Below, in pieces: positions 1 to 64,000 of a DNA stretch of 64,000 nt. The notes beneath the pieces were generated by a model. That model saw only the letters and a list, made by a program, of their open reading frames with translations, did no database searches and was not told the origin of the DNA. Where the stretch lies: contig NZ_QVFV01000007.1 of assembly GCF_004212215.1 (NCBI RefSeq), positions 1-64,000 on the forward strand, in the 5' to 3' direction. The DNA is from Leptolyngbya iicbica LK. Its GTDB lineage: Bacteria; Cyanobacteriota; Cyanobacteriia; Phormidesmidales; Phormidesmidaceae. How positions within the stretch are numbered: position 1 is the first letter of the stretch; every line of letters starts with the position of its first letter. The translations under genes and the position numbers were made by a program.

Positions 1-330
1 CTATCAGCGCGATAGTCACTACCTTAAGCCTCCTTTTCTCTGCTGGGAGGAATGACAACCGAACACAGACGCTAAACACGTACCTGATTAGCCGATGCTC
101 ATACGAATTTAGTTTTGAAATGGCCCAGAGCAATCAGCCTCGCCAGTTTAGGGCCTTTATTGAGTAAGGAGGCGTGACCCCCGGCAATGTCGTTTTGTAT
201 CTGTTTAATAGGGCCATGGCTACTCTAATGCCCCCATAACAGTAAACTAGGCTGCATCTTAAGCCGCCTGCTTGGGAGATCGGTGACGAGCAACCATCCA
301 GGCTCAACTGCGGTCAATCGGAGGTAGAGC
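1..330. other. Non-coding left edge of the window
   Basis: No convincing gene in either direction. The first 15 bases contain a 5-bp inverted repeat (CTATC/GATAG) cut by the window edge. The right end carries the ribosome binding site (GGAGGTAGAGC) of the following sulfotransferase-like gene. Confidence 0.6.
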
Positions 331-993
331 ATGGCATTGCAAGTCATCGGTGCAGGCTTTGGGCGCACCGGCACCATGAGTATGAAGGTGGCGTTAGAGC
401 AACTGGGCTTCGGCCCGTGCTATCACATGGTCGAGTGCCTGCCTCGAGGGCCAGAGCACTGGCAGCAGTGGATTGATGCGGCGGGCGGTAAGCCGGACTG
501 GGATACTCTGTTTGCAGGGTTTGGAGCCACGGTCGATTTTCCGGCCTGCTCCAGCTATCAGGCCCTGGCTGATTACTATCCCGATGCCAAGGTTGTGCTG
601 ACGGTTCGAGAGCCGGAACGGTGGTTCAAATCAACTCAGGAAACCATCTTCGCGCCCCATTGGATCGAGTACCTCAGGTCCGTTGAGATGGGCCAATTTA
701 TCCAGGCCACCATCAACGACTACCTACAAGATCGGATGCATGATCAGGAGTATCTGATTCAGCGTTTTCAAGAACACAATGAAGAAGTGCAGCGGACGAT
801 TCCTGCATCACGGCTATTGGTGTTTGAAGTGAAGGATGGTTGGGGGCCGTTGTGCCAGTTTTTAGACGTACCCGTGCCGGGGGGGGAATTCCCGTTTGTG
901 AATGACACCCAGGCCGTCAAGGGGATTCTGAATAAAATCATTGCTGAGGGGCCCGAGGCCGTATTCGGATATACAGGGGCACCAGAGCCTTAA
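331..993 (+). CDS. Sulfotransferase family protein
   Basis: A 220-residue protein of the P-loop sulfotransferase superfamily, which moves a sulfonate group from PAPS to an acceptor; the acceptor cannot be told from the sequence. The N-terminal loop GAGFGRTGTMSMK (about residues 7-19) is the 5'-phosphosulfate binding loop in its RTGT/S form, followed by LEQLGFGPCYHM as in the bacterial subgroup annotated simply as sulfotransferase. A second conserved block, VVLTVREPERWFKS (about 89-102), corresponds to the 3'-phosphate binding region with its Arg and Ser. No signal peptide or membrane segment is seen, so it is probably cytoplasmic. The ATG is preceded by GGAGGTAGAGC, a strong ribosome binding site. 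Length fits the short bacterial members. It stands alone; the next gene starts 530 bp away. Confidence 0.8.
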   Translation: MALQVIGAGFGRTGTMSMKVALEQLGFGPCYHMVECLPRGPEHWQQWIDAAGGKPDWDTLFAGFGATVDFPACSSYQALADYYPDAKVVLTVREPERWFKSTQETIFAPHWIEYLRSVEMGQFIQATINDYLQDRMHDQEYLIQRFQEHNEEVQRTIPASRLLVFEVKDGWGPLCQFLDVPVPGGEFPFVNDTQAVKGILNKIIAEGPEAVFGYTGAPEP

Positions 994-1526
994 TGGATGC
1001 AGGTCTGATGTGGTTTCAGGTCTGAGCCGTCCTCTCCATCATTCCCCTGCGGTCGGGCCGTGGAAGCGTCGTCTGAGTCCCGTCAGGGGAAGTGGTGGCG
1101 GTAGCTCGCGATCGCCTGGTAAGCATTGATGCTGAGTGGCTGATGTTTCGGGGTTCTGCCGGAACTGCGATCGCTCCCCAGTCAGCCTATTTTAGGGATT
1201 TTTCCTGATTCCTCGCATGACTCACTGATAAAAGTGGGTAATCTATATCACAAATCAGTTTTTCCCTATTGATTGATGCTTTTCGGCTTTAAAAGAGTTC
1301 TCACTACAATTGTTTTTATTGTTATCGGGCATGATATGCCTGTTGCCGACTGGGCGATCGCTCCTGATGCTCCCCGGTTTTATTGATAATTTTTGCTGTT
1401 TTATCGTTGTTGTGTTGGCAAAGACGCCGGCATTGATGGGTCGGTGAATACCGTATACCGAACGGCTGATTTAACCTTGGCTTAATTTAGACTTCTCTCA
1501 TTGCCGACAAGGCGAATGCTAGCTGC
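994..1526. other. Intergenic region upstream of the Amt-kinase gene
   Basis: No supported gene. It contains a 13-bp dyad GGCAT-gat-ATGCC at 1328-1340 and a shorter one, CGGT-gaat-ACCG, at about 1442-1453, both possible protein-binding sites. GTA-N8-CAC near 1240 resembles the NtcA box GTA-N8-TAC but misses one half-site base, so I do not call it. Confidence 0.45.
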
Positions 1527-4223
1527 ATGACTCCATCGCTGATCGATATTCTCTGGGTGCTGATTAGTGCCAGCCTCGTCTTTTTGATGCAGGCGGGCTT
1601 CATGTGCTTAGAGGCCGGTACCACCCGCAGCAAAAACAACATCAATGTCGTTATTAAAAACATCTCTGACTTTGGCATTTCAGTGCTGTGTTTCTGGCTG
1701 TTTGGGTATGGACTCATGTTTGGGCAAACCCACTATGGCTGGGTGGGCACCAATGTGTGGGCCCCCGAAGTCGGTCAAGGCGAAACCTGGTTTGTGGTGT
1801 TTTTCCTGTTTCAGGCGATGTTTTGCAGCACGGCGGTCACCATTGTTTCCGGTGCCGTCGCCGAGCGGATGCGGTTTTCCAGCTATCTCGCCATTTCCGT
1901 GCTGGTATCAGGCTTCATCTATCCGTTTTTTGGTCATTGGGCCTGGAACGGTCTGAATGTGGGTGAGAGCAGCGGTTGGTTGGGGCAGCTTGGCTTTGTC
2001 GATTTTGCGGGCTCGACCGTCGTGCATAGTATCGGCGGCTGGGTGGCTTTGGCGGCCGCCATTATTGTGGGGCCGCGCATCGGGCGATTTTCGCGCAAGC
2101 GGCGGCGGCGATTCTTGACCGGATACGACTTGCCGTTATCGCTGTTAGGTACGCTGCTGCTCTGGTTTGGCTGGTTTGGCTTTAATGGGGGCAGCGTGTT
2201 GGCGCTCAATGATCAGGTGCCCGGCATTATTACCAATACGGTGATGGCCGGAGTTGCCGGGCTGGTGATGCCGATTTTGATCAGCATTTTTCAAAAGCAA
2301 AAGCTACGAGTCAGTGCGGTGGTGAATGGCTCGCTGGCGGGCTTGGTGGCAATTACGGCGAATTGTCATGCGGTCACGACCCACAACGCGATATTAATTG
2401 GGGCGATCGGCTGCCTGTGCATGTTGTTTGCTGAGGCCCAGCTCCAGCGCTACAAAATTGACGATGTGGTGGGGGCGATTCCGGTTCACCTGGCGGCAGG
2501 TATTTGGGGCACTTTGGCGGTGGCGCTGTTTGGTGATCTGACCGTGCTTGATACGGGGTTAAGCCGAGCGGCGCAACTGGGCGTGCAGTTGGCGGGCATC
2601 GTCACGGCCAGCATTTGGGCGTTTGGGATTACTTTTTTTCTACTGTGGCTGACCAATCGCCGCTGGCCGCTGCGGGTGCGCCGTCGCGATGAGCACATTG
2701 GCCTCAATATTGCCGAACATGGCGCTGCGAGTGATTTAGTCGATTTTTTTACGGTGATGCGGCGGCAAGAGCGCACGGGTGATCTGCGGCTACGCGCCCC
2801 GGTCGAACCCTTTACGCCTGTCGGACAAATTGCAGCTCGATACAATCGCGTCATTGGGAGCTTAGAGCAAGCGCTGGCTCGTACAGACGCCATTGTCGAG
2901 AGCGCGATCGAGGTGATCTTGACGGTATCGCGGCGCGATTTGCGCATTCAGTCGGCCAATCCGGCGGTGCGGAAGATGTTTGGCCTGGCAGAAGGGCAAT
3001 TGCAGGGGACTCCTCTTGGAACGCTATTAGTCGTGGCTGCCCCCACCGCCGCTGCGCTGTTAAACGAGACGGTTGCCCCAGATCCTGACCTGGCGTCGGC
3101 GTTGGCGCTGGCGCAGTTAGTGCAGACAGCCAGCGAAGAAGGCACCCCCTATGAGTTGCTGGGCCGTCGACGCAGTGGGGGCGAGTTTCCGGTGGAGGTG
3201 ACGGTGGCGGCGCTGAAAAGTCAGCCGGAAGATAGCTATACCTTAATCGTGCGGGACATTACGCTGCGCAAACAGGCGGAAGCGGCGATTCTGCGGGCTG
3301 AGGCGAAGGACTTAGAAGCCAAGCGCCTCGAAAAAACCCTGGCGGAACTACAGGAAGCTCAGCTCCAGCTAGTCCATAGTGAAAAAATGTCGAGCTTGGG
3401 GCAGCTAGTGGCGGGGGTGGCCCATGAAATCAACAATCCGGTGAGCTTTATTCACGGCAATCTCACCTATGTAGATGAATATGTCGCAGACTTGCTGAAG
3501 CTGATTGATTTGTATCTGTCAGACCCGGAGATCCAGTCTTCTGAGGCCATTCAAAAGCAAGTCAAGGCGATGGACATTCACTACCTTGTCGAAGATTTGC
3601 CGAAAATCTTGCAGTCGATGCGCGGGGGCACAGAACGGATTACGGAAATCGTCCGATCGCTGAAGGACTTTTCACACCAGGGGGGCGCACAACGCAAGCG
3701 GGTGGATCTGCATCAAGGACTGGATAGTACCCTGACCATTCTCGGCAATAAGCTCAAGGCGCGCGGCGATCGCCCCGAAATTGAAGTGGTGCGGGAATAT
3801 GGCGACCTGCCGCTGGTGGAGTGCTTTCCGGGGCAGTTGAATCAGGTCTTTATGAACTTGTTGACTAATGCGATCGATGCCCTGGATGAAAGGTGGGAAA
3901 CTCAACAAGCCCATGCTGTCCCCCATACTTCGCAGTGGCTGCCCAAGATTATTTTGCGGACGGAGCAGGTGGCGGACGATCGCATTCACCTGCACTTCAC
4001 TGACAATGGCATCGGCATTCCCGACCATGTGAAGCGCCGCATGATGGATCCGTTTTTCACCACCAAACCCGTCGGCCAAGGCACCGGACTCGGCATGGCG
4101 ATTAGTTACCAAATCATCGTCGAGCGGCACCATGGCAAACTCAATTGCCTCTCGACGCCCGGTCACGGCACCCGCTTTTTGATCGATTTGCCGTTAATAT
4201 CAGCGGCGGCGACTACGACTTGA
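1527..4223 (+). CDS. Ammonium transporter-PAS-histidine kinase fusion (Amt sensor kinase)
   Basis: An 898-residue fusion. Residues 1 to about 400 are a full Amt/AmtB ammonium channel: the signature GFMCLEAGTTRSKN near the N terminus, the FQAMF and GWFGFN gate regions, and both pore histidines (H167 in VVHSIGG, H321 in PVHLAAG). After a basic linker and a possible HAMP-like helix comes a PAS domain (about 445-575). A short coiled coil follows, then a HisKA/HATPase_c kinase (about 620-890) with phospho-acceptor H633 in GVAHEINNP, N-box NLLTNAIDA, G1 DNGIGIP and G2 GQGTGLGM. Amt proteins with cytoplasmic signalling domains are known as ammonium sensors or transceptors. Here the inference is that ammonium occupancy of the pore controls kinase output. 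No response regulator or GlnB gene lies next to it, so the partner is unknown. The ATG start places the first membrane helix correctly. Confidence 0.9.
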   Translation: MTPSLIDILWVLISASLVFLMQAGFMCLEAGTTRSKNNINVVIKNISDFGISVLCFWLFGYGLMFGQTHYGWVGTNVWAPEVGQGETWFVVFFLFQAMFCSTAVTIVSGAVAERMRFSSYLAISVLVSGFIYPFFGHWAWNGLNVGESSGWLGQLGFVDFAGSTVVHSIGGWVALAAAIIVGPRIGRFSRKRRRRFLTGYDLPLSLLGTLLLWFGWFGFNGGSVLALNDQVPGIITNTVMAGVAGLVMPILISIFQKQKLRVSAVVNGSLAGLVAITANCHAVTTHNAILIGAIGCLCMLFAEAQLQRYKIDDVVGAIPVHLAAGIWGTLAVALFGDLTVLDTGLSRAAQLGVQLAGIVTASIWAFGITFFLLWLTNRRWPLRVRRRDEHIGLNIAEHGAASDLVDFFTVMRRQERTGDLRLRAPVEPFTPVGQIAARYNRVIGSLEQALARTDAIVESAIEVILTVSRRDLRIQSANPAVRKMFGLAEGQLQGTPLGTLLVVAAPTAAALLNETVAPDPDLASALALAQLVQTASEEGTPYELLGRRRSGGEFPVEVTVAALKSQPEDSYTLIVRDITLRKQAEAAILRAEAKDLEAKRLEKTLAELQEAQLQLVHSEKMSSLGQLVAGVAHEINNPVSFIHGNLTYVDEYVADLLKLIDLYLSDPEIQSSEAIQKQVKAMDIHYLVEDLPKILQSMRGGTERITEIVRSLKDFSHQGGAQRKRVDLHQGLDSTLTILGNKLKARGDRPEIEVVREYGDLPLVECFPGQLNQVFMNLLTNAIDALDERWETQQAHAVPHTSQWLPKIILRTEQVADDRIHLHFTDNGIGIPDHVKRRMMDPFFTTKPVGQGTGLGMAISYQIIVERHHGKLNCLSTPGHGTRFLIDLPLISAAATTT

Positions 4224-4230
4224 GGGTCGC

Positions 4231-5256
4231 CTAAGGCACCAAAATTAACTTGCCCAAATGCTCGCCGCGCTCCATGACGGCATGAGCGGTTTGGACATCC
4301 CGCAGTGAGAAGGTTTGAGCGACGGGCAAAGTATAGGTGCCATCCGCTATCCGGTCTAATACGTGGCGGTAGGCACTCTGTTCAGAACCACTGGCCGCGA
4401 TTTCATTCAACAGCCACCCTCGGATCGACGCCATTTTGCGGATCAACGGGGTGACATCGACGGTGTCAGGGGTGCCCAACAGCCCATAAATCCACAGGGT
4501 GCCATGCGGTGCCAGCAGCCGAATTTCCTGATTCAGAAATGCTCCCGCCGCAACTGGATCAAAAATGACATCAAAGCCTTTGCCCGCCGTCAGCTTTTTG
4601 GCCTCGCGCCACCAGTTGGGCGTGTGGGTCACCACGATATGGTCAAAGCGGGCCTCGGGTAAGGCGGCGAGGCGCTCGACTTTTTCGGGGCGGGTAGTGG
4701 TGCCGACGGCTAGGCCCCCGTAATATTTCACCACTTGCGAAGCGGCGATCGCCACGCTGCTGCTCGCCGCCGGAATCAGCACCCGCGCGCCCGGTTGGAT
4801 ATTTTGTTTCCACACGAGACAGCCCCATGCGGTTAAAAAGGGCAGCCAGAGCGCCCCTAGTAACTCATCGGCGATCGCCGCTGGCGCCAGTACCGTTTTA
4901 TCCGCTGCGACCACATAGTGAGATTGGTAAGTGCCCTGCCCCAGGCCCCGACTGGCCGGGGCGTCGAGGGTGAGTACGACCCGCTGCCCCACCGTGCGTT
5001 GCTGCTCGGCGCGGGGCGCATCACTCACGCCTTCGCCCACGGCCTCAATGATACCGCCGCCCTCTAGGCCCGGAATAAAGGGCGGATTGCCTGAAACCAG
5101 GCGATATTCACCCCGGCGGGCCATGAGCTCGGCATGGTTCATGCCGATGCTAGTAAGGCGCACGACGACTTCCCCTGGCCCTGGTGCTGGGGTTGGCCCA
5201 TCTTCTATCACAAGCTGGTCAATGCCACCAAATCCCTTCACGACCGCTCGATACAT
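4231..5256 (-). CDS. Zinc-type alcohol dehydrogenase-like / quinone oxidoreductase
   Basis: A 341-residue medium-chain dehydrogenase/reductase. The N-terminal GroES-like half has GMNHAELMARRGEY and PGLEGGGIIEAVGEGV, the layout of NADPH:quinone reductases (QOR, zeta-crystallin type). The C-terminal half is a Rossmann fold whose nucleotide loop reads IPAASSSVAIAASQVVKYYG instead of a clear GxGxxG, which is common in QOR-like proteins. The catalytic-zinc cysteine of true alcohol dehydrogenases is absent at the expected place (GMNHAE), so a zinc-independent quinone or enone reductase is likelier. It ends 7 bp from the convergent Amt-kinase gene. The substrate is unknown. Confidence 0.8.
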   Translation of the reverse strand: MYRAVVKGFGGIDQLVIEDGPTPAPGPGEVVVRLTSIGMNHAELMARRGEYRLVSGNPPFIPGLEGGGIIEAVGEGVSDAPRAEQQRTVGQRVVLTLDAPASRGLGQGTYQSHYVVAADKTVLAPAAIADELLGALWLPFLTAWGCLVWKQNIQPGARVLIPAASSSVAIAASQVVKYYGGLAVGTTTRPEKVERLAALPEARFDHIVVTHTPNWWREAKKLTAGKGFDVIFDPVAAGAFLNQEIRLLAPHGTLWIYGLLGTPDTVDVTPLIRKMASIRGWLLNEIAASGSEQSAYRHVLDRIADGTYTLPVAQTFSLRDVQTAHAVMERGEHLGKLILVP

Positions 5257-5651
5257 GTCTTATTCCTCGTTGGTCTGCTTTGATTTTGCCTGATGCTGTC
5301 GACCCCTAAAGATCACAGGCTGTAAACATTCTCTGCGTTGCGAACCGTTACCAGCGATCGCCCCGAAGTTAGGACGCAGGGGATCACGGCTGAAAATATG
5401 TAGTTCTGTTCATAATCCCTTCAGGTTGGGGCAGTGATTTTTCAAGCCTGTGTGAAATGCATCAGAAAAAACACGGATCTACCCCGTAGAAAACTATAGT
5501 TTTAATTAACGAGGGTGTGCCATGACCGCGTAACTACTGAAAATTACGCCGCAGACGTTCCCACTAGCTCTGCCTGATGGCCTTTGAGCCTGTGGACGAA
5601 TGCTGAAGCCAATTCTGTCATTACTACCAAGCCATTTTTTCGGGTCAGGCT
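5257..5651. other. Divergent intergenic region with a 14-bp palindrome
   Basis: No supported gene; the only ORF near 5521 has three codons. A perfect 14-bp palindrome AAAACTATAGTTTT lies at 5490-5503, between the start of the dehydrogenase (left, minus strand) and the unknown gene at 5652 (right, plus strand). It could be an operator or promoter element. Confidence 0.5.
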
Positions 5652-6125
5652 ATGCGTTCTCTAGTTGAGCCTCCATCTATGACTTTGCGTCTACGAACCA
5701 GTCATTACCGTTTTGTGTATGCTTTTGCCTCGGGTCACGAGTTAGTTGGCACCATGATTGGTGACAGTTATGGTGGTCAGTCAGATTATGTCTTTAATGT
5801 GCGATCGCTACGGGCGATCGCTCTGACACCCCAGGGCAACCTCATGATGAGTTTTGACGAGGTGTTTGGGCAGTTTACCCGCACGACGGCAGAGACGATT
5901 TTGTCGGGTTCTCATTCTCAAAAGGAATCGTTTTTTAGCATCAACTCTCGCAACGACGAAGCTTGTATCTACGATGCCGCCACCGAGCAGTGGGTGACGA
6001 GCGGCTGGTTACCAGGCCGCTGGACCATTGAGGAACTGCCTCTGCTGCCCTCAATGATGTCCTCGGTGCCGGCTTGTTCCAAGCGGCTCGCTTCGGTCTG
6101 GAGTCAGCGGGCCATGATTGCTTAA
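5652..6125 (+). CDS. Hypothetical protein
   Basis: A 157-residue protein I do not recognise. It has no signal peptide or membrane helix. The central part (GHELVGTMIGDSYGGQSD through FNVRSLRAIALTP) alternates short strands and turns and looks beta-rich. A second in-frame ATG at 5679 (MTLRLRTSHYR) may be the real start, as neither ATG has a strong ribosome binding site. It is convergent with the SH3 gene. The C terminus after about residue 125 (WTIEELP...) is low in recognisable features. Confidence 0.55.
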   Translation: MRSLVEPPSMTLRLRTSHYRFVYAFASGHELVGTMIGDSYGGQSDYVFNVRSLRAIALTPQGNLMMSFDEVFGQFTRTTAETILSGSHSQKESFFSINSRNDEACIYDAATEQWVTSGWLPGRWTIEELPLLPSMMSSVPACSKRLASVWSQRAMIA

Positions 6126-6191
6126 CTAAAAGGCGCGAAGACAGGTTGCTTGACTGGCAATATCTCCTGAGACCAGCCTAAGGGTCTCTTC

Positions 6192-6210
6192 TGAACGAAC
6201 CATTCGTTCA
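6192..6210. promoter_or_regulatory. Perfect 8-bp-arm inverted repeat resembling a TetR-family operator
   Basis: The sequence is TGAACGAA-cca-TTCGTTCA. Size, symmetry and the GAACGA/TCGTTC half-sites resemble operators of TetR-family repressors. No TetR gene is in the window and the site lies between the 3' ends of two convergent genes, so its function is unclear. No T-run follows on either strand, which argues against a terminator. Confidence 0.4.
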
Positions 6211-6275
6211 CAATCCTGCATTCAGTCAACAGCGTCAGGCATGTCAGTTTCCCGAGCGACTCGCCACCCAAAGTC

Positions 6276-6761
6276 CTACTGGGCGGGCGGCTCATTAATC
6301 GCCTCGGTGTTGCCCGCTTTGACCCAGCCCTCTTGTCCGGTGGATTGGACGCGCACTTTAAGCCAGTTTCCGGCTTCATCAGTTTCCAGCACAATTACCT
6401 GGTCTTGATAATCGATCCCGCCCAGTTGCTGATTTTCGGCCCCCGGCCCCGAGCGCATGACCAAACCAATCGGCTGCACGACAACGGCTAAATAACTATC
6501 GGGTGGTAACGTTTCGGCGGGAGCTGGCGCGGGGGGTGTCTCGACCGGAGCCGGTGGAGTCTCAGGCTGGGCATTAGCTGCGTTAACCTGAAGCGCAACA
6601 TCATTTTCATAAACCGGCTTAGGCGGCAAGACAGACAGCTTGGCCATAAAGTAACGAGCGGTGGCAACGCCTGCCAAAGACATCAAAATGAAGGCCAAAA
6701 AGATCCCCAATGTCAGTTTTGTTATGCCGAGAAAAAATGCTTTCATGATGCGTTTTGGCAA
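6276..6761 (-). CDS. Membrane-anchored SH3 domain protein
   Basis: A 161-residue protein with an N-terminal membrane anchor (about 10-32, LTLGIFLAFILMSLAGVATARYF). A Pro/Ala/Glu-rich spacer follows (about 60-90). The C terminus is a bacterial SH3 domain (SH3_3 type, about 90-155: GLVMRSGPGAENQQLGGI, then VIVLETDEAGNWLKVRV and EGWVK). Such domains usually sit in the periplasm and bind cell-wall peptides or other proteins. The partner is unknown. It is convergent with the gene at 5652. Confidence 0.75.
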   Translation of the reverse strand: MPKRIMKAFFLGITKLTLGIFLAFILMSLAGVATARYFMAKLSVLPPKPVYENDVALQVNAANAQPETPPAPVETPPAPAPAETLPPDSYLAVVVQPIGLVMRSGPGAENQQLGGIDYQDQVIVLETDEAGNWLKVRVQSTGQEGWVKAGNTEAINEPPAQ

Positions 6762-6900
6762 TCCACGCCATAGGTGTATCCCAGCTGACTGAAAAGGTCA
6801 AGGGCGATCGCGCTCATCCCTCATCAACTAGCTCCGGTAGGGAGAGGGGCACAGGTCAATCGCACCGTCATCCCCAACCTTGTTGATCCCTCAATGATGA

Positions 6901-6932
6901 TAAAACCGACCTCTCGTAGACGACAGGTCGGG
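6901..6932 (-). terminator. Rho-independent terminator of the hetZ-patU operon
   Basis: On the minus strand, CCGACCT (complement of 6925-6931) pairs with AGGTCGG (complement of 6906-6912) across a 12-nt loop and is followed by TTTTA. It lies 30 bp past the stop codon of the PatU-like gene. Confidence 0.7.
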
Positions 6933-6961
6933 CAATAAAGTTAACAGTCACCTGCGGTTGG

Positions 6962-8026
6962 TTAAGTCGACTCGCTCCAGCGAATCGCAAAGGTGAGCGG
7001 GGCGGCCTCGGTGCCGCTGAAATAGACCTCGACCGGATAAGTCGTGTCGGCGATCGGTTCTGGCAGCGTCAAGTTCAGGGTGCCAGGGCGAGTTTGGGTG
7101 ACCGTTTGGCCCAGACTCGGCAGGGTCATTTGACTGGCACAAGGCACTGCTACGGCCAAGCTAATGTGATTCGGCAGCCCAACTTGATACTGGGCGGTGA
7201 TGGCCACAGCCCCTTCCGAAGTTTGCCACTGCCGCGCTTGCAGCGGTTGCTGTGGCGTCAATGACAAGGTCAACGTTTCTAAAATATCTTTGGCCGCCAG
7301 CATGGTCAGGGTGACTTGTTGCTGTGGATTGGCACCGTCATAGCCATCGGGAAAGGCGGCTTTCAAGGCGGCCATATCCTGGGTGGCGGTGCTGCTACGC
7401 ATGGTTGCATTTGCTAACACCAGACCCGCGATTTGATCCATCGCTTGGGGCTGATCCGGAAATAAATTTTCGACGGCTTTGACCAACTGCACGCCGGGTT
7501 GCAGCGACTCCCGAATGAGTTCCTGGCAGCGGCTCAGCAATCCCGTCAAGATGTCATCGGGCAACGTGGTGGGCAAAGCGAGCGATCGCAGTTGGACGAG
7601 CCAGGGATAGGTGCTCGCTTCAGTCAGTTCTACCGGGTAGTCCGTGACGGTTGATTCCCAAGGAAAGCGGGGGGGATTTTGACTAATTTCAATCTGGAGA
7701 CGGCGTTTTAACACAGTCTGAAAATGATCTTGCACGGAAGGTAACTCTCCAAGTTCAGAAATCGGGGGAACTTCAGGTGATGAAAACTGATGAGGGGCGA
7801 TCGCTGCCTCAACTGCCGGATCAGAGGCACTAGCCGATGCCCTTTCTACGGTCGTTGGTGAGTCGGGGGCCAACCCAGGCGGCGCGGCGGTACCCTTCGT
7901 TGCATCAACCTGCCCTGATGGCGAAGCATCTAGCTGGCTAAAGTGTTCTAAGAGCCCAATTAGAAAGCTTCGAATCGTATCTGCGTCACTTTTCATCACG
8001 GGTAGACTCCCTTCCGGACAATTCAA
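6962..8026 (-). CDS. patU: PatU-like protein (downstream partner of HetZ)
   Basis: A 354-residue protein encoded 15 bp downstream of hetZ, the position of patU in filamentous cyanobacteria (split into patU5 and patU3 in Anabaena). The N-terminal third (to about residue 110) is low-complexity and Ser/Pro/Ala-rich. The remainder is a globular mixed alpha/beta region with SRCQELIRESLQPG and a C-terminal Trp-rich strand (FAIRWSEST). No signal peptide. In Anabaena the hetZ-patU locus controls heterocyst commitment and pattern. In non-heterocystous filaments its role is open. The identification rests mainly on position and general shape, so the symbol is tentative; a generic cyanobacterial DUF protein is the alternative. 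Confidence 0.6.
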   Translation of the reverse strand: MNCPEGSLPVMKSDADTIRSFLIGLLEHFSQLDASPSGQVDATKGTAAPPGLAPDSPTTVERASASASDPAVEAAIAPHQFSSPEVPPISELGELPSVQDHFQTVLKRRLQIEISQNPPRFPWESTVTDYPVELTEASTYPWLVQLRSLALPTTLPDDILTGLLSRCQELIRESLQPGVQLVKAVENLFPDQPQAMDQIAGLVLANATMRSSTATQDMAALKAAFPDGYDGANPQQQVTLTMLAAKDILETLTLSLTPQQPLQARQWQTSEGAVAITAQYQVGLPNHISLAVAVPCASQMTLPSLGQTVTQTRPGTLNLTLPEPIADTTYPVEVYFSGTEAAPLTFAIRWSEST

Positions 8027-8041
8027 ATCAAAGCTGACAAA

Positions 8042-9151
8042 TTAAAGGTTACGGATTTCCCAAGCCTGTTCCAAGAGTTTGGTCCATTGTTTTTGCAACT
8101 GCGTTGGCGTCAAGCCGAGCTTTTGCGTGATTTCCGCATCGGCGAATCCGTCTTGTTTGAGCTGTAACAACTTAACCTGGGTTTCGCTGAGACGTTGCAG
8201 CAGGGTATCCCATTGCCGGGGCGCCAGCCCTAAATTTCGCTCTAGGTCGGCCTCTAACCACTCATGGACGATATCCCAGTGGTGCGATAACGCAAAGCGC
8301 ACGAGGTGATATTTAAAGCGTTGCTGCAAATAATCGCGCTGCCGCGACGTTAGCTGCAACATCGACTCAATTTCAGTGGTAGGTAAATCAAGGAGACGCA
8401 GCGTGAAATAATCGGCACAGTCTTCTTGATTTCGCTCTTTGAGATAGCTGAGCAAGGCTTCGATGACTCGATTCCGTAAGACTTCTTCGGGCAGGCTGTC
8501 TTGCTGATCGACTAATTTTTCGCGCAATCGCTTGGTGGGCAGATTATCCCGTACGTCATCGGTGTCATGGCTCCCGCCGTCCGCTGCTTTTTCAATATCT
8601 AGGGTGGCTTCTGGGGGCTGCTGTTTGGCAAAGGTTTGGGCACGCAAAATAATGAGTTGTTGGCTGCGTCGGCCCGGTAGCGGAATGCGGCGTTTACCAT
8701 AGCGCTCAGTAAAGGCCATGTACTCGGCCAGTTCTAATAAGGTGCGCGGTTGATAATCGGGTGCAGTTTCGTTTTCTCGCCGAAAGGCATTAAGCGATTC
8801 GAGGTAGAAGTTTTGTAGAAAGTCTTCAATTAAATTGAGCCGAGCTTGATAACTGGCCTGGGCGTGGGGGAGTGAAATGTATCGATAGACGATCGCGCTG
8901 AGGGTGCTGTGCAGCTCCACCCGACCTTTAATCGAGCCACAGCGGTAATACTTGAGACATTGATTTAAGCGGTGCATCGCGAGGTTATGCGCCCACGCTT
9001 CAACCTCACCAGAATCTTGAATACGCTGGCTTTGGGTACAGATCCGCTGTACCTCATGGGTTAGACGCTTCGCGATCGCCCGACTATTACTGTCAGAGGC
9101 GCGGGTGGCTTGCTTCAGCTCTTGGTAAAGTTTTTCTAAAAGTACTTCCAC
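8042..9151 (-). CDS. hetZ: HetZ, heterocyst-differentiation-type transcription regulator
   Basis: A 369-residue protein with the HetZ layout. Residues 1-100 are helical, with EVQRICTQSQRIQDSGEVEA and HRLNQCLKYYRCGS. The conserved core LLELAEYMAFTERYGKRRIPLPGR (about 139-162) is characteristic of the family. An acidic spacer follows, and then a C-terminal helical, sigma-like region (ERNQEDCADYF, SRQRDYLQQRFKYHL, TPTQLQKQWTKLLEQAW) that reads like a helix-turn-helix. HetZ is a transcription factor acting with HetR in heterocyst-forming species and is retained across filamentous cyanobacteria. It is cotranscribed with the PatU-like gene (15-bp gap) and diverges from the gene at 9506 across 354 bp. 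Confidence 0.83.
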   Translation of the reverse strand: MEVLLEKLYQELKQATRASDSNSRAIAKRLTHEVQRICTQSQRIQDSGEVEAWAHNLAMHRLNQCLKYYRCGSIKGRVELHSTLSAIVYRYISLPHAQASYQARLNLIEDFLQNFYLESLNAFRRENETAPDYQPRTLLELAEYMAFTERYGKRRIPLPGRRSQQLIILRAQTFAKQQPPEATLDIEKAADGGSHDTDDVRDNLPTKRLREKLVDQQDSLPEEVLRNRVIEALLSYLKERNQEDCADYFTLRLLDLPTTEIESMLQLTSRQRDYLQQRFKYHLVRFALSHHWDIVHEWLEADLERNLGLAPRQWDTLLQRLSETQVKLLQLKQDGFADAEITQKLGLTPTQLQKQWTKLLEQAWEIRNL

Positions 9152-9505
9152 GCTTCGGAAGAACTACCCCGATGCAGATGATCCCTCAAACAGTAACACA
9201 GGAGCTTTTGGATGAGGCAATGTGGCATTGTCCCTTGCCAAGAGCCGATTCTGTGGGTTGTTGATGTGCCATTTCGACACGGGTGGTAGTTGGCTAATGG
9301 TAATGATTCTTTTTCAGATTGCCCGAAAACTTACGTGAAATCACTATCTACCCATTTACAGCTGAAGAAAGGCTTACACAAGGAACAGAGTGTAATAGCA
9401 TGAATGGGCGCTGAACTTAGGATAGCGGTGATACCGCCCCAGTCGTTAAGTTAGTTTGCGCTGTACATAGCCTGGCATTACTGCATCTTTTTTATCCTTA
9501 CGTAT
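9152..9505. other. Divergent promoter region of hetZ and the 158-residue protein gene
   Basis: No gene. It holds the promoters of two divergent genes. A dyad GCGGT-gat-ACCGC lies at 9425-9437, about 70 bp upstream of the rightward gene. I could not find a clear match to the HetR-type inverted repeat known upstream of hetP/hetZ. Confidence 0.45.
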
Positions 9506-9982
9506 ATGGAAGACTTACAAGCGCAAATTCAAACTCTGGTGCAAAATGCTCCCAATGATGGGGTGACTGGGCCGACGCTAGAGGCGATCGCGCCCGTGCT
9601 GATCACCTTTGCCGAACGTCTCAAGCATCGGCAGTACTACATTTTGCAAAACTTGAGTAAAAGCTGGGTCATGACGACCTTGAGCAATCGGTTAGAGCCC
9701 AATGTGCGCAAAAACGTGCTCTATGGCTTTGCCACTCTGAAGGATGCCGCATCCGATCCCAACACCGCCAAAAATCCCCAGATCATGGCGATCCCCATCC
9801 CGGTAACGCACATCCTATTTCAAATGCTGGCCCTCAAAAGTTTGGATAGCATGGTCTTTTTCGACACGCCGGGTAACTTGCGCCAGGGCACAGAGATTCA
9901 CAAACAAGAATTTCAAGCGACGGTGCAGGCTCATTTGCAAGCCGCTCAAGGTGTGTCAGACCCTAATGCCAATATTGGCTAA
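9506..9982 (+). CDS. Conserved cyanobacterial hypothetical protein
   Basis: A 158-residue soluble protein I do not recognise by function. The N-terminal 60 residues are amphipathic helices (MEDLQAQIQTLVQNAP, LEAIAPVLITFAERL, YYILQNLSKSWVM). The middle has LYGFATLKDAAS and a mixed strand/helix core. No signal peptide, membrane segment or catalytic motif is evident. The 354-bp divergent spacer shared with hetZ suggests possible co-regulation. Codon and base use match the neighbours. Confidence 0.65.
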   Translation: MEDLQAQIQTLVQNAPNDGVTGPTLEAIAPVLITFAERLKHRQYYILQNLSKSWVMTTLSNRLEPNVRKNVLYGFATLKDAASDPNTAKNPQIMAIPIPVTHILFQMLALKSLDSMVFFDTPGNLRQGTEIHKQEFQATVQAHLQAAQGVSDPNANIG

Positions 9983-10103
9983 AGTTTGTCTCGCCTCATG
10001 GTGATGGAAGGGCGGATAGGGAGTGACGCGATCGCTGCTCCCACTTCTTCGCGCCGCATTCAGCAAAAGAAGACCTAAACGTATGTTATTGTCATAAGTC
10101 CTA

Positions 10104-10175
10104 GGGCGATTAGCACAGTGGTAGCGCGCTTCCTTCACACGGAAGAGGTCACTGGTTCGAACCCAGTATCGCCCA
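10104..10175 (+). tRNA. tRNA-Val(CAC)
   Basis: A complete cloverleaf: acceptor arms GGGCGAT/ATCGCCC with discriminator A, a D-arm with AGCACAGTGGTAGCGCG, anticodon stem CTTCC/GGAAG around loop TTCACAC (anticodon CAC, reading GUG), and T-arm ACTGG-TTCGAAC-CCAGT. No CCA is encoded. No variable-loop extension. Confidence 0.95.
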
Positions 10176-10233
10176 TACTTTTCAACGGCATGGTGACGTA
10201 AGCGTCAGGCGCAATGCACTGCTCAGGGGCTTG

Positions 10234-10261
10234 TGCGTTGGTGTAGTCACCAACGCATTTT
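10234..10261 (+). terminator. Terminator after tRNA-Val
   Basis: A perfect 10-bp stem TGCGTTGGTG / CACCAACGCA with a 4-nt loop (TAGT), directly followed by TTTT, 58 bp after the tRNA. Confidence 0.8.
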
Positions 10262-10525
10262 GGTGACTTTAATGAATTCTGAGACTGTGTTGTGGGGAGG
10301 ATGCAGTTGGTGCTGAGCGGGTTCGTTCTGGCCTAATCTTGACACTGACACAAAGCTGAAACGCAGCTTTTAGCAAAGCTTAAGGCCCGGATCAGTGCAG
10401 AATCTGGCATCATTTAAGCTCAGGCTCTGTCGGACAAATTTTCAAGACGACAATGCCAACAACTTTGATCCGGTTTGTATTGTCATTGCGTTTACGCATT
10501 TTTGCTCTCTTTGGGTTCAACTGTC
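10262..10525. other. Spacer and leader before the zinc peptidase gene
   Basis: No supported gene. A 7-bp hairpin AAAGCTG/CAGCTTT lies at 10352-10370. The rest is presumably the promoter of the metallopeptidase gene. Confidence 0.4.
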
Positions 10526-11206
10526 ATGTATTTTGATCCGATTTACCTCGTCTTTATGGTGCCCGGCGTGATTGCCACCATGTGGGCTCAAAACAAAGTC
10601 AAGGGCACGTATCGACGTTACTCTCAGGTGCCTTCCACGATGGGAATGACCGGCGCTCAAGTTGCTCAAACCATCCTCAATAAAATGGGTGTCCAGGGTG
10701 TCAAAGTCGAGCAGGTGCCTGGAGAGCTGACCGATCACTATGATCCCGGGGCAAAGGCCGTGCGTCTGTCTCAGGGGATTTATGGCTCGACATCTTTGGC
10801 TGCTGCCGCCGTGGCCGCTCATGAGTGTGGCCACGTTTTGCAAGATGTAGACGACTACAAATTTATGAATCTGCGGGCAAGTCTCGTGCCCGCAGTGAAT
10901 TTAGGCTCGCGCCTGGGTCCCATCTTGATCTTCGCGGGGTTTATGCTGCAACTGTTTGGCCTGGCTTGGGTAGGGGTCATTCTGTTTGCCGCAGTTTTGC
11001 TATTCCATGTTGTGACTTTACCAGTAGAATTTGATGCCTCTCGTCGCGCATTAAATCTCATTGACGAATACGGCATTCTGCAGGGCGAAGAAAACAAAGG
11101 TGCGAAGGCTGTGTTGCAAGCTGCTGCCCTCACCTATGTGGCAACTGCCTTCACTGCACTGCTCAACCTCATGTACTACGTCTTGTTATTGTTGAGACGC
11201 AATTAA
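10526..11206 (+). CDS. Neutral zinc metallopeptidase, membrane-bound (YugP family)
   Basis: A 226-residue integral membrane protein of the YugP/Zn_peptidase_2 family. The N terminus MYFDPIYLVFMVPGVIATMWA is a membrane segment, followed by the family's YSQVPSTMGMTGAQVAQ and DHYDPGAKAVRLS. The zinc motif HEXXH is seen as AAHECGHVLQ. Two or three hydrophobic spans follow (PILIFAGFMLQLFGLAWVGV..., and the C-terminal TAFTALLNLMYYVLLLL). The third zinc ligand is expected near EFDASRRAL. An upstream in-frame start at 10475 would add 17 residues of poor quality, so I chose the ATG giving the conserved MYFDPxY start. The substrate is unknown. Confidence 0.87.
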   Translation: MYFDPIYLVFMVPGVIATMWAQNKVKGTYRRYSQVPSTMGMTGAQVAQTILNKMGVQGVKVEQVPGELTDHYDPGAKAVRLSQGIYGSTSLAAAAVAAHECGHVLQDVDDYKFMNLRASLVPAVNLGSRLGPILIFAGFMLQLFGLAWVGVILFAAVLLFHVVTLPVEFDASRRALNLIDEYGILQGEENKGAKAVLQAAALTYVATAFTALLNLMYYVLLLLRRN

Positions 11207-11630
11207 TTCTTGAAGGCGGTGGGGGGGTTGCCGTTGTAGGAAAGCGGCTTCGTCAGAACAGTTGGAAGCCGTTCCATAGGAATTGTTTTGATGCGCTGAC
11301 GAAATCGCTTTTGGGAGAACCTTGTGCGTTTGGGAGTTGAGCTAGGCGGTTCCACGGAAGAGCGCTAGCCAGCAATGTTGATAGCGATCGCAGTACACCC
11401 CACAAATGCGGTAGATATCTGCCGCGCTGGGATCAGCACCCTTGATGCTTGATCCCAATTCCATGCGCTGACCACCACTGCAATCGACCCATGACCATGC
11501 TTGAGTGAGACTGGCCGTTGTGAAAGGGGCGAGGTCAGTCGCTCATGTTTCGTCGGCGATCGCTGTAAATGCATCAAATGCATCGAGGGCTTCACCACAG
11601 GCACACCCCCGAGCAATGAATCGGTGGCGA
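11207..11630. other. Spacer between two convergent genes
   Basis: No convincing gene; an 83-codon minus-strand frame at 11365-11616 lacks protein-like composition. A hairpin CGGCTTC/GAAGCCG (11245-11271) after the zinc peptidase gene may act as a weak terminator; no strong T-run follows. Confidence 0.45.
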
Positions 11631-12191
11631 CTAGGATTCAGTAGGAGTGGGTTCAGGCACTATTACCGTGACCGAAGCCTCAATGGGAGCACCGTTGTAC
11701 ATCAGAGCTTCGTGACCGTTGGCGTTGAGCCCTACCGTCAAAACATGCTCGCCGGGGGGCAAGCTGGGCAGATGAAACCACTCGCTGTAAATGCGGGTTA
11801 CTTTTTCGCCATTGATGTAGAGATGGCCGTGGCCCTCGGTAAGGTTGCTAGCAGTATTCACGGCTTCAGGGGCAAATGCCCAGTTGGCAGTCTGGACTTG
11901 TAAATTCCAGCCAGCGACGGGATCGGGAAAAATATCAACCGTAATCTCGGGGATGGGTTCCCCCGCTGGAATCATCAGCATGCCATGGCTATGGCTGCCA
12001 TGGTCACCATGCCCACCGCTAGGCGGTGTCTCTGAAGGGGGCGCTGTGGGCTCACTGCCTTCGTGATGCATGTCAGCAGAGCCGCGGCCGTGATCGTGAC
12101 CCATATCGGCGCGCAACTCAGCGGGAGCGATCGCGGCATACCCGAGCGTTAAAAGGGCAGTCGTTGCGAATGTTGTGATGAATTTGGACAT
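11631..12191 (-). CDS. Exported His-rich protein, possible metal-binding
   Basis: A 186-residue protein with a signal peptide (FITTFATTALLTLGYAAIA, cleavage after PAELRA or nearby). A histidine/methionine/glycine-rich stretch follows (about 30-70: MGHDHGRG, DMHHEG, GGHGDHGSHSHGM). The C-terminal beta-rich domain has the conserved-looking WAFAPEAVN, GHGHLYINGEKVTRIYSEW and LPPGEHVLTVGLNANGHE. The His-rich segment suggests Cu/Zn/Ni binding in the periplasm. The C-terminal fold resembles small periplasmic immunoglobulin-like proteins found near copper genes. No metal gene is adjacent, so the role is inferred only. The 5' neighbour on the same strand is the TPR gene, 110 bp upstream. Confidence 0.72.
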   Translation of the reverse strand: MSKFITTFATTALLTLGYAAIAPAELRADMGHDHGRGSADMHHEGSEPTAPPSETPPSGGHGDHGSHSHGMLMIPAGEPIPEITVDIFPDPVAGWNLQVQTANWAFAPEAVNTASNLTEGHGHLYINGEKVTRIYSEWFHLPSLPPGEHVLTVGLNANGHEALMYNGAPIEASVTVIVPEPTPTES

Positions 12192-12301
12192 GTTTTAGAG
12201 AAAGTGCAAAGTTCGGACATTGTCTACAAGTTGAGAATTAGCCATCTCCAACTGCTGTCAACTCAAATCTGGGTATCAAGCCTTGACTCAACGACCAATG
12301 C

Positions 12302-13225
12302 TTAACCTACAGCTGCTGGAGATTTCTGTAACTGATGCCAGCGCAACTGAGCTTGTTGCGCATGGGTTAAATCGCCCTGCTGACGAAACTGCTCAGCGGC
12401 CGTTTGGTAATCTTGCTGCGCGGCTGAGAGGTTGCCGAGTTGTTGCTGTACTATCCCTCGATTCAGATAGGTTGAGGCATGGTGAGGATCGAGTGCTAGC
12501 ACTTGCTCAAAGTTCTGGAGGGCCGCTTGGTAGTGGCCTAAATGGTGACAGATACAGCCGCGATTAAAATATGCGCGGGTGTCTTGGGTGTCCATCGCTA
12601 CGGCTTGATCGAGGGCGAACTTGGCTTCTGGCATGGCGTCAGTGGCCCAATAAGCGACCCCCAAATCGTTGTAAAGATTGGACATTTCCATCGTCGTCAG
12701 TGCGGCGGCATAAGTGAGCGCTTGGTGATATTGAGCGATCGCGCCTCGCACATCTCCCTGGGCAAACTTAGCCAGACCACAGTTGTAATAAGCACGCGAA
12801 TCATCGGGATGAGCCGCAAGATGATGATTGAGAGCGGCGATCGCCGCCTCAAATTGCCCCAACCGATAATGTGCCAATCCTTGATAAAACCGCGCTTGGG
12901 GATGTTCTGCATCTACCTTGAGTGCCGCCTGGCAATGCTCAGTAGCCTGTTGAGGCTTATTGAGCATGAGGAAGGTCAAACACTGATAGCTATACGCATC
13001 ACCAACCGTCTGACCTGACTCTGCCGCAGCGGCAAAATGCTGCAGAGCCGCTTCATAATGTTGCTGCTGTAAAGCCTCGATGCCCTGCTTTAAGGGTGAA
13101 TAAGGGGCGGCGATCGCCCCTTCCATAACGCCCCAAGTCACTAAGACCAGGAAAAGGCTCACCAATTTGCCAAGCAGTGGCTTACCAACCTTTTTCCGCT
13201 TGCGCCAAAACGTAGGTAGCGACAT
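12302..13225 (-). CDS. Exported TPR-repeat protein overlapping petJ
   Basis: A 307-residue protein with a basic n-region and hydrophobic signal ([23 protein letters not shown]), then about seven tetratricopeptide repeats covering most of the mature part (for example [79 protein letters not shown]). TPRs scaffold protein complexes; a thylakoid-lumen or periplasmic location is likely. The ATG at 13225 overlaps the last 44 bases of petJ in another frame. A TTG at 13165 or GTG at 13162, just after the petJ stop, would also give a signal peptide. The arrangement implies cotranscription with petJ and a possible role in cytochrome or photosystem handling, which is inference. Confidence 0.78.
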
Positions 13226-13511
13226 CTTCAATATCTTCCTCGGTGAGACGTCCAGCAAAAGCAGGCATGGCACTCTTGCCATTGGTTACCTGGGTTTTGA
13301 TGGCCTCTAGAGAAGCCATGCCGTATTGTTCTAAATCTGCCAACTTCAGGGTTTTGGCGGCATTGACCACATTGCCGCCACCAATATGACAAGCCGCACA
13401 ATTGCTAGCAAATATCTGGCCGCCATGGGCGCTATCTCCGGCGAGTGCAGGCGCCATTGTCATTAACCAGGCCAGGCAGATGAGACAGAGACTCCAAACA
13501 AAGTTTTTCAT
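13182..13511 (-). CDS. petJ: Cytochrome c6 (soluble cytochrome c553)
   Basis: A 109-residue precursor: signal peptide of about 24 residues ending MAPALA-GD, haem motif CAACH (C38, C41, H42) and the axial methionine M82 in [22 protein letters not shown], typical of cytochrome c6. It carries electrons in the thylakoid lumen from cytochrome b6f to photosystem I, replacing plastocyanin, or to cytochrome oxidase. Cyanobacterial petJ is usually regulated by copper, but I see no identifiable PetR site upstream. A TPR gene overlaps its 3' end. Confidence 0.93.
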
Positions 13512-13969
13512 GATGGTTTAGTCACCAATATCTTTGATAAATGTCCAGTTAGTGGAGAAAATAAGTTCCACCAAGAGGAGAGTTTAAGGGGTTGGGTACC
13601 CGTTTGGCCTAGTGAGCTTTACAAAAAGTTGCGCTAAGGCGGTGGTGTTTGAGGGGTGATTGATCTACGAACTGCAATGCCAGTCACCCGATTGCTGCTG
13701 AGAAAACTTCTGAAGTGGGGGGCTTGTGCTGAGCCCCGCAAATGGCTGCTGGGTAAGCCCGATGGGGCTCCTCCCATCAGTTCACTCTGGTTGTCCCGAA
13801 CTGCATCAACGAGAACGACTGGGAACCGAGAAGGGCCGATCATTGCGAAGCTCTACTGGCTTTCGCTGAAACGCTGGCTTGGCCTCAAACTCAGGTAGTT
13901 GCCGTTACAAAAAACTCCGTTACGCTTTGTTATGTTGATGGTCACTTTTAGGATCCTGTACAGAGAAGA
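13512..13969. other. Divergent spacer between petJ and a response regulator gene
   Basis: No supported gene; an 80-codon plus-strand frame at 13656-13898 looks like chance. It carries the promoters of petJ (left) and the regulator (right). No clear operator seen. Confidence 0.4.
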
Positions 13970-14749
13970 TTGGTGGCTATAGCGACTATTCAAGTTATTG
14001 AGGGCAACCCTCATTTGCGATCGCTGTTGGGGTGGCACTTGCAGCAATCAGGCTATCGCGTACATCAGTCTGCCGATATTGTGCGGGCGCGCGAAGCGTA
14101 TCAGACTCATCAACCCAACTTAGTGGTTTTAGATGCGCAACTGCCGGGCAGCAATAGCTTGGAGTTTTGTCAGTGGATTGTGCAGCAGGGCAACAGTTAT
14201 CTTCTGATGTTGTCGGCACGTGATACAGAAGCTGACATTGTGGCTGGGCTCAAGGCCGGGGCTGATGATTATTTGACTAAGCCATTTGGCATGCGCGAAT
14301 TTTTAGCACGAGTCGAAGCTTTGGCCCGCCGCCTCAATCGTCTCAGTGCGCCAGCTTCACTTAACTATGGCTCGCTGTATATCGACTTGGTGCAGCGGCG
14401 AGTGCGTTACCGTGATGAATACATTGACCTGACGCCCCAGGAATTTAGCTTGCTGTATGTACTCACGCAGGTCAGTGGCAAACCCTTGAGCCGCAGTGAT
14501 CTCTTGCAGCGGGCTTGGCCGGATGCGATCGATAATCCACGTACGGTTGATACGCATATCCTGTCATTGCGCAAAAAGATTGAAGCCGACCCGCGCCAAC
14601 CCAGCATTATTCAAACCGTGAGAAATGTCGGCTATCGCTTTAACGTTGACCGGCTGGTGACGGATGCTGACCTGCCGGGGCAATCACGTAGTGAATTGCG
14701 ATCGATGGCCACGGCGGCATCTGTACCTGGTTCCACCAGCGCAATGTAA
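13970..14749 (+). CDS. OmpR/PhoB-family response regulator with modified acidic pocket
   Basis: A 259-residue two-domain regulator. Receiver (about 5-120): phospho-acceptor Asp in LVVLDAQLPG, Ser in LMLSARD and Lys in DDYLTKPFG are all present. The acidic pair after strand 1 reads IEGNP instead of the usual (E/D)D, so one Mg2+-binding acid is missing. The C-terminal winged helix (about 130-228) has YIDLTPQEFSLLYVL and NPRTVDTHILSLRKKIEADP, followed by the wing VRNVGYRF. A Ser/Ala-rich tail ends the protein. It could be NblR-like or another phosphorylation-modified cyanobacterial regulator; I cannot assign the regulon. No kinase gene is adjacent. The start is TTG 13970 or GTG 13973, downstream of a weak AGAGAAGA ribosome site. 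Confidence 0.83.
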   Translation: MVAIATIQVIEGNPHLRSLLGWHLQQSGYRVHQSADIVRAREAYQTHQPNLVVLDAQLPGSNSLEFCQWIVQQGNSYLLMLSARDTEADIVAGLKAGADDYLTKPFGMREFLARVEALARRLNRLSAPASLNYGSLYIDLVQRRVRYRDEYIDLTPQEFSLLYVLTQVSGKPLSRSDLLQRAWPDAIDNPRTVDTHILSLRKKIEADPRQPSIIQTVRNVGYRFNVDRLVTDADLPGQSRSELRSMATAASVPGSTSAM

Positions 14750-15074
14750 TTTGCTCAACCTGAGCTCAAGGCCATGGTACGAGGCGTGGCCGACACCATT
14801 GGTGGCAGCATCTGATCAGTTATTGAAGCATGGGTAGAAAATCCTTATACCTGCAATGGATGTCACACAAGCCTCGTTGCCGTTCACGGCTAGCCTGATC
14901 TCGATAATCCTCTAATGTGCAGGACTCTTATCTAGTGAGTGTTATGTCCGCGCTAAATCATCAGTGTCGCTGAACAGACCTTACTAATCCCCATTCATCA
15001 AAATCGGCCAACACAACAAAACAGGCTAGGCTGTTGACCTAACCTGTTTTGCAATATGGGCGTTCTAAGTTGGC
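14750..15074. other. Spacer between convergent regulator gene and rplI
   Basis: No gene. Contains the rplI terminator at 15018-15050; nothing else recognised. Confidence 0.5.
15010..15050 (-). terminator. Terminator of rplI
   Basis: On the minus strand a 13-bp stem pairs the complements of 15038-15050 and 15018-15030 with one G-U pair and a 7-nt loop. The descending arm ends in TTTT and the run continues GTTGTG. It lies 24 bp past the rplI stop. Confidence 0.75.
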
Positions 15075-15533
15075 TTAGTCAGCAGCAACACGAATGTTGA
15101 TAGTCGAGGTCACGTCGGCATGAAGCTTGATCGTGACTTTGTATTCACCGAGCTTGTTGATGTCGGGAACGGAGATGTCGCGGCGATCCACTTCTTTTTG
15201 CGTCGCTAGTTGAATCGCTTCAGCCACATCGCTCGAAGTGACGGTGCCAAAAATCGCCTCATCTTCGCCGACAGGCTTTTTGATGACAAACATGCCAATG
15301 GTTTCCAAGGCTGTTTTCATCGCTTCGGCATCATTTTTGATTTGCTCTAAGCGTTGGCGAATTTCTTCGCGGCGACGCTCTACCTGCTTGAGCACGCCAG
15401 GGGTGGTGCGCACTGCTAGCCCACGGGGAAACAGATAGTTACGGGCATAGCCGGGAGCCACTTCAACCAGGTCACCCGAAATCCCTAACTTACGAATGTC
15501 TTCTTGTAAAACGACTTGAACTCGCTTAGCCAT
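15075..15533 (-). CDS. rplI: Ribosomal protein bL9
   Basis: A 152-residue protein of normal length. The N-terminal RNA-binding domain carries the signature GDLVEVAPGYARNYLFPRG, followed by the long connecting helix (VERRREEIRQRLEQIKNDAEAM). The C-terminal domain begins IFGTVTSSDVAEAI. It is part of the 50S subunit, bound to 23S rRNA domain V. Monocistronic, with its own terminator. Confidence 0.96.
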   Translation of the reverse strand: MAKRVQVVLQEDIRKLGISGDLVEVAPGYARNYLFPRGLAVRTTPGVLKQVERRREEIRQRLEQIKNDAEAMKTALETIGMFVIKKPVGEDEAIFGTVTSSDVAEAIQLATQKEVDRRDISVPDINKLGEYKVTIKLHADVTSTINIRVAAD

Positions 15534-15652
15534 AATTTTCCTTCAAACGCCCGGTCTAATAGATTACCTAAAGAAGGGGTCCGCTGGCAACTGTCATTTA
15601 TGAGCCGTGAGAGTGGCAGAATGGCTGTGATGCCAGCCCACCCGTGTTTGCT

Positions 15653-15865
15653 ATGCAAAAACTTTTGCTTGTAATTGTGCCCGCGATTTGGATCGTGGCG
15701 ATCGCTATCCTTTCCGTACAAAATGCTACCCCTGTCGCTATCAAATTTTTGGGGCTCCAGTCGGTGGAACTGCCCTTTGGGGTGGTGCTCAGCTTTTTTG
15801 CGGCGGGCAGTATGGTAATTACCGCTGGCTTGTGGTGGCTGCTGGGCCGGAGGCGATCGCGATAA
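15653..15865 (+). CDS. LapA/DUF1049-type small membrane protein
   Basis: A 70-residue protein with two membrane helices (about 3-24 and 42-62) separated by NATPVAIKFLGLQSVELPFG, the LapA (DUF1049) pattern, and a basic tail LLGRRRSR. LapA-type proteins act in the inner membrane in envelope or lipopolysaccharide processes; the cyanobacterial role is unknown. A GTG at 15644 would add three residues; the ATG is preferred. Confidence 0.75.
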   Translation: MQKLLLVIVPAIWIVAIAILSVQNATPVAIKFLGLQSVELPFGVVLSFFAAGSMVITAGLWWLLGRRRSR

Positions 15866-15935
15866 CGGCATGTCGGCTAAGGAATCAGGATTTTGTAAAA
15901 TCCAAGTTTTGTTGTGCAGGCAACTTGTCTGGACT

Positions 15936-15958
15936 TGGACAGCCGAGACGGCTGTCCA
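15936..15958. repeat. Perfect 10-bp hairpin after the LapA-like gene
   Basis: TGGACAGCCG-aga-CGGCTGTCCA, with a shorter hairpin (GGATTTT/AAAATCC) at 15888-15903 just before it. No T-run follows, so it may be a Rho-independent-like stop, an RNA stabiliser or a dispersed palindrome. Confidence 0.5.
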
Positions 15959-16036
15959 CACATCATTAAATCCCCATCCTAAATCGGCGATGCTGCGCGG
16001 CTGTGCGAGTGGCTAGTGAGGCAGCGCGATCGCTAA

Positions 16037-16249
16037 TTAGGTGACATCCCACCAGCCAAAGCCGGGGCCGATAAAGCGTACCGTTACCCAGAGGGCAATC
16101 ATGGCAAAGATGCCAATCCAGGCTCCTTGGGTTGTCCATTTGACGAACTTTTCGCTCTGATCTTTGGTGATGGGCACCCAGGGCAAAATGTTTTCTTGCT
16201 TACCGTAGTCTTCGCCGAGTTTTTCTTTACGGCGTTTAGCTTCTCCCAT
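16037..16249 (-). CDS. DUF2839 small membrane protein
   Basis: A 70-residue protein with the cyanobacterial DUF2839 pattern: MGEAKRRKEKLGEDYG at the N terminus, an ILPWVPITK region, then a membrane helix (about 44-62, GAWIGIFAMIALWVTVRFIG) and a short Trp-rich tail. The family is restricted to cyanobacteria and plastids, function unknown. The ATG at 16249 is chosen because it gives the conserved MGEAKRR start. Confidence 0.8.
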   Translation of the reverse strand: MGEAKRRKEKLGEDYGKQENILPWVPITKDQSEKFVKWTTQGAWIGIFAMIALWVTVRFIGPGFGWWDVT

Positions 16250-16336
16250 GGCAGACCTTTGATGGGGGGTGTCTACAAGTGAACGGCGATCGCGCTGACG
16301 GAGTCTGGCGACGATCACTCGCCATCATACCGCGTT

Positions 16337-17890
16337 CTAAAAGCGCTGTTGTCGGGGGGAGAGGGTGGCGGGCTCGGAGAGCCACAAATGCTGCCGCTGA
16401 TGCAGGCGAATGGCAGGATTCAGCGCTTCTAAAATCTGCCGACCATAGCTGCGATGGTTGACTCGATTGTCCAAAATGGCGACGGTGCCCTGGTTGGCCC
16501 GTACCGGAGCGATCGCCCGTTGCAGTTCCATCAGGGCGGTCGGCAGTAGATATAACCGAAACCAGTCTTGGCGCGATCGCTTGTAGTAAGTGACTCGTCC
16601 AGCCACTAGAGGATTTTCTAAAGACGGGAGGGGCAACGTCGCGAGTACCAACAAATTGGGTGACGGCAACTGGGTTTGGTGAGTTTGCCAAAAGCGCCAG
16701 CCGGTGACAAGCACGCCATTGGCAGGGAGGTCTGTGGTTTCGACTTGTACCCGTGAGCCAAACTGCGACGCCAGCGTTGTGGCGACTTGCCGCTTGAGGG
16801 GGGTGTCATCCACCAGGACTACGGTAAAACCACCGCGACTGGTGCCTGCGACCACGAGATACGCTAGCTCGTCTTGCAATACGGGCTGAAACTCAGCGGT
16901 GTTAGGCAAGGGAATGCGATCGGGCAAGTAGAGTTGAATTTCTTCGGTGTGGCGATCGGGGTTGAATTTGAGGCACGTCATTTCGCCCAAGCCCAAGCGT
17001 TGCCGGAAGTCGGTGGCGTCGGTGGTGGCGTCGAGGGCGCCGCCCATCAACACCAGGGGCTGCTGTTGCCAGTGCGCGGTCATAAAGGTCGCCACGTCTA
17101 CGGGGGCACAGTTCAGCGTCCAGCGCCCGCTAGCTCGATCTAAGGCCGCCCAATGTAAGGATTCGGGTCGATTCATCTGCGCCCAAAAGCGCTGCCATTG
17201 GGGCGGCATTCCGGTTTGGGAGGCATCCCCATCCAACAGGACTTCCCGCAGGGCCATCAGGGATTGCCGTTCAGGCTCATCCACCAGGTGGCAGTGGTAG
17301 GGGTTGGCCGGATGCTTGAAGACTTGATGGGTCAGGCTGACGCGCGTATCGCGGATCAGCGCTTGGTGCTGGGGATAAGCCTGCATGAGGGTTTGCCAGG
17401 CATCGGCGTCAAGTTTGACCGTTAAGACATCGCGGATCCAAAACTCCAGTTCGTCGGCCCCGTCAATGAAAACGGGAACGTGGCTGGGAAAACGATTTTG
17501 GTGGTGCAGGCGATCGCGCAGCCACACTTCCGGACTGGTGATGAACAAGCCTTGAAAATCGGCGTGGGGCCATTCATTACCCCACTGCACTGGCTTTTGA
17601 CAGGGCATCCATTCTTGCAGGCGGGGAATGTCGCCCAAGAGGACGGTCTGGCGCAAGGCATCGGGCAGTACCAGAATGGCGGGGTCGGGCCACAGCAGCA
17701 GCGACATGAGGTAGCTGAGGCGATAGTGCCCCTGATACAGCGCCGAAGCCCCCACCTGCATGAGAGAACTGCGGCCCAAGCGCAGTGCTCGCGCAGCCAA
17801 CCGAGCCATCGTCAAATGATGGGGCCAGTCGGTGTTGCGATGATGTCGCAGAAATGCCCGCAACTGTTCATGCACCTGTGCTTCCAGCAC
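16337..17890 (-). CDS. DinG-like helicase-family protein with degenerate ATPase motifs
   Basis: A 517-residue protein whose layout resembles the DinG/XPD-type helicases found in cyanobacteria. The position of Walker A reads ALRLGRSSLMQVGAS, lacking GKT/S. The Walker B/DEAH region reads VFIDGADELEFW. The C-terminal helicase-like part has VLVTGWRFWQTH and the conserved end PNLLVLATLPLPSLENPLVAGRVTYY, IAPVRANQGTVAILDNRV, matching motif V/VI regions of DinG (normally ending in an R-x-x-R). The four cysteines of the Fe-S cluster are not visible. It may be a catalytically dead paralog or a cyanobacterium-specific accessory protein. Monocistronic. Confidence 0.6.
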   Translation of the reverse strand: MLEAQVHEQLRAFLRHHRNTDWPHHLTMARLAARALRLGRSSLMQVGASALYQGHYRLSYLMSLLLWPDPAILVLPDALRQTVLLGDIPRLQEWMPCQKPVQWGNEWPHADFQGLFITSPEVWLRDRLHHQNRFPSHVPVFIDGADELEFWIRDVLTVKLDADAWQTLMQAYPQHQALIRDTRVSLTHQVFKHPANPYHCHLVDEPERQSLMALREVLLDGDASQTGMPPQWQRFWAQMNRPESLHWAALDRASGRWTLNCAPVDVATFMTAHWQQQPLVLMGGALDATTDATDFRQRLGLGEMTCLKFNPDRHTEEIQLYLPDRIPLPNTAEFQPVLQDELAYLVVAGTSRGGFTVVLVDDTPLKRQVATTLASQFGSRVQVETTDLPANGVLVTGWRFWQTHQTQLPSPNLLVLATLPLPSLENPLVAGRVTYYKRSRQDWFRLYLLPTALMELQRAIAPVRANQGTVAILDNRVNHRSYGRQILEALNPAIRLHQRQHLWLSEPATLSPRQQRF

Positions 17891-17996
17891 TTAACCCTGC
17901 TCCTAACTGCGTGATGACCTTCATTGTGACATAGCCGCTCCAGGGTTCCCATCTTTTCAGTGGTCGAGCGGGCCACCACCCGCTAAGCGGGGCCGT

Positions 17997-18830
17997 TTAG
18001 GCTGCTGGGGTCGGGGTCGAAAATAACGTGCCCTGCATCACGGTGACCGCTTGTCCGCTAATGAGCACGCGATCTCCCGCCCGCTGCACCTTCAATAAAC
18101 CGCCGCGCTGGGAGACTTGTTTGGCGACAAATTCTGACTTGCCCAGTTTCTCTTGCCAAAAGGGTACGAGGGAGCAATGGGCCGACCCGGTCACGGGGTC
18201 TTCTTCGATGCCCACAGCTGGGGCAAAATAACGCGACACAAAATCAATCTCGGGGTCTTCGCTCAGGGCGGTGACAATGACCCCCTGGGCGGGCAATAGG
18301 CGCATCATGCCAAAATCGGGCTGGAGCGATCGCACATAATCCTCCGACGGCAGCTCCACCAAATAATTGGCTTCTGCCGAGCCGCCGTAGGTCACCGTTT
18401 TTGGCTGCAAACCCCGCAAACTTTTGAGCAATTCCGGGGGGGCGGAGACCGGCGCTACTGGCTGAATCGGGAAGTTGAGCGTAATCCACCCGGCTTGCTG
18501 ACTCGCGGTGAGTAACCCACTTTTGGTATGAAAACGAGCCGTCTGATCAGCCGCTAACTGGCCCTCGCTCCACAGCACATGGGCACTGGCGAGAGTGGCA
18601 TGACCGCATAAATCGACTTCAGCGGCGGGGGTAAACCAACGCAACTGGTAGCCGTCTTCAACCGGATATAAAAAGGCCGTTTCTGACAGGTTCATTTCGG
18701 CGGCGACGACCCGCATCCACGTTTCGCTAGCCGGGGCTGACAACATACAGACGGCTGCCGGATTACCACCGAAACAATAGTCAGTAAAGGCATCGACCTG
18801 CAAAATGGTCACACTGTCGGGAGAACTCAT
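17997..18830 (-). CDS. PhzF-family isomerase/epimerase
   Basis: A 277-residue protein with the two-lobed diaminopimelate-epimerase-like fold of PhzF. Visible motifs: DAFTDYCFGGNPAAVCML, AAEMNLSETAFL (catalytic Glu equivalent of PhzF E45), EVDLCGHATLASAHVLW, and FAPAVGIEEDPVTGSAHCSLVPFW. Most members outside phenazine clusters are isomerases of unknown substrate. There are no phenazine genes nearby, so a phenazine role is unlikely. Confidence 0.87.
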   Translation of the reverse strand: MSSPDSVTILQVDAFTDYCFGGNPAAVCMLSAPASETWMRVVAAEMNLSETAFLYPVEDGYQLRWFTPAAEVDLCGHATLASAHVLWSEGQLAADQTARFHTKSGLLTASQQAGWITLNFPIQPVAPVSAPPELLKSLRGLQPKTVTYGGSAEANYLVELPSEDYVRSLQPDFGMMRLLPAQGVIVTALSEDPEIDFVSRYFAPAVGIEEDPVTGSAHCSLVPFWQEKLGKSEFVAKQVSQRGGLLKVQRAGDRVLISGQAVTVMQGTLFSTPTPAA

Positions 18831-18881
18831 GAACTTAGAAAAAATAAATCAGTAAGAATCGCGTTGCGTTTTTATCATGGC

Positions 18882-19076
18882 TTAGAAATTGTCCCAAATA
18901 TCGTCTAATTTCGTGGTTTGACGAGGGGACGGGGCTGGCTGGGTGATCGGGTGGCGCTGCGGTTCGAGGGCAAACCCCGGTGCGATCGCTCGACTAAATT
19001 GCTCTCCGCGTCTCACTGAGTGGCAGTTGTGCAGGGGGTTAATGTCCGATTGGCGGGACGACTGTGCGTTGACCAT
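18882..19076 (-). CDS. Possible small protein of 64 residues
   Basis: An ATG-initiated frame ending in KLDDIWDNF, a protein-like acidic and aromatic tail, preceded by a Pro/Gln/Arg-rich low-complexity part. I recognise no family and it has no clear ribosome binding site, so it may be chance. Confidence 0.25.
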   Translation of the reverse strand: MVNAQSSRQSDINPLHNCHSVRRGEQFSRAIAPGFALEPQRHPITQPAPSPRQTTKLDDIWDNF

Positions 19077-19144
19077 GGGCTGGGCTAATCCGTTTTAAAG
19101 TAAAGACATCAATCATCAGAAAAGTGAATTCAGGTCAAAGGCTT

Positions 19145-19639
19145 ATGTTCAAAATCGCTCGCATGGTCTGTGGAATCCTCTGTGTGGGGGTATTGCTGGG
19201 GATGTTGTCGCTGGCGACGGGAGCCGCAATCGCCGCCGAAGACTTCACCTATGCGGAACTCCGAAACCGCTCGTTTGCGGGGGAAGATTTGACCGGATCA
19301 TCATTGGCGGCGGCAAATGCTAACGAAGCCGACTTTACCGATGCGGATTTGAGCGAAACGATTCTCACCAAAGGGGTCTTTGAAAAAGCCCACATGGCGG
19401 GGGTGAACCTGACCCAGTCTTTTGCCGATCGCGTCTCATTCAACGGGGCTGATCTGCGCAATGCGATCGTCGTCGATGCCATCATGACCAGCACCACGTT
19501 CTATGAGGCCGACATCACCGGAGCGGATTTTTCTGGCACGATTTTAGACCGCTATCAAATCAAGCAAATGTGTGAGCACGCCGATGGCGTTAACCCAGTG
19601 ACCGGAGTCGCGACCCGCGACAGTTTGGGCTGCGGTTAG
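19145..19639 (+). CDS. Exported pentapeptide-repeat protein
   Basis: A 164-residue precursor: signal peptide (VCGILCVGVLLGMLSLATGAAIAA-ED), then pentapeptide repeats of A(D/N)LXX type (FAGEDLTGSSLAAANANEAD, FTDADLSETILTKG, FNGADLRNAIVVD, ITGADFSGTIL). They form a right-handed beta-helix. The C terminus LDRYQIKQMCEHADGVNPVTG with two cysteines is typical of thylakoid-lumen pentapeptide proteins of cyanobacteria and plastids. Role unknown. An upstream in-frame GTG at 19124 would add 7 residues; the ATG is preferred. Confidence 0.83.
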   Translation: MFKIARMVCGILCVGVLLGMLSLATGAAIAAEDFTYAELRNRSFAGEDLTGSSLAAANANEADFTDADLSETILTKGVFEKAHMAGVNLTQSFADRVSFNGADLRNAIVVDAIMTSTTFYEADITGADFSGTILDRYQIKQMCEHADGVNPVTGVATRDSLGCG

Positions 19640-19727
19640 GTCGCTAGGGGTACCTGTATCCGTGATCGCCCCAACAGAGGGGAATGCTGCCTCAGTGGGA
19701 GGAAGCGATGAGTCATCGCCGCCGTCT

Positions 19728-19773
19728 GAGGGAACTGACTCCTCGATCGGGAGGGAACTGACTCCTCGATCGG
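19728..19773. repeat. Exact tandem duplication of a 23-bp unit
   Basis: Two identical adjacent copies (19728-19750 and 19751-19773), each starting GAGGGAACTG and ending CTCGATCGG, in the spacer between the pentapeptide gene and the DUF4278 gene. Probably replication slippage. Confidence 0.85.
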
Positions 19774-19915
19774 ACGATTTGATGATTTGTGACAAACCGC
19801 GATTCTATTGTCACGGGAGGAACACTAAATCCAGTTCACCGCAACGGTCGATTACTCGCGATCGCGGATGCGTGACTAGCCGGATGCTCCTTTCTCACAC
19901 CAGGTTTGACTCAAT

Positions 19916-20077
19916 ATGAAACTCATTTATCGCGGCGTTCCTTACGAACCTTCGGTCATGGCTGACACCGCTCAACCTCGTCCCTCTCGGTCAGCCCACC
20001 AGCCAGCCGATTCCCCTATTCGTCTCCGCCACCCCGGGGCAGAATTGACCTATCGTGGCGTCCGCTATACTCCGTGA
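19916..20077 (+). CDS. DUF4278 small protein
   Basis: A 53-residue protein. It begins MKLIYRGVPYEPS and ends AELTYRGVRYTP, so the YRGVxY element typical of cyanobacterial DUF4278 proteins occurs at both ends of a polar Pro/Ser/Arg-rich middle. Function unknown. It is too short for a length-limited gene scan. Starts at ATG with a weak ribosome site. Confidence 0.7.
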   Translation: MKLIYRGVPYEPSVMADTAQPRPSRSAHQPADSPIRLRHPGAELTYRGVRYTP

Positions 20078-20165
20078 GCGATCGCCTGATCACAGATTTA
20101 GACCGACGCCTGTCCTGATTCTGCTGGTCAAGCGTGGCGCAAAGCAGTTCTGCCATAACGCAAGA

Positions 20166-23100
20166 TTAGTTGTTGAAGAGATGCGGATTTTGGATAAACC
20201 GCTCCGCTTCTTGCTCTCCTACCGGATGGGAGAACAAATATCCTTGGCCGACGTTACACGACAATTCTGTGACAAATTCCAACTGACGAGGAGTTTCAAT
20301 GCCCTCGGCAATGACATTGAGGTCGAGCTGGTGGGCCAAATTAACAATGCCACGGGTGATGCTCGTCAGGGACGCCTCTGCATCCAAAGACTGAATGAAA
20401 GATTGGTCGATTTTGATGACATCGATCGGCAATCGATGCAAATAAGAGAGGGACGAATATCCCGTGCCAAAATCATCGAGGGCAATTTTAATGCCCAGGT
20501 GATTTACCTCTCTCAGCACCGTGTCCACAGTGCTGCTGCGACTGATGAATGAATGTTCGGTGATTTCTAGACAAATATGCTGCGGATTGACAGCGGACTC
20601 GCTGAGGGCAAGCCGCAAGCTATCCATAAAGCTGGCATGTTTGAGAAAATCGGCTGACACATTGACATTCATGCAAAAAGCCGTGTCTAGTTCAAACCGT
20701 TGCTGCCATTGATGGACTTGGCGGCACGCTTGCTTCAAGATCCAACCTTCGAGCCCCGGCATCAGTTGAGAAGAGCGGACCACAGGCAGGAATTCGAGAG
20801 GCGAAAGTAACCCACGTTGGGGATGCTGCCACCGGACTAAACATTCAAACCCGATGACTAATCGTCTTTGCAGGTCAACTAGCGGTTGGTAATACAGCAA
20901 AAACTCATGCTGCTCTAAAGCTTGGACGATGCCGACTTTGAGTTCTACTTGGTCTACCCGTTGGGCGCGCAGGGTCGGGTGGAACAGCTCAATGTTGCCC
21001 GGGCCTTTGCGTTTGGCTTGGTACATGGCAATGTCGGCATTTTCGAGCACTGCAGTTTCACTATGCCAAGGATTATCGGTTTCATAAAAGGCAATGCCGA
21101 TGCTGCTCGTGGTTGAAATCTGCGCAGAATCGATCGCCATTGGCTGCGCAATGGTGGCTTGAACGCGATGGGCAATTTGGAGGGCCAATTCTGGGTAGGC
21201 GGTTTTTTCAAGCAGGATGGCAAATTCGTCGCCGCCCAAGCGAGAGACGATATCGCCGGGGCGCAGAATATCGTCTAAGCGGCGGGCAATTTGAATGAGG
21301 AGTTGGTCGCCAGCGGCATGTCCCAGCGAATCATTGATGGCTTTGAAGTCATCGAGGTCGAGATAGAGCACCGCAAATTGATAAGTGGTATCGCGACTCA
21401 CTCGACTGACGGACAGTTTGAGATGTTGCAAGAAAAAGGCGCGATTGGGGATGTGGGTGAGGGGATCAAAAAAGGCGCGATATTCCAGGTCGGCTTCGGC
21501 TTGTTTGCGATTGGTGACATCCATGACGGTGCCGTACAGCCGCGTGAGGTGCCCAGTGTCATCGGCGACGCTCCGGCCAATGATGTTGATATGGCGGTGG
21601 CCTGAAGTATTTTTCGGCAAAATTCGAATGTCGACATTGAGAGCTTGGGGCAAGTCTGGGTCTTGATCGAGCAGATTCGTGAGTAAGGTGCGATCGTCGG
21701 GATGCACCAGGCTGAAAAGTTCTGGAATAGACGGCACCCCAGCGGCGGGGTCAATGCCCGTAATGCGAAAGACTTCGGTAGACCAGGTGATGTGATCCTG
21801 CTCAAAGTCATATTCCCAATCCCCAATGTGGGCAATTTGCTGGGCTTGCTCCAAGCGTTGGGTCAATTTCTGGAGCTGGGTTTCGGTCTGCTTGGTGCGG
21901 GTGATGTCGATCGCGACCCCTGTGAGACCCACAATCTGCCCGGTGCGATCGCGTTGGGGAGTCAGGGTCAGATCAAACACGTGAGGAGAGTCACCGGTTT
22001 GCAGCGAAAACTCATGATGGCAGACTTCTCCGGTGTCCAAAACCTGTTGTTTTAGTTGGGTGAGGGCGGTGGCTTTAGCAGCTGGGAGAAAATCTTCATC
22101 CCGACGGCCAATCATGTTTTCCAGGCGCAACCCCTCAGTTGGATTATGAATCCAGGTATATCGCAGGTCGTGATCTTGGGTCCACAGGGTAATGGGGGTA
22201 CTGAGTAGGGTGGCGCGAAGCAGCGTTTCATTATGCTGTAAGGCCGCTTGCACCTCCACCCGCTCTGTAATGTCAGTGCCCACCCCCAGCACTTGCTGAA
22301 CAGTGCCGTCAGCGTTACGACGAAAAACGACGTTGCGCTGATAAATCCAGTGCCAGGAGCCGTCTTTGTGGCGGGCACGATATTCATAGCTTAAAACGTT
22401 GCCCGTTTGAGTTTGGGCGAGGGCGGCGAAGTGCGCCTGCACCACCGCCATATCTTCGGGATGGACATGGTGGGCCAAAATTTCCTCGCCATCCTGGTAA
22501 ATTTCGTCGGGGGTGTAGCCCAGTAAGTTTTCGATCGCTGAATTGATGTAAGCCGTCTTGCCGCTGGGTAACTCAAATAACGCCAGGACGGCGGGACTCG
22601 CCTCCGCAATTTGTTGCACGAGGGCTTGACTTTCGGTCAGCTCGGCTTGAATCTGCTTTTGCGCAGTGATGTCAGTGATAATGGCCCCGACGCCCCCCTG
22701 CTCGTCATCCAGCACAACGGGATAGTAAGACGCCAGCCAAGTCCGTTCGACACCGGGGTGGGCTGGGGTGGTGCCACTAATTTCAAAAGTGACGGGACTA
22801 TGGGTATCGAGCACCTGCTGCAAATAAGGCTGGATGGTGGCCTGCAGATCAGGCAGGAGTTCCTGAACGGTCTGGCCGATATGTGCGGCAATGGTGAGGC
22901 CGTTAATGTCGGCTAAGGTCTGATTGAGCCGGAGGAACCGCAGCTCTGAGTCGAATAAGGCGAGCCCAAAGGGACTGTTGCGATACAGGCCTTCGAGCAG
23001 GCGATTGCTCTGCATCAGCGCGTCTTGGACTTGCTTTAAATCATTGACTTTAATCAGGGTTAACACCACGCCATCGGTGGTGCCGTCTTCGCGGCGATAG

Positions 23101-25565
23101 GGCAGGATGCGTAGGAGCAGGCGATCGCCAGTCTTGAGATTGGTCGCTTCTGTTTCTTGAACGGTTTGATATTCGGCGACTTGCTGAATCAGCGCCGTGA
23201 TGTGGTCGAGGTCGAGATGATTTACCAGCTCGGTCAGGGGGCGACCCGTGTCCCCCATGCGGAAGTTAAAGACCTCAGTGGCAGCAGGAGTAAATTTGCG
23301 AATATTCAGGCACTGATCCAGGAAAACGACCCCGATATCCGTACTTTGCAGCAGGTTGTCGATGTCAGCGGTTAACTCGGTCAGCTGCTCAATGCGTTCT
23401 TGATTTTCTGAGTTGACGGTGTAGAGCTCTTCGTTGACCGATTGCAGCTCTTCGTTCGTGCTTTGTAGTTCTTCGTTAGAGGCCAGCAGTTCTTCATTCG
23501 TGGCTTGTTGCTCTTCATTGGCAGTTTCCAGCTCTTCGATGCTGGTTTGCAGGTTTTCGCGGGTCTGCTGCAGCTCATACTCCAATTCCCGCACATGTTG
23601 TGAGAGATCGGCGTTGGGGTCAAATTCGGTCTCGTCTTCAGGGTTGGCCGAGTCGGGCAGCATCGCCACCTCTAACAGCAGAATCCACTGGTTACCAGCG
23701 TCGGGGTCTGTCGTTTTGGGGTCAACGCCACCAACCCACAGGTTGAGACGCTGGTTGGGGCTGAGCTCAGCCACCTGGATGTCGCTATATAAGACGGGTT
23801 GTTGGTCGCGTTGAACACGATGCAAAGCGGTGCTGAGGGGTACCTTGAGCGACGGCACGACGAGCTCTAAGACGTTGGTGTTGATTTCTCCCAGGGGAAA
23901 GTCTAATAGCCGGGCGGTGTTGAGAAAGATATGGCGCAATTGGTAAGTGTCATCGACCAGTAAGCAGGTGATGGGGCGATCGCCAAATCGCAGCTTTAAC
24001 ACCTCAGAGAGCAACTGCTCATAGGGCGATCGCACGGGTTTTGGGGTCCGAGCAGGTGCTACAGACTGCAGTGTGGGCGACCCGATCGATCGCTGCATCG
24101 GCAGTTGCACCCCCTGCCGTTTGCGAAAGATTTTCCACTGTTGGTCAAGGGTATGAAAGGCGTGGGAAGTCGCCCCTAAATGCTCTGAGGGGCCTAACAC
24201 CAAAACGCCCCGAGACGCGAGGGAAAAGTGCAACAGCTTTAACACCTGCTCTTGCAACGACACTTGCATGTAAATCAGCAGATTGCGACAGCTCACCAGG
24301 TGCATCTGCGAAAAGCCAGGATTTTGGGTCAAATCGTGGGAGGCAAATACGACCTGAGCCCGCAGAAACTTTTTGATGCGGTAGCTTGACCCTTCGAGTT
24401 TCAAGAAGCGATCGAGCCGCTCAGCCCCTACATCCCGCCCAATCGTGGGGGGATAAACGCCCTGTGACGCAATGAGTAAAGCTTCTTCGTCAATATCGGT
24501 GGCAAAGAGTTTAACCGGGTGAGGTTTGCCCAGTTGCTCCATCACTTCATGAACGACGATCGCGAGGGAATAGACCTCTTCGCCTGTCGAACAGGCGGCG
24601 ACCCAGAGCCGCAGGGGTTGCTCGGGCTGCAAGGACTCAATGAGTCTGGGCAATACTTCTTGCTGCAGACGTGACCACATTTCGGGATCGCGAAAAAACC
24701 GAGTAGCGCCAATCAACAGATCTTGTCGCAGATTTTTGACCTCTTCTGGAGTGGCAGCCAGATAGGTCAAATACTCTTCAACGGAGCTGGCCTTTGAGAG
24801 CAATAAGCGATGGACGATGCGCCGATGTAGGGTGGCGATTTTGTACTGCGAAAAGTCAATATTCTCCTGCTCCTGCAAGAGGTCTAAAATGCGGGTCAGT
24901 TGCTCGTCCGGGAGTAGGGGGGCCGCATCGGTCGTTAGGGCTGCCTGGGTCGCGGTGTAGCGAATGATTTCACAAACGGCCTGGGCTAACTCTTCGGGGG
25001 AGAGAATTTCATCCACCAGCCCAGAACTGATTGGGTTGCTTGGCATCGCGCCAAATTGAGCCGTTTCTTGCGACTGCACTAGCGCAATGCCTCCTGCCCG
25101 GCTAATGGCCTTCAGTCCCTCGGTGCCATCGCTCCCGGTGCCGGACAGCAAGATGCCAATAGTGCGATCGCCCCGCTCTTGCGCCAAGCTCAAAAAGAAC
25201 TGGTCAATGGGGTAATCGTTTGCCCCGCCGGAACGTTCTTCGAGCCATAGCTGCTGCCCTTGCAGGCTCACCATCATCCCTGGTGGCAGCACGTACACCT
25301 GATTTAGCTCCAGCACCATCCCATCTTCAATGACGCTGACGGGCAGTTGAGTATGCCGCTGCAACAGTTCCACCATTAAGCTGCGAAAATCGGGCGAGAG
25401 ATGCTGCACCACCACAAAGGCCGCGCCGGGTTCCGGCGGCAGACTGCCAAAGAAGCTTTCTAGCGCTTGCAAGCCCCCTGCTGACGCCCCAATGCCCACT
25501 AGAAAACTCGATGCAGGGAAGTCTTCATGAAATGGAGAATGCTCGCTATGGCAGGAATCGATCAT
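20166..25565 (-). CDS. CheB-CheR-PAS-GGDEF-EAL multidomain signalling protein
   Basis: A 1799-residue protein. CheB methylesterase (about 18-205) has catalytic S28 (GASAGG), H55 (VQHLSPD) and D146 ([10 protein letters not shown]). CheR methyltransferase (about 225-490) has RFFRDPEMW and [16 protein letters not shown] glutamate-rich coiled coil (about 655-740, repeated ELxxxNEELxxxNEEL) and about five PAS/PAC modules follow. The GGDEF diguanylate cyclase has an intact GGDEF at about 1443. The EAL phosphodiesterase has the signature ECLVRW at about 1572 (Ala to Cys), with ITEHSF and DDFGTGYSS. CheB/CheR/PAS proteins exist as stand-alone sensors outside chemotaxis; addition of c-di-GMP synthesis and hydrolysis domains links the input to second-messenger output. 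No chemoreceptor or CheA is adjacent. No membrane segment, so cytoplasmic. The gene is alone in its transcription unit. Confidence 0.92.
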
Positions 25566-26163
25566 TAATGGTTGCTGTTGGAATCGGAGAGAAAACGATA
25601 AGGGGACGACTCACGTCGTGCTGTGAGTGGTGTATCTGGCATTGATGAGACTCTGCACCGCGATTACTTACCATATATCCCAAATCCGTTAGTCGGCTGA
25701 AGCAGTTTGCTCAATTAGCGCCTAAGAAGGCGAAATTCTACATATATTTCAATGAAAATAGTTGATGAAGCCGTAATTTTGCTTCTCATTCCTACCGTTA
25801 CTAAAGCCAACAACCTGGACTAAGCGACAAGATGTATCGCCGTTATTGCTGACTGACTGGCGGCAACAGTGGAGTGTTTGGCAAATCTGGAGACCTGTCA
25901 AAACAGGAATCATCCCTTGGCGTTGAGGGTTAGCGATCGCCACCGCAAGTTAAACACTTCATGAAGTAGCGACAGCTTAAGGCCGCCACAGCTAGTATGG
26001 GGATGATTCGAGAGGCTGCAATCGGCGTTGTGAGACTATCCAGGTTGACGCCAGTGTCGTCCCTCATTGCGTCGCGATAGTCGCAGGAGCCTGCAGTTGA
26101 TCGCCGCTTTTCTCCGCCTGTTTATGCACAGTGGAGAACCTCTAACGATTATGTGTAACCCTT
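25566..26163. other. Long divergent spacer
   Basis: About 600 bp with no supported gene; a 64-codon minus-strand frame at 25749-25943 looks like chance. It holds the promoters of the large signalling gene and of the membrane protein at 26164. No clear operator or hairpin seen. Confidence 0.4.
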
Positions 26164-26556
26164 ATGACCTTGATGAAAGCCTTACCCGAAAAGCAGTCAG
26201 CTGACAGCTTAGTCGTCACCCAAGCGTTTTGTCGTTTGATGCTACAAATTAGCCTGCTCGCCATCCCGGTTTATTTAGGGCTATTGATGATAGCTATACC
26301 CTTTGATGTGGATGCTGGCAAGCTCAAAGGCGTCGCCCTGAGCATCCCGGCGGTGATTTTCTTGTTTGCCGCGATCGCCTACGCAGTGGGTTTTCTCACT
26401 ACTTTGCCCGATGCCCAACCCGATGCATTCGACGGCTTTGTCCACAGTCGCCGCCGAATTTACCGCCGCAAGATGAAGATGGTCATGATCGGGTCAGGCA
26501 TCTTTGCGTTAGGTGTGACCGTCGGAACATTGGTGCTCATCAAAGCGCATCTGTAA
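26164..26556 (+). CDS. Small membrane protein
   Basis: A 130-residue protein with three predicted membrane helices (about 25-50, 56-78 and 108-128). A cytoplasmic Arg/Lys-rich loop FVHSRRRIYRRKMKM lies before the last helix. I do not recognise the family. Its position beside the c-di-GMP protein gene (divergent, 600 bp away) suggests no operon. Confidence 0.6.
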   Translation: MTLMKALPEKQSADSLVVTQAFCRLMLQISLLAIPVYLGLLMIAIPFDVDAGKLKGVALSIPAVIFLFAAIAYAVGFLTTLPDAQPDAFDGFVHSRRRIYRRKMKMVMIGSGIFALGVTVGTLVLIKAHL

Positions 26557-26721
26557 GTAGAGTGCTACTCGTTTCATTGCATCGGCGGGCAGAAGTCCAT
26601 TCCTGCCGACATAATTCCTTCCGACATAAGAGGTTTGGTCTGCTCACCACTGCCAGATCATCAAGCTAAATGCTCGCGCAACCGGACTCACAGTGCCAGT
26701 CGAGCGTGAGCAGCGCGAAAA

Positions 26722-26985
26722 TCAACTAACAGTGCCCAGTAGAGCCACTTGCTGGCATAAAATCACGCGCCTGCAGCTGGGATCAAACTCTACTTGATGT
26801 TGGGCGACCAATTCCATAAGCGCTTCGCTGACGGGGGTGAGGACTTCACACAGTGGACATCCCAAGTCTTGAGCAATTTCTTGGGCGAGGTCAATAATCG
26901 TGTAGGAATGGGCCTTTAGGCGCTTGGGAAGTTCTTGCCTTAGGGCGATCGCGAGAGGAGATTCGCAGAAATACCTCATGAGCAT
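26722..26985 (-). CDS. Hypothetical 87-residue protein
   Basis: A soluble protein with helical segments (SPLAIALRQELPKRL, IIDLAQEIAQDLG, VSEALMELVAQHQVEF) and four cysteines (C7, C43, C46 and C75; a CxxxC-free pattern), ending in a short strand FDPSCRRVILCQQ. It looks like a small winged-helix or regulatory fold but I cannot assign it. MLM and MRY starts are both possible. Confidence 0.5.
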   Translation of the reverse strand: MLMRYFCESPLAIALRQELPKRLKAHSYTIIDLAQEIAQDLGCPLCEVLTPVSEALMELVAQHQVEFDPSCRRVILCQQVALLGTVS

Positions 26986-27225
26986 TTATACCTAATCCGT
27001 CTATCCCCATTACGCTCGATTCGGCGCGATCGCGGGGCATTCTTTGCGAGGCCAGCAAAAATCTATGCAAAACTCAATTTCGCTTCTTGCGCGGTTACTG
27101 ATGGCTCAGCTAACTGGGCGCTGATGCCAACCTTTCACTGGCCTGACTTCTAGCGATAGCAGTCCGCAGTAAGATGCCAACAGGCAGCCCCTTGTTCCGC
27201 AACATGGGGATGTACGGAGCTATCT

Positions 27226-27339
27226 ATGCGGCGCTATAGCATCCGCCAAGTCCCTTTTGCCCAGGGCGGCAGTATTGAGGCCACACCGACTGCATCCCTC
27301 AATACTGCCGTCTATCAGGCCGAGGTCAAATCACGCTAG
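27226..27339 (+). CDS. Candidate 37-residue micro-protein carrying an inverted repeat
   Basis: A short frame beginning MRRYSIRQVPFAQGG, with a good ribosome binding site (GGAG, 7 nt before the ATG). Its central codons overlap a 14-bp inverted repeat. No family recognised. It ends 50 bp before the cobalamin riboswitch. It may instead be non-coding. Confidence 0.35.
   Translation: MRRYSIRQVPFAQGGSIEATPTASLNTAVYQAEVKSR
27267..27310. repeat. Perfect 14-bp inverted repeat
   Basis: CGGCAGTATTGAGG (27267-27280) pairs with CCTCAATACTGCCG (27297-27310) across a 16-nt loop. It can form a strong hairpin in RNA. No T-run follows, so a simple terminator is unlikely. Confidence 0.8.
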
Positions 27340-27391
27340 CAACTGAGAAGTCCCTGGGAGTGACCGTGACAAAACTCAATGCTCGCCTCAT

Positions 27392-27603
27392 TGCCGACGG
27401 TGTTAAGGTGAAAGGCCATCGGTTTTAGCGAAGAGCAGTCGCTAAAGGAAACGGGGAAAGTGCAGTGCAAATCTGCCGCTGTCCCGCAGCTGTGAACCGG
27501 TTTGGGAGATGCGATTTGCGGCCAATCAGTTTGGGTGGGATGGACACCTAAACGAACAGCCAAAATCAGTCATTCCCAGTCGCGTAAGTCAGAATGCCCG
27601 CCG
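27392..27603 (+). ncRNA. Cobalamin (adenosylcobalamin-type) riboswitch
   Basis: The conserved core reads AAACGGGGAAAGTGCAGTGC and then AAATCTGCCGCTGTCCCGCA (about 27450-27489), followed by GCTGTGAACCGG, the B12-box region of the class. The element starts at GGTGTTAAGGTGAAAGG and closes with AGTCAGAATGCCCGCC at about 27587-27602. It represses downstream expression when cobalamin is present. The nearest plus-strand gene is the DUF1636 gene, 340 bp downstream. Confidence 0.9.
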
Positions 27604-27942
27604 ATGATCACAACCTGTTGTGTATTCGTCTGCGAGGTACGGATGGATTTACGTGTTCAGTCCTTGAGGGAGTTCAAGGCAAGCTTTGAGTCATCGCAAT
27701 ATGGGCGGGTGGCGGGCGCGATCGCCCCACCTAATTTGGCCCGGTCGCTTGCGGCAGTGATCAAATATAGACGCGCAGGCAGTGCCCTCGGCTTTGTCGG
27801 TGAGTCCTGGAGCACTTTTGGGCGAGTGGAGCCAGCATGACGGGGCTTGATGCCCGGTCGGGAGGCTGCTGCCCATCAGCCAACTAAGCGTTCTGGAAGA
27901 ACGCGAATGCTGCTGATTTTTTGTCCTGTTTGACGATTGGAA
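27604..27942 (+). promoter_or_regulatory. Long leader between the riboswitch and the DUF1636 gene
   Basis: About 340 bp with no credible gene. It includes GC-rich inverted segments around 27836-27890 (GATG...CATC; GGCTG...CAGCC) that could form an expression platform or an additional structured RNA. A 113-codon frame spanning 27502-27840 runs through the riboswitch and is rejected as a gene. Confidence 0.4.
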
Positions 27943-28323
27943 ATGTCTGAAACAACGTTGATGGTGTGCGCCTTGTGTCGTTTTTCTGCACAAGAGCGTA
28001 GTCGTAATGGTGTGGCTGGTGGTCAGTATTTGATCGACCAGTTGCGCCAAGCTCTGGCCTCACGGCAACTACAAGATGCGGTCAAGATCGAGCCTTTACG
28101 CTGTATGGCGGGATGTCACCAGCCCTGCAATGTGTCAATCGCGGCACCGGGTAAGCTGACATTTATTTTCAGTGGCGTTGCCCCCACCACTGGCGCAGCT
28201 TCAGTCTCAGAGTTTTGCCAGCAATATGCTGCGACGACCGATGGGCGGGTGCCCTATGGCGATCGCTCGCTTGCCATCCGGCGGGCAACTGCCTTTGTGC
28301 TGCCCCCACTCCCCACTCCTTAG
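27943..28323 (+). CDS. DUF1636 metal-binding protein under B12 control
   Basis: A 126-residue protein. Cysteines in MVCALCRF (near the N terminus) and in LRCMAGCHQPCNVSI (mid-protein) match the DUF1636 ferredoxin-like family, proposed to bind metal or a cluster. Family members are often associated with cobalt/cobalamin genes, which agrees with the upstream cobalamin riboswitch. A role in cobalt handling or a B12-independent substitute is inferred. The C-terminal third (after about residue 85) is variable. Start chosen at ATG (MSETTLMVCALC) rather than TTG 27937. A CHAT gene follows after about 100 bp. Confidence 0.8.
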   Translation: MSETTLMVCALCRFSAQERSRNGVAGGQYLIDQLRQALASRQLQDAVKIEPLRCMAGCHQPCNVSIAAPGKLTFIFSGVAPTTGAASVSEFCQQYAATTDGRVPYGDRSLAIRRATAFVLPPLPTP

Positions 28324-28429
28324 GGACAATCAGCTCTATTTACTGACAAATGGCCATCGCTAGATCCTGATCAAGTTAAGCTGTGGCTGAAGGGTGTTGA
28401 GACTCGCTGACGTCATCACGGGAACTCAG

Positions 28430-29824
28430 ATGTTGCCCTCACAGTTATGCACGGCCCTGTACCGATATCTGCGCCATCAATGGCGTTGGCTCATCATGAT
28501 GGGGCTCGCCACTAGTTGGACGATGGGCCTGGGGACGACTGCTACCGCCGATTACACTCGCTATGCGTCCCCTGAGGCAGCCCCACAGCCGGTCATTACC
28601 CGAGGCATTGGGGTCGAGGCCCGCATTCAAGCCATCGAACAAACCTGGGAAGCAGACTATACCGCTTTTCTCCGCAGTCCATCAGGGTTGCAACCGTTGG
28701 ATGGGGCCGATGTGGCGGCGACCCTGGCGGAGCTCAATACCCAGACGGGGCATCGGCTGGGGTTGGTTTATATCGTGCCGGAGAGCGATGGATTAGAGTT
28801 GGTGCTTGCGAGTCCTGATGCGGCAGCGGTGCAATATCGTCTAGAGGTGCCGCGATCGCGCTTCGAGGCCGAGGTGGATAATTTACAGCGGCAGATTTTG
28901 CGGCCCAATTCTGATCGGTATCTGGCTCCGGCTCAGCAGCTATATCAGTGGCTGATCGCGCCCATGGAGGCGGATTTGGGCGACCGACGAATTGACACGC
29001 TGGTCTTTTGTGTGGGAGAGCGAGTGCGATCGCTGCCCTTAGCGGCTCTCCACGATGGACAACAATTCCTGGCAGAAAAGTATGACTTGGGCCTGATTCC
29101 CGCCCTGACGCTGACGGATCCGCAGTTTCGGGCGCTGCGTCAGGTGGATGTGTTGGCGATGGGGGCGAGTGAATTCAATCGGTTGGCGGACTTGCCAGCG
29201 GTCTCGGTGGAACTATCGACCGTGGCGGACGAGTTGTGGCCTGGGGTCATTCATCTCAATGCGGACTTTACCAAGCAAGTGTTGCAACGCGAGTTGGCGC
29301 AGGCCCAGTATGAAATTGTGCATCTGGCGACCCATGCCGAGTTTCAGGAAGGGGCTGCCGACCAATCATTTATTCAGCTCTGGCAAGATGAGCAGCTCAA
29401 TTTGCTAGAGCTCCGCGACCTGGATTGGCAAACGTTGCCCGTTGAATTGCTGGTACTGAGCGCATGTCAGACGGCGTTGGGCAATCCGCAGGCGGAGTTG
29501 GGGTTTGCCGGGTTGGCGTATCAAACCGGGGTGCGATCGGCGCTAGCCAGTTTGTGGTCGGTGAGTGATGTGGGCACGCTGGCGCTGATGCGAGAGTTTT
29601 ATGGACAACTGGCCCAAGCTCAAGGGGAAACGAAAGCAGCGGTGTTGGGCTCAACGCAGCGGGCCATGATTCACGGCGAGGTGACGCTGACGGAGACGCA
29701 ACTGGTGAACTCTAGCGGACAGGCGATCGCCCTGCCTCTCAGTCTGCAAGCCCAAGTGGCCGATATTGACCTGTCGCATCCGTTTTACTGGTCGGCGTTT
29801 GTGCTGGTGGGCGCCCCGTGGTGA
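28430..29824 (+). CDS. CHAT domain (caspase-like) protein with N-terminal anchor
   Basis: A 464-residue protein: a hydrophobic signal/anchor (about 18-43, WRWLIMMGLATSWTMGLGTTATA), a linker region with short helices, then a C-terminal CHAT peptidase domain (about 200-464). The catalytic pair is visible: His in VHLATHAEF (about H302) and Cys in LLVLSACQTALG (about C346). The end ALASLWSVSDVGTLALMREFY and DLSHPFYWSAFVLVGAPW is the CHAT C-terminal signature. CHAT proteases are of the separase/caspase clan; many cyanobacterial members are in TPR-CHAT proteins. The TPRs are missing here, so it is a short form with the N-terminal exported segment. An upstream GTG (28394) would lengthen it by 12 residues. 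Confidence 0.85.
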   Translation: MLPSQLCTALYRYLRHQWRWLIMMGLATSWTMGLGTTATADYTRYASPEAAPQPVITRGIGVEARIQAIEQTWEADYTAFLRSPSGLQPLDGADVAATLAELNTQTGHRLGLVYIVPESDGLELVLASPDAAAVQYRLEVPRSRFEAEVDNLQRQILRPNSDRYLAPAQQLYQWLIAPMEADLGDRRIDTLVFCVGERVRSLPLAALHDGQQFLAEKYDLGLIPALTLTDPQFRALRQVDVLAMGASEFNRLADLPAVSVELSTVADELWPGVIHLNADFTKQVLQRELAQAQYEIVHLATHAEFQEGAADQSFIQLWQDEQLNLLELRDLDWQTLPVELLVLSACQTALGNPQAELGFAGLAYQTGVRSALASLWSVSDVGTLALMREFYGQLAQAQGETKAAVLGSTQRAMIHGEVTLTETQLVNSSGQAIALPLSLQAQVADIDLSHPFYWSAFVLVGAPW

Positions 29825-29856
29825 GTTGGGCGATCGCGGGCACCCTGACCGCACAA

Positions 29857-30876
<1,020 letters not shown>

Positions 30877-30978
30877 TTAAGGGGACGAGTCCCTGGACCC
30901 ATGTCCCAACTCACTCGCTGAAGTTCGACCAGGGACCCGTCCCCAGGAGCCGCCGCTAATTTGCCAGCGCGATCGCAC

Positions 30979-33117
30979 TCAGTCGCGGGGATGCATGAGC
31001 AGGATGAGCGATCGCCCGCCGACCACCAGCGATTCGCCCACCACCTCGGGGGCCGACTCCACAAAGCCCTGGGTGAGTTTGGTATCGAGGATGAGTTGCC
31101 AGGGGCGATCGCTCAACTCTGGCGGCATCACAAACGTCTGGGCCTCGGCCTGGGCGTTAAAGAACAGCAAAAAACTATCGTCAATGATGCGCTGGCCCTG
31201 GCGATCCGGAGTGGGAATTTCTTCCCCGTTGAAAAAGACCCCGATCGCTTTGGCTTCCGCCTCTTGCCAGTCCTCGTCGCTCACGTCAGTGCCGTCGATG
31301 TTGAACCAGCCAATGTCATCCACGCCGGAGCCATGAATTTCGCGCCCCTGAAACCAGTCCCGCCGCTGAAACACGGGATGCGCTCGCCGAAACCGCATCA
31401 ACTGCTGCACAAAGGTGAGGATCGTGTGCTGCTCAGGCTTCAGGTGCCAGTCGAGCCACGACAGTTCACTATCCTGACAGTAGGTATTGTTGTTGCCCTG
31501 TTGCGATCGGCCAAATTCGTCGCCCCCCAGCAGCATCGGCACTCCCTGCGACAGCAGCAGCGTCGCCAAAAAGTTGCGCTGTTGCCGCGCCCGAATTTCC
31601 AGCACCACGGGGTCATCAGTGTCCCCTTCCACGCCACAGTTCCACGAGCGGTTGTAGCTTTCACCGTCGCGGTTGCCCTCGCCGTTGGCCTCGTTGTGCT
31701 TTTCGTTGTAGCTAACCAGATCGCGCAGGGTAAAGCCGTCGTGGCAGGTGATGAAGTTGATGCTGGCGTGGGGCCGTTTGCCGTTCGATTCATACAGGTC
31801 AGAGCTGCCCGTCAGACGAAAGGCAAATTCCCCCAGGCGGCAGTGAGCCTCGCGCCAAAAGTCGCGCATCGAGTCGCGGTACTTGCCATTCCACTCCGAC
31901 CACAGCAGCGGAAAGTTGCCCACCTGGTAGCCCCCCTCGCCGATGTCCCACGGCTCCGCAATCAGCTTGGTATTGGAGAGGACGGGGTCTTGGTGAATGA
32001 TGTCAAAAAAGGCGGCGAGGCTGTTCACCTCGTACAGCTCGCGCGCCAGGGCTGAGGCCAGGTCAAACCGGAAGCCGTCCACATGCATTTCCTGCACCCA
32101 GTAGCGCAGGCTGTCCATAATCAGCTTGAGCACCTGGGGATGGCAGACATTCAGCGAGTTGCCGCAGCCGGTGAAATCCATATAGTAGCGGGGCAAATCT
32201 TCTACCAGGCGATAGTAAGCTTCGTTATCGATGCCGCGAAACGCCAGCGTCGGCCCATAGTGGTTGCCTTCGCCCGTGTGGTTATACACCACGTCGAGAA
32301 TCACTTCGATGCCCGCTTGGTGCAGGGCTTTGACCATCGCTTTGAACTCGCGCACCTGTTCGCCGTGGCGGCCGTGGGCGCTGTATTCCGAATAGGGGGC
32401 AAAGTAGCCGACGGAGTCGTAGCCCCAATAGTTGCGCAGTCCCGTGCTAACCAAATGGCCGGGATAGGCGGTGAAATGGTGAACGGGCAATAGCTCGATC
32501 GCGGTCACGCCCAAGGTTTTCAGATGGGCAATGATGGCGGGATGGCCGACTCCGGCATAGGTGCCGCGCAGTTCTTCGGGTACGTCGGGATGTTGCTGGG
32601 TGAGGCCCTTGACGTGGGCTTCGTAAATGATGGTTTCGTGCCAGGCGGTGCCAGGATGGCGATCGCCCTCCCAATCAAAGGTGGGGTCGACCACTACGCA
32701 GCGGGGCATCAAGTCGGCACTGTCGAGTTCCGATGCTTCTAGATCGCGATCGTCGTTATCTAACTCGCCAATGGGATAGCCAAAAATGCCTGCCCCATGC
32801 TGAATGTCACCCGCGATCGCCCGCGCATAAGGATCAATCAGCAGCTTGTGGCGATTAAACCGCTGTCCTTCTTCGGCATCATAAGGCCCATCGACCCGGT
32901 AAGCATAGTGCTGACCAGGCGCAACGTCGGGCAGGTAGCCGTGCCAAACGTAATTGCTGCACTCTGGCAACTGAATCTGCGTCTCGTGGCCGTGTTCATC
33001 AAACAGACACAAGTACACTGCCGTCGCATTCTCGGAAAACAGCGCAAAGTTGGTTCCCTTGCCGTCCCAGGTTGCGCCGAGAGGCTGCGGATCGCCGGGC
33101 CAGATGGTGTGGGTCAT
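30979..33117 (-). CDS. glgX: Glycogen debranching enzyme GlgX
   Basis: A 712-residue isoamylase-type GH13 enzyme of normal length. N-terminal CBM48 (to about 150: PGDPQPLGATWDGKGTNFALFSENA). The (beta/alpha)8 barrel carries VILDVVYNHTGEGNH, DGFRFDLASALARE (nucleophile Asp), KLIAEPWDIGEGGYQVGNFP (acid Glu) and FITCHDGFTLRDLVSYN. The C-terminal beta domain starts near residue 600. It hydrolyses alpha-1,6 branches of glycogen during glycogen breakdown. Monocistronic; the upstream G-rich repeat region separates it from yccF. Confidence 0.95.
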   Translation of the reverse strand: MTHTIWPGDPQPLGATWDGKGTNFALFSENATAVYLCLFDEHGHETQIQLPECSNYVWHGYLPDVAPGQHYAYRVDGPYDAEEGQRFNRHKLLIDPYARAIAGDIQHGAGIFGYPIGELDNDDRDLEASELDSADLMPRCVVVDPTFDWEGDRHPGTAWHETIIYEAHVKGLTQQHPDVPEELRGTYAGVGHPAIIAHLKTLGVTAIELLPVHHFTAYPGHLVSTGLRNYWGYDSVGYFAPYSEYSAHGRHGEQVREFKAMVKALHQAGIEVILDVVYNHTGEGNHYGPTLAFRGIDNEAYYRLVEDLPRYYMDFTGCGNSLNVCHPQVLKLIMDSLRYWVQEMHVDGFRFDLASALARELYEVNSLAAFFDIIHQDPVLSNTKLIAEPWDIGEGGYQVGNFPLLWSEWNGKYRDSMRDFWREAHCRLGEFAFRLTGSSDLYESNGKRPHASINFITCHDGFTLRDLVSYNEKHNEANGEGNRDGESYNRSWNCGVEGDTDDPVVLEIRARQQRNFLATLLLSQGVPMLLGGDEFGRSQQGNNNTYCQDSELSWLDWHLKPEQHTILTFVQQLMRFRRAHPVFQRRDWFQGREIHGSGVDDIGWFNIDGTDVSDEDWQEAEAKAIGVFFNGEEIPTPDRQGQRIIDDSFLLFFNAQAEAQTFVMPPELSDRPWQLILDTKLTQGFVESAPEVVGESLVVGGRSLILLMHPRD

Positions 33118-33470
33118 AACTGAAAGTTAGGGATTACGGCAAGGGTGATCGACCTGATTGTAACGGGTTGGGTGTCAGGCGTGGGGGAGGAGAGTGTGAG
33201 GGTGGCAGGGTATTGAGGGTGTGAGGGTGGCAGGGTATGAGGGTGGCAGGGTATGAGGGTGAGAGGGTAAGGGGTATGAGGGTGAGAGGGTAAGGGGTAT
33301 GAGGGTGTGAGGGTAAGGGGACGAGCGTCTATCTAACCACCCATCCACCCAACCACCCATCCACTCCTCACTCCAAAAGTGGGTGAATTACGGTGGGGTC
33401 GGTACGGCTCGAAACCGCATCAGTTCTCGTATGATGGCATCGTTGAGTGGGCAATTGAGGGAGAACGGCG
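33118..33470. other. G-rich minisatellite and promoter region
   Basis: The spacer between divergent glgX and the YccF gene. Its left half (33187-33320) is the tandem repeat given separately; the right half (33380-33470) carries the YccF promoter and ribosome site (GAGGGAGAACG before ATG). No gene is present. Confidence 0.6.
33187..33320. repeat. Purine-rich tandem repeats with 23-bp units
   Basis: Three near-identical 23-bp units starting GGTATGAGGGTG lie at 33250-33272, 33273-33295 and 33296-33318; the third differs at one base. Two or three shorter GAGGGTGGCAGGGTAT units precede them. The strand is almost pure G/A/T with repeated GGG and GGGG runs. Confidence 0.85.
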
Positions 33471-33839
33471 ATGAGTTTGCTAGGCAATATTATCTGGCTG
33501 ATTTTTGGCGGCTTTTTGAGTGGGGTGGGCTACATTCTCGGTGGCATTAGCACTTGTCTGACCATCATTGGCATTCCCTTTGGCCTGGCGACGATTGAGA
33601 TTGGCATCGCTTCGTTCACGCCGTTTGGTCGCACGATTAAGAAAGGGCCGAATGCTGATTCCACGCTGGTCTTGATTTTGAATCTGGTGTGGATTGTGAT
33701 TTTTGGCTGGGCGATCGCGCTCAATCACCTGTTCTGGGGCGTGCTCCTCGCCATCACCATCATCGGCATTCCCTTTGCCAAGCAACACTTCAAGCTGATG
33801 AATTTGGCCCTGTTCCCCTTTGGTCGCAGTTTGGAATAA
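33471..33839 (+). CDS. YccF domain protein
   Basis: A 122-residue membrane protein with two YccF-type repeats, each with a loop GIPF (ISTCLTIIGIPFGLATIEI and ITIIGIPFAKQHFKLMNLALFPFGR) between hydrophobic helices. Three to four membrane segments. Function unknown; the family is widespread in bacteria. A good ribosome site (GGGAG) precedes the ATG. Confidence 0.85.
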   Translation: MSLLGNIIWLIFGGFLSGVGYILGGISTCLTIIGIPFGLATIEIGIASFTPFGRTIKKGPNADSTLVLILNLVWIVIFGWAIALNHLFWGVLLAITIIGIPFAKQHFKLMNLALFPFGRSLE

Positions 33840-34008
33840 GGGTGAGTCGCCGAGGGGCGATCGCAACGTCCACCCTACAATCACGAAGTTAATGAAAGTG
33901 CGCTGCTTTGAGATTCAAAGGGCGCATTTTTGGTTAAAAGTGAGGCGGGTAAGCGATCGCCTCGCTATGCTGTGAAGAAAATCAGTTGTGCCAAAGGATG
34001 GTGAATCC

Positions 34009-34203
34009 ATGACGCTGCAATTTAAGGTGCCTTCGATGAAGTGTGAAGGCTGTGCCGACGCTGTGACCGAGGCAATTCAATCGGTGGATGCGGGGGCCAA
34101 GGTCGAGATTGATGTGGATAGCAAAGCGGTGTCGGCAGAGACCAGCGCCACTGTGGATGCGGTACGGGAAGCGATCGCGGCCAAAGGTCACACCATGGCC
34201 TAA
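34009..34203 (+). CDS. Heavy-metal-associated (HMA) domain protein, Atx1/CopZ-like
   Basis: A 64-residue ferredoxin-fold metallochaperone with the metal loop MKCEGCADAV (M-x-C-x-x-C). It binds Cu(I) or another soft metal and delivers it to a P-type ATPase in related systems; no such ATPase is in the window. The ATG at 34009 is preceded by AAGGATGG; the GTG at 33988 would add 7 residues. Confidence 0.85.
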   Translation: MTLQFKVPSMKCEGCADAVTEAIQSVDAGAKVEIDVDSKAVSAETSATVDAVREAIAAKGHTMA

Positions 34204-34298
34204 CTCAACCCAGGGGAACAATTCTCTTCGAGGGAAGTGTCCTCCTGGAGGCTACATGCTATGAGAGGGCAATACGCAGTACCAATAAAAGGAAACCT

Positions 34299-37200
34299 TT
34301 AATCATCATCAGCATTTTGCTCGGGCGCAGGCGCCTGTAGTGGGCAGTCATCAAGTCGTCTTTCAGAGTTAGATCCTTCAGCCACCTGCTCTGCGATTGC
34401 AAGGACAGGATAATCACTGCACTGATATATAGGAGCTAACGGAAACACCTTTTCTAATCCTTCAGTTTTTTCAATAGCATCACGAGTCAGTTCTGCTCGA
34501 TTACAAGTAGCATTACCGGATAAACATGCTCTCAGCTTATCTCGATACTTTTTTGCAAGGGCAAGTCTGGGATTGATATCGAGTGCTTTATCAAAGGCTT
34601 CTAATGCTAGGGGCCATTCTCTGTCACTAAAAATTAAGTGGATAAAACCTAGTGACATAAACGCGTTACTATTATCGAGAAAATCACCATTATTATAAAG
34701 TTTATCGGCATCTCTATAATTTCCTCCACGAGCATTAACAACAGCTAAGTTGTAGTTTAAGCTGTTTGCCTTCAAGTCTATTAAATTAGATTTCTCGATT
34801 GCTTTTTCTAGTAGCGAGATTGACAACTCGAATTCTTCTTGGCCATATTCCTTAGCCTGAAATAAAAGGAATGCTAATGTTCCCAAGATAGGAATATCCT
34901 CATCAGAAAGCTCCTCAGCCGGCATGTCCATATATTGTTGGATTGCTCTTTCATGGGCATTGTTGTAGCGGATGCCTTCTAAAGGACTTAGTTCTCCCGT
35001 CTGATTTGTTTGTTCTACTTGTTCCATATTTTGAGCGAGGCCGAGATAGAAAAAAGTTTGTGGTAGCACATTGACCTCATCATTTTCTTCTAAAAGTGAT
35101 TGATCATTGCTGGAACTTGTAGCATTAACTGCAGTCTGAAAATTCTCGATTGCAGATTCAAGAAACTCTTCCTTGGTACTATCTGACTTGCCAATCCATT
35201 GAATAATTCGTGCCTGCCCTTGTCGGACAAAGAGAATAGGCAATATATCATTGTCAACATCAATGTTTTTGTTTTCTATCTGTTCAATCGCTGTCTCACA
35301 TGCAGTGATACGTCTACCTGCTAAGGAATCTACTTCAAGATCAATTAAATTATCTCCATATGCTTTAGGAGCTTTGACTAACCCTTGGCACAGGTTTAAA
35401 TTTTCACGAAAAGCCTGATAAGTTTGAGTTCTCTCATATAGCTTGAAAGCCGCGAAGCCAGTGAGTCCCAAAAGAGCAAAAATGCCGGTACCTAGCATAA
35501 AAGCATGATGCCTTTTGAGGCTGAGCAGGCCTCGATTTTTACGTCTAGGAAACTTTTCGAGTTCGTGAAGATCTGTCAGAATTTCATCAATATCCCTGTA
35601 GCGACTACTAAGTTTATGACTTACCATTCGATCAATCACATTTGCAAACTCAGACCGAATGTCAACCATTGGTTGATTGGAGACGCTGTAACGCCAGATC
35701 ACTTCTCGAGTTTTGCGATCGATGTTCAGTTCACACGGATAATTGCCGGTAAGAGCTTGAATTGCAATCATGCCAAGGGCATAAATATCTCGCTGTTCAT
35801 CTGACCATTCGCTAATCTCTTCAGGAGGGTAGTAATCCAAAGTCCAAGAATCCTCAGATAAATCTCTCCTCTGCTCTAGATCAACCAATGACATGATTTC
35901 CTGAAGAATTCCGAAATCAATCAAGACCAGACTTTTGTCTATTTGCTTGCGCCGAATATTTGATGGTTTAAGATTGAGATGTGCTAAGCCTTGATGGTGA
36001 ATGAAACCTAAAACCTTGCAAATATCAATCAAAAAATCAATGACTTTACCTTCTTCCCATCTTTTATAAGGTGCTATCTCTGCATCTAAGTTATTACCTT
36101 CTACGAAATCTTGAACAATATAGAATTCGCCTTCCTCCTCAAAGAAAGCAATTAAGTTCGGTATTTTTTCGTGGCCCCTAATTTTCTCGAAATCTTTCAA
36201 CTTGCTGTTGAATAAATCCTTAATGTGTTCTAAGAGGTCTAAATTATTTGTGATTGGAGTGAGATGCTTGATGATATACTGAGGCTTGCCTGCCAAGTCT
36301 AAATCGCGTACTAGATATGCCTTGATTGGACTGTCACTTGAAAGCTTACTGACGACTTCATATCTTTTACGAATGATGCGTCGATTTTGTGCTTCTGTCA
36401 GAACCCGCTGTACCCAATCTCCATTAAATAAATCAAGATATATGTCGTGGGCAATGGCAAGTCTCTTATCTATAACTTCTAGAATTCCTAATTCCAGAAA
36501 TATCTGTGAGTTAGCAGCCTCTTCATCGGGTACCCATTTCCCAGTTAGGATCTTTTTATATTGTGATAGCGTATCAATACATTTCCCATCTTCCAGCAAT
36601 AAGTTGGCTAGACTACTTCTAATGAAATCGTGATCTTCTGGATTGATTTCTTTGCCTAGGAGCCAATCTAATGCTTCACGAAGTGCTTTTCCCCTAAGCA
36701 AGCGTGAATCATCCTCATAGGACGAGCCCAACCAAGCTTTGAGCGATTCTGCGTAGGGGCGAATCTTCTTTAGTTCTTCACTTACCAACTCCGAACTAAA
36801 GACTTCTTTGTAAATAGGGTTATAAACTTTTAGATAACCGGCTTGTTTAACCACTAAGCCGGATAGTCTTAGCTCTACTTGTTCTGGACTATCATCGGCA
36901 TCAACATATCCCTGCTCTAGAATCTGTTGATAAACTCCTAGCAGTTTGCCTCTAAACTGTTCTTCTTTACTCAGAAATCGTTGTTGAATAGTTCTAAGAT
37001 GAATAGGTTCATCTTGTGATTCCCAATTCGATATGACTTTGGCGTGGACAATTTTGTAAACTAATTCTGTCTCTTGGTTTGCTGGAATCGTGAAATTGCT
37101 CTTATGAATTAACAGACAGATTTTCTGAGTAAGGAAAGGCTGTCCTTCTGTGAAATCTAAAATCCTTTCTAAAACAGCTTGAGGGTTTTGGGCTTTTGCT

Positions 37201-37874
37201 GAGAGTCCCGGAATTAGAGGTTGAGCTTCGTCAGCACTAAATCCTGTTAATTCAATAGCTCGGCCAACATTGAAAGGAGTCCGCCGTTTGTCTTGAATGA
37301 GATCAGAAGGTGTAGCGACACCCATCAAGGCAAAGGTCAGCCTATTATACTTAGGTTGATCAGCCCTTCGGTTATAACAATCTCGAATGGCAGCAAAGAA
37401 ATCGCCTGCATCAAAGTCAAGGCTTAGGACGCTGTCAATTTCGTCAATAAAAATGACGATATTGTTTTTTAATTTTTCTAGCAAGACTTGATCAATGAAA
37501 TTTTCAAATCTTTGGACAGGCGATATTAGCCCTTGGCTTTCCCACCAGACTTGCCAATTGTCTAGATTCATTTCCTGCAAGTTATTCACGATGCTATCAA
37601 CTACACCAGCGTAAAGCTGGTCAGAGGTGATATCGCGTGTTCCAATTGACGTTATGTCTATTGAAGTACAAGAAACCCCAGCTTCTCTTAAACGCTGCAT
37701 TGTGCGTACTCTTAAGCTTGACTTACCCATTTGTCGGGCATTAAGTACGTAACAAAATTCTCCAGCGATTAAACTTTCATAAAGTCTTTGGTCTGCTTGG
37801 CGCTCGACGTATGAAGGAGCATTGATCGGCAAGGTGCCGCCCAAGTGATATTCGTAAGATGACGATGTACTCAT
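34299..37874 (-). CDS. AAA_35 NTPase-pseudokinase-membrane-repeat protein
   Basis: A 1191-residue protein. Residues 1-360 are an AAA-like (AAA_35) signalling ATPase: Walker A ARQMGKSS (46-53), Walker B IFIDEID (141-147) and the winged-helix end [13 protein letters not shown] helical region follows (about 370-500). A protein-kinase-like domain (about 505-775) has the Lys (K536), DFG (D653) and PPEE, but the catalytic loop reads HLNLKPSN, with Asn634 replacing the catalytic Asp of HRD, and no glycine-rich loop is evident. It is probably a pseudokinase. One membrane helix (790-812) follows; then a 375-residue helical-repeat tail with several cysteines, predicted outside the cytoplasm. The start overlaps the stop of the preceding AAA_35-HTH gene by 4 bp (ATGA), so the two are translationally coupled. 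Composition is visibly AT-richer than the neighbours. Confidence 0.87.
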
Positions 37875-39259
37875 TGGTTATTCCCTAGACGATCTCGAAA
37901 ATAAGTCCGATATAAGTTACACAAGGGGACGATAGAGTTCTTTCGGAGTTTCACCAGTCCCATGCTTTTGAGCTTGAAGGCAATCGAGGACTCTACTCTG
38001 ATTGGCCCATTCGCTGAAACAACCTCTCTCATGGCCTTCATCAGCGCTTGATTTTGTTGCAAGTTAATTAAATGCCGACGTAGATGGTCTTGATATGGCC
38101 CCTCTTCAGTCGGCGAAATTTCAACAAACTCTTTGATGCTCAAACGGCTCCTAGCCAATTCATACAATGCTACTCGGACTAAATAAGGATGGCCAGCAAC
38201 CATAGCTCTTAACTCTTGTAAGGGAGAATAATTACTGTAGTTACTCCACTCTGCTGCCCAATCTACACCATGCCGACTGGCTAAATCGACTATCTGTTCG
38301 TCTTTGAACTCAGGCAGTTCAATGGCTAATCCAACATTGAAAGGAGATTGATTCACGTCTAGAGGAACATACACCTCTTGTGAGTGAACAATGACAAGCC
38401 GTAATTTTTCCAATGTGGGATCAATCTTCGCTTCTTCATGCCAGGACCGGAGTAAGCCAAAGAAATCACTGGCAATTTGCGGACACTCAAACAACACATC
38501 GACTTCGTCCAGACCCAATACTAAGGGGGTAGTCAAATTCTCCAGGATGTACTCTTGCAGATAATCTCGGCATTTGCTTTTACTACCTAAGGTTGTCATC
38601 CATTCATCTGAAAGATTTTCTAAACCCTCATCCATTTTCAAGCGATTGGCAATGCGGGCACAAAGCCAGTACAGAAAACGATCTAGGCTCTGCAGTAAGT
38701 CGCTATCAACCTCTTGCAAAGATATAAATGCGGTTTGGCTTCCAGAATGCTTGGCGGAATTGAGAATTCTCGACATCAGAGAGGTTTTACCCATCTGCCG
38801 AGGAGCTTTGATGCGGATTAAAGCTCCTGCCCTCTGAATAGCTCTATAGCAATCAGTCTCGATGGGAAGACGTTCAACATAAAAAGACGAGTTGATAGGA
38901 ACTTGTCCTTCGGGAACTTCTAAGGTAAGAGGAGACTGCAAAGGCTCTTGCACTAATGGATCACTATTTTTCTTGCTGATTTTCTTGCTGAACAGCCTAT
39001 TAGTCTTGTCTTCGGCATTAGTGACATCAACAATACTAAGGCCAAGCACTTTACAGATTGCGATCGCATTCTCTCGACTAACATTTTCCTGGTTAAAGAA
39101 ACGCTGCACAGTCTTGGGACTGATAGACGCTTCTTCAGCAATAAATTCATAAGATAATATGCCGCCGTATTGCTTACGTCGGGTAACTTTTGCCTGCTCA
39201 AGTAGTTGCACTCCTATTTTTGTTGCACATACACCGCGACTTGCTCCACCGGTAGACAT
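37871..39259 (-). CDS. HTH-AAA_35 NTPase (upstream partner)
   Basis: A 462-residue protein. Residues about 35-78 form a helix-turn-helix ([19 protein letters not shown], then [12 protein letters not shown]), resembling Cro/XRE-type. A charged linker follows. Residues about 112-460 are an AAA_35 ATPase with Walker [10 protein letters not shown] (152-160) and Walker [13 protein letters not shown] (247-258). The C-terminal winged-helix part ([33 protein letters not shown]) ends the AAA_35 module. Such ATPases act as signal-controlled switches. The HTH suggests direct control of promoter DNA, perhaps its own: a phased inverted-repeat site lies 29-68 bp upstream of the start. It shares an ATGA overlap with the pseudokinase partner. 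AT-rich compared with the surrounding genes. Confidence 0.85.
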
Positions 39260-39287
39260 ATCGCATCCCTTGCTTAGATTCCATTGG

Positions 39288-39327
39288 GACAGTTGTGGAC
39301 ACTTCTCAACTGTCCTTGAGTGTCTTG
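39288..39327. promoter_or_regulatory. Phased inverted-repeat operator upstream of the HTH-AAA_35 gene
   Basis: Four 10-bp blocks in register: GGACAGTTGT (39288), GGACACTTCT (39298), CAACTGTCCT (39308) and TGAGTGTCTT (39318). The last two are reverse-complement versions of the first two, giving two interlocked dyads, GGACAGTTG/CAACTGTCC and GACACT/AGTGTC, each offset by one helical turn. Located in the divergent promoter, it is a strong candidate for cooperative binding by the neighbouring HTH protein. Confidence 0.65.
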
Positions 39328-39392
39328 GGCATTCCCCTTAGTTTGAGCTTAGTTGCGAACTAGAGCAATGTCACTGCATATGGAGTAAACCC

Positions 39393-39677
39393 ATGTATAA
39401 AACCTTCTTCAATCAGTCCCAGCAAAATTTCGGGATCGAACAGCAGACCGTGGCATCGAGTAAGCCTGCTTTGTCTGAGTCAGGAGCTTGGGCTAATGGC
39501 ACTGGTTATAGCCCCGTTGAGATTATCTTGGCTATTTCTGTACTGATTGGCTCACTCGCGGGACTCATCCGTGTGCTTATTCCGGTAATGATGCAGTCAG
39601 GGCATGCATCAATGCTCTCTGGCAGCCCAAGCGAAGTCTTAAAACTGAATTCGCAGAATGAAGCCAAAGATCATTAA
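39393..39677 (+). CDS. Small single-span membrane protein divergent to the AAA_35 operon
   Basis: A 94-residue protein. The N-terminal 45 residues are polar with Gln/Asn/Ser; one or two hydrophobic segments follow (about 44-72, PVEIILAISVLIGSLAGLIRVLIPVMM); the tail is polar. No signal peptide. A GGAG ribosome site lies 7 nt before the ATG, so I consider it real. The shared promoter and operator region tie it to the AAA_35 pair. It could be an effector, sensor or unrelated; unknown. Confidence 0.6.
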   Translation: MYKTFFNQSQQNFGIEQQTVASSKPALSESGAWANGTGYSPVEIILAISVLIGSLAGLIRVLIPVMMQSGHASMLSGSPSEVLKLNSQNEAKDH

Positions 39678-39926
39678 TGCAATCAATAAATTACCCTCTG
39701 TAGTTTTCCTGCGTAGTAAGCGTTAGTCTTACAGCCGTAATAATCTTTGTTACTCATGATCGTTCAGAACATGGTTTCTTAAATTGCAAACAACTTTTGA
39801 GTCATCTACTTAGAGGGGTGAGGGTGAGCGATCGCCTCCCTCCTCAACCGATTGTTTTCAAAAACTTTGAGCAACCCAAGAGAGGCAAATCGCACAGGTG
39901 GCGGCGGCGCAACGTGCCTTTAAAAG

Positions 39927-39957
39927 GAAAAAAGGAGAGCTGAACTCAGCTCTCCCT
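39927..39957 (-). terminator. Terminator of gatB
   Basis: On the minus strand a perfect 10-bp stem (complements of 39946-39955 and 39934-39943) with a very short loop is followed by TTTTTTCC. It lies about 80 bp past the gatB stop. Confidence 0.8.
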
Positions 39958-40004
39958 ACCATCAGGGTGCATCTACATAACACAGTATGGCATAGAAGCG
40001 ATGA

Positions 40005-40027
40005 GGGGTGGAACCCCCACCCCCTTT
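40005..40027 (+). terminator. Possible terminator on the plus strand
   Basis: GGGGTGG-aaccc-CCACCCC followed by CTTTATTT. It lies 330 bp past the small membrane protein gene, so its role as terminator is uncertain. Confidence 0.4.
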
Positions 40028-40038
40028 ATTTACGTTTC

Positions 40039-41526
40039 TTAACCATTTAGCTTTTTGATAAGCAGTTGATTCGTGAGCTTCGGGTCGACCCGACCACTGG
40101 TACGCTTCATCACCTGCCCCACAAAAAAGCCTTGCAGCTTTTTTTTGCCCGCTCGATATTTCTCCAATTCTTCCGGATGAGCTGCCAGCACTTCGTCAAT
40201 GATGGCTTCGATCTGTTTGGGGTCAGAGATTTGGCTCAAGCCCCGCGATTCCACGATGGCCTTGGGCGATCCCCCCTCGGTGAGCAAATCTAGCAAGATA
40301 TCTTTGGCAATCTTGGTACTAATGGTGCCCTCTGTAATCATGAGAATCATTTCCGCCAGCATTTCCGGCTTCAAGGCAATCTCATTGATCGACAGCTTTT
40401 CCGCGTTCAGATAAGCGGCAATGTCTTGAGTAATCCAGTTGGCGGCAAGCTTAGCATCGGCTCCCGACTCCACCACCGTTTCAAAGTATTCCGCCACGAT
40501 GCGTTCGTCGGTTAGCACGCGAGCATCATAGGCCGAGAGGCCCAGGTCGGTTTCATAGCGCGATCGCTTCTCTGCGGGGAGTTCCGGCAGTTCTGCCTGC
40601 CAGCCCGTGAGTTGCTCCGGGGCGACCTCAATGGGGGGCAAATCCGGCTCAGGGAAGTACCGATAATCGCTCGATCCTTCCTTCGATCGCATGCTGATGG
40701 TGCGCTGGCTGCCCTCTTCCCACAGGCGCGTCTCTTGATAGATGGCCTCTCCGGCCTCGATCGCCGCTACCTGGCGGTCAATCTCGTACTCAATCGCTTT
40801 TTGAATGGCGCTGAAGGAGTTCATATTCTTGATTTCTACCTTCGTGCCAAATTTCTCCGTGCCGACGGGCCGCACGGAAATATTCACATCGCAGCGCAGT
40901 GACCCTTCCTGCATGTTGCCGTCACTGACGCCGAGATACCGCATGATGCGCCGCAACTCTTGGGCATATTCCGCCGCCTCTTGCCCCGTCCGCAGATCGG
41001 GCTCGGAGACGATTTCCACCAGGGGCACCCCCGCTCGGTTGAAATCCACCAGGGAATAGGCGGAACCCGAAAGGCGATCGCTGCCCGCATGTACCAACTT
41101 GCCCGCGTCTTCTTCCATATGTAACCGCGTGATGCCAATCCGCTTGCGGCTGACATCCTTAGTCTTCGGGTCTACTAGTTCAATCTCTAACCAGCCATGC
41201 TCGGCGATCGGCAAATCAAACTGCGATATTTGATAGTTTTTCGGCAGGTCGGGATAAAAATACTGTTTGCGATCGAACTTGCTGTAAGGCGCAATTTGGC
41301 AATTCAGCGCCAGTCCTGCTTTGACCGCATATTCCAAGACCTTTTGATTCAGCACCGGCAATACCCCCGGCATCCCCAACACAATGGGGTCGATGTGGGT
41401 ATTGGGATCCGCCCCAAACGCGGTTGAACTGGGCGAAAAAATCTTGGTCTCGGTACTCAGTTGGCAATGGGTTTCCAAACCAATGACAGCTTCGTACTGG
41501 GTTTTAGCAGGGGCAGCAGACGTCAT
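40039..41526 (-). CDS. gatB: Aspartyl/glutamyl-tRNA(Asn/Gln) amidotransferase subunit B
   Basis: A 495-residue protein of usual length. N-terminal catalytic cradle: [80 protein letters not shown]-terminal YqeY-type helical tail. It transamidates Glu-tRNA(Gln) and Asp-tRNA(Asn) with GatA and GatC. gatA and gatC are not in this window, as commonly seen for dispersed cyanobacterial gat genes. Confidence 0.97.
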
Positions 41527-41965
41527 GACAAACCGCGATCGCGTGTTAACCCTAATATTTTAACGTTCGTTGTTGACCTGATTACCGCTTTGGTTGAGCA
41601 AATCTCAGTCAGCACTCACCTCTACTAATAATAAATTGCAGCGGTTGACGATTACGGGTCAGTCGCCTTGGTCAAGTGACGGAAGAAGCTAAAACTGTGG
41701 CGCGATTCAGATGCCGAAAGGCGGCCTAGCAATCACACTGAGGTGCAAAACAGTGAAATCACGCAAGCGCCCAGGATATCATTCCCAATCAGCGATCGCT
41801 TAACACAGAGGACGTTTTGCAGAGGTGTCCTAGAAATCATGGCGCGGGCCAAAAAAGCCCTAAAGTAAAGGCGTGATAATATCTTGTTTAATTTCGTAAC
41901 TTGCTAAGGCACACAGACGACTTGGGTTGCGAAATTCCTTATTTAGAGGATTGCAGGCTAACACG
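41527..41965. other. Divergent promoter region of gatB and the Gfo/Idh gene
   Basis: No gene. AT-rich stretches around 41640 and 41880 (taatatcttgtttaatttcg) are candidate promoter parts of the rightward gene. No operator recognised. Confidence 0.4.
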
Positions 41966-43039
41966 ATGAGTCTATCTATGAATGGTGCAAATACTGAAGT
42001 CCCAGCGACGCCGTCCCACCCGATTCGGGTTGGGGTCATTGGGGTTGGCAACATGGGGCAACACCATACCCGAGTTCTGAGTCGCCTCAAAAACGTAGAA
42101 CTGGTGGGAGTCTCTGATGTCAACATTGAGCTCGGACTCGACACCGCAAGCAAGTACCGGGTGCGCTTTTTTGAGGACTATCACAGCCTGCTTGACTTAG
42201 TTGATGCTGTTTGTGTCGCGGTGCCCACGCGGCTGCATCACTCTGTGGGCATGAGCTGCTTGCGCGCTGGCGTGCACGTTTTGATTGAAAAACCCATTGC
42301 CGCCAACATTGTGGAAGCTGAATCGTTGGTCAACGCCGCGGCTGAGTCCAACTGCATTTTGCAAGTGGGGCACATTGAGCGCTTCAACCCTGCTTTCAAA
42401 GAATTGCATAACGTTTTGCGCACTGAGGAAGTCTTGGCGCTGGAAGCCCGGCGGATGAGTCCCTATTCCGATCGCGCCAACGATGTTTCTGTCGTGCTGG
42501 ATTTGATGATTCACGACATCGACTTGTTGCTGGAACTGGCGGGTGCCCCCGTGGCAAAACTCTCCGCCAGCGGTAGCCGTTCAGCTAACTCCGGCTATCT
42601 CGATTACGTGACGGCTACCCTGGGATTCGCCAATGGCGTGGTGGCGACGTTGACCGCCAGCAAAGTCACCCATCGCAAAATTCGCAGCATTGCCGCCCAC
42701 TGTCGCAATTCTCTGACCGAAGCCGACTTTCTCAACAATGAAATTCTGATTCACCGTCAGACTACGGCCAACACCATGACCAGCTACGGTCAAGTGCTCT
42801 ACCGGCAGGATGGGCTGATTGAAAAGGTCTATACCAGCAATACCGAACCGCTGCACGCTGAGTTGGAGCATTTTGTGAACTGCGTGCGGGGGGGCGAAAA
42901 GCCGTCTGTGGGGGGTGAACAAGCCCTCAAAGCGCTGCGCTTGGCTAGCCTAATCGAGCAAATGGCCCTGGATGGCACGGCTTGGCACGGCGAAGACTTG
43001 GCGGCTACGGGGATTGAGTCTACCGCGATCGCGGTTTAG
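41966..43039 (+). CDS. Gfo/Idh/MocA-family NAD(P)-dependent oxidoreductase
   Basis: A 357-residue protein. N-terminal Rossmann fold IRVGVIGVGNMGQHHTRVL, EKPIAA (the conserved EKP with catalytic Lys) and C-terminal alpha/beta domain with DLMIHDIDLLLEL and HFVNCVRGGEKPSVGGEQALKALRL. The family acts on sugars and sugar nucleotides; substrate unknown. It lies upstream of a CatB-type acetyltransferase on the same strand (152-bp gap), consistent with a nucleotide-sugar or glycan-modification function (inference). The ATG at 41966 is chosen over the TTG at 41927. Confidence 0.86.
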   Translation: MSLSMNGANTEVPATPSHPIRVGVIGVGNMGQHHTRVLSRLKNVELVGVSDVNIELGLDTASKYRVRFFEDYHSLLDLVDAVCVAVPTRLHHSVGMSCLRAGVHVLIEKPIAANIVEAESLVNAAAESNCILQVGHIERFNPAFKELHNVLRTEEVLALEARRMSPYSDRANDVSVVLDLMIHDIDLLLELAGAPVAKLSASGSRSANSGYLDYVTATLGFANGVVATLTASKVTHRKIRSIAAHCRNSLTEADFLNNEILIHRQTTANTMTSYGQVLYRQDGLIEKVYTSNTEPLHAELEHFVNCVRGGEKPSVGGEQALKALRLASLIEQMALDGTAWHGEDLAATGIESTAIAV

Positions 43040-43190
43040 GCAACGGTTCATTCCTGTCCTTGATGTTTTTGCCGCTTGCTCCCCTGACAGCTGCAAACAG
43101 CGGCTGGCAATTGTTGCATTTAAGTGGATGATGGCCACCCTTCAGGTCTCGCAAGCCTGGTTGCTCGTATTGGATGCCCAGCCCTAACCT

Positions 43191-43820
43191 ATGACTTACG
43201 GTCCCGCCCCCGATACCCGTCATCCGATTACTGGGCAAACGCGCTTGGTCTATCTCAAAAATATCGTCACGCGCCCGAATATTGTCGTGGGCGACTATAG
43301 CTACTATGACGATTTTGAGAATCCTGATAATTTCGAGCGCAATGTGCTCTATCACTTTGATTTCATTGGTGACAGACTCATCATCGGCAAGTTTTGCTCC
43401 ATCGCTTCTGATGTCAAGTTCATCATGAACGGGGGGAATCATCGTACTGATTGGTTTACCAACTATCCCTTCCCAGTTTTTGGCCAAGGGTGGGAAGTCG
43501 CGATGCCGACCGAGTGGCCAAACAAAGGCGATACCGTAATCGGCCATGACGTGTGGCTGGGCTATGGAGCGACGCTCATGCCGGGAGTACATATTGGCGA
43601 TGGTGCGATCGTGGCGGCGCAGGCCGTTGTGACAAAATCGGTCCAACCTTACTGCGTCGTTGGGGGCAATCCGGCCCGTGAGATTCGTCAGCGCTTTGAT
43701 GATGCCACGATTCAAGCTCTGTTAGCGGTGCAGTGGTGGCATTGGGATATCGCTAAAATCACCCGCAACCTCAAAGCAATTTGCGGAAACGATCTGGCCG
43801 CTTTGCAAAGGGCTGACTAA
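43191..43820 (+). CDS. CatB/Vat-type hexapeptide acetyltransferase
   Basis: A 209-residue left-handed beta-helix acetyltransferase of the xenobiotic acetyltransferase (XAT) group. Visible: IGKFCSIASDVKFIMNGGNHRTDWFTNYPF (catalytic His of the XAT family), the hexapeptide turns GHDVWLGYGATLMPGVHIGDGAIVAAQAVVTKSV, and YCVVGGNPAREIRQRF. Members acetylate chloramphenicol, streptogramins or sugars. Here a sugar/nucleotide-sugar role is as likely as resistance. Confidence 0.88.
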   Translation: MTYGPAPDTRHPITGQTRLVYLKNIVTRPNIVVGDYSYYDDFENPDNFERNVLYHFDFIGDRLIIGKFCSIASDVKFIMNGGNHRTDWFTNYPFPVFGQGWEVAMPTEWPNKGDTVIGHDVWLGYGATLMPGVHIGDGAIVAAQAVVTKSVQPYCVVGGNPAREIRQRFDDATIQALLAVQWWHWDIAKITRNLKAICGNDLAALQRAD

Positions 43821-43906
43821 GGCCCAGCAATTGCCTCATGAAGCTTCATAGCGGAAAAATAAATCAGCCTGCTGGAGCGTGATTTCGCCGCCGCGATCGC
43901 GTTAAT

Positions 43907-44437
43907 TTATGCCGACTTCAGCAGTTGTCCCATGCCTTGGGTTTGCTGCAAGCGATGCATGTGATTAAACAGGTTCCAGACGTACGGTTCAGGCAGACCG
44001 CAGGTATAAGCCCCCCGCAGCACGACACTGAAATACCAGTCGTTAGGGGCAATTTCTTGGGTCAATTTTTCGCACACCGTGTAGGTGCGGATGTTTTCGT
44101 ACACTTGTCCTTGGCAATGCACCGTGACCGCTTCGTGGTGATAGCCAATTTCGCGCTCATCCAGCCGCGCACTAAAGCGTTGAGGCAAGCGGTACAGGAC
44201 GCCTTCAACGGTATGGCGGGGATCTTTGATCACATCGAGCACGCCACAGTTCCGACGCTCTGATTTGCGAAAGAATCCGAGGCGATAGCCGGGTAAGGTG
44301 GCTGGCCCGACGACATAATGATGGGTGCTTTCGCCCAGAGATCGCTTCAAATCAACGGGGCACATGCAAGACCCGTAGGCAAAGTAGTAAAAACTAGGCT
44401 CGTTAGAAGTCTCAGAAAAAAGTCTTGTCACTGACAT
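43907..44437 (-). CDS. Gamma-glutamylcyclotransferase-like (GGCT/AIG2) protein
   Basis: A 176-residue protein. The glycine-rich turn YYFAYGSCMCP (residues about 17-27) is the AYGS signature of the GGCT fold. The LDEREIGYHHEAV stretch supplies the catalytic acidic residue (normally Glu82 in human GGCT). It probably cyclises gamma-glutamyl compounds to 5-oxoproline. Substrate unknown. A soluble protein in a monocistronic unit. Confidence 0.8.
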   Translation of the reverse strand: MSVTRLFSETSNEPSFYYFAYGSCMCPVDLKRSLGESTHHYVVGPATLPGYRLGFFRKSERRNCGVLDVIKDPRHTVEGVLYRLPQRFSARLDEREIGYHHEAVTVHCQGQVYENIRTYTVCEKLTQEIAPNDWYFSVVLRGAYTCGLPEPYVWNLFNHMHRLQQTQGMGQLLKSA

Positions 44438-44602
44438 GAGCTACTGGCCTGAGCGACATTGAAGGGATTGTAGCAGACTTTGCCTGCGATGGATCCGCTG
44501 AATCTACTATATCCCGATTGACTTACCGGGGATTAAATGTGAAGGGAAATTAATCTGGCCATCATGGAGTTTCGAGCCTTGGGGCGTCGAGGGGTGAGCG
44601 CT

Positions 44603-45418
44603 TTAGCGGTTTGCTTGTGGGCGAAACAGATGACTGTGCTCTGGATTGTAGAGGCGCGATCGCGCGACCGTGCCGCGTAATGCGGGACTCACGATATACA
44701 GCGTGGTGCGGATGAGGTTTTCCCGTTGGGTTGTGGCGGCCATTTCTGACAGCGGCCCGACTACAATTTGCTCGTCGGGCCAGCCTACGCGAAAACAGAT
44801 GGCAACGGGTGTGTCGGCGGGATAGTGCGCCAGCAGTTGGGTTTGGGCGGCGGCCACATGGCGAGCGCTGAGATAAAGACAGAGACTGGTCTGATGGGCG
44901 GCGAGGGTGGCCAGTTCTTCGGTGTCTGGGACTTGGGTGCGACCACTAATCCGGGTCAAAATAATGGACTGCACCAATCCGGGAATGGTGAGTTCGGCAT
45001 TGAGTTTGGCCGCTGCCGCTTGAAAGGCACTGATCCCCGGAATGACTTCAAACGGAATTTCTGCTGTGGTCAGGATTTGCATCTGCTCGTGAATGGCGCT
45101 GTACAAACTTGGATCACCCGATTGCAGCCGCACCACCGATTTGCCCGCCTGGACTCGTTCAATCATCAGGGGGGCGATCGCCTCTAGCGTCATATTGGCT
45201 GTCGCGACCTTTTCGGCATCCGCCCTGACCCAACTCAACATCTGCGGCGGCACCAGCGAATTCGCATAGACCACCACATCGGCCTGTTGTAGCAGCCTTT
45301 GTCCCCGCACGGTGATGAGGTCTGGATCACCGGGGCCAGCCCCTAAAAAATAGACCCCAGGTGCCAACGGGGTCGTTGCGATCGGGGCATTTTGGGGCGG
45401 AGTTAGAGGCAGGGGCAT
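44603..45418 (-). CDS. cobM: Precorrin-4 C11-methyltransferase
   Basis: A 271-residue SAM-dependent methylase. The N-terminal VYFLGAGPGDPDLITVRG is the family P-loop-like SAM site, followed by DVVVYANSLV, VRLQSGDPSLYSAIHEQM (CbiF/CobM signature) and PGISAFQAAAAKLNAELT. It methylates precorrin-4 (or cobalt-precorrin-4) at C11 in corrin biosynthesis. Links to the riboswitch-controlled DUF1636 gene at 27.9 kb as a second cobalamin gene. No riboswitch precedes cobM here. Confidence 0.93.
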   Translation of the reverse strand: MPLPLTPPQNAPIATTPLAPGVYFLGAGPGDPDLITVRGQRLLQQADVVVYANSLVPPQMLSWVRADAEKVATANMTLEAIAPLMIERVQAGKSVVRLQSGDPSLYSAIHEQMQILTTAEIPFEVIPGISAFQAAAAKLNAELTIPGLVQSIILTRISGRTQVPDTEELATLAAHQTSLCLYLSARHVAAAQTQLLAHYPADTPVAICFRVGWPDEQIVVGPLSEMAATTQRENLIRTTLYIVSPALRGTVARSRLYNPEHSHLFRPQANR

Positions 45419-45811
45419 GGGCGTTCGCTGATCAATCAGCCCTTAGCTTAGCGTTTCCGGCCCGACTCATCTCGTCTGTATCCCTTTAGTTTCGCCAGGG
45501 ATATTACTGAGATTCCCGGGCTGGAGTGGGGGGTACGGCGCTCGATGCCCGAACGAAATTCCTGTCCTATTAGTATTTTCCGTAAGTTTCTGGGCACCCT
45601 ACATCAGCAAGTTCCGAAAATCTCTCCGGTATGATTAAACCGCTAGTGTAGTTCTTGATCACTTAAGCCTTGGCTAAGCTGATTTCACTAGTCTCCACCG
45701 CTCGATTCTGTGCAGTGCCGCACCAGGGGGCTGGTCTACCCCTGTCTGACCTGGTGAAACGTGCTGTTGTTGATAGTTCGCGACTAGTCCTAGATTGCAA
45801 GCGTTACTGGT
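45419..45811. other. Divergent spacer of cobM and the STAS-sugar transferase gene
   Basis: No supported gene; a 77-codon frame at 45670-45903 overlaps the next gene's start and looks accidental. TATGAT near 45632 is a candidate -10 box of the rightward gene. Confidence 0.4.
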
Positions 45812-46819
45812 ATGCCTCCAAACTCCCCCTCGTCTTCTATCACCACCAGTTTTGCCCATGGCGTTTGTACAGTCATGCTGCCCCCCATCTTTGCGGTCAA
45901 TGAAGCGATCGACTTTCAAGCCATCTGTCGCAATGTCTTTCAGGCTCAGCCCGATGACCTGCGGCAAATTGCGCTCGATTTTGGGGCGACGACCTTTTTA
46001 GACAGTAGCGGGCTAGGGTCTCTCGTGATCTGTCGTCGTTTGTGTGAGCAGCATCAGATCGATATGGTGCTCAAAGAAGTGGGGCCGCAAGTCATGATGG
46101 TGCTGACCATGACGAACCTCGATAAGGTTTTTACCATTGCTCAGCAGCGCCCCGCCGAAGATGCCTTGCCCTTGCCGCCGCGTCAACTCGAACGGCAGAT
46201 CCGTTCGACCCATCCCTCGGTCACCTCGAAAGCCAAGCGTTTGATGGATATTGTGGGTGGCCTGGTGGGCTTGGGCATTACGGCGGTGCTGTTGGTGCCG
46301 ATCGCGATCGCGATTCAAATTGATGACCCCGGCCCGATCTTCTTCAGTCAAATTCGCTGTTCTTGGATGGGTCGCCGCTTCCGTATTTGGAAGTTTCGCT
46401 CCATGGTGGTGAATGCGGAATCCTTGAAAAAAAAGGTCAAGAACGAGGTGGAAGGACCGCTGTTTAAAAATGAAAATGATCCGCGCGTCACTCGGGTCGG
46501 TCGCTTTTTGCGCAAAACCAGCCTCGACGAGTTCCCTCAGTTTTGGAACGTGCTGCGTGGGGACATGAGTTTGGTCGGGACCCGGCCCCCCACCCCTGCC
46601 GAGATTGCCCATTACGAAATTCCGGCATGGCAGCGCTTGAATGTGAAACCCGGACTCACGGGTGAATGGCAGGTGAATGGACGATCAAATATCAAGAAAT
46701 TTGAAGACGTCATCCGCTTAGATATGAAATACCAGGAAAACTGGAGCCTGATGTATGACGTCAAGCTGATTATTAGAACCGTTTTAGTGTTATTCACTAA
46801 GCAATCCGGCGCGGCTTAA
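45812..46819 (+). CDS. STAS domain-sugar transferase fusion
   Basis: A 335-residue fusion. Residues 20-110 form a STAS (anti-sigma antagonist-like) domain: FAVNEAIDFQAICRN, ALDFGATTFLDSSGLGSLVIC with the DSSG site, and VLKEVGPQVMMVLTMTNLDKVF. After a linker a bacterial sugar transferase follows (about 143-335) with one membrane segment (GLVGLGITAVLLVPIAIAIQ) and the signature IFFSQIRCSWMGRRFRIWKFRSM, KTSLDEFPQFWNVLRGDMSLVGTRPP and PGLTGEWQVNGRS. It is a polyisoprenyl-phosphate hexose-1-phosphate transferase (WcaJ/HepA-like class). The STAS portion suggests regulation of exopolysaccharide initiation by a SpoIIAA-type input (phosphorylation at DSSG). No neighbour encodes the kinase. Confidence 0.88.
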   Translation: MPPNSPSSSITTSFAHGVCTVMLPPIFAVNEAIDFQAICRNVFQAQPDDLRQIALDFGATTFLDSSGLGSLVICRRLCEQHQIDMVLKEVGPQVMMVLTMTNLDKVFTIAQQRPAEDALPLPPRQLERQIRSTHPSVTSKAKRLMDIVGGLVGLGITAVLLVPIAIAIQIDDPGPIFFSQIRCSWMGRRFRIWKFRSMVVNAESLKKKVKNEVEGPLFKNENDPRVTRVGRFLRKTSLDEFPQFWNVLRGDMSLVGTRPPTPAEIAHYEIPAWQRLNVKPGLTGEWQVNGRSNIKKFEDVIRLDMKYQENWSLMYDVKLIIRTVLVLFTKQSGAA

Positions 46820-46892
46820 CTCGCCAACATCCCAGTCGTACCATTTGGGTTAGAAGCGATATATTAGTGCAAGCGATCTATTTTGCATTACT

Positions 46893-49800
46893 GTGGTAAA
46901 GCCGTTGGTGAGTGACCCGGCCAAAGCAAAATCCACCCCTCGGTCATCTGCCTCGCCGGTCTCGTCTTCGGCTGAGGTAGGTTTGAAGATGCCCGATCAG
47001 CGCTGGCAAATTCAGCCTGCTCTTAAGGGGGAAGCCAAGGGACTCTCGCAGCAGTTGCAGCTTTCGCCCTTGGTCGCGCAGGTGCTGCTCAATCGCGATA
47101 TCGAGACGCCTGCTGCCGCCCAAGAATTTCTCAATCCCGAATCCTTGCTGCTGCCTTCCCCGCTGGATGAGTTTCCGGATTTGGAGCCGAGTATCGAGAT
47201 TCTATTGCAGGCGATCGAACTGGGCGAAAAAATTGCGATCTGTGGCGATTATGACGCCGACGGCATGACCAGTACCGCACTCCTACTGCGGGCCTTGCGA
47301 TATCTGGGCGCCCAAGTTGACTATGCCATTCCTAGCCGCATGCAAGAGGGCTACGGCATCAACACTCGCATTGTTGAAGAGTTTTTCGCGGATGGGGTGA
47401 GCGTCATTCTCACGGTGGATAATGGCATCGCGGCGGTAGAGCCGATCGCCCACGCGCGGGAATTAGGGTTGACAGTGATTGTGACCGACCATCACGACGT
47501 GCCGCCGGAGATTCCCCCCGCCCACGCCATTTTGAATCCCAAATTAATTCCGCCAGATTCGCCCTACTATGGCGTCGCAGGCGTGGGAGTAGCCTACATT
47601 TTGGCGGTGTGTCTGGCCCAGGCAATGGGTCGCATTCAAGACTTGACCACGCCGTTGCTGGAACTGTTTACCCTGGGGACGATCGCCGATCTCGCCCCCC
47701 TCACTGGGGTAAATCGTCGCTGGGTGCGGCGTGGGCTGCGGCTGTTGCCTAAATCGCGGCTAATTGGGGTGCAGGCACTGATCAAGGTGGCGGGACTGGG
47801 GGAAGAAAATGACACCCTGAAACCCGAAGACATTGGCTTTCGGCTGGGGCCGCGCATCAACGCGGTAGGACGCATTGGCGACCCGCAAGTCGTAATTGAA
47901 ATGCTGACGACGGACGATGTCGATGTAGCGCTGCAACGGGCTCTGGAATGCGAGGCGGCAAACCAGCAGCGGCGGGAGATGTGCGATCGCATTGAGGAAG
48001 AAGCGATCGCCTGGGTGGAAGCGCAAATTGCCGACGGCAGTGTGGACTTGGTGCGCGATCGTGTGCTGCTCGTGTTGCAACCCGACTGGCACCACGGCGT
48101 GATTGGCATTGTGGCGTCGCGGCTGGTGGAGCGCTACGGCGTACCCGTGTTCATCTGCACCTATGAAGATGATGAGCAGAAGGAGATTCGCGGCTCGGCC
48201 CGAGGTATTCCCGAGTTTCAGGTCTTTGAAGCGCTGCAAAGCTGTCACGACCTGATGATTAAGTTTGGCGGGCACAAGGCCGCAGGCGGCTTCTCCTTTT
48301 TGGCCAAGCATTTGCGCCAGGTCAAATCGCGGTTGGTCAACTTTGCGAACCAAACCCTGCGAGTCGAGCACCTGAAACCCTTGGTGACGGTGGATGTGCG
48401 CGCCACCTTTGACCAATTGACCTTTGCCCTGCACGACCAGCTCGACCAGCTGCATCCCTGTGGTATTGGTAATCCTGATCCCGTGTTTTGGACGCCGAAT
48501 GTGCGCGTCGTGGAGCAGCGCGCGATCGGTCAGACCAAAGCCCATCTGAAGCTCACCGTTGCCGATGATGCGAATAACCAGCTAGCTGCGATCGCCTGGC
48601 GTTGGGGCACCTACTGTCCGCTGCCCGATCGCTTAGACATTGCCTACAAACTCAAGCTCAACGAATGGCAGGGCAATACCACCCTGCAGCTTGAACTGGT
48701 GGGCGTGCGGCCTCCGACATCGCCAACCGCAGTAGCCCAAGTGGCGACCCAAAACCACGCCATCCGCCTCACCAGCCCACAGCCGGCCCAATTACCGCTA
48801 ACGGCAGCCGAGTCAACCGCGAATCCGCCAGCCCAGCCCCAGGCGGCTGACCGCCAGTCGCCGTCCCGTTTGCCGGAGTCAGGCCGGGGGACGGTTCAGC
48901 AGACGGCGGCTCCGACAGCAGCACCAGCCATGAGTCAGGCTGACTTTTATTACAGTCACCGTTGCTATCAGGTGCGGACGGTACAAGCAGGGCAGTCACG
49001 TCAGCTCGAGATTCAAAATCCCGAAGGGCAGGTGTTTGTGGTGTCACTGCCTGATCGCCAGGGCTACCTCTGCGTTCCCGGGGCGACGGCCAAGCCGGTG
49101 GATCTCAGCGAGCCCCACTATTTCAACCTGCTGCGGGCGGGGCTGGATGCGCTAGAAATTCGGCAACAAACGCACCTGCTGTTAGAAAAAGATGAGCTGT
49201 TGGCCGACAAAGATCAGCACATTGCTACATTGACGCGCCAAGTCGAACTGCTACAAGCCCAGGCAGGACAAGCCTCAGCCTCAGCCGCCCAGACCGAACA
49301 ATTGCAAGCCCTGCAAGCGGAGGTCACAGCCCAGGCAACCGCTATGCAGCACCAAGAGGCACACATCGAGACCATCAAGCAGACCATGCATCGGCCACCG
49401 CCCACCCTCGACCCCAAAGCGATTAAGCGCGAGGTGCGAGATGCGGTCAGCGATAAGGTGTGGTTTTGCCTGCAAACCCAGAGCCAAAAAGACTTATACG
49501 CTGCCTACAAGCAAGTCGCATTGGCGACAGCTGATGGCTCGGAATCCCCCACCGCTGATTACAGCGAGGCCGGATTACGGCTGGGGCAGGTGGTGCAGCG
49601 CGAGGTGGTGCAGCCTTGTTTTGATGACCTGCAGGCCTTTTTGCAACGCCAGGGCCAGGTCGCTTTAGGCCACTTGCCCTTGGGGACAGCGGGCAAATAT
49701 TCTCTAGCGTTGGCCGTGCCGCTGTGGGCCGATGCTTGGACGACGATCGCCCCCACCGCCCTGACCGCCAGCCAGCGCCCCAGTGACCAGCAACTCTACG

Positions 49801-50063
49801 TGGCCAGCCAGGCTACCTCCCAGCTCAGCACCAGCGATCGCGCTCTGCTCGCCGCTTTTTTAGCCCAGTGGGACCATCCGATGAGTGCTTGGTTTCAGGC
49901 CCATGGCGATGCCGCTGCCACCTATCTCGATCAGATTCATCAATTGCACCAACTTGCCGCCCAATCCACGCAGCCGCTGTATCTTTGGGCGTTTGAGCAT
50001 ATGCGCGACCTGGTAATCGGCCAGCCTGAAACCTCGGGTCTACTGCAATGCATTTACGGCTGA
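46893..50063 (+). CDS. recJ: RecJ single-stranded-DNA exonuclease with long C-terminal extension
   Basis: A 1056-residue protein, much longer than usual RecJ (570-800). DHH domain: ICGDYDADGMTSTALLLRAL, VTVDNGIAAV, VTDHHDVPPEIPPAHAI. DHHA1 domain: HHGVIGIVASRLVERYGVPV, RGSARGIPEFQVF, KFGGHKAAGGFSF. The OB domain ends near residue 610 (LQLELVGVRPP). Residues 640-710 are Pro/Ala/Gln-rich and low in structure; 770-870 form a coiled coil; about 880-1056 is a helical domain of unknown function. RecJ digests 5' ends in recombination and mismatch repair. Alternative start ATG 46989 gives 1024 residues. Starts 73 bp past the upstream gene. Confidence 0.9.
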   Translation: MVKPLVSDPAKAKSTPRSSASPVSSSAEVGLKMPDQRWQIQPALKGEAKGLSQQLQLSPLVAQVLLNRDIETPAAAQEFLNPESLLLPSPLDEFPDLEPSIEILLQAIELGEKIAICGDYDADGMTSTALLLRALRYLGAQVDYAIPSRMQEGYGINTRIVEEFFADGVSVILTVDNGIAAVEPIAHARELGLTVIVTDHHDVPPEIPPAHAILNPKLIPPDSPYYGVAGVGVAYILAVCLAQAMGRIQDLTTPLLELFTLGTIADLAPLTGVNRRWVRRGLRLLPKSRLIGVQALIKVAGLGEENDTLKPEDIGFRLGPRINAVGRIGDPQVVIEMLTTDDVDVALQRALECEAANQQRREMCDRIEEEAIAWVEAQIADGSVDLVRDRVLLVLQPDWHHGVIGIVASRLVERYGVPVFICTYEDDEQKEIRGSARGIPEFQVFEALQSCHDLMIKFGGHKAAGGFSFLAKHLRQVKSRLVNFANQTLRVEHLKPLVTVDVRATFDQLTFALHDQLDQLHPCGIGNPDPVFWTPNVRVVEQRAIGQTKAHLKLTVADDANNQLAAIAWRWGTYCPLPDRLDIAYKLKLNEWQGNTTLQLELVGVRPPTSPTAVAQVATQNHAIRLTSPQPAQLPLTAAESTANPPAQPQAADRQSPSRLPESGRGTVQQTAAPTAAPAMSQADFYYSHRCYQVRTVQAGQSRQLEIQNPEGQVFVVSLPDRQGYLCVPGATAKPVDLSEPHYFNLLRAGLDALEIRQQTHLLLEKDELLADKDQHIATLTRQVELLQAQAGQASASAAQTEQLQALQAEVTAQATAMQHQEAHIETIKQTMHRPPPTLDPKAIKREVRDAVSDKVWFCLQTQSQKDLYAAYKQVALATADGSESPTADYSEAGLRLGQVVQREVVQPCFDDLQAFLQRQGQVALGHLPLGTAGKYSLALAVPLWADAWTTIAPTALTASQRPSDQQLYVASQATSQLSTSDRALLAAFLAQWDHPMSAWFQAHGDAAATYLDQIHQLHQLAAQSTQPLYLWAFEHMRDLVIGQPETSGLLQCIYG

Positions 50064-50184
50064 GTCGAGAAAGGTCAACGAGGGGAGCCGCGATCGCCCT
50101 TGCCCGTCACCCGGTTTGATCGCCACACCGACGACCAAGCGATACCGTAATTGCAGAGAAGCCACACTGCCAAGGTCAATTTCG

Positions 50185-51405
50185 ATGGGTCGAAAAATTA
50201 TTATTGTCGGGGCTGGTCCCGCCGGTATCGCCCTGGCTTATCTCCTCGCAACGCGGGGGATTGCGGTCACGTTAATTGAGCAAGAAGTCCAGTTCGATCG
50301 CGTCTTTCGGGGCGAAGGGTTGATGCCCGCGGGCGTGCAGGCACTCATCGATATGGGATTGGGGGATTGCTTGTCCCAGATTCCCCACCGGCCGCTCGAC
50401 GCCTGGGATTTTGTCATCGACGGGCAACGACGGATGCGCGTAGTGGAGCCCTGGCCCCCCAACGGTTCACCCCCCACCCACATCATTCATCAGTCGGCAT
50501 TGCTGGCGGCGATCGCTGAACGGACTCAACCCCTGGGCAATTTTCAGTTTTATCCCGGCTGGCAAGTGCAAACTCTATTGCGACAAGCGAATCGCATCAT
50601 TGGTGTGACGGCCAGCCACAACGGCCAGACCCGAGAGTTCTCAGGCGACTTGGTGATTGCTGCCGATGGCCGTTATTCTCGGCTGCGTCAACTCGCAGGG
50701 CTGCCTCTCCAGCCAGCCGAGACGCAATTTGACGTGCTGTGGTTTAAGCTGCCCGCCCCTGCCGAAATGCTCTGCGAAACGGTGTTTACCGTCTGCCTGC
50801 AACGCCAGCGCCAGTTTGCGTTTTATCCCTCTTGGGATGAGCGGTTGCAAATTGGCTGGATTGTCGAAAAGGGAGCCGGGAAACGGCAGCGCGATCGCGA
50901 CTGGATTGCTGAATTCGTTCCTGCCTTACCGCCCAAACTGGCCGCCCATTTTGACCAACACCGCTCGGAATTGGTGGGCCCGATCTTCCTCGATGTCATC
51001 GTGGGCTGTGCGCCCCTGTGGTCAGCACCAGGGCTGTTGCTCATGGGTGATGCCGCTCACCCCATGGCGCCCAACCGCGCCCAAGGCATCAATATGGCCT
51101 TTCGAGATGCGATCGCGATCGCCAATCATCTGGTGCCCTGGTGTCAGCAAGGTGGGCACACTGATACTCTTACCGAATGCCTGACCGCGATTCAAACCGA
51201 GCGTCAGCCCGAAATCACCACGGTGCAGCAGCTCCAGCTCGAAGAGTGGGAAAAAATCGCTCTCATTACCGCTTCCCCCCTGACCTATCAGCCCTTCAAA
51301 GGGTTAGCCACCGCCTTGGGACGCCTGGGTATCACCCAAGCTGCCTGGCTCTACCAGCAGCGATATCTCCGCTATGGCTCCACCCCGGTGCTCCTAAAAG
51401 TTTAG
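50185..51405 (+). CDS. FAD-dependent monooxygenase (UbiH/PHBH-like)
   Basis: A 406-residue class A flavoprotein. N-terminal GxGxxG in KIIIVGAGPAGIALAYLLATRG, ribose-binding glutamate in VTLIEQEV, and the FAD signature LLLMGDAAHPMAPNRAQGINMAFRDA near residue 285-310. DGRYSRLRQLAGL carries the DG motif. It is of the ring-hydroxylase family (UbiH, PHBH, halogenase-like). Substrate unknown. A first in-frame start at 50116 would add 23 poor residues. Follows recJ in the same direction (121 bp). Confidence 0.85.
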   Translation: MGRKIIIVGAGPAGIALAYLLATRGIAVTLIEQEVQFDRVFRGEGLMPAGVQALIDMGLGDCLSQIPHRPLDAWDFVIDGQRRMRVVEPWPPNGSPPTHIIHQSALLAAIAERTQPLGNFQFYPGWQVQTLLRQANRIIGVTASHNGQTREFSGDLVIAADGRYSRLRQLAGLPLQPAETQFDVLWFKLPAPAEMLCETVFTVCLQRQRQFAFYPSWDERLQIGWIVEKGAGKRQRDRDWIAEFVPALPPKLAAHFDQHRSELVGPIFLDVIVGCAPLWSAPGLLLMGDAAHPMAPNRAQGINMAFRDAIAIANHLVPWCQQGGHTDTLTECLTAIQTERQPEITTVQQLQLEEWEKIALITASPLTYQPFKGLATALGRLGITQAAWLYQQRYLRYGSTPVLLKV

Positions 51406-51421
51406 AAAAAAGACGACACGG

Positions 51422-51443
51422 CTCTGAGCACATCCGCTCAGAG
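51422..51443 (+). terminator. Possible hairpin after the FAD gene
   Basis: CTCTGAGC-acatcc-GCTCAGAG (8-bp stem), 16 bp after the stop. No T-run immediately follows, so the terminator call is weak. Confidence 0.35.
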
Positions 51444-51679
51444 TCCAGGGCCATGATTTTCCCTCTGATTATTGTCTGTTGGCAGTAGCGAGGAGGGGGA
51501 CGTGTTCAGCATTTACCCGGTCCGGAGATGAGCAGCGGGCGATCGCGCCAATGAGGCCAAAGGGCTGCTCCAAATTTGTCCCAGATGCGGCTAAGCTCCA
51601 GGATTTTGTAACAGCAAAGCTCTACTGCTATTGAGTGACCAATTGCTCAACAGCAGGCTATGGACTAGAGACCAAAACT

Positions 51680-51856
51680 TTAGCGAAACCGCTTTTTGCG
51701 TTGTGCAACGGCTTTACGCTTGCGCTTTTCTTGGGGTGTTTCAAAATGGCGACGGCGTTTGACCTCTGAAAAGATGCCGGCCTTTGAAACCTGGCGCTTA
51801 AACCGCCGCAATGCCGATTCGATCGCCTCGTTTTCACCTACAACGACTTGAGTCAT
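51680..51856 (-). CDS. rpsU: Ribosomal protein bS21
   Basis: A 58-residue protein, [20 protein letters not shown] to the basic tail ([13 protein letters not shown]). The signature [16 protein letters not shown] is clear. Component of the 30S platform, needed for initiation with weak Shine-Dalgarno sites. Small size keeps it off many automatic scans. An AGGTATG precedes the ATG. Confidence 0.95.
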
Positions 51857-52188
51857 ACCTTACTTTTTGAATCAACGTCAGAAACTAAACAACAGATCTG
51901 GTCTAGGGGTTAGCAACCTCTGCAGACTCGTTGAGCAACTCTCAACTTCAAGTTTTAAATCATACCAGAGACCTAAATACAGATAGAGAAAGTCGCCCAA
52001 AAAATTGCCCTGGGCCAGGTGTTAGCGTGGCGAACCCGCCCTGAGAAAAAGCCGATGCCGATTAGGGAAAACTTTTTCCTGGTGCTCCCTGCACCTCACC
52101 ATTCACTCCCCTGTCTGTCAGGGAATCACCACAACAGCAGTGCTAATTGATCGAATTCCCCTGCCTTTTTGTTGTTTTCCGATTGTTT
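51857..52188. other. Spacer upstream of rpsU and downstream of the outer-membrane protein gene
   Basis: No gene. It holds the rpsU promoter. No strong hairpin seen. Confidence 0.4.
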
Positions 52189-53151
52189 TTACAGCATCCA
52201 CTCCAATAATATCCCGACCCGACTTTCTTGACGTTCACGGGTGTTTTGGATTTGGATGTCGGTACCGATACGCAAGTCTTCAGCGATCGCATACCCGGCA
52301 GCAAAGGTCGTTAATCCTACTTCGCGATCAGTGCCCGGTGCGACCCAACTTTGGGTGACTGAGAGGTCAGCGGTGCCCGTCCGCGAAGGGATGAGGATGA
52401 CCCGCAAGCCCAGATTCATGCCGCTACTTTCAAACGATGGGGTCTCAATCTCGCGATAGCCAATGACGGGTGCGACGTTGCCGTACCACCCCAGGGGCAG
52501 TACATAGTATTGGGCATCAATGCCAAACTCTTGGCGATCGCCCCGACCATTGGTGGCATAGTCTGCACTGAGGGTGAGCGGAGTGCGCCCCACAAAGACA
52601 TCCTGCACCCCAACGTAAATGCCCCCGGTGCTATCAGTCGACGGAAATTCGGCATATCCCACCCGTACCCGCGTCCGAAAGGCGGGATCATGACCAATAT
52701 CAACAGCCAGATTGGGCACGTCTTCTAACCAACGCTGCAAGACCGGACTGTTTTCAATAATGGCTGGGTCAACATCGACCTGCTGCACCGAAGCCACATT
52801 CATCGCGGCCTCGGGCCAGACCGCTGACGGCTCATCAGGAGAGATGAGCAACTCGGTCGCGTCACTTGATGGGGGGATGGGGGTGGCCACGATCGCCTCG
52901 GCAGAGCTCGAATCGGAGCGATCACACGCCGGAAGTGATGATTTAGGGGCGATCGCACCCATGACTTCGACACAGCGATGGTGAGCTTTATCGCTGACTA
53001 TTGCAGGCGAGATCACCGGCTGGGCTGCAGTTGGTGAGGCCATCAAAGCACCCAGCATCAACAGCCCTCCCAGCCCACATTGGCCGAGCTTCTGGATGGG
53101 TTGGTGACTCAATTGCCCCCCGGTGTACGTACGATCAAGGCAACAATGCAA
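52189..53151 (-). CDS. Probable outer-membrane or exported protein
   Basis: A 320-residue protein with a hydrophobic signal (LGQCGLGGLLMLGALMASPTAA-QP). A low-complexity Ser/Pro linker follows to about residue 130. The C-terminal 190 residues are beta-rich with alternating pattern (RTRVRVGYAEF, GGIYVGVQDVFV, GLTTFAAGYAI, DLRIGTDIQI) ending VGILLEWML; the terminal aromatic/hydrophobic strand resembles an outer-membrane barrel. Family not recognised; cyanobacterial conserved hypothetical. Start position is uncertain, as the first 25 residues are unusual for a signal peptide. Confidence 0.6.
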   Translation of the reverse strand: MHCCLDRTYTGGQLSHQPIQKLGQCGLGGLLMLGALMASPTAAQPVISPAIVSDKAHHRCVEVMGAIAPKSSLPACDRSDSSSAEAIVATPIPPSSDATELLISPDEPSAVWPEAAMNVASVQQVDVDPAIIENSPVLQRWLEDVPNLAVDIGHDPAFRTRVRVGYAEFPSTDSTGGIYVGVQDVFVGRTPLTLSADYATNGRGDRQEFGIDAQYYVLPLGWYGNVAPVIGYREIETPSFESSGMNLGLRVILIPSRTGTADLSVTQSWVAPGTDREVGLTTFAAGYAIAEDLRIGTDIQIQNTRERQESRVGILLEWML

Positions 53152-53228
53152 AATGTTTTCCTAGTTCACGATGTTAAAAGAGGAGATGCGCCCAGGCCAA
53201 ACCGCGATCGCTGACGTCTTTATACAGC

Positions 53229-53257
53229 AAAAAGCCCCAGTCATAAACCAGGGCTTT
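53229..53257 (-). terminator. Terminator of acsF
   Basis: On the minus strand AAAGCCC (complement of 53251-53257) pairs with GGGCTTT (complement of 53231-53237), followed by TTGCTG. It lies 26 bp past the acsF stop. Confidence 0.6.
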
Positions 53258-53282
53258 GGCAACTTGAGAGCAGCAATCAAAA

Positions 53283-54362
53283 CTAGCGGACGATACCACG
53301 CATCTGTTCAGCATCGATCGGCTTCATGAAGTAAAGCCGAATCATTTGACCACCAATGGTCGCGATGTGCGGCAAGCGCTTTAAGAACTTGAGTGCAGCA
53401 GGCTGATCGCCTTGTCCAGCGGCCACGAGTTTCGTGTTGGCCTCGGCACTCTTATCCAGCGCCTTAAAGAACTCCGGATGATCCACATTCAAAATGATGG
53501 GGAAGACCCGAGCCGCGCTCTCGTTAGTATCGCGAATGACCTCGATATCGTAGGTGCGAGCATCTAACCCGATCGCCGCGTAAAAGTCCTTACGCTGCAA
53601 GTCATTGAGATACATCGTCGCAAAGACCGACAGTAAGAAGAAGCGACACCACAACTTGGCCCGCCAGTCATTCAAAAACTGGGGTTGTGACTTCATCAAA
53701 GCGGCGAAGAAGTCACCGTGGCGGTTCTCGTCCTGACACCAGTTTTCAAAGAACCGGAAGATCGGATAAATCCGATTCTCAGGATGTGAATCCAGGTGAC
53801 GGAAAATCTTGATGTAACGCCAGTAGCCAATCTTCTCAGACAGGTAAGTTGCGTAAAAGATGAACTTCGGCTTGAAGAAGGTGTACTTCTTGCTCTTGGT
53901 CAAAAAGCCCAAGTCGAGTTGCAGACTAAAGTCCGACATGGCTTTGTTCAAAAAGCCAGCGTGACGCGCTTCATCTCGCGACATGAGGTTAAAGCATTCC
54001 GCTAAAACGGGGCTCTTGTCTTTGAGGCGACGGCCTAGCTCTTTATAAAGCAAAAAGCCGGAAAACTCAGCGGTGCAAGAACGCTCAAGAAACTCAATGA
54101 AGAGTTGACGGGTTTCGCCGTCGATGTGCTCCCAAGACTGCTCAAACTCTTCATCACGGATGAAGTGATGACGGTTGTAGTCTTCACGGAACTCTTCAAG
54201 AATGGCTTGGAGTTCGTCTTCGTTGACCGAAATATCCATTTCGGCCATTTCATCAAAGTCGGTGGTGTAAAACCGGGGGGTCAGGATAGTGTCCTTAGTA
54301 GGCGTCTTAACCCCAGGGCGTAATTCTTCTTGTAATTCTGGCTTTTTAAGGGAATCTACCAT
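53283..54362 (-). CDS. acsF: Mg-protoporphyrin IX monomethyl ester oxidative cyclase
   Basis: A 359-residue diiron enzyme forming the isocyclic ring E of chlorophyll using O2. The diiron ligands are visible as E in [11 protein letters not shown], ExxH in [11 protein letters not shown], the E of [17 protein letters not shown], and the second ExxH in that stretch. The N-terminal [18 protein letters not shown] is typical of AcsF/ChlE. The true start is ATG 54362 ([10 protein letters not shown]); a longer frame to 54452 adds an unlikely 30 residues. Cyanobacteria often have two acsF copies for different oxygen levels; only one is here. No neighbour is a chlorophyll gene. Confidence 0.95.
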
Positions 54363-55239
54363 GAGTCCTCTGGTACAAGCTCGCGATGCCGAAAACGACA
54401 ACCTCTCAGGCAGCAAATGATTATTAATAGACAAAACCCAATCTTTTCCCAAAAGAACCTATGGGCAAGGGGTTCGCCTAAGTGAATCACTGCTCAGTCA
54501 ACTGTCACATAGTCTATCAACTGTAGGGGGGCTGAACGTACCTGAAGCTTTAAGAATTGCAACATTCGGATACCTGCCGTAACACCCTGTCGCTGTCCGT
54601 TTTGGCAGGTGATTCAGCGGCGGCATTGAACGATTGGGGTGGCGCTATTCTCAGCTCTTTGTGGTTAGGCTGCTAGCCTGCCTCTCAATTATCAATGCGA
54701 AAAGGCGGCGGACATGCTGGGCTGTCTACATCTGCTGCATTTCCACATTGGTTCCCAGATTTTTGCCATTAGCGTGATCAGAGGCGTCTTGCGGTAAGCC
54801 TGCCGGATTTATGTGGAACTGTCTGAATTTGAGGCCCAGATGGGCGATCTCGATGTCGGCGGTAGGCTTGGCGTAGACTACGACGGTTCCAAAACCCATT
54901 TTTCGGCGTCGAAAAACGACAGCATTCAAAACTACGCCAATAATGTGGCAGAAGTGCAGGAAGCCTGCTCTGTTCGCAATATTCCCGCACCCATGCTGAT
55001 TAGAGAACGCAGGCAGGCGATCTCCTTTCATCAATCGGTGTTGGTGTTTGACATGCTGGATGTTAGCGATCGCCCAGTTTAGAAGCGATCGAAGCGGCAG
55101 CCACTGTTCTACACCGACTTGTGCCGTGGGTCTGGCGGCACTGAACCGCTCAAGCGCAATCACGGACGAAATTACTCCAGTATGATGACGCTTATAGATT
55201 TTTTGTTGGGAACTGCTTGAGTTCCCTTAGGTTGCCGAT
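54363..55239. other. Spacer with overlapping ambiguous ORFs
   Basis: About 880 bp. A minus-strand frame (54726-55163, 145 codons, GTG start) and a plus-strand frame (54813-55082, 89 codons, GTG start) oppose each other. Neither matches a family I know. The left part holds the acsF promoter; the right the promoter of the SLATT gene. Confidence 0.4.
54813..55082 (+). CDS. Possible 89-residue hypothetical protein or remnant
   Basis: A GTG-initiated frame with protein-like composition (DLDVGGRLGVDYDG, YANNVAEVQEACS, MLIRERRQAISFHQSVLVFD). Third-position G/C looks coding-like. An in-frame stop at 54795 lies 18 bp upstream. No ribosome site is clear, so it may be the remnant of a larger gene. A competing minus-strand frame covers the same DNA. 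Confidence 0.3.
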   Translation: MELSEFEAQMGDLDVGGRLGVDYDGSKTHFSASKNDSIQNYANNVAEVQEACSVRNIPAPMLIRERRQAISFHQSVLVFDMLDVSDRPV

Positions 55240-55851
55240 ATGGGTGCAGCGAAGAAAACAGATTTGATTCCCCAGGGATTTCCCAAAAATCTCGACTGGC
55301 ATACAGAGCAGCGGTGGGATTCTCTAGTGCAACTGTATGAATTCGTGGTTCAAGAGTGTGGCAACGCGATCCACTGGTATTACTCCAGCAAGCGGGCTAA
55401 AAGTCGCATGGGATATTTTTTGCGCGCGGGGTCGATTTTGGCGATCGCGGTTGCTGGGGTGATTCCCATTATTGGTGAGATTTATGAACGCTCCGATGGC
55501 TCACCGCTGTTATCGCCTGCGTGGGCGACAGTCGCGTTAGCCCTTGCGGCCTTGTTTGTTGCGCTTGATCGCTTTGGTGGTTACACCAGTGGCTGGGTTC
55601 GCTATGTCCGAACGGCGCAGCGATTGACCTTGTTGCAGGCAGACTTTCGCCTCAATTGGGAGGACTATCGGTTTCGCTGTCCGCAACTAACCGCCGAGGA
55701 AACCCGAGAAGGGATTTTGCTCTGTCTTACTTTTTTGCGCAACGTGAATCTGGAAATTCAAAATGAGACGAATGCCTGGGCGCAGGAATTTCAGCAGGCG
55801 TTGCTAGAAGTCGATAACCTGTCGAAAAAGCCGAATAGTGAACTTTCGTAA
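55240..55851 (+). CDS. SLATT-type two-span membrane protein
   Basis: A 203-residue protein with two membrane helices (about 62-80, AGSILAIAVAGVIPIIGEIY, and 92-112, WATVALALAALFVALDRFGG) flanked by an N-terminal amphipathic helix (NLDWHTEQRWDSLVQLYEFV) and a long C-terminal helical region (WVRYVRTAQRLTLLQADFRLNW). This matches SLATT (DUF4231-like) proteins, which are proposed pore-forming effectors in bacterial nucleotide-activated conflict systems. No nucleotide cyclase or kinase partner is directly next to it. Function is inferred. Confidence 0.75.
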   Translation: MGAAKKTDLIPQGFPKNLDWHTEQRWDSLVQLYEFVVQECGNAIHWYYSSKRAKSRMGYFLRAGSILAIAVAGVIPIIGEIYERSDGSPLLSPAWATVALALAALFVALDRFGGYTSGWVRYVRTAQRLTLLQADFRLNWEDYRFRCPQLTAEETREGILLCLTFLRNVNLEIQNETNAWAQEFQQALLEVDNLSKKPNSELS

Positions 55852-55935
55852 GCCGACCGCAGGTTGCTGCAAGATCCGGTCTGGGGCTCGGCAGAGTGCC
55901 CCTGAAGACAGTCACAGTCACAGCCATTAATAGTC

Positions 55936-56850
55936 TCAGGATTGATCGACCACAACCTGCGGCTCATCGTCGGGTGAGTGGTGGAGTCGCTGACGTAATG
56001 CCTGGGCCACAATGCCGTATTTGGGGGCAAAAAACATCGCCAAAATGAAGAGGGCCGTCAGCACCACCACAATGGTGCCCCCCGTTGATAAATCAAAGTG
56101 GTAGCTCAAATAAGTGCCAAAGACGCAGGCAAAGACGCTGCTGCCGACGGAATAGAGCAGCATCTGGTCAAAGCGATCGCTCAACAAATACCCAATCGAT
56201 CCGGGCGTCACCAACATCGCAATCACTAGAATGATCCCCGCTGTTTGCAGGGCCGCCACGATGGTCAGCGCTAATACACACAACAGGGTGTAGTACATCA
56301 CCCCAGTGCGCAACCCGATCGCCTTTGCATGGTTGGGGTCAAAGCAGTAGAGCAGTAAATCTTTGCGGCGCAGCAAAATGATGATCAGTGTCAGGCAGCC
56401 AGCAATCAGGGTTTGGATGATGTCAGAGCGCGAAATGCCCAGCACATTGCCAAATAGGATGTGGAACAGATCGACATTGCTGGGGATTTTGGTGATCATT
56501 ACCAGCCCCAGGGCAAAGAATCCGGTGAAGACAATCCCGATCACCGCGTCTTCTTTGAGGCGCGTTTTGGATTTCACATAGCCGATCGCTACCGTCGCCC
56601 CAAAGCCAAACACAAACGCCCCGATCGCAAAGGGAATATTCAGCGCATAGGCCACCACGACCCCGGGCACCACCGCGTGGGAAATCGCATCGCCCATCAG
56701 CGACCAACCCTTCAGCGTGATGTAGCAGGACAACACCGCACAGACCAGTCCCACAAAAGCGCTGACCCAAATCGCCCGCACCAAAAACGCATACTGGAAC
56801 GGCTCGACTAACCAGTCCCACAGGGCTGACGCCACCACGACCTGACTCAC
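55936..56850 (-). CDS. mntB: Manganese ABC transporter permease
   Basis: A 304-residue ABC-3 (ZnuB/MntB-type) permease with about eight membrane helices. Signature: [22 protein letters not shown] and [24 protein letters not shown]. It forms the membrane channel of the MntCAB system. Its start overlaps the stop of mntA by 4 bp. Confidence 0.9.
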
Positions 56851-57641
56851 GATGCCCGCACCTCGGCAGCATCAAACACTTGCTTGAGCTTAGTGATGGG
56901 CAGCCCACCAAAGGTCATCTCCAAGTTCTCTTTGGTGAAGGTGTCGGCGGTTTTGCCCTCAGCCAGAATCGTGCGGTTGAGCAAAATGACGCGATCGCAA
57001 AACGTCGAGATGGACGCCAGATCGTGGGTCGAAATCAGAATCGTATGGCCCTCGGCCCGCAATTGCAGCAGCAGGTCAATCATGCCTTTTTCCGTTTTGA
57101 CATCGACCCCGGTGAAGGGTTCATCCAGCAAAATCACCTTGCCTTCCTGAGCCAGCGCCCGCGCCAGAAAAGCCCGCTTCTTTTGACCGCCCGAGAGTTC
57201 GCCGATTTGGCGATCGCGATAGGGCACCATGCCCACCCGCTCCAGACTTGACATCACCAAGCGCCGATCTTTCTGACTGGGCATCCGCAACAGATTCATG
57301 TAGCCATAGCGGCCCATCATCACCACGTCGTACACGCTGACGGGAAAATTCCAATCCACTTCGTCAGCCTGGGGCACATAGGCCATCAACTGCCGCTTTT
57401 GGGCCTTTTGCACCGGCAAACCGCCCACCCGCACCCGGCCCTGGTTCGGCTGCAAAAATCCCATGATGGATTTGAACAACGTTGATTTGCCTGAACCGTT
57501 GGGTCCCACCAGCGCTGTAATCGTGCCCGGCTCAACAGTGCAACTGGCGTTATACAGCGCCAAGCGGGCGTTATTGTACGTCACGCTGACGTTATCAACA
57601 GAGATATCGAGATGGGGAACTGGGGGAACTGTGGTTTGCAT
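56847..57641 (-). CDS. mntA: Manganese ABC transporter ATPase
   Basis: A 264-residue ABC ATPase with Walker [14 protein letters not shown] (about 41-53), Q-loop [10 protein letters not shown], signature [15 protein letters not shown], Walker [13 protein letters not shown], and switch His in ISTHDLAS. Part of the MntCAB operon. It drives import with the permease MntB. The spacer to mntC contains simple repeats (57657-57712). Confidence 0.92.
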
Positions 57642-57656
57642 AGTAAGTCGTTGGTT

Positions 57657-57712
57657 GAGTTTTGAATTTTGAATTTTGAGGTTTTGAATTTTGAGGTTTT
57701 GAGTTTTAGGTC
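57657..57712. repeat. Short T-rich direct repeats between mntA and mntC
   Basis: The segment has repeats of TTTTGAATTTTGAGG and shorter variants (about three copies). Typical of simple intergenic repeats in cyanobacteria; it lies inside the mnt operon. Confidence 0.7.
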
Positions 57713-57789
57713 TTGGGTTTATCTGTCCACTCGCAATGATGTCCAGTCACTTGCTCCCTATCTCCCCCGCTCCCCTGCCCATTTCCCGC

Positions 57790-58791
57790 CTACTCCACAT
57801 TTGCCCCTGCCAACAACCCGTTCGCAATCACGCGGGCATCGTATTCCAATAGGTCTAGAAAGGTCGGCACGGGACCTTCCTCTGTGGAAAGGGAATCGAC
57901 GTAGAGGTTGCCGCCAAACCGGGCCCCGGTGGTTTGGGCCACTTGCTTTTGGCCGTCGTCGCTGACCGTGCTTTCGCAAAAGATGGTGGGCACGTCGTTA
58001 GCTTTGACCTGCTCAATGACGGTCTGCACCTGCTTGGGGGTGAATTGCTGTTCGGCGTTAATCGGCCACAGGTAAATTTCCTTCATGCCGTAGTCTCGCG
58101 CCAGGTAGGAGAACGCCCCTTCGCAACTCACGAGATAGCGCTGGTCATCGGGCACTTGCGCCAAATCAGCGGTGAGTTGCGCGTCGATCGCTTTCAACTT
58201 TTCGCTATAGGCGGCGGCATTGGCGTTGTAATAGTCGGCGTTGTCGGGGTCGAGTTCTACAAAGGCTTGGCGAATATTTTCGACATAAACCAGCGCGTTG
58301 CGGGGCGACATCCAGGCGTGGGGATTCGGCTTGTCGGTATACGGCCCCTCGGCGATGGGAATCGGTTCGATGCCCTCGGTCAAGAGCACAGAAGGGACAT
58401 CTTCGACATTGCCCAAAAATTGCTCAAACCAGCGCTCCAGATTCATGCCGTTGTAGAGCAACAGATCTGCTTCTTGGGCTTTCACAATGTCGCTGGGGGT
58501 CGGCTCATAGCCGTGAATTTCGGCCCCGATGCGCGTGATGGACTGGACGTCGAGCTTGTCGCCCGCGACGTTTTGCGCCATATCGGCCAACACCGTGAAG
58601 GTGGTTAAAACCTGCTTTTTGCTTTTAGTGGCCGTCTCTGATGTGGTCTCGGCAACCGTCTCTGACGTGGTCGCAGCTTCTTGAGAGGACGAGGAGGGCG
58701 CGGTTGCAGTCGTTCCACACCCGGTCAGCCAAACCCCGATCGCGAGTCCAGATCCGATTAATGCCCCCCGCAGAGAAAGTGATGCTGCCAT
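57790..58791 (-). CDS. mntC: Manganese-binding periplasmic protein MntC
   Basis: A 333-residue cluster A-I solute-binding protein. Lipoprotein-like N terminus (WLTGCGTTAT). Metal ligands are visible as His in EIHGYEPTPSD, His in PNPHAWMSPRN, Glu in VSCEGAFSYLARDYG and Asp in YVDSLSTEEG. The H, H, E, D set matches MntC of Synechocystis rather than ZnuA (H, H, H, D), which favours Mn over Zn. The order mntC-mntA-mntB equals the Synechocystis mntCAB operon. Mn feeds the photosystem II cluster. No MntS/MntR kinase-regulator genes are present. Confidence 0.92.
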   Translation of the reverse strand: MAASLSLRGALIGSGLAIGVWLTGCGTTATAPSSSSQEAATTSETVAETTSETATKSKKQVLTTFTVLADMAQNVAGDKLDVQSITRIGAEIHGYEPTPSDIVKAQEADLLLYNGMNLERWFEQFLGNVEDVPSVLLTEGIEPIPIAEGPYTDKPNPHAWMSPRNALVYVENIRQAFVELDPDNADYYNANAAAYSEKLKAIDAQLTADLAQVPDDQRYLVSCEGAFSYLARDYGMKEIYLWPINAEQQFTPKQVQTVIEQVKANDVPTIFCESTVSDDGQKQVAQTTGARFGGNLYVDSLSTEEGPVPTFLDLLEYDARVIANGLLAGANVE

Positions 58792-59164
58792 ACCGATGAA
58801 ATACTTTTCACAATCGTTTCATATTTCATTTTTACCTCATTTTTGAAAAAGTGACTAGCCAAAGCGATCGCTCACGCTCTGGTTCCATGCATCGATGGGG
58901 GTTGAAAATGATTCCGATTTGGAGAATTTGTCCGCATTCCTCTGGTTTCCCTAGAACCAGTGATGTGGCGGTTTTGTCAGCTGGTCAAGGGGGCTCAGCA
59001 GTCTGTTAGCCCGATGACTCACTGGGCTGGCGCTGCCGAACCGTTGCGATCGCTATCAGCCCCCAGAAAGTTGATAGTTAGAGGGGGGCAGATTTGCCCG
59101 ATACTCCTGCCAGATCATCCCGGAGAGCGGGAAGGTATCGATCCCCAACTCTCCGGGATGTGGT
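58792..59164. other. Spacer upstream of mntC
   Basis: No supported gene; carries the mntC promoter (AT-rich, ttcatatttcatttttacctcattttt around 58818-58845). The right part holds a 12-bp hairpin (59116-59160). Confidence 0.5.
59116..59160 (-). terminator. Hairpin directly after the SIMPL gene
   Basis: CATCCCGGAGAG (59116-59127) and CTCTCCGGGATG (59149-59160), a perfect 12-bp stem with 21-nt loop, starting 5 bp past the SIMPL stop. No T-run; the stem may act as a terminator or stabiliser. Confidence 0.5.
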
Positions 59165-59884
59165 TTAGTAGCGGATTTGCAACGTGACGGTCGCGTTGAT
59201 CGTTTGCTCGCCGCCAATCACAGGCGTAGATGCCGCTAGAGAGTCCGCTGCTGCCAACCGAGGTTGCGGGATGGGCATCGGGGGAGCCGCGCCGTTGATT
59301 TGAATGCTGACGATTTCTTCGGCGTTGAAGTCTAGCGTGCCCAACACCACTTGGGCTTGAGTCTGAGCATCAGCAACCGCCCGTTGTAAAGCCACATTGC
59401 GCGCCGCCTCGATCGCGGCATCGCTGGCGCGGAAGCTCACCCCTTGAATGCGGGTCGCCCCCGCTGTCACCGCGTCATCCAGCAGAGCGCCCACAGCATC
59501 AATGGGCATTTCAAAGCTGACGGTATTGGTGGCGGTGTATCCCGTGAGGGCGCGCTGATTGTCGAAGTTGCGATATTGGGGATTGAGCTGGATGCCGGTG
59601 GTTTGCAATTGCCCGACATTGCGATCGCGAAGCAAGGCCACCACCGCCGTTGACCGTTGGGCGGCTTCTGCCTGGGCAGCTTCGGCCGTGTCAGCCTCGA
59701 CTTCGACCCCCAAACTGACCTGAGCAATCGACGTTTCAATTCGGTCTTCGCCCTGGCCAGTCACGGTCAATACTCTCATCGCAGCTTCCTGAGCGATCGC
59801 GGGGGGCGTCATCATCGGGGCCATGACGCCGACTCCTGTTAATAGCGCCCAACTTAAACAAGCAGTCGAAAATACCTTCCTCAC
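59165..59884 (-). CDS. SIMPL domain (DUF541) exported protein
   Basis: A 239-residue protein with a signal peptide (FSTACLSWALLTGVGVMAPMMTPPAIA). SIMPL core: RVLTVTGQGEDRIETSIAQVSLGVEVEAD, RSTAVVALLRDRNVGQLQTTGIQLNPQY, YTATNTVSFEMPIDAVGALLDDAV. Role unknown; OMP26/BP26-like periplasmic fold. Confidence 0.87.
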   Translation of the reverse strand: MRKVFSTACLSWALLTGVGVMAPMMTPPAIAQEAAMRVLTVTGQGEDRIETSIAQVSLGVEVEADTAEAAQAEAAQRSTAVVALLRDRNVGQLQTTGIQLNPQYRNFDNQRALTGYTATNTVSFEMPIDAVGALLDDAVTAGATRIQGVSFRASDAAIEAARNVALQRAVADAQTQAQVVLGTLDFNAEEIVSIQINGAAPPMPIPQPRLAAADSLAASTPVIGGEQTINATVTLQIRY

Positions 59885-59979
59885 AGTTCACCTTTCTAGT
59901 AACAACTGCTACTAAGATGCCAGCAGTTCTCCGGCAACTGCGCAATGTTGCGATTTTGGCAACGCTGAATTGGGGTGAG

Positions 59980-60213
59980 TTAATCGGTGGCTTCAGCCGT
60001 GCCTGCCATGTGAACTTCAAACACAAGGTCATCAACCGCCACGACATCACCAGCAAAGAGTTTGCGCCCGCGCCGCAGTTCCATTTCGCCGTTCACTTCC
60101 ACATAGCCATTTTGAATGAGTTGCTTGGCCTGGCCGCCTGACTGCACGACCTGCTGCCACTTCAAAAATTGATCTAGCTTAATGAACGGTTCGCCGGTTG
60201 CTGTCGTACCCAT
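59980..60213 (-). CDS. S4-domain RNA-binding protein (YaaA/RlbA-like)
   Basis: A 77-residue protein that is a stand-alone S4 fold: FIKLDQFLKWQQVVQSGGQA, IQNGYVEVNGE, LRRGRKLFAGD. These bind structured RNA, perhaps the ribosome. The nearest relative is YbcJ/YaaA-type. No operon partner. Confidence 0.85.
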   Translation of the reverse strand: MGTTATGEPFIKLDQFLKWQQVVQSGGQAKQLIQNGYVEVNGEMELRRGRKLFAGDVVAVDDLVFEVHMAGTAEATD

Positions 60214-60525
60214 CGTGGTTATCGCCTCAATTATCCTTTTAGTTTACGGGGCAACCATGGCGCGATCGCGCTAGCATTGAGCCGACTGTCTCGCGAACAC
60301 CGGTTCCCTGACAGTACAAAAGCGGTAAGCTGCCGCAATCCACCCTTGTGAATCCAGCAACCTACCGCTTTCAATGCCTTCACACTGCTGGGTGAATCAC
60401 TGCGGAAAGCCCGAACAACAGTCTTTTCCTGACCACGCTGGTAGTTTTACCATCAGGCAAAGTTCAGAGCATGACTGCATCTACTTCGTAATATTCAATT
60501 CTGACAGTGGCCCCAAAACCTGCCT
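60214..60525. other. Spacer containing a nested-stem structured element
   Basis: No gene. AAAGCGGTA (60319-60327) pairs with TACCGCTTT (60363-60371); inside, GCTG/CAGC and CAC/GTG can also pair, giving a hairpin of about 53 nt. It could be a small RNA, a terminator of rbp or an mRNA element. Confidence 0.4.
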
Positions 60526-60834
60526 CTAGAGGGGATTACTCTTGAGGCGATCGCCACCATCATTGCGTCGCCCACCGCCCCCACCACTGTCATTCCGGGG
60601 GCGAGCCTTATTGACTCGCAATTCACGCCCGAGCCACTCAGCGCCATCCAGCTCCGAGATCGCCTTATCTTCATGGGCGTCTTCTGCCATCTCCACAAAG
60701 GCAAATCCACGCTTCCGGCCAGTTTCCCGATCGGTCGGCAAGCTAATGCGCTTAACCTCACCATATTCAGCAAACACCTCGCGTAGATCATCCTCCTCCG
60801 CTTGAAACGACAAATTACCGATGTAGATAGTCAC
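60526..60834 (-). CDS. rbp: RRM-type RNA-binding protein (cyanobacterial Rbp)
   Basis: A 102-residue RRM protein: RNP-2 IYIGNLSF (about residues 3-10) and RNP-1 KRGFAFVEM (about 41-49), then a Gly/Arg/Asp-rich tail (SGGGGGRRNDGGDRL). Cyanobacterial Rbps are cold-inducible or membrane-targeted mRNA chaperones. GGAG six bases before the GTG at 60834 sets that start; the TTG at 60846 (four residues longer) precedes the GGAG and is unlikely. Confidence 0.88.
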   Translation of the reverse strand: MTIYIGNLSFQAEEDDLREVFAEYGEVKRISLPTDRETGRKRGFAFVEMAEDAHEDKAISELDGAEWLGRELRVNKARPRNDSGGGGGRRNDGGDRLKSNPL

Positions 60835-60846
60835 AGTACTCTCCAA

Positions 60847-61758
60847 ACAAACCTAAAAGCAGATCTGATATCTCACCCAATCGCTCAAGAAATGTCTGCA
60901 ATAGACCAGGAACTTGGCGAGATATTTGGTGCAATCATAGCCGATTAAAATTTGAACCTTAGTAGTCCACCTCACATGTCGGCAATCTTGGCTAGCCGCG
61001 AAACTGTTAGTTATCACAGCTAACGCAAAACGACGCCGAAACCCTGCCTCTTGGGCCTGCGAGCTTCCTCCTGGCGAGTTGCTAAGAATTGTGTATCACC
61101 AAATCGTCTGTCTAAATGCCGGTATGGGGCAAGGTCAAAGAAGCTGGAAATTGACTATTCCTCTTCGTCGTTTAAGCGATCACCCTCTCTGGTTAGCTCT
61201 TTGAGTATTTGTCGCCTTTCTTGGCCTCGTGAGGTTCATTAGATATCACCGGAATCCCTCCCCTGGCGTCGTTCAGCAAACATTTTAGTAAGAACATATC
61301 CTGACTTAGCCCAGGCTTCAGCAGAAGTCTTCCCAAAAGATTCTTCACGAAGATATAAATGGATCACCAACTTGCTACGATTGCACCTCAATAGAGCAAG
61401 AAAACACTATACGTTCCCTGACAAACACTCAGTCAGATCGTATCTTTGAACTTGAGACTATCTTCAAAAAGTCCTAACATAAGCTCGTAGCTTGAATTGC
61501 ATAGGTCCACAGATAGTCATTAGGCCTTTGAGATAATTGATATCATTGCAGGTCCTCTAGCGCAGTAGACCGGCTCAAAAGAGAAAATTTTCCCTGTCGG
61601 AAACTCGGTTTCTTTAGTGAACATCTCCCAAACCTATTCGTAGCAAGTTCATGCTTGCTACGATGAATTTTGTTCAGCCATTCAATGGCTTATCTAGAAC
61701 AGCAGTGAAAATCGATCTCTCGTTTTAATCAAGCCATGAAGTAGTAAACCAGGATTTC
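60847..61758. other. Long spacer with a possible decayed minus-strand gene
   Basis: About 910 bp. Left part is probably the long 5' leader and promoter of rbp. The middle holds the remnant described at 61155-61367. The right part (61560-61750) carries the DUF3365 gene promoter. A 63-codon plus-strand frame (61051-61242) is antisense to the remnant and rejected. Confidence 0.4.
61155..61367 (-). pseudogene. Possible gene remnant with two in-frame stops
   Basis: On the minus strand a GTG-led frame of 42 codons reads VIHLYLREESFGKTSAEAW, then KSGYVLTKMFAERRQGRDSG and ends at TAA-TGA (61236-61241). In the same frame it continues TSRGQERRQILKELTREGD and ends with DEEE before a TAG. Protein-like composition on both sides of the stop pair suggests decay of one reading frame. 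No family identified. Confidence 0.35.
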
Positions 61759-62640
61759 ATGAAGCTTCAAAATCGATTAGCCATCGTTATTTTAGTAATC
61801 TTTTTCGGGGGTTGGCTAATTGCTGGTGCTTCTGCATTTATTCTAGAAAAGCAGGATGCCCGTGCCAATGTTGCTAATACCGCACGGATTTTACTCAGCA
61901 CAGCAATTTCGGCTCGTAACTACACAACCGAAAGAATCGAGCCACTCTCAATCAATGATGATGGTTTTGTCAGAGAAACAGTACCTTCTTTCGCCGCTCA
62001 GGAACTTTTTGACAGATTGAATGAAGACTATCCTGGTTATAGCTATAGTGAGCGTGCCCTCAATCCTACAAACCCTAAAGACTTAGCTGAGGCGTGGCAA
62101 GTAGAGCTGATTCAGTATTTTATTCAAAATCCAGATGCAAATGAGGTCGTTGACGAACGCGTTAATCGTGGTGGGCAGTCCACATTATTCGTCGCGGAGC
62201 CGATTCGCGTCAACTCAACCAGTTGTCTGGAATGTCATAGCACACCAGATGTTGCCCCTCCAGGACTTATCAAAACCTATGGGCGCTCTAACGGATTTGG
62301 CTGGGAGCTGAATGAAACAATTGGAACGAGAATTATCTCGGTTCCGACAGAGATTCAGGATCAGCAGGCAATTAGTTCTGTCTTTTCCTATCTTGTACTG
62401 ATTGCTGGGGTTTTCTTACTAGCTTATGCGGCCTTGAGCATTATCGTTCGGAAGTGGCTCACGATTCCCCTGGGGAAAATCACTCAACTCGTGGAAGAAA
62501 TCAGCCTGAGAGAAACCGAAATTGAGAGTCAATTACCCGAAGACAGAACGGATGCCATTGGGCGACTTAATCGATCGATTAATCGACTGATTACGACTTT
62601 GAATAAAGCGCTACTGAATAAAGAAGAAAATATTCGTTAG
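61759..62640 (+). CDS. DUF3365 (Tll0287-like) haem-binding membrane sensor
   Basis: A 293-residue protein. An N-terminal membrane helix (about 6-28), an extracytoplasmic DUF3365/Tll0287 domain (about 35-200) with the haem motif C-L-E-C-H in NSTSCLECHSTP, a second helix (about 208-232) and a cytoplasmic HAMP-like helix pair (RKWLTIPLGKITQLVEEISL, DAIGRLNRSINRLI). No kinase or output domain follows within the protein. The tandem MscS gene 26 bp downstream suggests the pair works together. The family is a c-type haem sensor or redox protein. Confidence 0.82.
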   Translation: MKLQNRLAIVILVIFFGGWLIAGASAFILEKQDARANVANTARILLSTAISARNYTTERIEPLSINDDGFVRETVPSFAAQELFDRLNEDYPGYSYSERALNPTNPKDLAEAWQVELIQYFIQNPDANEVVDERVNRGGQSTLFVAEPIRVNSTSCLECHSTPDVAPPGLIKTYGRSNGFGWELNETIGTRIISVPTEIQDQQAISSVFSYLVLIAGVFLLAYAALSIIVRKWLTIPLGKITQLVEEISLRETEIESQLPEDRTDAIGRLNRSINRLITTLNKALLNKEENIR

Positions 62641-62666
62641 CCCTGTTGATCATTCCATACAGCTGC

Positions 62667-64000
62667 ATGCTTAACTCAAGAATTATCCTGGTGAGTGCCT
62701 TAACGGGTTTCACGCTATTCGTTTATTTACTGCTGATCAATAGTCCACAGACGACCCCGGAAGCTTTGGTCGAGGTTTTTCAGGCGATCGTGCTAGTTGG
62801 GCTCAGCATCATTGTTGTTGATATCCTTTCTTTCCTACTCATTAACGTTTGGTTTGTCAGAGCCACGCGCAAACAGCCTTCTGATCTGTTAAAAATCGTT
62901 GTCTCTATTCTCCTATATGTTGCCTGCGCATTTGTGATCTTTCCGATATTGGGGCGCGACATTACGGCCTTAGCCGCAACGTCGGCGATCGCAAGTGCGA
63001 TCATTGGCTTTGCTTTACAAACTCCGTTAGGCAACTTTCTCTCGGGGGTGTTTCTTCAGTTTGACCAACCCTTTCATATCGGCGATCGCGTCCGGTTTAA
63101 CGGATACGAAGGTAACATCGCCAAAATGGATTGGCGATCAACCGAAATTCGCTTGAATTCGGGAGAGATTTTGCACGTGCCGAATAGCTCAATTGCTCAA
63201 AACTTAATTGGCGTAATCGCAACTGGCAGTTCGGTATATCGCACGATAGAGTTTACGGCTCCTGCGACTGTTCCTCCTGGCAAAGTTGCTGAAGTTGCCA
63301 CTAATGCCGTCTTAAATACGCCTAATCCCAACATTGATGTCGACCAACCTGTTTTCACCCGAATGGGGATATACAGTCTTGATGAAACTCAGTATCGGCT
63401 TTTCTACTACCCCAAAAGTCATCACCAGGCAGAGATTCACACCGACTCAGAAATCCGATGTCGGCTGTGGTACGCGCTCAGCCGAGCTGGCTTTGGCAAT
63501 CAGCATCAATTGAGTGAGTCCAAGCACATTCAGCCACTTATTCAAGGCATTGAGTTCTTCCAAGAGTTGAGTCACCAAGCCCAGCAGGGGGTCATCAAAA
63601 ATTCCCAAAAGTTGCTTTTTGATACTGGTGAATTGCTGACCAAGCGAACATTTCCGCCAGAGGCGCTAATCATCGTGCTCAAAGGAGAAATCGAGATTCA
63701 ACTAGAGGCGACCAAGCCAGCGGGCAGTCAAACATTTACTCCATCATTTACTCCGTTTAGCCGTCGGCCCAAAACTTCATCACGCTACCCCCTGAATCCC
63801 CGACTGCTCAATCGAGCCGCTAGCCAATTAGCGAGTCATATTGGTCCCATTGCATTCCCGTTGACCCAACGTAAAGCTCAAGATGTCGCCTCGGCATATT
63901 GTTTGTATGAGGCGTTAGGGCAGGAAATTTCTGACCCTCAGGAACGGCGAGCATTTTTGAGTTATCAACCCCAAGCACCAACAGAAAGATTTAGACGCGG
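62667..64000 (+). CDS. MscS-type channel with cNMP-binding-like tail (partial)
   Basis: The frame from ATG 62667 is open to the window end (444 codons). Three membrane helices (N-terminal VSALTGFTLFVYLLLI, AIVLVGLSIIVVDIL and VVSILLYVACAFVIFPIL) precede the MscS pore/beta core: AIASAIIGFALQTPLGNFLSGVF, FHIGDRVRFNGYEGNIAKMDWRSTEIRL, LHVPNSSIAQNLI. The C-terminal segment beyond residue about 310 (QKLLFDTGELLTKRTFPPEA, LIIVLKGEIEI) resembles a cyclic-nucleotide-binding domain entry. The end of this region is beyond the window. It belongs to the MscS/cNMP-gated channel group found in cyanobacteria. It follows the DUF3365 gene by 26 bp. Confidence 0.82.
   Translation, partial: MLNSRIILVSALTGFTLFVYLLLINSPQTTPEALVEVFQAIVLVGLSIIVVDILSFLLINVWFVRATRKQPSDLLKIVVSILLYVACAFVIFPILGRDITALAATSAIASAIIGFALQTPLGNFLSGVFLQFDQPFHIGDRVRFNGYEGNIAKMDWRSTEIRLNSGEILHVPNSSIAQNLIGVIATGSSVYRTIEFTAPATVPPGKVAEVATNAVLNTPNPNIDVDQPVFTRMGIYSLDETQYRLFYYPKSHHQAEIHTDSEIRCRLWYALSRAGFGNQHQLSESKHIQPLIQGIEFFQELSHQAQQGVIKNSQKLLFDTGELLTKRTFPPEALIIVLKGEIEIQLEATKPAGSQTFTPSFTPFSRRPKTSSRYPLNPRLLNRAASQLASHIGPIAFPLTQRKAQDVASAYCLYEALGQEISDPQERRAFLSYQPQAPTERFRR

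Follow-up and report, generated by a model that had tools for sequence, protein, structure and literature searches.

Phased half-sites between an HTH-AAA_35 gene and a divergent small membrane-protein gene in Leptolyngbya iicbica LK: a putative operator that recurs with the same kind of HTH

The window analysed here, a stretch of 64,000 nucleotides from Leptolyngbya iicbica LK (contig NZ_QVFV01000007.1), contains two neighbouring genes for AAA_35 proteins and, across a short intergenic region, a divergent gene for a small membrane protein (Table 1). In the regulator-like protein next to the intergenic region, AAA_35 (PF14516) is matched at E 4.7e-135 over positions 2-330 of 331, that is, as a whole domain, and Pfam found no sensor repeats after it; the N-terminal HTH scores 22.3 bits with HTH_3 (E 1.4e-4), just below the Pfam cut-off of 23, and the HTH of a relative, G280, scores 29.1 bits, above the cut-off. 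Compared with the PDB, the HTH profile matched LacI, PezA, CI and other chains, all at E 0.007 or weaker, and the AAA_35 profile gave weak RecA/ORC matches only. The two AAA_35 genes probably form one operon. The product of the second combines AAA_35 with a PD-T4-6-like kinase and a long C-terminal region; its match with the PD-T4-6 models of PADLOC (best E 2.9e-63) is confined to the kinase region. The 94-aa ORF on the other side is without a match at E <= 0.1 in Pfam and NCBIfam and at E <= 0.001 in PADLOC; with the HTH-AAA_35 protein likewise matching no PADLOC model at E <= 0.001, neither of the two is placed in known anti-phage defence.

Table 1. Genes and half-sites at the locus (positions in the window)
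Feature	Position	Strand
Second AAA_35 protein with Ser/Thr-kinase domain, 1191 aa; 4-bp overlap with the HTH gene	34299..37874	-
HTH-AAA_35 regulator, 462 aa; Cro/C1-like HTH at about residues 1-80, AAA_35 at 116-455	37871..39259	-
Putative operator: four GGACA(S)TT half-sites, 2 direct then 2 inverted, 10-bp phase	39287..39325	.
Half-site 1, GGACAGTT	39287-39294	+
Half-site 2, GGACACTT	39297-39304	+
Half-site 3, + strand AACTGTCC, reverse complement GGACAGTT	39308-39315	-
Half-site 4 (degenerate), + strand GAGTGTCT, reverse complement AGACACTC	39318-39325	-
Small divergently encoded protein of 94 aa; a single hydrophobic segment at 45-63, with the GYSPVEIILA motif of a conserved family of small TM proteins	39393..39677	+

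The repeated half-sites adjoin the start of the regulator's own gene, 27 bp from its ATG and 67 bp from that of the small gene. We scored the intergenic region without supervision, as four mutually similar 8-mers forming a direct pair and an inverted pair, each with 10-bp spacing and the gap left free, and the score of 28/32 was reached by none of 2000 dinucleotide shuffles (mean 22.3, maximum 27). The single half-site GGACASTT is unremarkable in the window, with 5 copies found vs 3.3 expected, and the unusual thing is the arrangement of the half-sites, not any one of them. The four 10-bp-phased half-sites of the original prediction are thus present and nonrandom, with the correction that its coordinates were one base too high. 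The two interlocked dyads that it described can also be recognised by sequence flavour, with centres at 39301 and 39311; the arrangement has a second description, however, as the GGAC/GTCC cores start at offsets 0, 10, 25 and 35 (the fourth core, GTCT, being one base off) and all four therefore also make one nested dyad centred on 39306. The longest dyad within the element is 9/9, formed by GGACAGTTG and CAACTGTCC, 11 nt apart. A sigma-70-like promoter scan gave one weak match on the + strand at 39253-39280, which is uninformative.

In the 5.7-Mb genome, a 29-mer spanning three half-sites matched with up to 3 mismatches only at this locus, in two overlapping registers, and its reversed-pattern control had 1 match; the two-half-site 18-mer, also with up to 3 mismatches, showed no genome-wide enrichment (22 matches vs 35 for the reversed control). 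A genome-wide regulon is ruled out for the strict element by its single locus in its own genome, the loose 18-mer not being enriched.

The HTH class of the window protein was followed in five loci: the window (G000), Halomicronema sp. CCY15110 (G003), Elainella saxicola E1 (G195), Phormidium tanganyikae FI6-MK23 (G286) and G280. The first four defined the HTH profile, and G280 was added for its profile match (E 2.1e-16) and its small TM gene. In all five loci, the small TM gene lies divergently on the opposite side of the element. The element itself is conserved with this HTH in other genomes, recurring clearly in G003, G195a and G286 and weakly in G280, across three families including that of the window. 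The unsupervised score of the four-site arrangement was reached by 0/200 shuffles in each of G003 and G286, and in G195a and G280 it is not unusual, being reached by 71/200 shuffles each. When the intergenic regions were aligned pairwise, six of the ten pairs beat all 200 shuffled pairs, and five of the six matches cover the half-sites (G003-G195a, over 81 nt, G195a-G280, G003-G280, G000-G003 and G000-G195a); the sixth, G195a-G286, has its significant match in the leader of the small gene, not in the half-sites, and the other four pairs (G000-G286, G000-G280, G003-G286 and G286-G280) are at chance level relative to 200 shuffled pairs. MAFFT places TxTC and TGTC, ten bases apart, in shared columns in all five intergenics. 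By reading, G003, G195a and G280 have three direct copies (at 0, 10 and 20) and two inverted ones (at 34 and 44), of which several are degenerate and those of G280 the most, the window having 2+2. Counted from the last direct copy, the inverted ones lie 14 and 24 bases on in the window, G003, G195a and G280 alike, and G286 is one base longer.

At the aligned element, the window-derived 18-mer has 2 mismatches in G003, 2 in G195a and 4 in G286; random 150-mers of the fetched loci reach up to 2 mismatches in 1/2000 cases and up to 4 in 33/2000, and the 22 small-TM intergenics of other HTH classes have 5-8. Its best match in G280 (4 mismatches) falls outside the aligned element, within which the best is 5, and G280 appears to be the weakest case of recurrence. 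Two further HTHs, of G299 (E 1e-25) and G275 (E 1.1e-16), match the HTH profile as well as or better than G280, and with these the element was not seen, the 18-mer having at least 5 mismatches, and no small TM gene was recognised by a pattern that also missed the known case of G280. Since it missed this known case, empty small-TM cells among the HTH relatives are weak evidence. Among HTH relatives without a recognised small TM gene, GGNCASTTAAG with up to 1 mismatch occurs upstream in 9/19 vs 12/1000 random 300-mers, the pattern having been chosen after viewing some loci and five of the nine carriers coming from one genus.

The element occurs with different NTPase parts. The NTPase fused to this HTH is AAA_35 in the window, nSTAND5+TPR in Halomicronema sp. 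CCY15110, an AAA match below the cut-off in Elainella saxicola and G280, and an interrupted gene in Phormidium. From their domain matches, the Halomicronema protein clearly differs from AAA_35, and the Elainella NTPase, which matches AAA_35 below the threshold (E 0.0014), may be a distant member of that family. In G286 (L073 / L125), the HTH-NTPase ORF stops after 145 aa beside ORFs that by eye are transposase-like, and the operator and the small TM gene remain.

Upstream of 29 AAA_35 homologues (L002-L030, with two regions, L018 and L020, of <90 bp), the 18-mer has 5-8 mismatches and nowhere better than 5. Ten further-checked AAA_35 genes, of which L206 is the same as L026 and L208 the same as L022, are all without the element, with 5-7 mismatches except for L210, whose best match of 4 falls inside its own GGTCAGTTAAG repeat; six of the ten (L202-L206 and L210) carry another HTH family. 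A second gene with the window-type HTH fused to a full AAA_35 was not found among the matches listed. With AAA_35 homologues lacking the element and carriers having other NTPases, it is ruled out as a property of AAA_35. Because AAA_35 genes with other HTHs are without it and relatives keep it with other NTPases, we take it to go with the HTH rather than with the combination "HTH-AAA_35". Three of the HTH-AAA_35 genes with another HTH (L204, L205 and L210), which lack a recognised small TM gene, have GTCAGTTAAG repeats of their own, about 10 or 20 bp apart (20 bp in L205).

It had been proposed to look for the element upstream of orthologous HTH-AAA_35 genes, and the outcome is divided: it recurs with the same kind of HTH and is absent both from other AAA_35 genes and from AAA_35 genes with other HTHs. 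The proposed coupling to the divergent small membrane gene is supported. With the element found again before HTHs of this kind, and the small gene opposite in five loci, the HTH, the operator and the small gene look like one unit, and the HTH, the putative operator and the TM gene appear to stay together while the NTPase part differs.

A search with the 94-aa sequence alone retrieved a homologue from the same genus (G003, E 3.6e-4), likewise divergent from an HTH gene. A three-member profile had matches in 23/291 class genomes, and a 19-member profile, built mostly from the matches of the former, in 39/388 genomes, members being picked by sequence and not by their neighbours. A G.SPTEIILA-like motif, common to the members, runs into their one hydrophobic segment; conservation is found around the TM segment, and the N-terminal part is variable. 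Judged by its sequence, the divergent small gene is a real, conserved gene. Relatives of the 94-aa ORF, six scanned with Pfam and four with NCBIfam, gave far-below-cut-off matches only (EAD5 at E 0.097, Spore_III_AE at E 0.053 and a SecE model at E 0.012). The family had no match on phages with one member (G155) as the query and none on plasmids with two (G155 and G175).

The 19-member profile search gave 45 rows, of which G219 and G088 were left out. Of the best 27 matches, 22 lie divergently next to an HTH-NTPase or HTH gene, the HTHs falling into several classes (the N-terminal or HTH classes of the partner proteins were assigned by eye), and those without a divergent HTH-NTPase are G225b, G195b, G320, G012 and G245; such a divergent gene is found in 5/16 of the weaker rows examined. 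Pfam scans of ten partner proteins revealed nSTAND5+TPR, NACHT with NCC-H (two), NB-ARC+TPR (three) and an HTH with AAA below the cut-off (two); the remaining two are a TRADD-like N-terminal domain with pentapeptide repeats and G058, which had no match at all. The small TM homologue of G012 (L062 / L043) has no HTH-NTPase and lies between a ParA-like gene and a sigma-factor-like ORF, both named by eye. In the small-gene leaders of G003, G195a, G286, G140 and G331a, which represent two HTH classes, a TCATCGGCA-like motif is located 30-42 nt upstream of the ATG, and several small-gene leaders of other HTH classes have a GAGTTC motif; these motifs may belong to a promoter or leader that the small TM genes have in common.

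At the equivalent intergenic place, other HTH classes have other repeats. In the class with an N-terminus like PPEEAIQVADEVLL, all six loci contain TTMCGAGAARNTCCGAAAAAGTA; allowing 2 mismatches, a search of 291 genomes found it at its six source loci (0 mismatches, by construction) and once elsewhere (2 mismatches), the reversed control giving 1, and in these genomes it is therefore a site specific to its locus and present once per genome. In 26 divergent intergenics taken together, direct repeats are strongest at spacings of 10 and 11 (mean z 1.29 and 0.85), all other spacings being at or below 0.51. The mean of the larger z at 10/11 bp is 1.89 in the 26 loci vs 0.63 in 150 controls (Mann-Whitney p 6.7e-7), a test that overstates independence because loci within one class share ancestry. 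As controls, 150 segments were taken from the 245 ordinary intergenic ones of the fetched loci, and the tests left out G234, with a 682-bp intergenic of tandem repeats, and loci without an HTH-NTPase. The TTMCGAGAARNTCCGAAAAAGTA site is a 10-bp direct repeat between the small TM gene and the NTPase gene in L136, L129, L138, L139, L132 and L133, followed by TATGAT in 4/6 and TATTAT in 1/6, and Pfam identified NB-ARC+TPR in one of the six NTPases. The divergent region of G234 (L128) holds a tandem array of a 26-bp unit beside 11-bp GTAGAA repeats.

We think it probable that the four half-sites are a dedicated operator by which a STAND-like HTH-NTPase controls its own gene and switches an output gene for a small membrane protein. 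Half-sites of the GGACA(S)TT kind would be read by the Cro-type HTH, and several protomers would assemble on the 10-bp-phased sites with cooperative binding. Once bound, they would control their own operon (HTH-AAA_35 and AAA_35-kinase) and, on the opposite side, the small TM gene. At rest, the HTH-NTPase would occupy the operator and limit both promoters, in the manner of a STAND transcription regulator; once a trigger is sensed, a change in the state or the oligomer of the NTPase would switch on the small membrane protein, which would be the output common to the modules. The binding by the HTH, the sign of the control, the trigger and the role of the TM protein as an effector, not an inhibitor or anchor, are what we infer, the small TM protein as the output being the least certain step; the wide range of proteins paired with the TM family argues against a specific inhibitor. 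Nucleotide-dependent oligomerisation and cooperative promoter binding are predicted from the four phased sites only. STAND-type features are found in the relatives (nSTAND5+TPR, NACHT and NB-ARC+TPR), the window protein itself being AAA_35 without sensor repeats. More tentatively, and as an idea that we hold possible but short of probable, the loci may represent an undescribed cyanobacterial family of "transcription-wired" immune-like switches: the one-TM protein would be the common output, driven by interchangeable sensor NTPases (AAA_35, NACHT, NB-ARC or nSTAND5) or TRADD-N proteins, each acting through an N-terminal HTH of its own and an operator that matches it, is specific to the locus and is helically phased, such that operator and HTH change together and sensors are swapped.

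The same arrangement could have other explanations. The HTH-NTPase may bind the operator and the small TM protein keep the NTPase inactive as its membrane anchor or inhibitor (cf. MalY on MalT), the operator merely balancing the partners. A divergent pairing suits a regulator and its inhibitor as well as a regulator and its target, and excerpts of PMC10427625 describe MalT as kept inactive by partner proteins; however, one and the same small TM family faces NACHT, NB-ARC, nSTAND5, AAA_35 and TRADD-N proteins, which is hard for a specific inhibitor, and it is the region around the TM segment, not the N-terminal part, that is conserved, and we hold this explanation to be somewhat unlikely. A plain autorepressor of toxin-antitoxin kind, with the HTH protein as antitoxin or repressor, the small TM peptide as a putative toxin and the NTPase activity incidental, would account for a small hydrophobic peptide next to an HTH protein and for the dedicated single operator, as well as for two partners, that of G137, which is TRADD-N with pentapeptide repeats and has no NTPase match, and that of G283, an ORF of 235 aa without a P-loop pattern (by a pattern check). 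Unlike antitoxins, however, eight of the ten scanned partners match NTPase families (two below the cut-off) and five have TPR or HEAT repeats, and such a system is unlikely.

The inverted repeat might alternatively act in RNA, as a hairpin of the leader transcript, an attenuator or a terminator. The + strand of the window does fold better than its shuffles (z -3.07), and a terminator-like match overlaps 39318-39334; nevertheless, the folding is not kept in the relatives (z -1.37 in G003, 0.35 in G195a, -1.12 in G286 and 0.47 in G280), whose half-site sequences and spacing are. The fold z-scores of these equivalent regions rule out the hairpin as a conserved feature, and an RNA-level role is highly improbable. 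Cyanobacterial promoters carry sites of global regulators, and the element could be the site of another such transcription factor, unrelated to the HTH-NTPase. It is, however, single-copy in the genome and tracks this HTH class across families, and other HTH classes have different repeats at that place, which makes another regulator very unlikely.

Bacterial STAND-type NTPases are mostly regarded as switches of death or nuclease type. At this locus, it is apparently a transcription factor that occupies the N-terminus, one with a dedicated operator that can be read and with a membrane protein as its conserved partner. If our preferred reading of a switching operator is right, the operator would tell which NTPase drives which promoter, and a reporter fused to the divergent promoter would reveal the triggers of the sensors. 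The locus also points to a small membrane-protein family whose tested members are without above-cut-off matches in Pfam, NCBIfam or PADLOC. With half-sites and tiny gene retained in related bacteria and the ATPase part different, sequence comparison suggests a reusable sensor-to-membrane switch.

The module is a variant of known HTH/STAND regulators. The kinase domain of the operon's second gene resembles the PD-T4-6 family of PADLOC (best E 2.9e-63), with the difference that the match covers the kinase region only and the kinase of the window is fused to AAA_35 and a long C-terminal region. The bacterial STAND/TRADD-N conflict systems, found mostly in multicellular prokaryotes, have the same kinds of NTPases and swappable terminal domains, including an ECF-like HTH, and their HTHs are classed among effector or adaptor domains; in the excerpts of PMC7159879 and PMC8195603, however, a small TM partner and a phased operator were not found described. 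Among the matches listed from the open-licence literature, seen in excerpts, neither a small TM partner for HTH-STAND proteins nor phased operators before their genes were described. BldC of Streptomyces binds direct repeats as cooperative multimers, but is, according to excerpts of PMC5859096, a MerR-like protein of 68 residues without an NTPase fusion. In MalT, a STAND activator of E. coli, NTPase-driven oligomerisation allows cooperative binding to several promoter sites (excerpts of PMC10427625), which makes it an experimentally tested precedent; the coupling of an NTPase to a DNA-binding domain and the several promoter sites are shared, the cooperativity here being predicted. However, the DNA-binding domain of MalT is C-terminal, whereas the window protein has an N-terminal HTH, AAA_35 and, by Pfam, no sensor repeats, and the same excerpts mention no autoregulated TM partner of MalT. 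In Streptomyces venezuelae, finally, the XRE-type HTH protein WhiJ9 binds three direct repeats of a 10-letter consensus in the intergenic region with iosA; it is required for the activation of iosA, and its loss raises its own transcript, consistent with autorepression (excerpts of PMC10294661). This precedent, too, has been tested by experiment. The likeness lies in an HTH protein, in repeats within an intergenic region shared with the neighbouring gene and in large paralogue families. In these excerpts, WhiJ is not described as an NTPase and the target, iosA, is another protein, whereas the element of the window has two direct and two inverted half-sites (or three and two) and its neighbour encodes a one-TM protein.
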